Positions 1 to 20,382 of a stretch of DNA of 20,382 nt are shown here, one piece after another; positions within the stretch are counted from its first letter, which is position 1, and the number at the start of each line of letters is the position of its first letter. Source of the DNA: a virus. The notes below the pieces were generated by a model. The model searched no databases. It was not told where the DNA came from and saw only the letters and a list, made by a program, of their open reading frames with translations. Where the stretch lies: IMG/VR virus record IMGVR_UViG_3300046689_000566, positions 1 to 20,382 of that record. One strand, 5' to 3'. A program made the position numbers and the translations under genes.

Positions 1-632
1 TCAAATTGCCGAAGTTGATTGAGCGCGAGCACATCGTTGAAACGCGCACGCTTGCGGATGGAATGCTGTTCGCCCTGCCTGCGACCAACATGCAGGAGGA
101 GCGGGAAGAGAAGCGCCGGACGATTCCCGAACGTTGCGAGATGGCCGCCGAACTCACGGCGCACACCGGAAAGCCGTTCGTCATATGGTGCCAGTTGAAC
201 GACGAGGGAGATCACCTCGAGCGAATTGTGCCGGATTGCAAGCAGGTTTACGGCGCGATGCCGGACGAACAGAAAGAGGAAATGTACGAGGCCTTCGCCG
301 GTGGGCAACTCCGGGGCTTGGTGACCAAACACAAGATCGGCGCATGGGGATTGAACTGGCAGCATTGCCCGCACGTTGTGGAATTCGCAGGCCACTCTTT
401 CGAGCAACACTATCAGGGCGTGCGGCGATGCTGGAGGTTTGGCCAGCCAAACGAGGTAATCAACGACATCATAGCGACCGAAGGTCAGCGCGGAGCGATG
501 GAAAACATGCGGCGCAAGGGAGATCAGGCAGACAAGATGTTCGCGCGGCTCGTTGAGCATATGCACGAGGCCATCAGGATTGACGGCGGGATAAAATACG
601 AAAAGCTAATGGAGACACCAGCATGGCTGTGA
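1..632 (+). CDS. SNF2/superfamily 2 DNA helicase, C-terminal part (5' end outside window)
   Basis: This is the C-terminal RecA-like lobe of a superfamily 2 (SNF2-like) ATPase/helicase, probably acting in phage DNA metabolism. The frame is open from the first base, and the first possible start is a TTG at 6, so the gene is almost certainly cut by the window edge. Visible motifs are a motif IV-like strand (GKPFVIWCQ), motif V (VTKHKIGAWGLNWQ) and motif VI (QHYQGVRRCWRFGQ), whose Q..R..RxGQ pattern holds the arginine finger of SNF2 enzymes. The Walker A and DEAD-box motifs must lie upstream and cannot be checked. The stop overlaps the start of the methyltransferase by 10 nt, so the two are likely translated together. 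The family call is firm; the exact role is not. Confidence 0.82.
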   Translation, partial: KLPKLIEREHIVETRTLADGMLFALPATNMQEEREEKRRTIPERCEMAAELTAHTGKPFVIWCQLNDEGDHLERIVPDCKQVYGAMPDEQKEEMYEAFAGGQLRGLVTKHKIGAWGLNWQHCPHVVEFAGHSFEQHYQGVRRCWRFGQPNEVINDIIATEGQRGAMENMRRKGDQADKMFARLVEHMHEAIRIDGGIKYEKLMETPAWL

Positions 633-1651
633 AAGACCAAGTAATCACCGACAGGTACGCGATTTACAACGGCGACTGCATGAAGGTCCTGCCAGGGATT
701 CGGGACGGATCGGTGCATCTATCCGTTTACTCGCCACCGTTCGCAACGGAGGGAGGTGGCGCGCTTTACCACTACTCCAGCAGCGATCAGGATCTTTCAA
801 ACGCCCGCACCTACGAAGAATTCTTTCAGCATTACGAATTCCTAGTGCGCGAGATTTCGCGCGTAACGATGCCGGGTCGCATGACGGTGGTGCATTGCAT
901 GGACGTTCCGAGCGGCAACACCGGCACGGACCATTACACCGATTTCCCCGGTGACATCATTCGATTGCACGAACGCTGCGGATTCCGAATGGCCAGCCCG
1001 CGCATTACGATCTGGAAAGAGCCACTGAAGGTGCGCAACCGGACTCTGACCAAGGCTCTAGCCCACAAGAGTATCGTAGAGGACTCCTGCGATTGCGTGG
1101 TGGCGGGCGCGGACTATTTGCTCATCTTTCGGCGCGCCGGCAAGAATCCAGTGCCGGTCACTCACGCGCACGGCCTTATGCGATACGCGGGCGAACGCAA
1201 GATTCCAGCAGATCTGCTGCGCTATCGCGGATGGAAGGGGAGCCAGATCGAGAACCGCTACAGTCATTGGATCTGGCGACAATATGCCTCATGCGTGTGG
1301 GACGACATTCGCGGTAACACTGCGACCCGGATAGAGGGCGTGCTGCCGTATAGGGAAGCGCGCGACGAAGAGGACGAAAAGCACCTGCACCCTTTGCAGT
1401 TGGACGTGATCACCAGGTGTATTGAACTGTGGAGCAACCCCGGCGAAGCCGTGTTGACCCCATGCATGGGAGTTGGCAGCGAAGTCTACGAAGCGGTGCG
1501 CAACGGCCGGCGCGGAATCGGCGTCGAACTCAAGCCAAGCTACTATCGGCAGGCAGTTAAGAACGTAGCCAAAGCCTTGACGGATGCGACCGAAGAGGTC
1601 GAGCAGATGGCTTTCCAGGTTGAGGAATCGGCTAAAATAGCGGCTGAATAG
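623..1651 (+). CDS. DNA (N4-cytosine or N6-adenine) methyltransferase
   Basis: This 342-residue enzyme should transfer a methyl group from SAM to an exocyclic amine of cytosine or adenine in phage DNA. Catalytic motif IV is SPPF at residues 37-40. The SAM-binding motif I lies near residues 278-287, followed by GIGVELKPSYY. Motif IV before motif I is the circularly permuted beta-class order. Motif I is unusual: the common DPFxGxG reads TPCMGVG here, so the first acid and the aromatic residue are missing, although the glycines remain. The start is an ATG overlapping the helicase stop by 10 nt, with a weak purine-rich stretch (ggaga) before it. No restriction enzyme is adjacent, so protection against host restriction or self-marking is more likely than a full R-M system. 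Target sequence and activity cannot be read from the sequence. Confidence 0.85.
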   Translation: MAVKDQVITDRYAIYNGDCMKVLPGIRDGSVHLSVYSPPFATEGGGALYHYSSSDQDLSNARTYEEFFQHYEFLVREISRVTMPGRMTVVHCMDVPSGNTGTDHYTDFPGDIIRLHERCGFRMASPRITIWKEPLKVRNRTLTKALAHKSIVEDSCDCVVAGADYLLIFRRAGKNPVPVTHAHGLMRYAGERKIPADLLRYRGWKGSQIENRYSHWIWRQYASCVWDDIRGNTATRIEGVLPYREARDEEDEKHLHPLQLDVITRCIELWSNPGEAVLTPCMGVGSEVYEAVRNGRRGIGVELKPSYYRQAVKNVAKALTDATEEVEQMAFQVEESAKIAAE

Positions 1652-1652
1652 C

Positions 1653-2018
1653 ATGTCATTTGCACCAGGCACCCCGAAACCGGCAGGCAGCGGCCGTAAG
1701 CGCGGAACCGGAAACAAACTCACCATCTCCGCAAAGCTAAAGGCTCTCGGGTGCGATCCCATACAAGGAATGGCCATACTCGCAATGGACACATCACTGA
1801 AGCCGGAACTTCGCGGGCGCATGTACGCCGAACTCGCGCAGTACCAATGGCCAAAGCTGCGCTCAATTGAGCATAGCGGGGGTATGATGGGAATTTTGGA
1901 TGTCAACCTCGCAGATCCACTATCAACCCTCCGGGCTCGAGTTGCTCGCATCGCTGAGCGAGAGCGGGCGAGCGGAGTTCTACCGATCGCTCAGTCCGAC
2001 CGAACGGGCACGGATTAA
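1653..2018 (+). CDS. Putative terminase small subunit (DNA-recognition protein)
   Basis: This 121-residue protein sits immediately upstream of the large terminase. It opens with a Pro/Gly/Lys/Arg-rich tail (PKPAGSGRKRGTGNK) and continues into helices with an ELRGRMYAELAQYQWPK segment. That pattern is common in small proteins encoded just before phage large terminases and presumably binding packaging DNA. The call rests on position and pattern, not on a diagnostic fold. It starts one base after the methyltransferase stop, without a good Shine-Dalgarno. A TAAAAT box at 1633-1638 could serve as a -10 for a very short leader. Its last 40 codons overlap the large-terminase start by 119 nt, which is long for a phage. 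The overlapped tail is low in recognisable structure and may be dispensable. Confidence 0.6.
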   Translation: MSFAPGTPKPAGSGRKRGTGNKLTISAKLKALGCDPIQGMAILAMDTSLKPELRGRMYAELAQYQWPKLRSIEHSGGMMGILDVNLADPLSTLRARVARIAERERASGVLPIAQSDRTGTD

Positions 2019-4212
2019 CTACGACTGGCGCGGCTTCACGGCCAGGCCGAATCAACTTCCGCCCGGGACCCCGGGCTCATCGAATATCCGCAAAGAGTGG
2101 CGCTACTGGCTCGTGCAGGCTGGCCGCGGATTCGGCAAGACGCGCACTGGCGCCGAAACCGTACGCGAGTGGGTGAGCCAGGGATATCGCCGTATTCACA
2201 TCGTGGGCCCGACCGCGGCGGATGCGCGCGACGTCATGGTATCGGGCGAAAGCGGGCTGCTCTCCGTCTTCCCGCCCGATCACAGGCCGATGTACGAGCC
2301 TTCCAAGCGGCTGCTCACGTTCCACACCGGCGCCGTCGCTTACACTTTCTCTGCCGATGAGCCGGAACGGTTGCGCGGCCCGCAATGTCTTTCGGTCGGG
2401 ACTATGGTGCTCATGGCGGACGGGACAGAAATTCCAATTGAATCAGTGAAAGCAGGAGATTATGTCTTAACGCGGCGCGGCCGGCGGCGTGTTCTTAAGG
2501 CTTGGATGACTAGTACCAACGCTGATGTATTTAGCTTGAACACATTGGACGGACGAAGCATAATAGGCACAGGAGATCACCGGATATGTGTGACACTTGC
2601 GTCGAATGGGATGGGAGGATCTGGCACAAAAAACCAGGGGGGAGCTACTACCAGACACGATTGCTCCTTCATCGAGAGATTTGGAAGTCCGAACGCGGCC
2701 CAATCCCAGATGGCCACCACGTTCACCACGTTAACGGGGATATCCACGATAATCGCATCGATAACCTGGAGCTCCTATCGAGCGGCGCGCACAGCCGACT
2801 GCATTGCAGAGAGAAGCTCGACCCATATAAAGACAAAGCCCGAGAGGCAGCGCAGGAAGCATCGCGCCGCAACCGAGAAATCCGAATCCGCACGCGCCGG
2901 CTCAAATGCATTGTCTGTGGAGCTTCGTATGGAAGCGGAGCTCCCAAGCCGGCCGTATATTGCTCTACCCGATGCCTGGAGAAGCTCCGCAGCGGCTTTC
3001 ATGGCGACCGCAGAATATGCGAACAGTGCGGAGCTCCGTACACGGCCAAACGTAGAGCGCAAAAGTATTGCGGGATGCTCTGCAACCGTGCGGCCTGCGC
3101 GAACCGGGAACCAATTCAGGCGAGGGAAATTATTTGCGGTCATTGCCGAGTCGCGTTCTTATCCAAGCGGTCCAACGCAACTTTTTGTTCAAGGAAGTGC
3201 GCCGTTGCTTTCCATGAGGGAAGTCGATTCCGTAGAACCATTAAAGCTTCGGCTGCCAGTCTACGACCTAACGATTGAGGGAGAGCACGAGTTTTTCGCC
3301 AACGGCATTCTGGTTCATAACTGTGAAGCAGGATGGTGCGACGAGATCGCATCGTGGCGATTCCCCGACGCCTGGGACAACTTCCTCTTCGGCCTGCGCC
3401 TCGGGAAAGATCCGAAGGCCGTCATCACCAGCACGCCGAAGCCGATCAAGCTCGTGCGCGACATCATCGGGGATCCCCACACGGTGGTAACGCGGGCGTC
3501 GAGCTATGAGAACCGCGCGAACTTGGCGCCGGCCTTCTTCGACTCGATCATCCGCAAATACGAAGGGACGCGCATCGGCCGGCAGGAGCTGGACGCCGAG
3601 CTACTCGAAGACGTGCCCGGCGCACTGTGGACGCGGGCGCTCATCGATGCCACGCGCATCAGGCCCGGCGAAGTGCGGTGGGATTTGATCGTGCGTATCG
3701 TCGTGGCCATCGATCCCGCGGTGAGTTCCAGCGCGACATCCGACGAGACAGGCATCGTGGTAGTCGCCTTGACGCGCAGCGGACATGTGGTGGTGCTCGA
3801 TGATCTCTCGTGCCGGCAGTCTCCGCTCGGCTGGGCGAAGGTGGCAGTGGCGGCGTACCGCTCGCGCCAGGCGAACATGATCGTGGGCGAAGTCAATAAC
3901 GGTGGCGACCTCGTCGCGATGAACGTGAGGGCGGTTGACCCGCTGGCAGCTTTCCGCGCAGTGCGTGCGAGCCGTGGCAAGTACATCAGAGCCGAGCCGG
4001 TGGCTTCGCTCTATGAACAGGGGCGCGTGCACCATGCCGGCGCGTTCGAGCGGTTGGAGGATCAGATGTGCGGGTGGACGCCGCAGGGCTCGGAGCGGTC
4101 GCCCGACCGCATGGATGCGCTGGTGTGGGGCGTAACGGAACTACTGATCGATCCAGCACCACAGACCCTGCGTGTGCCCATCGGCGGCGACTACCAGATC
4201 TCGCCTATATAG
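1900..4212 (+). CDS. terL: Terminase large subunit with in-frame intein
   Basis: This is the packaging motor: its ATPase translocates DNA into the prohead and its nuclease cuts the concatemer. The N-terminal extein has Walker A at about residues 74-82 (QAGRGFGKT). After the intein (residues 163-474) the ATPase resumes with CEAGWCDE, the Walker B region, and then the STPKP coupling motif near 511. The RNase H-like nuclease shows AIDP (D605), GEVNNGG (E664) and PDRMDALVWG (D739), the expected three acids. Removing the 312-residue intein leaves 458 residues, a normal size. The start at 1900 is chosen because the SLSPTERARINYDW and ARPNQLPPG segments typical of terminase N-termini need it, and no later ATG precedes Walker A. 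Splicing out the intein is required to rebuild the ATPase site. The gene ends 39 nt before the next promoter-linked gene. Confidence 0.93.
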   Translation: MSTSQIHYQPSGLELLASLSESGRAEFYRSLSPTERARINYDWRGFTARPNQLPPGTPGSSNIRKEWRYWLVQAGRGFGKTRTGAETVREWVSQGYRRIHIVGPTAADARDVMVSGESGLLSVFPPDHRPMYEPSKRLLTFHTGAVAYTFSADEPERLRGPQCLSVGTMVLMADGTEIPIESVKAGDYVLTRRGRRRVLKAWMTSTNADVFSLNTLDGRSIIGTGDHRICVTLASNGMGGSGTKNQGGATTRHDCSFIERFGSPNAAQSQMATTFTTLTGISTIIASITWSSYRAARTADCIAERSSTHIKTKPERQRRKHRAATEKSESARAGSNALSVELRMEAELPSRPYIALPDAWRSSAAAFMATAEYANSAELRTRPNVERKSIAGCSATVRPARTGNQFRRGKLFAVIAESRSYPSGPTQLFVQGSAPLLSMREVDSVEPLKLRLPVYDLTIEGEHEFFANGILVHNCEAGWCDEIASWRFPDAWDNFLFGLRLGKDPKAVITSTPKPIKLVRDIIGDPHTVVTRASSYENRANLAPAFFDSIIRKYEGTRIGRQELDAELLEDVPGALWTRALIDATRIRPGEVRWDLIVRIVVAIDPAVSSSATSDETGIVVVALTRSGHVVVLDDLSCRQSPLGWAKVAVAAYRSRQANMIVGEVNNGGDLVAMNVRAVDPLAAFRAVRASRGKYIRAEPVASLYEQGRVHHAGAFERLEDQMCGWTPQGSERSPDRMDALVWGVTELLIDPAPQTLRVPIGGDYQISPI
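2536..2575 (+). promoter_or_regulatory. Candidate promoter and ribosome binding site for the nested HNH gene
   Basis: Inside the intein N-terminal coding region there is TTGAAC (2536-2541), a 17-nt spacer and CATAAT (2559-2564), a fair sigma70-type match. AGGAG follows at 2571-2575, 10 nt before the ATG at 2586. This would let the endonuclease be expressed independently of terminase translation. The elements are short and could be chance matches within coding DNA. Confidence 0.4.
2586..3278 (+). CDS. HNH homing endonuclease nested out of frame inside the intein
   Basis: This 230-residue protein is read in the -1 frame relative to the terminase/intein. It has a complete HNH module: WDGRIWH, LLLHREIWK, then IPDGHHVHHVNGDIHDN and NLELLSSGAHSRLH, matching the HREIW...HHVNG...DN..NLE layout of phage HNH homing nucleases. 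Three zinc-finger-like repeats follow (CIVC...CSTRC, CEQC...CGMLC, CGHC...CSRKC), probably for DNA recognition. The ATG at 2586 has an AGGAG at 2571-2575 and a possible promoter at 2536-2564. HNH-like sequence begins before the A6 and G6 homopolymers, so a single homopolymer error does not easily explain the frame. Its last 60 or so bases overlap codons for intein blocks leading to F. The expected role is to cut intein-less terminase alleles and so spread the intein. A pair of compensating frameshifts in an ancestral in-frame HNH intein is the main alternative. Confidence 0.82.
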   Translation: MCDTCVEWDGRIWHKKPGGSYYQTRLLLHREIWKSERGPIPDGHHVHHVNGDIHDNRIDNLELLSSGAHSRLHCREKLDPYKDKAREAAQEASRRNREIRIRTRRLKCIVCGASYGSGAPKPAVYCSTRCLEKLRSGFHGDRRICEQCGAPYTAKRRAQKYCGMLCNRAACANREPIQAREIICGHCRVAFLSKRSNATFCSRKCAVAFHEGSRFRRTIKASAASLRPND

Positions 4213-4216
4213 CCGC

Positions 4217-4245
4217 TTGCGCAATTGCGCACGGCGTGATAGAGT
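4217..4245 (+). promoter_or_regulatory. Promoter for the glycan cassette, leaderless type
   Basis: TTGCGC (4217-4222), a 17-nt spacer and an extended -10 (TG-A-TAGAGT, hexamer 4240-4245) lie between the terminase stop and the ATG at 4252. Exactly 6 nt separate the -10 from the ATG, so transcription would start at or next to the A of the start codon. A palindrome overlaps the -35 and the spacer. Confidence 0.6.
4218..4231 (+). repeat. Palindrome TGCGCAATTGCGCA, possible operator
   Basis: This perfect 14-bp inverted repeat overlaps the -35 and spacer of the promoter before 4252. Its 12-bp core recurs at 14631-14642, directly before the TATAAT of the PAPS-reductase gene. Both copies lie at promoters, so a shared repressor or activator site is a reasonable guess. 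Confidence 0.5.
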
Positions 4246-4251
4246 GGCGTC

Positions 4252-4545
4252 ATGCGTTCCGTACGGCATTCCCGCAATCACGTTGGCCTCAAGAAGGCGC
4301 AGGCGGAATCCGGATTGGTCCGTGATCAGTGGTATTCCGAGACATCCAAGACGGCGATGGATGCCAGAGTGGACTTTTTTCGCAAGCAGGCCGAACTCAT
4401 CGCCGATAACACCGGCCCGGTGCGTGTGCTGGTGGTAGACGGCCAGCCGACCGGCGCGGCTACGCCGGCGGCCCTGACTGAAGTGGAACGATGCGCGCGT
4501 ATCGCCCAGATCAAGGCGCGCATCCTGGAGAGACGCAATGCCTGA
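4252..4545 (+). CDS. Hypothetical protein, first gene of the glycan cassette
   Basis: I do not recognise this 97-residue protein. It is basic at the N-terminus (MRSVRHSRNHVGLKK) and has a central amphipathic helix (ETSKTAMDARVDFFRKQAEL). A short hydrophobic strand (VRVLVVDG) is followed by a proline-containing loop and a C-terminal helix rich in Arg and Glu. There is no signal peptide or membrane segment. The start is the ATG at 4252. No Shine-Dalgarno precedes it, but a TAGAGT box lies exactly 6 nt upstream, so it is probably translated from a leaderless mRNA. It heads a run of 14 genes and overlaps the next by 8 nt. A structural or regulatory role for that operon is possible; no function can be assigned. 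Confidence 0.65.
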   Translation: MRSVRHSRNHVGLKKAQAESGLVRDQWYSETSKTAMDARVDFFRKQAELIADNTGPVRVLVVDGQPTGAATPAALTEVERCARIAQIKARILERRNA

Positions 4546-5344
4546 GCCGAGAGTGTGCGCCATCCTGCTCACGCGCGACCGGCCCGAGATGGCACGCCGC
4601 GCAGTGGAGAGCTTCAGGCGGCAGACCTACGCCAAAACGCGGTTGATCATCTGGAATACGGGCGAACGGCTATCGCGCGACGTATTCGTCGGCGAGGATA
4701 TCTTACTCTGCGAGCCGACCCTCTCGGCAAAGACGATAGGCACATTGCGCAACGAAGCGATCTTTGCGGCGGGCGTGTTCCATGGCGACATCATCCTGCA
4801 CATGGATGACGACGACGTATCGCACCCCAACCGCATAGCCGAGCAGGTGGCACTGCTCCAGGCGAGCGGCGCGGAGTGCGTCGGGTACCGGGAGGCGCTT
4901 TTCTGGCGCAAGCGCACGGTCGGGCCATCGGATGTGAGCCCGATGGAACGTACGATGCCGGTGCAAGACATCAGCGAAGTTTGGCTTTATTCAGTGGCGA
5001 GCCCGTCATGGGTCATCGGCGCCAGCCTCTGCTACTGGCGCAAGACGTGGCTGGAGCATCCCTTCCCGGATCTGCCGCGGCCGGGCGTGCAGGGCGGCAG
5101 CACCGAAGACGTGGTCTGGCGGCGCGGCGTGAAGTGCCTGGGCGTTAGCGGCATGAATGCGCAACTCGGCTTTATGTGGGAGGGTGGACAATTCCGGTCA
5201 GTCGCCAATGAGCCCGACGAGCCGCGCCTGATCTGCTCAATCCACGGCGGGAACACCATGGCTTACGAAGTTGAGAAGTATCCCGACACGTGGAAGCGCG
5301 TACCGCAGTGGGACGACTATTGCAGGAGGAAGATGGCTCTATGA
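4538..5344 (+). CDS. GT2-like glycosyltransferase (GT-A fold)
   Basis: This 268-residue protein looks like a family 2 glycosyltransferase, which moves a sugar from a nucleotide-sugar donor. The N-terminus (VCAILLTRDRPEMARRAVESFRRQTY) is the usual first beta-alpha unit. The metal/nucleotide-binding DXD motif is within LHMDDDDVSHPNR, at residues 88-99. No membrane segment is visible, so it should be cytoplasmic. Acceptor and donor sugars cannot be read. It overlaps the upstream gene by 8 nt, with GGAGAG just before the ATG. Its stop overlaps the next start by 4 nt (ATGA). It is one of four GT2-like proteins in this cassette. The late part (STEDVVWRRGVKCLG) resembles the ED-containing acceptor-site region of GT2 enzymes. 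Confidence 0.82.
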   Translation: MPEPRVCAILLTRDRPEMARRAVESFRRQTYAKTRLIIWNTGERLSRDVFVGEDILLCEPTLSAKTIGTLRNEAIFAAGVFHGDIILHMDDDDVSHPNRIAEQVALLQASGAECVGYREALFWRKRTVGPSDVSPMERTMPVQDISEVWLYSVASPSWVIGASLCYWRKTWLEHPFPDLPRPGVQGGSTEDVVWRRGVKCLGVSGMNAQLGFMWEGGQFRSVANEPDEPRLICSIHGGNTMAYEVEKYPDTWKRVPQWDDYCRRKMAL

Positions 5345-5724
5345 TCACCCGCCGCGCGCCACTGAAGCGCTCGACGAAGCCCATCGCCAAGCGGCGCGCG
5401 AAGCCACGGTGCGGCCCGCTGCGCGATGCGACCTATCGGGCGTTCCTGCATGAGCAGTGGTGTCACATATGCGAGCATGTGGCTGGAAGCGAAGCCGGTT
5501 CGATCTTCATTGATCCGGCCCACACCCACAATGCGGGCATGGGCATAAAGGGCCCGGACTCATCCTGCGCGCCGCTCTGCCGGGTGCATCATGACGAGTA
5601 CGATGGCCGGCGCAAATTGCCGAACGGCGAGGTAGGGCGCGCGGCATTTGAGATGTACTACCGGGTTGACATGGCCGCCGTGGCAAAGGCGTGGTGGGAG
5701 TTGTACCAGAGGAGGAAGACTTGA
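5341..5724 (+). CDS. HNH endonuclease-like zinc protein
   Basis: This 127-residue protein has a very basic N-terminus (about residues 1-24, rich in Arg and Lys). A CHIC zinc knuckle near residues 41-44 is followed by DPAHTHNAGMG and CAPLCRVHHDEYDG, the H...N...H pattern of small phage HNH nucleases and Ref-like proteins. The C-terminus is a helix rich in Trp and Lys. The start is the ATG at 5341, forming an ATGA overlap with the upstream stop; a longer in-frame start at 5290 would overlap the glycosyltransferase by 55 nt and is less likely. It may nick or cut DNA for packaging or recombination, or act as a mobile HNH. It sits inside the glycan cassette rather than next to the terminase, which is odd. 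The domain call is good; the role is open. Confidence 0.75.
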   Translation: MITRRAPLKRSTKPIAKRRAKPRCGPLRDATYRAFLHEQWCHICEHVAGSEAGSIFIDPAHTHNAGMGIKGPDSSCAPLCRVHHDEYDGRRKLPNGEVGRAAFEMYYRVDMAAVAKAWWELYQRRKT

Positions 5725-5912
5725 AAAGAGAAAATAAACAAGAAGCGCTGGAACACGTAAAGCGATTCCTCACCTTCGATCATATCTGCGAATCCTGCGA
5801 TGACTCGGACGAATTGAGAAAGAGTTGCAAGTTTTGCGGCGGTAAGGGCTACGTCCCAAACGCAGCAGGGCATGAATTGCTAAAGTTTCTCAGGGACTTC
5901 AAGGACGAATGA
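5721..5912 (+). CDS. Small zinc-finger-like protein
   Basis: This is a 63-residue protein with a charged N-terminal helix (KRENKQEALEHVKRFLTF). A CESC...CKFCGGKGY pair follows, at about residues 28-45. CxxC...CxxCxGxGY resembles one DnaJ-type zinc finger. The C-terminus is a lysine-rich helix. The start is the TTG at 5721, which makes a TTGA overlap with the upstream stop and has GGAGG five bases before it; the in-frame ATG at 5691 has no comparable site. The role is unknown: a zinc-binding adaptor or RNA/DNA-binding protein is possible. The AT-rich start (aaaagagaaaataaac) differs from the GC-rich neighbours. Confidence 0.6.
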   Translation: MKRENKQEALEHVKRFLTFDHICESCDDSDELRKSCKFCGGKGYVPNAAGHELLKFLRDFKDE

Positions 5913-6061
5913 GCGCGCGCATCGACCGCAAGAAAATAGACAAGCTCTGCCTGAGCGCCGAAAAGCTCGGGCTGCGGGTAGTGCACATCCATGCCGATGT
6001 AAAGACGCCAGGCGAGGGCACGCGCATTAAAATCGAATTTCAGGATCGAGGCAAGAAATGA
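5909..6061 (+). CDS. Small hypothetical protein (50 residues)
   Basis: This short open frame has 4-nt ATGA overlaps at both ends, which is the main evidence that it is real. The product begins with a basic stretch (MSARIDRKKIDKLCLSAEKL), continues with alternating strands (LRVVHIHADV and TRIKIEFQDR) and ends in GKK. It looks like a small alpha-beta protein. No family is recognised, and no signal peptide or membrane segment is present. It lies between a zinc-finger protein and a glycosyltransferase in the coupled operon. Confidence 0.55.
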   Translation: MSARIDRKKIDKLCLSAEKLGLRVVHIHADVKTPGEGTRIKIEFQDRGKK

Positions 6062-6837
6062 CCGCCGTCGCTTTCGTGCCCACTTACAACGAGGAAGACA
6101 TCATCGGCTGGACCGTCGCGCATCTTGTGCAGCAGGGCCTGCAGGTGGTCATCATCGATACCGGCAGCACTGACGATACTTTGGCAAATGCGCGCGTATG
6201 CGGAGCTGGCCCAGCGATCGTGCACATGCCGGCGAAGGATGGCCGGGTGCGCTGGCGCGAAGTGCTAGAGACGGTCGAAGCGCTGGCCGCCAAGGCCGCC
6301 AAGATCTCGGCCGACTGGTCCATGCTCTGTGACGCCGACGAGATCCGGCGCAGCCCAGTGCCCGGCGAGCGGCTGATTGACTCCTTCGCCCGCATTAACG
6401 AGACCGGCTACAACGCGGCGGAATTCCAGGTTCTGACTTTCCACCCGGTGGATAACGGCTTCGACGGCTCGCAGAATCCAGAGGAGTATTTCCGCTACTA
6501 CACGCGCGATTTGTTTAACGAGCGCATTGGGCAGGTCAAGGCTTGGAAGAATACCCCTGACAGGCCAGCGATGATTGCTTGGAGTGGTGGACATCGCTTA
6601 CGGTTTATGCTCAGCAAGGATGGTAACGAGTGCAATACTGATCCGCGCGTCCATCCGCAGCCGCTGATCAGCAAGCACTATCCGATCCGCAGCCAGGCGC
6701 ACGGCGAGCGGAAGGTATTCACGGAGCGCCGCGGTCGATGGGCAGACCCGGAGAAGGACTGGCACGTCCAGTACAACGGCATCGAGCCGGGGCACAGCTT
6801 CCTGAAGCGGCCCGAGGATTGTAAGGAGTGGAAATGA
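6058..6837 (+). CDS. GT2-like glycosyltransferase
   Basis: This 259-residue protein opens with AVAFVPTYNEEDIIGWTVAHL and then VVIIDTGSTDDT, the classic GT2 nucleotide-binding start. The metal-binding DXD is within MLCDADEIRRSP (DAD at residues 92-94). The layout resembles GT2 members of the beta-1,4-glucosyltransferase/LgtF type, which have a YNEE and a D-x-D-E motif. The C-terminal part (about residues 120-259) carries many aromatic and His residues, including HPQPLISKHYPIR, seen in relatives that use lipid or protein acceptors. No membrane segment is visible. ATGA overlaps join it to both neighbours. The donor and acceptor are unknown; virion or host-surface glycan modification is the likely setting. 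Confidence 0.82.
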   Translation: MTAVAFVPTYNEEDIIGWTVAHLVQQGLQVVIIDTGSTDDTLANARVCGAGPAIVHMPAKDGRVRWREVLETVEALAAKAAKISADWSMLCDADEIRRSPVPGERLIDSFARINETGYNAAEFQVLTFHPVDNGFDGSQNPEEYFRYYTRDLFNERIGQVKAWKNTPDRPAMIAWSGGHRLRFMLSKDGNECNTDPRVHPQPLISKHYPIRSQAHGERKVFTERRGRWADPEKDWHVQYNGIEPGHSFLKRPEDCKEWK

Positions 6838-7013
6838 AAAGCGTACTTGACAAATTGCCAATGAGCAATGTTACTGCAAGGGTCATCCGCATCAGCCAAT
6901 CGCCGATGAATCCCCTGCGGTGGCTGATAGAACTCGGGTGTGGGCACGACGTATGGATTACGGCGACTAAGCGGCCAACTCGCAAAACCATGAAATGCGG
7001 AGAAAAGCATTGA
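6834..7013 (+). CDS. Small hypothetical protein (59 residues)
   Basis: No family is recognised. The product is MKSVLDKLPMSNVTARVIRI, then a middle with WLIELGCGHDVW, and a Lys/Arg/Thr-rich end with MKCGEKH. GCGHDVW plus the C-terminal CGEKH could form a two-Cys, two-His metal site, but that is speculative. The start is the ATG at 6834, which makes an ATGA overlap and has AAGGAG at 6823-6828, five bases upstream; a second in-frame ATG at 6828 falls inside that site. Its end overlaps the next start (TTGA), so it is translated as part of the cassette. Confidence 0.6.
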   Translation: MKSVLDKLPMSNVTARVIRISQSPMNPLRWLIELGCGHDVWITATKRPTRKTMKCGEKH

Positions 7014-7726
7014 ACGACTACGCCATCGTGGTACTGAGCGGCTACCCGGATATCTTTGCGCCATTTTTCCACTCAGTGCTGGCTCACGAGGAGCCAACGC
7101 GCCTTGTCATGATAACCAGCGGGGCGATGAGCGCGGATTATGACGAGATCGACAAGGGGGACATCTGCTGCGTGCATGGGCCCGAGCCGTTCTCATTCCC
7201 GCGCAACGCGAACATCGGTATCCGCGCCGCTGGCCGCGCCGACGTCTTCCTGATGAACGACGACGTGCAATTCCTTGAGTTGGGCTCCGTGGGCAAGTTG
7301 GCGCGCATCGCCCATGAGCATCAAGAGGTGGGCATCCTTTCACCGCAGTTTGAGGGGCGCGTGGGAAACGCCTTGCAGGAGCGCGCACACCCCGATAGGA
7401 TGTCGCGCATGCGCCCGATGCTCGAATTGACGTACAGCGACCAGCGCCTGTGCTTCTGCGGCGTCTACATCCGGCGCGCGGTGCTCGATCTCGTGGGCGA
7501 GCTTGACGAGCGGTTTGATGGTTACGGCCGAGACGACGACGATTATTGCCGGCGCGTGCGCAACGCCGGCCTGAAGCTCGCAGTCACGCCGGAGGTGGTC
7601 ATGCGCCACGGCTTCGGAGACGTGCAGCACAGTGCCAGCTTTAAGCGACTACCGACCTATCCCAAGAGCGGGATGGACCCGGAGATGACGCGCCGCTACT
7701 TTGAAAAGTGGGGAGACACCAGATGA
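7010..7726 (+). CDS. GT2-like glycosyltransferase
   Basis: This protein of about 238 residues has the GT2 outline. AIVVLSGYPDIFAPFFHSVL is the first strand and helix. PRNANIGIRAAGRADVFLMN is followed by DD as the donor/metal site (near residues 83-85), and FCGVYIRRAVLDLVGELDER by FDGYGRDDDDYCRR as the acceptor region. The second block matches the G..DER..GYG.DD.D..RR pattern common in rhamnosyl- and galactosyl-type GT2 enzymes. No transmembrane segment is present. I chose the TTG at 7010 because it overlaps the previous stop by 4 nt (TTGA), like its neighbours, and has GGAG seven bases upstream. An ATG at 6995 would add five residues. The sugar is unknown. Confidence 0.8.
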   Translation: MNDYAIVVLSGYPDIFAPFFHSVLAHEEPTRLVMITSGAMSADYDEIDKGDICCVHGPEPFSFPRNANIGIRAAGRADVFLMNDDVQFLELGSVGKLARIAHEHQEVGILSPQFEGRVGNALQERAHPDRMSRMRPMLELTYSDQRLCFCGVYIRRAVLDLVGELDERFDGYGRDDDDYCRRVRNAGLKLAVTPEVVMRHGFGDVQHSASFKRLPTYPKSGMDPEMTRRYFEKWGDTR

Positions 7727-8265
7727 ACATCGACGAAGTAGGCGGCTGGTTTCCGCAGGAGAACCGCACGAAGCTCGACGAGTTGATCGACCTGCACCAC
7801 TGCAAGAGCGGCATTGAGATCGGCTCCTTCCTGGGACTGTCGGCAATCTGGCTCGCCTTTCGGTTGGAGCGGTTGCAGTGCGTGGACACATGGTGCGAAG
7901 AGGCCACGGAGCCGAACAATAACAACCTGGTGGCCACGCTGCGGCGCTATGGCATCCCGCGCGACTTCCTCCGCGTGTTCCTGGGCAACGTGCTCGACGC
8001 CGGCCTGATGCACAAGGTCACGCCGATCGTCGGCAGATCTCAGGAAGTGCACGGGCAAGTCGTGGATGCGGATCTGGTTTACATCGACGGATCGCATACC
8101 TACGAGGACGTGCGGCGCGACATCGAACTGTACGCACCGAAGGCGCGCAAGGTCATATGCGGCGATGACTACGTCGAGCGCGATGGCTTCGGTGTGATTC
8201 GGGCGGTGACCGAGTTGCTGCCGAGCCATCAGCATGTCGGGCAATTCTGGTGGGCGCTGAAATGA
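7723..8265 (+). CDS. Class I SAM-dependent methyltransferase
   Basis: This 180-residue protein has the Rossmann-type SAM site SGIEIGSFLGLSAIWLA (about residues 29-45), an acid at the end of strand 2 (LQCVDTW) and LVYIDGSHTYEDVRRDI near residues 117-133. The last is the IDG.H.Y..V..D signature of the Methyltransf_24 family, which methylates sugars and small O-acceptors. It lies among glycosyltransferases, so O-methylation of a glycan is the simplest idea; rhamnose- or fucose-type products are often capped this way. ATGA overlaps join it to both neighbours, and GGGGAG precedes the start. The substrate is inference. Confidence 0.82.
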   Translation: MNIDEVGGWFPQENRTKLDELIDLHHCKSGIEIGSFLGLSAIWLAFRLERLQCVDTWCEEATEPNNNNLVATLRRYGIPRDFLRVFLGNVLDAGLMHKVTPIVGRSQEVHGQVVDADLVYIDGSHTYEDVRRDIELYAPKARKVICGDDYVERDGFGVIRAVTELLPSHQHVGQFWWALK

Positions 8266-8336
8266 TAATCTCGCTGGTGGCTTTGTTCCTGGCAGGAATG
8301 CTTGGGGCTGCTTTGATGATCAGGTGGCTGACATGA
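8262..8336 (+). CDS. Tiny single-span membrane peptide (24 residues)
   Basis: This 24-codon frame has ATGA overlaps with both the methyltransferase and the fucosyltransferase-like gene, which is strong positional evidence for such a short frame. Nearly the whole product is hydrophobic (MIISLVALFLAGMLGAALMI) and it ends in RWLT, one membrane-spanning helix with a positive C-terminal side. It may anchor a glycosylation complex, act as a small regulator or serve only for translational coupling. It is shorter than typical annotation cut-offs, so it would usually be missed. Confidence 0.5.
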   Translation: MIISLVALFLAGMLGAALMIRWLT

Positions 8337-8911
8337 GAAACATAACCGACTTCACGGGGCGGCTCGGCAATCAGATGTTCATGTACGCCTTCATCCACGC
8401 GGAGCGTCGGCGCCGCGGGATGGACGGCCACTTCCCGAATTCGCCGGAGTGGGCCGAGGAGTATCTGCCGGAGATCCTGGGCCAGTTCCGCGGCGGCGTT
8501 GGTCCGCAGGACGATCGGGTGAGCATCCACGTACGACGCGGCGACTATCTTCATAAGCAGGGAATCGGGGCGCTTCCTGTCGGGTATTTTCTCAAAGCGA
8601 TCGCGCTCTTCCCCGGCGCGCGGTTTCTGCTGTTCTGCCGGGACCGGCAGGGTGGCGCGCAAGACTTCGAAGACCGGGAATGGTTCCGGCTGCAATTCCA
8701 AAGCGTTCCGTACGATCTATGGAACGGCGAAAATGAATACGATGACATGAACATGATGGCGAGTTGCCAGCACAACATCATCGCGAACAGCACCTTCAGT
8801 TTGTGGGCGGCGATGCTCAATCTGAATCCGCACAAGCGCATCGTGGCACCGAAGGTGTGGGATCGCAGCGGGTGGGCTCCAAAGATGCCCACAGAATGGA
8901 CGAAGCTATGA
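8333..8911 (+). CDS. GT11-type (alpha-1,2-fucosyltransferase-like) glycosyltransferase, compact
   Basis: This 192-residue protein carries the GT11 landmarks. GRLGNQMFMYAF is at residues 9-20 (family GGLGNQMFQYA). VSIHVRRGDY is at 63-72 (the HxRRGD donor-binding motif). NSTFSLWAAML is at 152-162 (family NSTFSWWAAWL). GT11 enzymes transfer fucose from GDP-fucose. Usual members are about 280-300 residues; here the segment between the first and second motifs is only about 45 residues, so it is a trimmed form. No GDP-fucose synthesis genes are in view, so the donor must come from the host or from elsewhere in the phage. The start is the ATG at 8333 (ATGA overlap); a GTG at 8324 is an alternative. 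Confidence 0.82.
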   Translation: MRNITDFTGRLGNQMFMYAFIHAERRRRGMDGHFPNSPEWAEEYLPEILGQFRGGVGPQDDRVSIHVRRGDYLHKQGIGALPVGYFLKAIALFPGARFLLFCRDRQGGAQDFEDREWFRLQFQSVPYDLWNGENEYDDMNMMASCQHNIIANSTFSLWAAMLNLNPHKRIVAPKVWDRSGWAPKMPTEWTKL

Positions 8912-9063
8912 CGCGGCTGGAAGTGTTCGAAGCTTTGCTCGTCGAATATTCTGCCGACGAGGCATCGCTTGATTTGGAGTACGGTGCAGGCTCAAGCGGC
9001 GAAGCGCTGCGCCTCGCAGAAATAGAGAATTGGCGAAAGCGCTACGCGGAGGCTTCAGAATGA
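8908..9063 (+). CDS. Small acidic helical protein (51 residues)
   Basis: No family is recognised. The product (MTRLEVFEALLVEYSADEAS, then LEYGAGSSGEALRLAEIENW) reads as two amphipathic helices joined by a Gly/Ser turn, with an overall acidic character. The start at 8908 makes an ATGA overlap with the fucosyltransferase-like gene, and the end overlaps the next gene by 4 nt. It may be a small partner of an adjacent enzyme. There is no evidence for a specific function. Confidence 0.55.
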   Translation: MTRLEVFEALLVEYSADEASLDLEYGAGSSGEALRLAEIENWRKRYAEASE

Positions 9064-9353
9064 CCCCATCACCAAATCAAGTGGAAGACGTGCTGAAGGA
9101 CCTCGCGGCCGTCCTGAAAAAGCATAACTGCCTACTGGCCTCGCCAGGCAATACGCTGGTGCTGATGCTCGGCGCGGTCGAAGACCTCGGCCAGATGCGG
9201 GCCCGGCAACTCGCCGCCTTTTCGTACATCACGCCGCGGTCGGCCGAGTACATCCTGCGCGGCTCGCGGATTGCGATCAGGTGGAGTGATAACGCCTTGG
9301 GCACGCGCGAACTGGAGACAGACGGCCAGCGCAGCCGGATTGAGCACATATGA
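9060..9353 (+). CDS. Hypothetical protein (97 residues)
   Basis: I do not recognise this protein. Its first half (SPNQVEDVLKDLAAVLKKHN, then LLASPGNTLVLMLGAVEDL) looks like a compact alpha-beta unit of the kind seen in small phage proteins of unknown function. The second half (TPRSAEYILRGSRIAIRW) looks basic and could fold into a helix-turn-helix-like pair, but this is a weak reading. ATGA overlaps occur at both ends. It sits between a small acidic protein and the last glycosyltransferase of the cassette. Confidence 0.6.
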   Translation: MTPSPNQVEDVLKDLAAVLKKHNCLLASPGNTLVLMLGAVEDLGQMRARQLAAFSYITPRSAEYILRGSRIAIRWSDNALGTRELETDGQRSRIEHI

Positions 9354-10024
9354 GCGTGGCCCTCGTCATCATCAACCGGAACTGCGGGCCGTACATCGGG
9401 AAAGCGCTAAGTTCCGTTTTGACGCAGTACCACAGGCCGGATGAAATCATTGTAGTCGACGGAATGTCGGACGATGGAAGCGCGGGGTGGTTGCGCAAGG
9501 TGCAAGGCATCCGGCTGATCTCGGCAGAGCCGAAGGGCATCGCCAACGCGCGCAACATCGGCATCGAGGCTGCTTCGGCCGACTGGATCTTGCCCCTGGA
9601 CGCCGACGATTGGATAGAGCCGACATTCATTCAGGAATGCCTGACGGAATCCGCCGTCGCGGAAGTGCGCGGCTTTGGCCCGGTGGGGATTGTGGCTACT
9701 TCTCTACGGTGGGCCGATTCTGGCAAGGTCCAGAATCCGAAATGGCCTATCACCGCCGAGCACCTGGCTGAGAAGAATTGCCTTTTCACCTGCTCGATGT
9801 TCCGGCGCGAGGCCTGGGCGCAAGTCGGCGGGTACGACGAATCGCCCGCCATCTATGAGGACTGGATACTCTGGGCGCGCATAGTGAAAGCCGGATGGAA
9901 GGTGGCCGTCGTGCCCGAGCCGCTGTTCAACTACCGCCCGCGGCCGGATGGCTCGTCGGCGAAGATGGCGCACCGGCACGAGGAGTATCTGCGCAACACG
10001 CGGGCGAAAATCGCGGCAATGTGA
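9350..10024 (+). CDS. GT2 family glycosyltransferase
   Basis: This is the most canonical GT2 in the window, at 224 residues. It starts with VALVIINRNCGPYIGKALSS and VLTQYHRPDEIIVVDGMSDD. It then has PKGIANARNIGIEAASADWI and LPLDADDWIEP, with DADD (residues 84-87) coordinating the metal and nucleotide sugar. YDESPAIYEDWILWAR supplies the acceptor-side ED motif. The fold is cytoplasmic with no membrane anchor. It closes the coupled cassette: its TGA at 10022-10024 lies within the extended -10 of the next promoter. The donor and acceptor are unknown. Confidence 0.88.
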   Translation: MSVALVIINRNCGPYIGKALSSVLTQYHRPDEIIVVDGMSDDGSAGWLRKVQGIRLISAEPKGIANARNIGIEAASADWILPLDADDWIEPTFIQECLTESAVAEVRGFGPVGIVATSLRWADSGKVQNPKWPITAEHLAEKNCLFTCSMFRREAWAQVGGYDESPAIYEDWILWARIVKAGWKVAVVPEPLFNYRPRPDGSSAKMAHRHEEYLRNTRAKIAAM

Positions 10025-10030
10025 TACACT
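10022..10030 (+). promoter_or_regulatory. Extended -10 promoter for the secreted/portal block, leaderless type
   Basis: TG-A-TACACT (hexamer 10025-10030) ends 6 nt before the ATG at 10037. No -35 match is visible, which is common for extended -10 promoters. It overlaps the stop codon of the preceding glycosyltransferase. The spacing predicts an mRNA starting at the start codon. Confidence 0.55.
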
Positions 10031-10036
10031 GCGCGC

Positions 10037-10369
10037 ATGAAATGGCTCGTCTTCCTGCTGTTCCTCGCCGGGCTCTCGGCGCAGTTGCTCGTGAAGGATC
10101 TGGCCGACATCACCGGCGATGGAGCGGTGCACCCGCTCAGCGCCACGGCCATCCGCGCGCTCTACATCATAATCCAGTGCCCGAGCACCAATAGCGCCGT
10201 CGTACGCATCGGGAGCGCCAACATCGGCTCGGCGCGCGGCCTGCAATGCGGGCTCGGTGGTGTCGTCAATCTCTACCCGGCTGTTAACGGCCTTCCGCAG
10301 TACGATCTCTCGAAGGTCTATTACTTGGCGGGGAGCGGCGACAAGATCAGCGTGCTGTACGGGCAGTGA
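10037..10369 (+). CDS. Exported small beta-rich protein, possible virion or surface protein
   Basis: This is a 110-residue protein with an N-terminal signal peptide (MKWLVFLLFLAGLSAQ, probable cleavage near residue 15 or 16). The mature part is rich in strands. AVVRIGSANIGSARGLQCGL and YDLSKVYYLAGSGDKISVLY form a pattern I associate with small beta-sandwich proteins in phage structural regions, usually without a signal. Two Cys (PSTNS preceded by QC, and LQC) could form a disulfide outside the cytoplasm. The start has no Shine-Dalgarno but has a TACACT box 6 nt upstream. Export of a phage-encoded protein suggests modification of the host surface, for example superinfection exclusion, or a periplasmic role. 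The function is not known. Confidence 0.65.
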   Translation: MKWLVFLLFLAGLSAQLLVKDLADITGDGAVHPLSATAIRALYIIIQCPSTNSAVVRIGSANIGSARGLQCGLGGVVNLYPAVNGLPQYDLSKVYYLAGSGDKISVLYGQ

Positions 10370-10377
10370 GGCGAGCC

Positions 10378-10602
10378 ATGCGAATCCTCTTACTTTTGCT
10401 GAGCGCGGCTATCGCGCAGGCGCAGTACTTCCCGCCGAGCGGTGGAGGGGGAGGCGCAACATGTGGGACGCCTGACTGCACTGTCACTGGGAATCTTGCG
10501 GTTGCTGGAAATGTGACAGTAGGAGATAAGGTACTTACGCAAAGCACGGACATAGCGGCTCCGGCCGTGGTGGGCATCGACGGGTCATGCACATGCAACT
10601 GA
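10378..10602 (+). CDS. Small exported Gly-rich protein
   Basis: This 74-residue protein has a clear signal peptide (MRILLLLLSAAIAQAQ, likely cut after AQA). After it come a Gly-rich linker (PPSGGGGG) and a beta-repeat-like stretch (CTVTGNLAVAGNVTVGDKVL) reminiscent of tail-fibre or trimeric beta-structures. Four Cys (CGTPDC near the start and CTC near the end) could make disulfides after export. The start is the ATG at 10378, so that the protein begins with the signal. It is the second exported protein in a row. It overlaps the portal start by 16 nt, so portal translation may depend on it. It may be the N-terminal remnant of a larger fibre-like protein; no function is assigned. Confidence 0.6.
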   Translation: MRILLLLLSAAIAQAQYFPPSGGGGGATCGTPDCTVTGNLAVAGNVTVGDKVLTQSTDIAAPAVVGIDGSCTCN

Positions 10603-12626
10603 GGCGGCGTATCATCTCCTGGCTGCTGGCCGCGCTCAACTGGATGCGCCCGAAGCAAGACTTGCGGCCGGTGGTCAACATGCTGGCCGAGCGCGCGGCC
10701 GAGCTCGCGCGGCGCAATGACGATTCCAACCGCGAAGCGATGGAATGGCTATCGGAACTCGTGGAAGCGCGTGCGATGGCCGGCTCCGGGCCGTGGAGCG
10801 TCGGACCTTCCGCGCTGGCCGCCACAGATCGCCTGATCGCCGCCGCGCAGGAGAGCTTACGCACGGGAGCGCCGCTGCGGGAAATCGCCATCCGCGAAGC
10901 CATCCCGCCGATCTCTGCCGGCGCGTTCGGCGACATTGAACTGGCCCTGCAGAACGTCGAATGGCGGCGCGAGGTCAACTTCTCATGGCTGGAATTCTCG
11001 CGGTGGGGCATCCAGCAGATTATCCTCATTACGAGGTTGTACTACATAAAGAATCCGATCATCCGCAGGCTGATCGACGTCGGCGCGGCGTACGTGTTCG
11101 CCCGCGGCCTGGAGATTTCGAGCCCCGAGGACGCAGTCAACGAAGAGATCGACAGATTCGTAGCGGCCAATCCCAAGGTGCTCGGGCATATCGCGCTAAT
11201 GAAGCTGGAACGGCGCAAGGACTACGACGGCAATCTGTTCTTCGCGTTCTTCGAGGACACCGCCGACAAGGGCACGACGCGGCTCCGCACGATTGACGCC
11301 ACGGAGATTGAGGAAATCGCGACGGACCCGGACGACACGGATTCGCCCTGGTACTATCACCGCTGCTGGTCGCAGCGGGTCTTTGATCCGACGACCGGCG
11401 CGACGAAGGTGCAGGCTCAAAAGAAATGGTACCCGGCTCTCGGCTACGATCCGACCGCAAAGCCAGACACGATCCGCGGCGATGAAGTGGTCTGGGATAC
11501 GCCGGTTTACCACAGCAAGTGCGGCGACGTGGCGAAGTGGACCTTCGGCTGTCCGCGAGCATACCCGGCACTCGATTGGTCGAAGGAAGCGCGGCGCTTG
11601 CTGGAAGCCTGCGCCAGCGTGAAGCAGTCGAACGCGCAGATTGCCCGCGAGATTACAACGAAGGGCGGACAGCAGGCCATCGAGGGGATGAAGTCGCAAC
11701 TTCAGACGACCGTGGGGCCGAGTTCGCAGATCTGGGATCAGAACCCGCCTGCGGTGACCGGCGCTACTTGGGTTAGCGGGCCGGGCACCAAGCTCGAACT
11801 GATGAAGATGCGGGGCGCGTCGGACGACCCAGAGGAGGTGCGCCGCTACCTGCTCATGTGCTGCATGGTCTTCGGCGTGCCCGAGACGTTCCTTGGCGAT
11901 GTTTCGACCGGCAACCTGGCAACGGCAACTTCGCTCGACAGGCCCACCGAGACGGTCATGCTCGAAAAACAGGAGGCGTGGCGCGAAGACCTGATGGTAA
12001 TCGTCCTGCGCCATCTGAACACGAGCAAGAAAGCCCCGAGCGGCAAACTACGCGAGGCATTGGAAGCGGCCGGCCTGGATCCGGGCAAGGTGCGTATCCG
12101 CGAATGCCAGCGCGTACGGTCTGCCGATGGAACCAGGATGGAATACGCCAAGGTGGAGAAGCGCATCGAGGGTAAAGTCATCAACATCTACGAGGCCGGC
12201 CGCAAGCTCGCCAAGACCGAACTTATCGTGCGCGTGAACTTCCCGGCCATCCGAGAAGGTGATCTGAAGACCCTTGTGGAGGCCACTGTGCAGGGTGCGA
12301 CGATGGGCAACCGCGCAGGCCAGTTCATCGGCACGGACGAAAAGGAAACCGTACGCCATCTCTACGACCTGCTCGACTACGACAACGGCGACGAGCTGGT
12401 AGAGGAGCAATACCCGGAGAGCGAGTACGACAGGGACCGCACCACGGAAGTGCTGCCGCCACCGATTGCGCGCCCGCCTGTCGGCCTGCCTGGTGGCGTC
12501 AACCCGGCGCGAGCGGAGCAGCCAGACGATAACTTGCGCGAGTCGCAGGCTCTGCGGGCGGCGCTGACGCGACTTGACCGCGCGACTAAGGCTTACGAGG
12601 CAGCAGGGAGGAACGGACATGGATAG
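10587..12626 (+). CDS. Portal protein
   Basis: This 679-residue protein is in the expected place and of the expected size for a portal, the dodecameric ring through which terminase pumps DNA. Visible portal traits include YYIKNPIIRRLIDVGAAYVF (about residues 153-172), followed by a long alpha-beta wing. LRTIDATEIEEIATDPDDTD and WYYHRCW suit portal clip/stem segments. ARRLLEACASVKQSNAQIAR precedes the crown, and GVPETFLGDVSTGNLATATS followed by LDRPTE is the usual portal loop before the C-terminal helices. The C-terminal part (about residues 590-679) is Pro-rich, then charged and helical. Start choice: ATG at 10587, with ATG at 10593 an equal option; neither has a strong Shine-Dalgarno, and the start overlaps the upstream gene. 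The end overlaps the next gene by 8 nt. Confidence 0.85.
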   Translation: MHMQLRRRIISWLLAALNWMRPKQDLRPVVNMLAERAAELARRNDDSNREAMEWLSELVEARAMAGSGPWSVGPSALAATDRLIAAAQESLRTGAPLREIAIREAIPPISAGAFGDIELALQNVEWRREVNFSWLEFSRWGIQQIILITRLYYIKNPIIRRLIDVGAAYVFARGLEISSPEDAVNEEIDRFVAANPKVLGHIALMKLERRKDYDGNLFFAFFEDTADKGTTRLRTIDATEIEEIATDPDDTDSPWYYHRCWSQRVFDPTTGATKVQAQKKWYPALGYDPTAKPDTIRGDEVVWDTPVYHSKCGDVAKWTFGCPRAYPALDWSKEARRLLEACASVKQSNAQIAREITTKGGQQAIEGMKSQLQTTVGPSSQIWDQNPPAVTGATWVSGPGTKLELMKMRGASDDPEEVRRYLLMCCMVFGVPETFLGDVSTGNLATATSLDRPTETVMLEKQEAWREDLMVIVLRHLNTSKKAPSGKLREALEAAGLDPGKVRIRECQRVRSADGTRMEYAKVEKRIEGKVINIYEAGRKLAKTELIVRVNFPAIREGDLKTLVEATVQGATMGNRAGQFIGTDEKETVRHLYDLLDYDNGDELVEEQYPESEYDRDRTTEVLPPPIARPPVGLPGGVNPARAEQPDDNLRESQALRAALTRLDRATKAYEAAGRNGHG

Positions 12627-13053
12627 ACGTACATTCATAGGCATTATCCCGACCGCAATAGCGACAGCGCGCGCAGGGGAGCGATGGACGGTCGTAGCGC
12701 ATCTAGGGCGCAATCTGAACGGCCGAGCCTACAGCGTCGGAAACCTGAAAAACATGGCGAGGACCGCGCCCGGTCGATTCGTAATTCGCGGAGACGACGA
12801 TAACCGTTATCCGGTCGAAGGGGATTTGGCGAACGCGCTAGGCTGTGTCAGCGCTGCGCGTTTCATCGAGGATCGGGTAGAGGTCCAAGTCCGTTGGTTC
12901 GGTCAAGCAAAGCCGGAAGGATATCTGACCCCGAGCGGATTTGCTTCGTTCGTGACTTGCCCGCAAGGCTACGATGCTGTTGGAAAAGGGTATCGGCTGG
13001 AATCCTTTGCGCTCAACTCGCATAGCGCCTTCGAGCGAGCGACCAAGGTGTGA
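12619..13053 (+). CDS. Hypothetical protein with Tat-like signal sequence
   Basis: This 144-residue protein starts with MDRRTFIGIIPTAIATARAG. The twin Arg followed by T-F-I and a short hydrophobic run matches a Tat export signal (xRRxFhh), with ATARA as a possible cleavage site. The remainder (HLGRNLNGRAYSVGNLKNMA, then VEGDLANALGCVSAARFIED, and GYRLESFALNSHSAFERATK) is a compact alpha-beta domain I do not recognise. The ATG at 12619 is chosen because GGAGG lies seven bases upstream; an upstream in-frame ATG at 12574 would bury the signal. Position after the portal suggests a head or structural gene, which conflicts with export, so the Tat resemblance may be coincidental. Confidence 0.6.
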   Translation: MDRRTFIGIIPTAIATARAGERWTVVAHLGRNLNGRAYSVGNLKNMARTAPGRFVIRGDDDNRYPVEGDLANALGCVSAARFIEDRVEVQVRWFGQAKPEGYLTPSGFASFVTCPQGYDAVGKGYRLESFALNSHSAFERATKV

Positions 13054-13059
13054 GCCGGA

Positions 13060-13269
13060 ATGGCCATGCTACACACGTGGGAAGCTGATGAATGCTGCGG
13101 TAAGCACCTGGAGAGGGCCGCATCGCCAGAGGGCGGCAATCTACTCCAGCGCTCCGAAGTGTGGCACTGTCCCGATTGCGGCTGTGAATGGCGCCCGCTG
13201 GACTTCGGCGGGGTGATGCACTGGACGCCGCGCCCGGTTGCGGCTACGATCAAGCCATGCCGATATTAG
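13060..13269 (+). CDS. Small zinc-knuckle protein (69 residues)
   Basis: This is a 69-residue protein with WEADECCGKH near the N-terminus and VWHCPDCGCEWRPLDFGG in the middle. The CPDCGC knuckle plus the upstream CC and H could bind one zinc. There is no signal or membrane segment. It starts seven bases after the previous stop; the only upstream purine stretch (AAGG, within gaccaaggtg) is distant, so initiation may depend on coupling. It overlaps the next gene by 13 nt. The role is unknown; small zinc proteins like this are common between head genes and are seldom characterised. Confidence 0.5.
   Translation: MAMLHTWEADECCGKHLERAASPEGGNLLQRSEVWHCPDCGCEWRPLDFGGVMHWTPRPVAATIKPCRY
13222..13250 (+). 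promoter_or_regulatory. Promoter-like element before the small membrane protein, leaderless type
   Basis: TGGACG (13222-13227), a 17-nt spacer and TACGAT (13245-13250) lie within the end of the zinc-knuckle gene. The -10 box ends exactly 6 nt before the ATG at 13257, matching the spacing at four other genes in this window. No Shine-Dalgarno is present for that ATG. Confidence 0.45.
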
Positions 13270-13424
13270 TTCTCTACTGCTTTGCATTCGCGCTCCTGGT
13301 GATCGCCGCATTTACGGCGCCACCGACCCCGCCAGCGAACCCATGGCTCAGCCGCACTGCCCTTATCGGCCTTGCCTGCTGGGTGGCGGCCGAAGGGATC
13401 ATGCGGTACTCGACGATCAAATGA
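13257..13424 (+). CDS. Small two-span membrane protein (55 residues)
   Basis: The product has a hydrophobic segment (ILVLYCFAFALLVIAAF, residues 3-19), a Pro-rich loop (TAPPTPPANPW) and a second, weaker hydrophobic segment (TALIGLACWVAAEGI). The short length and two spans recall phage holin-like or small membrane moron proteins, but no lysis gene is adjacent. The ATG at 13257 is chosen because it puts the first membrane helix at the N-terminus and sits 6 nt after a TACGAT box; the frame continues upstream to 13188 but that extension is non-hydrophobic. It ends in an ATGA overlap with the HK97 gp10-like gene. Confidence 0.6.
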   Translation: MPILVLYCFAFALLVIAAFTAPPTPPANPWLSRTALIGLACWVAAEGIMRYSTIK

Positions 13425-13837
13425 TCCGCGCGACTGCCACCTTCCGGCCGCGCAGCGACCTGGGCCGCTTCGTAGAGGCGCGCGTAACGCCAGCGGTGCG
13501 GATGGGCGTACAGGAATCGCTGGAGCTGATCCGCGATCGCGCCAAAGAGCTTTGCCCGGTGGATACTGGCGCATTGCAGGCATCCATCACCATCGATCCG
13601 CTGGAAGAGCCAGGCAAGACCGTAGTGGGGCGCGTTGGACCGCATACCGATTACGATGTCTACGTGGAATTTGGGACAGGAATCGCGGGCGCTTCATCGG
13701 CAGGCGCTGGGCCTGGGCCGTACTCGCCGACTTGGCCCGGCATGATCGCTCAGCCGTATATGCGCCCGGCGATAGACGAAAGCCGCGAGAAAATCAAGGA
13801 CATCATGGCGCACAATTTGCAGGTGGCGTTCAAGTGA
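13421..13837 (+). CDS. HK97 gp10-like head-tail / minor tail protein
   Basis: This 138-residue protein has the HK97 gp10-like signature. VQESLELIRDRAKELCPVDT leads into GALQASI, then DYDVYVEFGTG, and MIAQPYMRPAIDESREKI. VDTGxLxxSI, Y..YvEfGT and P.PYMRPA occur in the usual order. Members of this family help complete the connector or tail in siphoviruses and related phages. The start is the ATG at 13421, forming an ATGA overlap with the membrane-protein stop; the frame extends upstream but only as a shadow of earlier genes. Its stop overlaps the phosphatase-fusion start (GTGA). A conserved gp10-like protein here supports the structural reading of the region. Confidence 0.88.
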   Translation: MIRATATFRPRSDLGRFVEARVTPAVRMGVQESLELIRDRAKELCPVDTGALQASITIDPLEEPGKTVVGRVGPHTDYDVYVEFGTGIAGASSAGAGPGPYSPTWPGMIAQPYMRPAIDESREKIKDIMAHNLQVAFK

Positions 13838-14628
13838 AAATCCTCATCTGCCGCCACGGAGAAAGCGAATCAGGCCCGCGGGAAGACCCGACGCGCGAAC
13901 TCACATCCACAGGTAAGGCGCAGGCGCGGCTCGTCGGCCGCTGGCTGAAGCACCAGACCACCAAGCCCGAGGTGGTCATCGAATCCAACATGAAGCGCAG
14001 CCGGCAGACGGCGAAGCGCATCGCTGACCGCCTGGGCGTCGACCGCTTGCAGGCCACTCGAGGGCTGCTCGATCCGGACGCCGACCCCGAGCAGGCATGG
14101 GAAGAGATCATCCGTATCGGCAAGGAAGCCGGCGCGGAGTGCGTCATTGCCGTAACGCATGGCCCGCTGGTGCAGGAGCTCGTCGCCATGATGACCGGCG
14201 CATCACCGGCGCTGGTGCACTTCCCTCACGGCGCCGTGGCGCAAATCGACAGCGAGACGGACATCCTGCACTGGCTCGTAACGCCGAGCGTAATCGCGCG
14301 CGACGAAGGGGAGGCGGTGCTCGTCCAGCCGCGGCCCGAGGTGACCGCGCTCGAAGCGGAACTGACCGCGGCGGCCGAAGACCTCGCCGAATTGCTGGAG
14401 GCGCGCGGCGCGTATTACTACGAGGAAGTGACACTCAAGCGGTGGGTGCTCGGGCCGGGTGGGCGATCGGGCAACTGTGAGGATTGCATCGAGAATTCCG
14501 ACGAGGGGGAAATCGAGGAGAGCGACTTCTTCCCTGGCGGCGATGAGCCAGTGGACGAACCGCCACAGCATCCAAACTGCGAGTGCAGCGTGGTTTATCG
14601 GGATACGGTGCGGCGGGTGTACGCTTGA
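13834..14628 (+). CDS. SixA-like histidine phosphatase fused to a Mu gpF-like minor head C-terminus
   Basis: This 264-residue protein is a fusion. Residues 1-150 are a histidine phosphatase superfamily domain: ILICRHGESE (catalytic RHG at 7-9), TSTGKAQARLVGRWL, then ESNMKRSRQTAKRIADRLG, and VIAVTHGPLVQEL (second His at 109). This is the short SixA-like layout that removes phosphate from phosphohistidine. Residues 165-200 form a helix. Residues 201-264 (LKRWVLGPGG, CEDC at 215-218, FFPGG, HPNCEC at 247-251) are the Cys/His-rich tail found at the end of Mu gpF-like minor head proteins. The Mu-type tail would place it in the virion and the phosphatase would be cargo. The start is the GTG at 13834, overlapping the previous stop (GTGA). 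Each half is clear; their joint role is inference. Confidence 0.8.
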   Translation: MKILICRHGESESGPREDPTRELTSTGKAQARLVGRWLKHQTTKPEVVIESNMKRSRQTAKRIADRLGVDRLQATRGLLDPDADPEQAWEEIIRIGKEAGAECVIAVTHGPLVQELVAMMTGASPALVHFPHGAVAQIDSETDILHWLVTPSVIARDEGEAVLVQPRPEVTALEAELTAAAEDLAELLEARGAYYYEEVTLKRWVLGPGGRSGNCEDCIENSDEGEIEESDFFPGGDEPVDEPPQHPNCECSVVYRDTVRRVYA

Positions 14629-14630
14629 TT

Positions 14631-14642
14631 GCGCAATTGCGC
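14631..14642 (+). repeat. Palindrome GCGCAATTGCGC before the PAPS-reductase gene
   Basis: This perfect 12-bp inverted repeat ends exactly where the TATAAT box begins, an ideal place for a repressor. The same core lies at 4219-4230, before the glycan cassette. The flanks differ by copy (a 14-bp palindrome there, 12 bp here). Confidence 0.5.
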
Positions 14643-14648
14643 TATAAT
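14643..14648 (+). promoter_or_regulatory. TATAAT -10 box, leaderless type
   Basis: A consensus TATAAT lies exactly 6 nt before the ATG at 14655 and abuts a palindrome. A -35 is not evident at 16-18 nt, so strength may depend on an activator, or the palindrome may serve as the regulator's site. Confidence 0.65.
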
Positions 14649-14654
14649 TAGGGA

Positions 14655-15530
14655 ATGGTCATCAATTACTGTGGGTTGAGTGGCGGCAAGGATTCCAGCG
14701 GAACCACACTCTGGCTGATCCACGAAAGCGGCGTGCCGCGCGAATCCATCCGATTCACATTCTGCGACACCGAAAACGAGCATCGGTTCGTTTACGAACA
14801 CGTCGCGATGCTTTCGGAATACGTTGTCAAACATGGTTGCCAGCCAGTGGTTACACTCCATCCCGAACGCGGATTTATGGAATTGGCGCGGTGGAAAGGC
14901 CGCTTCCCGAGCCGCAGGGCGAGGTTCTGTACGCAGTTCCTAAAAGTGATTCCGACTCGTGAAGATGTTCAGTCTTTGATCCGCAACGGCCACGAAGTTA
15001 TCGTACATTCGGGCGTACGGGCCGGAGAAAGCGCCGACAGAGCGAAACTCGTTGATCGCGGCTTTGACGACATGTTCGGCTGTACCGTGAACCGTCCGCT
15101 TTTGCGCAAGAGCCTTGAGCAGGTCGTTGCCATGCACAAGACGTACGGAGTGCCGCTCAACAAGTTGTATAGCTATGGGTTTAAGCGCGTAGGCTGCTTT
15201 CCATGTATCAACAGCAACAAATCGGAAATTAAGCTGATCTCGATTCATTTCCCCGAACGTATCGACGAGTTGCGCTCGCAGGAGTTAGACCCGAACTTTG
15301 GCCGCGGCATCTCGACATTTTTCCATGCCAAAACAGTACCCCCTCGCTTCAGATCGCGGACGGTTCCGACGAAGGACGGCCGCCAGGTAGCCATTTGCAC
15401 GATTGACGACGTGGTGCGATGGTCGCACACCGGCAAGGGAGCAAGGGAACGAACGCCGGCACTATTCGAAGACTTCTACGACGACGATAAAACGCTTGTT
15501 TGCCCGTCAGGAGCGGGCATGTGCGAATAA
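14655..15530 (+). CDS. PAPS reductase family protein (PP-loop ATP pyrophosphatase)
   Basis: This 291-residue protein opens with the PP-loop CGLSGGKDSSGT (residues 6-17), followed by FTFCDTENEH. Sulfur-handling members of the PAPS reductase/DndC family share this layout. Paired Cys occur at VGCFPCINSNKSE (about residues 175-187) and at the end (LVCPSGAGMCE), which could hold a metal or sulfur. ARFCTQFLKVIP resembles the RxC.....K segment of the family. Phage members are common and usually uncharacterised; proposed roles include sulfate use, nucleic-acid thiolation and DNA phosphorothioation. No other dnd-type gene is visible, so a full phosphorothioation pathway is unlikely from this window alone. 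It has its own TATAAT promoter and no Shine-Dalgarno, and its stop is 3 nt from a convergent gene. Confidence 0.85.
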   Translation: MVINYCGLSGGKDSSGTTLWLIHESGVPRESIRFTFCDTENEHRFVYEHVAMLSEYVVKHGCQPVVTLHPERGFMELARWKGRFPSRRARFCTQFLKVIPTREDVQSLIRNGHEVIVHSGVRAGESADRAKLVDRGFDDMFGCTVNRPLLRKSLEQVVAMHKTYGVPLNKLYSYGFKRVGCFPCINSNKSEIKLISIHFPERIDELRSQELDPNFGRGISTFFHAKTVPPRFRSRTVPTKDGRQVAICTIDDVVRWSHTGKGARERTPALFEDFYDDDKTLVCPSGAGMCE

Positions 15531-15533
15531 GCC

Positions 15534-15830
15534 TCAATGCCGCGGCGTCGGAAACTCACTGATCCACTGCGCCACGGCAGCATAGTTTGTCATCAGGCCA
15601 GGGTGCTGGGCGCGCACGCCATTGAGGAGCGCGGTCTTCATCGCCTCGGCGCCCTTGACGAATCCCAAGTCCTTCATCTTCTCGGCCTTCCCTGCCTCGT
15701 AAGCGCGCTTATAATCGGCGCGGCATTCAAGGCACCAGGGGTTCGTCCCATCCTCGTCGGCGCGTGGATGCTGCCTGCACTTTGAGCAAAGTTTGACGGT
15801 CGTGGCCACTGCTTCAGCGGTTTCTGCCAT
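15534..15830 (-). CDS. Minus-strand zinc-ribbon hypothetical protein (98 residues)
   Basis: This gene runs against its neighbours. The product (MAETAEAVATTVKLCSKCRQ then HPRADEDGTNPWCLECRADY) has two CxxC pairs spaced like a zinc ribbon, followed by helices (EKMKDLGFVKGAEAMKTALL). The chosen ATG at 15830 sits 6 nt after a TATGAT box, the same spacing as at four plus-strand genes. A longer frame to 15893 would add a basic N-terminus (MITRLFRRRQAKREK) but would absorb the promoter. It converges with the PAPS-reductase gene, with a 3-nt gap and no visible terminator. Small zinc-ribbon proteins of this sort often bind nucleic acids. It may be a moron or a regulator acting while the structural genes are off. 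No family is recognised. Confidence 0.65.
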   Translation of the reverse strand: MAETAEAVATTVKLCSKCRQHPRADEDGTNPWCLECRADYKRAYEAGKAEKMKDLGFVKGAEAMKTALLNGVRAQHPGLMTNYAAVAQWISEFPTPRH

Positions 15831-15836
15831 GCGCCT

Positions 15837-15842
15837 ATCATA
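15837..15842 (-). promoter_or_regulatory. TATGAT -10 box for the minus-strand zinc-ribbon gene
   Basis: On the minus strand, TATGAT is followed by exactly 6 nt and the ATG at 15830. No clear -35 is seen at 17 nt. It lies back to back with a plus-strand promoter, making a divergent start region. Confidence 0.5.
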
Positions 15843-15863
15843 GTAAGATTTTTCGCGCTTTGC

Positions 15864-15893
15864 TTGACGCCTACGAAACAAGCGGGTTATCAT
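15864..15893 (+). promoter_or_regulatory. Sigma70-type promoter for the protease/capsid block
   Basis: TTGACG (15864-15869), an 18-nt spacer and TATCAT (15888-15893) precede the gene at 15936. Each hexamer has five of six consensus bases. The expected transcript would start near 15900, giving a leader of about 36 nt. It overlaps an upstream extension of the minus-strand gene's frame, which supports the shorter form of that gene. Confidence 0.6.
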
Positions 15894-15935
15894 CCCGGTT
15901 GTACCGAGCGACCGTCGCGAAGACAGACGCTGGCC

Positions 15936-17621
15936 ATGGCCTTCAAATTATCCGCAGGGTTTTTACATCTCGCCGTTCAGCTTCAGGAAGCCGCAACCGA
16001 CCTCAGCGCCAACGATATTGAGAACTGCCTTCGCGACTGCATCCAGGACGCCTACAAGGGCACAGGCACCTGGGCGTACTACATTGACCACTTCGGCGAT
16101 TGCGAATCCGGCGACGTAATTTATTCGTGCGGCGGCGAGACGAAGCGCGCGGCGTACGAGATGTCCATGACGGCTGGCCAGGCGGCGACGTGCACGATTG
16201 ACACCGAGGGTGCCGAGTGCGTGCGGCCGCGGACGGTGTACGAGCCCGAAGCCGATGAAGCCGACCATTACGCCTCGATGGAAGAGTCGTTCAAGGCCGA
16301 GAATATTTACACCGGCCTGCCGCTGTACGAGCGGTTCATCTCAAAGAGTGAGCGCAAGTCGATGGGCGCGGAAGATTTCGCCGGCAAGAATCGCTCCTTC
16401 CCGATCAAGGCACAGGCCGACGTCGACGCGGCGTTTCATTCGCTCGGGCGCGCGGGCTCCGACAACTACTCGTCGAGCACCATCCGGTCGAACATCATCA
16501 AGATCGCCAAGCGCAAGGGATACAAGTTGCCGAAGTCGGCGCAGGAGAAGACCAGCGAGGCGGCGCGCGGCACGGTACCGGGCATGTTGCAGCTCGTGGA
16601 ATCCGCTGGTGAATTTCTGGCCGAGATCCCGCTGCGCGAGTCGCGTACCAACTACCCGATCAAGCTCATTTCGCCAGGCACCGGCACGACGGCGCATTAC
16701 CCGGCCAACGTGCTCGAAGCAGCGGCGCCGCAGTTCAAAGCCGGCACGCTGATGTTCTGGAATCACCCGACCGCGGCGGAAGAGGCCAGCCGACCGGAAG
16801 GCGACCTGAACAATCTGGCCGCCATCACCACCAGCGATGCGCGATGGGATGCGGCGGGCGTCAAGGGGCCTGGCCTGTACGCCGAAGCAAAGGTCATGGC
16901 CGACTACGCCGAGAAGGTCGAAGAGCGGGCGCCGCACATCGGCCTGTCGATTCGAGCGGGCGGCAAAGGCTCCGGCAAGATGGTCAACGGCAAGCCGGAG
17001 CTGGCGAGTATCGATTACGTCGAGAGCGTGGACTACGTGACAAAGGCAGGGCGCGGCGGGCTCGCCCTGGCTGAAGCGGCGCGAGACGCCGGAATCCTGC
17101 CCGAAGAGGTGGATATGACCGAAGCGGAAATCAAGACATTCGTGGCCGACACGGTGAAGACCGCCATCAGGGAAGCGCTGGCGCCCCAGGCTGGCACGGT
17201 AACGCTGCTGGAACGCCGTGCACTCCGGGGCGATGCCCAGGTGGAGGCATCGCGGATCCTCGAGTCGATGAGCCTGCCCGATGTCGCCAAAGCGCAGGTG
17301 CTGCGCGAAGTCATCGGCGACGGCTCGGCGCTGCCCATCAAAGACGGCGCGCTCGACTCCGCGGCCTTCAAGGTCGTCGTGGAGAACGCGGCGAAGGAAC
17401 AGGGCCGCTACGTCTCCTCGCTGCTCGGCGGCGGGCGCGTGGCCGGCATGGGCGCATCACTGCCGGGTGTCGTTGAGATCGACGCCAAGGAAGCAGCGCG
17501 GCTGGAGAAGCAGGAGCGCAAGGCGCTGAAGCGCAGCCTGCGAGAAGGCGCGAGCATCTTCCAGGAGTTGGGCCTGCCTGAAGCGCAAGCGGAGCGCGCG
17601 GCGCTCGGGAGGGTTTCGTGA
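15936..17621 (+). CDS. Prohead protease-scaffold fusion
   Basis: This 561-residue protein combines several parts. Residues 1-100 contain a Cys-containing segment (DCESGDVIYSCGG and CTIDTEGAEC) that I do not recognise. Residues 145-205 have DFAGKNRSFPIKAQADVDAA, the FAGxNRSFPI block common in phage proteases and scaffolds. Residues 225-385 fit a prohead protease: MFWNHPTAAEE (H277), HIGLSIRAGGKG (S338), then IDYVESVDYVTKAGRGG (E363 or D366), a plausible His-Ser-acid set. The C-terminal third is helical and charged (about residues 395-561), as expected for a scaffold that is later digested. The start is the ATG at 15936, 43 nt after the TATCAT box; an upstream in-frame start at 15864 is a TTG inside the promoter. 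It is followed by a GTGA-overlapped small gene. Confidence 0.82.
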   Translation: MAFKLSAGFLHLAVQLQEAATDLSANDIENCLRDCIQDAYKGTGTWAYYIDHFGDCESGDVIYSCGGETKRAAYEMSMTAGQAATCTIDTEGAECVRPRTVYEPEADEADHYASMEESFKAENIYTGLPLYERFISKSERKSMGAEDFAGKNRSFPIKAQADVDAAFHSLGRAGSDNYSSSTIRSNIIKIAKRKGYKLPKSAQEKTSEAARGTVPGMLQLVESAGEFLAEIPLRESRTNYPIKLISPGTGTTAHYPANVLEAAAPQFKAGTLMFWNHPTAAEEASRPEGDLNNLAAITTSDARWDAAGVKGPGLYAEAKVMADYAEKVEERAPHIGLSIRAGGKGSGKMVNGKPELASIDYVESVDYVTKAGRGGLALAEAARDAGILPEEVDMTEAEIKTFVADTVKTAIREALAPQAGTVTLLERRALRGDAQVEASRILESMSLPDVAKAQVLREVIGDGSALPIKDGALDSAAFKVVVENAAKEQGRYVSSLLGGGRVAGMGASLPGVVEIDAKEAARLEKQERKALKRSLREGASIFQELGLPEAQAERAALGRVS

Positions 17622-17779
17622 GGGAAGTTGATCAGTTAGCGATGATGGCCTCCGTTCTGGGAAGCGGCACGCACAAGCACACACCGGAATCGGCGGCCGA
17701 TCTCGTAGCGAGTGCCGCAGCCATCCTGGACGCTGCCGACGCATACGTTAAGGCCAAGGCAGAGAAGGAGCAGCAATGA
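17618..17779 (+). CDS. Small helical protein between protease and decoration protein
   Basis: The product has 53 residues and starts at a GTG (17618) that overlaps the protease stop (GTGA), with a GGGAGG run a few bases upstream. Its sequence (MREVDQLAMMASVLGSGTHK, then ADLVASAAAILDAADAYVKA) is mainly one or two helices with a Lys/Glu-rich end. ATGA joins it to the decoration gene. No family is recognised. Position and coupling suggest a minor head or scaffolding partner; that remains inference. Confidence 0.6.
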   Translation: MREVDQLAMMASVLGSGTHKHTPESAADLVASAAAILDAADAYVKAKAEKEQQ

Positions 17780-18192
17780 AGAATCAAGTCTACACCGGCA
17801 CATCGACCAGCCGGCGCTTCGCGCTGTGCCCGACGACAATCAAGGCCGGAGATCCGGTGCTCATCGGCGAGGCGGGCGACCTCCGTGCGCTGGCCGCCGT
17901 GGCGCTCGACGACTACTCCGCAGCGACGGGCGGCACGGTCTTCCTGTTCAATGGCACGTTCGCTTTGACGGTCATCGCCGTCTCGCAGATCTCGCCCGCA
18001 GTCGGTGAGGCGATCAATCCCGGCGATCCGCTCTTTGCGACCGGCACGTTCGATAGTGCAACGAACATGACCACCGGTCTCACCATCTCGGCGTCGGACG
18101 GAGACCAGCCTTTCGGGCGTCTAGACCCGAGCGGGGTGGGAATTCTGTCGGGCGCAACCGACACTGCGGCACTAGTGCAGCTACAAGGATAA
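17776..18192 (+). CDS. DUF2190-like capsid decoration/stabilisation protein
   Basis: This 138-residue protein shows the DUF2190 pattern. KAGDPVLIGEAGDLRALAAV is followed by TVFLFNGTFALTVIAVSQ, then INPGDPLFATGTFD and FGRLDPSGVGILSGATDTAA. It reads as an all-beta protein without a signal or membrane segment. In related phages such small proteins lie between the scaffold/protease and the major capsid gene and cement the head. The start is the ATG at 17776 (ATGA overlap), preceded by AAGGAG five bases upstream. It lies 4 nt before the major capsid start. Function by family and position is good; structural detail is inferred. Confidence 0.82.
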   Translation: MKNQVYTGTSTSRRFALCPTTIKAGDPVLIGEAGDLRALAAVALDDYSAATGGTVFLFNGTFALTVIAVSQISPAVGEAINPGDPLFATGTFDSATNMTTGLTISASDGDQPFGRLDPSGVGILSGATDTAALVQLQG

Positions 18193-18196
18193 CGAC

Positions 18197-19573
18197 ATGC
18201 GAACGCAAACCATCAACCCCAACGGGCAGGGCCTCCAGTTCAGCGGCACGCCGTACGAACTCGGCAGCGGCTTGGAGAGTCGTCCGGAATTGCGCGGATT
18301 CGCGGCCGTCTCGCGCGAAGCATCGAGCCAGCGGAATCGGCGCATCATGGCGGCGGCACGGCTCTACGCCGATGCTCTCCAGGGACGCATCGAGCCCATG
18401 TTCATGCGCGAGGCGATGTCGCCCACGCGCGAAATCTTCGTGCAGCACTTGGCCGAGCGCTATCCGGGCCTCTACGGCGATCCGGGCGGGCGCCAACTCG
18501 GACTGCGCGAGACGATGGCGCGCACGGATTACCAAGCACTCTTCGTCGATGTTTTGGATCGGCTGTACTACGGCTACTATTCCATGTGGCCGATCGTGCA
18601 GAAACAGTTGGTCCGGATCAAGCAACTCCGTGACTTCCGCGTTGTGAAACGGTATCTGCTCGACGGCATGGTCGCGCCGATCACCTATCGGGACCCAGCC
18701 GAGCCGTTCAAGCAGACCGCCCTGCAGCCTCCGGTTCCGCAGGACGGCGCAACGTTCGCAGCCGGCACAAACGCCCCGGCGATCACTTATCAACCGCTGC
18801 TCGGCCAGACGGGCGACGCAATCAATTGGGCAGCCTTCGTGAACGACGACCTTGGCATCTTTCAGGACGTTGCGCAGAGGCTGGCGATGCAGGCGAGCCG
18901 CGGCGTCAGCCGCTTTATCACCGGAAAGTTCGTCGAAACCAGCGGTCCCAACACTGCTCTTTACACGAGCGGTTACGCCAATCGAATCACAATTGCCAAC
19001 GGCGCCCAGGCAGATAACCCGCCGCTCGGCATCGAGGGCCTGTCCGATGGCTTCGACATTCTCTTCGGCATGAAGGACTCGTCGGGCGAGCCGATCATGG
19101 TTGCGGACGCCACGATCTATCTGTACTACGGATCAAACAACGAGGTCACTGCGCAGAACCTGGCGCACATGATTTCGGTGTACGTGACCAACCGCGGTGG
19201 CGGCGCGAATGCGACCCCGTCGACGGGCTATCCGCAGCAGTTGCTCCAGACCGGGAATTGGCTGATCCAGCGCGTCAAGCCGGTGATGGACCCGTACTTG
19301 AACGTCATTGCATCGGGCAAGCCAAAGACCTGGGCGCTTGTCGTGGACCCGAACCGCGTGAACCGTCCGTGCGTGGAAATCGGGTTCCTCAACGGCTTCG
19401 AGGAGCCGGTGCTTTTCCAGAAAGTGCCGAACACTCAGCGGATGGGTGGCGGCGTAGATGCCATGATGGGCGACTTCTACACCATGGATCAGGAACTCAA
19501 GATAATTTCCGTGATTGGCGGAAGCGCGATTGACGGGCGCACCACGGTCGCCTCGGATGGTTCAGGTTCCTAA
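18197..19573 (+). CDS. Major capsid protein
   Basis: This 458-residue protein follows the protease and decoration genes in the usual order. The layout fits a large HK97-fold head subunit of the Mu gpT-like type. A long N-terminal region (about residues 1-145) is followed by a body with LRDFRVVKRYLLDGMVAPIT, then NWAAFVNDDLGIFQDVAQRL and YDLY-like capsid strands (ATIYLYYGSNNEV and KTWALVVDPNRV). FVNDDLGIFQ matches the [F/I]xNDDL element of such subunits. The C-terminus (EIGFLNGFEEPVLFQKVPNT, then FYTMDQELKIISVIGG) fits the A-domain end. The start is the ATG at 18197 with AAGGAT ten bases upstream. A homing-type HNH gene abuts its stop on the other strand. Call by position and motifs; no structure was compared. 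Confidence 0.85.
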   Translation: MRTQTINPNGQGLQFSGTPYELGSGLESRPELRGFAAVSREASSQRNRRIMAAARLYADALQGRIEPMFMREAMSPTREIFVQHLAERYPGLYGDPGGRQLGLRETMARTDYQALFVDVLDRLYYGYYSMWPIVQKQLVRIKQLRDFRVVKRYLLDGMVAPITYRDPAEPFKQTALQPPVPQDGATFAAGTNAPAITYQPLLGQTGDAINWAAFVNDDLGIFQDVAQRLAMQASRGVSRFITGKFVETSGPNTALYTSGYANRITIANGAQADNPPLGIEGLSDGFDILFGMKDSSGEPIMVADATIYLYYGSNNEVTAQNLAHMISVYVTNRGGGANATPSTGYPQQLLQTGNWLIQRVKPVMDPYLNVIASGKPKTWALVVDPNRVNRPCVEIGFLNGFEEPVLFQKVPNTQRMGGGVDAMMGDFYTMDQELKIISVIGGSAIDGRTTVASDGSGS

Positions 19574-19984
19574 TTACTTATGAGAAGCGCACGCCTTGCA
19601 GGATCTTCGATTCTTATACAGGCGTGTATTCTCGGGCGTGTACTCGTGGCCTTGTGGGCAGTGGGTGCGGGCGGCCTGATACTTGCCGCATTCGCCGCGC
19701 CTGATGTTCTCTTGGAGAGTGACCGCTTCCAAGTAATCGGGGTTGACGCAGCAGCGGATTCGACAGAGATGATCCAAAGTCATGCCATCAGGGATTGGCC
19801 CGCGCATCAGTTCGTACAACGCTCGATGGGCCAAGGCAATCCCAAGCGCAGCGGGGCCAAGGCCGATTCTTCCGTATCCGTGGCCGTTGTCACATCCGGT
19901 CCACAGCCAGCAGCCGGTATTCGGCTCGGGCGAGACGAAGTTCAGCAGCCGTTCGAGCAGTGGTTTAATCTTAATAATAGCCAT
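19574..19984 (-). CDS. HNH homing endonuclease, minus strand, next to the capsid gene
   Basis: This is a 136-residue HNH nuclease with GCWLWTGCDNGHGYGRIGLG, AHRALYELMRGPIPDGMTLD, then HLCRIRCCVNPDYLEAVT and HCPQGHEYTPENTR. The WxGxxxxxGYG, HRxxxELxxGPIPxG and DHLCR...CVNPxHLE order is the classic free-standing HNH homing type. The ATG at 19984 has AAGGAGG at 19989-19995 (minus strand), and TATAAT lies further upstream at 20055-20060. Its stop directly abuts the major capsid stop on the opposite strand. Such genes usually insert beside conserved phage genes and spread by cutting alleles that lack them; here the neighbours are the major capsid gene and a connector gene. The plus-strand frame in the same place is a shadow. 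Confidence 0.88.
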   Translation of the reverse strand: MAIIKIKPLLERLLNFVSPEPNTGCWLWTGCDNGHGYGRIGLGPAALGIALAHRALYELMRGPIPDGMTLDHLCRIRCCVNPDYLEAVTLQENIRRGECGKYQAARTHCPQGHEYTPENTRLYKNRRSCKACASHK

Positions 19985-19988
19985 GCGG

Positions 19989-19995
19989 CCTCCTT
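19989..19995 (-). promoter_or_regulatory. Shine-Dalgarno of the minus-strand HNH gene
   Basis: AAGGAGG (minus strand), four bases before the ATG at 19984, decides that start. This contrasts with the leaderless-type starts elsewhere in the window. Confidence 0.75.
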
Positions 19996-20054
19996 CCAGG
20001 TCTCATCGGCCAGGGCCACGCGGCGCGCAAACGCTGCGTCGGCCCGTCTCATCA

Positions 20055-20060
20055 ATTATA
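20055..20060 (-). promoter_or_regulatory. TATAAT -10 box upstream of the minus-strand HNH gene
   Basis: A consensus TATAAT on the minus strand lies about 70 nt upstream of the HNH start. A good -35 was not found at the usual spacing. The box shares GCTATAATT with the PAPS-reductase promoter. It may let the endonuclease be expressed against the direction of the head operon. Confidence 0.4.
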
Positions 20061-20070
20061 GCGAACAGCC

Positions 20071-20076
20071 GGAGGT
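20071..20076 (+). promoter_or_regulatory. Shine-Dalgarno for the last gene
   Basis: GGAGGT at 20071-20076 is five bases before the GTG at 20082 and fixes that start. Confidence 0.75.
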
Positions 20077-20081
20077 CTCCG

Positions 20082-20382
20082 GTGTCGTTTAGCTACGACT
20101 TCACTTCCGCGCCCTTAATCGCCAACGTGCGGCTGCTCATCAGCGACACGCAGGCGCCTGGGATCTTCTCGGATGAGGAGATAACTGCGTTCTACAATAT
20201 TCAGGCATCGCAGTTCCAGAGCTCGCAGTTCTACAGCTATCCGGTTGGTCGTAACCTGCCGGCGAGCCCGGTGAGTTTCCTGCGCGTGGCCGCCCTGGCG
20301 CTGAGCGCGCTGGCCTCGAATCAATCACGGCTCGCCAGCATCACGCAGTTGCTCGACGTGCATCTCGCGCCGGGCGTGGCGG
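20082..20382 (+). CDS. Head-tail connector-like protein, N-terminal part (3' end outside window)
   Basis: This open frame begins at a GTG with a strong GGAGGT site and runs off the window after 100 codons. The product (SFSYDFTSAPLIANVRLLIS, then DTQAPGIFSDEEITAFYNIQ) continues with SPVSFLRVAALALSALASNQ. A short N-terminal strand, an F[S/T]DEEI[T/A]xF helix and Ala/Leu-rich helices recall gp6-like head-tail connector or adaptor proteins, which usually follow the capsid gene in this type of module. The call is by position and this pattern and is moderate. The gap from the HNH start at 19984 to here (about 97 nt) holds only regulatory-looking sequence. Confidence 0.65.
   Translation, partial: MSFSYDFTSAPLIANVRLLISDTQAPGIFSDEEITAFYNIQASQFQSSQFYSYPVGRNLPASPVSFLRVAALALSALASNQSRLASITQLLDVHLAPGVA

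Follow-up and report, generated by a model that had tools for sequence, protein, structure and literature searches.

The window, that is the whole stretch of viral DNA analysed (20,382 nt, IMG/VR record IMGVR_UViG_3300046689_000566), contains a gene for the large subunit of terminase (TerL) which reads through 770 aa without a stop, and which is interrupted by an intein continuous with the frame of the host protein. A second gene, encoding an HNH endonuclease, is read from the same DNA in the -1 frame, and the features of the locus are as follows.

1900-4212, + strand: open reading frame of the TerL precursor, with Pfam matches to Terminase_6N, Terminase_6C and Intein_splicing
1900-2385, + strand: N-extein of TerL
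2386-3321, + strand: intein reading frame, 312 aa, with Cys1 and Cys+1; close relatives have an empty site
2536-2564, + strand: promoter-like pair TTGAAC-17-CATAAT of the HNH gene; such pairs are enriched in the family (27 observed, 7.1 expected)
2569-2580, + strand: splicing block B (TGDH), in which T62 and H65 do not vary across 55 inteins
2571-2575, + strand: Shine-Dalgarno-like site AGGAG, 10 nt upstream of the ATG at 2586 (duplex -7.4 kcal/mol versus -3.1 kcal/mol for background)
2586-3278, + strand: HNH endonuclease gene, -1 frame, 230 aa (Pfam HNH_3, E 2.7e-15; AF2 mean pLDDT 91)
2664-2795, + strand: HNH catalytic core (Pfam HNH_3, residues 27-70)
2907-2975, + strand: zinc ribbon 1 (C108, C111, C126, C130), from the sequence and its conservation in 54 relatives
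3018-3083, + strand: zinc ribbon 2 (C145, C148, C162, C166), from the sequence
3135-3200, + strand: zinc ribbon 3 (C184, C187, C201, C205), invariant in a 7-sequence alignment
3256-3321, + strand: splicing blocks F and G (PVYDLTIEGEHEFFANGILVHN)
3322-4212, + strand: C-extein of TerL

The intein is located after RGPQ, immediately upstream of a Walker-B-like CDE motif, and possesses splicing blocks A, B, F and G, with Cys1, TGDH, the C-terminal HN and Cys+1 all present. The window thus fulfils the criteria for an intein, namely the splicing blocks and residues, a frame continuous with the host, and insertion at a conserved site for which empty alleles exist. The empty site (RGPQ-C..DE) was found in the close TerL relatives L105-L107, L109 and L138, and an intein was present in only 3 of 80 TerL relatives, a patchy distribution. 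Across 55 inteins the Cys1, the T and H of block B, the terminal Asn and the block F residues were invariant, while the middle was divergent. Two further IMG/VR records are identical to the window over approximately 6 kb, without a single indel. A group I or group II intron was rejected as a reading of the insert, as Rfam gave no match to a ribozyme core of either type at 1700-4300 (E up to 1), and a split intein, with its halves on separate polypeptides, does not apply to the window since the intein frame lacks a stop.

The HNH frame is at offset 2 to the TerL frame, i.e. -1, and overlaps the intein frame for approximately 200 codons. The HNH protein contains three CxxC..CxxxC zinc ribbons, and in the first of these C108 and C111 were invariant in 54 relatives, with C126 and C130 conserved in at least 90%; the HNH_3 core was detected in all 54. 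The best sequence match in the PDB was I-HmuI (E 4.5e-4), and a fold search of the PDB gave nothing significant, with I-HmuI ranking third (E 0.26). The AGGAG site of the HNH gene sits within the codons of the block B TGDH motif, and its TGA stopcodon is formed from the block F codons ATT-GAG. An earlier note on this DNA had claimed an out-of-frame HNH gene within a terminase intein at 2386-3321, which was upheld by the reading frames, the Pfam matches and the splicing residues, and the three zinc-finger-like repeats, own ATG, AGGAG site and TTGAAC-17-CATAAT pair that it listed were all present. Elsewhere in the window, a 136 aa reading frame near the contig end (19574-19984, - strand) appears by eye to be another HNH endonuclease, and a reading frame at 14655-15530 (+ strand) that starts with an LSGGKDSS motif appears by eye to encode a PAPS-reductase-like phage protein.

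Related loci were collected from viral contigs, genome contigs, annotated phages and TerL relatives using profile scans built from the splicing blocks, and were classified with HMMs for the N block, the C block and the HNH core across the three forward frames; an alignment of the HNH proteins (A1) was too divergent for scanning the collections and was replaced by intein alignments. The sampling followed one C-terminal splicing motif, leaving other intein clades uncounted. In total 125 distinct inteins were collected, and 116 of these contained an HNH gene, representing 54 clusters (HNH identity below 70%) and a GC content from 0.26 to 0.69. The HNH gene was at offset 2 (-1) in 116/116, with the intein frame open in every one of them, and within the sampled clade none of the 116 had the HNH in frame with the splicing blocks, although intein clades outside the sampled one are known to have in-frame HNH domains. 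The scan of genome contigs gave three loci only, all with the same -1 offset. One viral relative (L004) shares the offset and both open frames with the window, at 56% identity in the HNH and 41% in the intein frame, and the phage genome records with this offset include Tetrasphaera phage TJE1. The nested -1 architecture is therefore a trait of the family rather than a peculiarity of the window phage. In 41 of the 54 clusters the HNH gene stops 43 or 55 nt upstream of the intein end, within the conserved block F codons. The hosts are almost all TerL genes (49 of 53 host reading frames match phrog_2, terminase large subunit), with insertion sites varying over the family between the Walker B region and the nuclease motifs. 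Only TerL is annotated, and the HNH gene was left without annotation, in Tetrasphaera phage TJE1, Rhodobacteraceae phage MD07 and Acinetobacter phage Highwayman. One TerL gene (L016) has two inteins four codons apart (3001-4002 and 4015-5007), and both of these carry a separate HNH gene in the -1 frame. One of the 53 host reading frames (A7 set) also matches LAGLIDADG_3 in frame, and this gene may harbor an additional intein of the ordinary kind.

The absence of stops from the intein frame of the window has a probability of 0.024 under synonymous permutation of the HNH gene, and of 0.031 when this is re-coded according to the codon frequencies in 12 further genes of the window, hence chance cannot be excluded from the window by itself. 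It is ruled out by the family, as synonymous shuffling of the HNH genes predicts 151 stops in the intein frame over the 54 clusters and none were observed. The permutation method is calibrated by the third frame, which contained 998 stops versus 1032 expected, and in each of the nine relatives that are free-standing or split, the corresponding frame is interrupted by 1-14 stops. The expected number of stops per HNH gene is approximately 3 in the +1 frame, where the intein sits, versus approximately 19 in the other frame, and this calculation suggests that the constant -1 offset exists because it places the intein in the stop-poor frame.

The two frames differ in what is conserved. In every pair compared, substitutions within the overlap were commonest at the third position of the HNH codons (the second of the intein codons), and changes in the N-terminal splicing block were commonest at intein position 3 in nearly all pairs. 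With the changes concentrated at the wobble positions of the HNH codons, it is the HNH protein that is conserved in the overlap, and the substitution positions gave no sign of protein-level selection on the intein frame within the overlap. Likewise, no clear difference in intein-frame hydropathy from synonymous shuffles was seen (mean z 0.57). The AF2 model of the intein has well-defined ends (pLDDT 86-98), with most of the middle at 40-55 and one helical stretch at 65-86. The intein frame in the overlap is merely held open, as a linker that is predicted to be disordered.

The HNH genes have startcodons of their own (49 ATG, 4 GTG and 1 TTG), and the last in-frame stop precedes the start by a median of 21 nt, with this gap being ≤30 nt in 37 of the 54 clusters and ≤12 nt in 19. 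Promoter-like pairs within 110 nt upstream of the HNH gene numbered 27, versus 7.1 (sd 2.4, maximum 17) expected when host codon usage is applied to the unchanged amino acid sequence, and none of 1000 runs reached 27; the pairs are present in only 25 of the 54 clusters. Isoleucine is encoded by ATA in 74 of 138 cases in the region upstream of the HNH gene versus 473 of 1696 in the exteins. A mobile element need not share the codon usage of its host, which is a caveat to the re-coding test, but the excess persists against dinucleotide shuffles (0.50 pairs per cluster observed versus 0.14) and compares with 0.05 in HNH-coding windows, and was strongest among GC-rich inteins (0.60 versus 0.026). 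Enrichment of Shine-Dalgarno sequences over the family was modest (p 0.013), and as approximately half of the clusters lack one, this was discarded as a universal signal. We consider it likely that the HNH protein is made separately from the splicing part, with expression inferred from sequence alone.

The remaining claims of the earlier note can be assessed against these results. Its estimate that chance would leave the second frame open in a few percent of cases held for the window, with the family then ruling out chance. The proposal that selection keeps both frames held in part only, as it applies to openness, and the amino acids of the overlap are conserved in the HNH frame; the comparison of selection signals per frame that it suggested showed change concentrated at HNH wobble positions. 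Its inference that the nuclease is made independently of splicing is supported by the offset in 116/116, the short start gaps in 37/54 and the promoter enrichment, and remains an inference with regard to expression. The search of related inteins that it proposed showed the same offset throughout, with none of the in-frame HNH homologues that it named as refuting among the 116, and its alternative of compensating frameshifts failed on the identical records and the conserved offset.

Close relatives of the HNH protein are encoded by free-standing genes adjoining terminase genes. In the HNH tree, which is poorly resolved, free-standing sequences are interspersed with the nested ones at two or more positions, and this scatter suggests exchange between the two states. 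Similarity of the HNH and of the intein blocks was only weakly correlated (rho 0.15), so the two parts may possibly have been swapped between elements.

Separate N- and C-intein polypeptides were found only in three relatives (L009, L014 and L098). In Vibrio phages 1.238.A and 1.245.O (L009 and L014) the TerL split intein halves are separated by the -1 frame HNH gene, with 14 stops in the former linker. In Brochothrix phage BL3 (L098:727-2607) TerL ends in an N-intein and gp3 resembles a C-intein, with a zinc-ribbon HNH relic in the -1 frame. In Campylobacter phage CP20 (L100), a ribonucleotide reductase gene contains N- and C-intein parts on either side of a broken reading frame of unknown type, and the annotation splits the gene. 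Two further inteins lack an HNH gene, and have a DUF559 (Vsr-like) endonuclease gene antisense to the open intein frame (L237:2702-3553, - strand, and L103:2636-3376, - strand). Both DUF559 genes have AGGAG/GGAGG upstream of the start, and lack TTA, CTA and TCA codons, each of which would read as a stop in the intein. The host of the intein in L103, which is Vibrio phage 1.265.O, is a Mu-F-like head gene.

We propose that the locus is a mobile TerL intein with a nested, separately expressed HNH homing gene in the -1 frame. This is the likely explanation, and it builds on what is shown (both frames and their conservation, the protein-level constraint on the HNH, an intein frame free of stops, the empty sites, and the start and promoter-like signals), with splicing, separate expression, cleavage and homing all inferred from sequence alone. 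Reading of the DNA in the TerL frame would give a TerL-intein precursor, in which the N- and C-terminal splicing blocks would form the Hint fold, and the approximately 200 codons between them would be a stop-free, probably disordered linker that is removed along with the intein. Reading in the -1 frame from its own startcodon, with a promoter probably inside the N-terminal splicing region, would give a free zinc-ribbon HNH nuclease, which may cleave those TerL alleles that lack the intein, at the position where it inserts, and so allow the intein to be copied in. A bolder reading, which we can neither favor nor discount, is that these loci represent a widespread, undescribed class of phage inteins in which the endonuclease is independently transcribed and translated, nested in the -1 frame or, in the two DUF559 relatives, antisense, and from which, owing to the unconstrained linker frame, split inteins with a free endonuclease gene would naturally arise.

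Of the alternatives, the one that survives best is compatible with the proposed nested intein, and holds that it is a transitional form of a split intein, where loss of the linker would leave an endonuclease gene flanked by the N- and C-halves. In its favor, the nearest solved intein is that of gp41-1 (E 2.5e-18), with NrdJ-1 also matched, the two Vibrio phages share the layout with stops in the linker, and the Brochothrix phage BL3 split intein carries an HNH relic. The direction of change is inferred only, and the HNH tree is poorly resolved, hence the case stands evenly balanced. Secondly, splicing may have been lost, with the HNH gene being the sole active part and TerL tolerating or avoiding the insert, a situation that has been suggested for the ShiLan domain. 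There is indeed a published case of an unspliced protein with an HNH out of frame (PMC11855218), and the middle of the intein frame is unstructured in the AF2 model; however, the splicing residues remain invariant while the middle diverges, the insert interrupts an essential packaging motor at its catalytic motifs, and the intein frame is open throughout the 116, which makes this unlikely. Thirdly, the HNH could be produced solely as a fusion to the N-part of the intein by programmed -1 ribosomal frameshifting, as the invariable -1 offset might suggest. However, X XXY YYZ slippery heptamers were absent from the possible slip gap in 52 of the 54 clusters and present in only 2, this gap is mostly short, the HNH genes have startcodons and promoter-like sites, and the constant offset is otherwise explained by the paucity of stops in the HNH +1 frame (151 versus 1032 expected over the 54 clusters). 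Frameshifting is therefore very unlikely, and was dropped as a general route because of the rare slippery sites and short gaps. Finally, the assembly could be wrong, or an ordinary intein with its HNH in frame could have undergone a pair of compensating frameshifts. This was raised in the earlier note and could give such a picture in a single sequence, but is all but excluded by the two identical records, by the -1 offset shared with L004, other distinct inteins and phage genomes including TJE1, and by the lack of an in-frame HNH in the 116 inteins.

Textbook inteins free their endonuclease only via translation and splicing with the host protein. With an apparent promoter and startcodon of its own, the spreading enzyme could be regulated independently of splicing, and likewise be lost or exchanged. 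The nested intein is also a case of large-scale overlap coding (approximately 200 codons in the -1 frame) preserved across distant phages, and offers a testable route from a continuous to a split intein, as a single stop in the unconstrained linker could suffice.

Classical inteins such as PI-SceI have in-frame LAGLIDADG or HNH domains. The nested intein resembles these in combining a Hint splicing domain and a homing endonuclease in a single insertion, and differs in that the endonuclease is outside the intein polypeptide. The HNH core is shared with I-HmuI and with free-standing phage HNH homing endonucleases, whereas I-HmuI is located within a group I intron and no intron was found here. 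The ShiLan domain, described in 2025 (PMC11855218), is an out-of-frame HNH insertion in a methylase without a splicing domain; as in the nested intein, an HNH protein with zinc fingers is encoded in the third frame and the insertion does not interrupt the reading frame of its host. The two are also alike in their patchy distribution and in their mobility, which for the nested intein is inferred. There are no intein splicing blocks there, whereas here intact blocks flank the HNH, the hosts are TerL genes and the layout is common to 116 distinct cases. Out-of-frame HNH insertions are already known, but without an intein, and it is possible that cases similar to the nested intein are reported in a preprint cited in the ShiLan paper, on actinobacteriophage inteins of 'non-canonical architecture' (doi 10.1101/2025.01.02.630785). 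The split inteins gp41-1 and NrdJ-1 are the closest solved inteins by sequence, with gp41-1 also the top fold match. Loci of this type often have an endonuclease gene between the halves; here, in contrast, the intein is continuous, and the endonuclease gene overlaps it instead of separating its halves.
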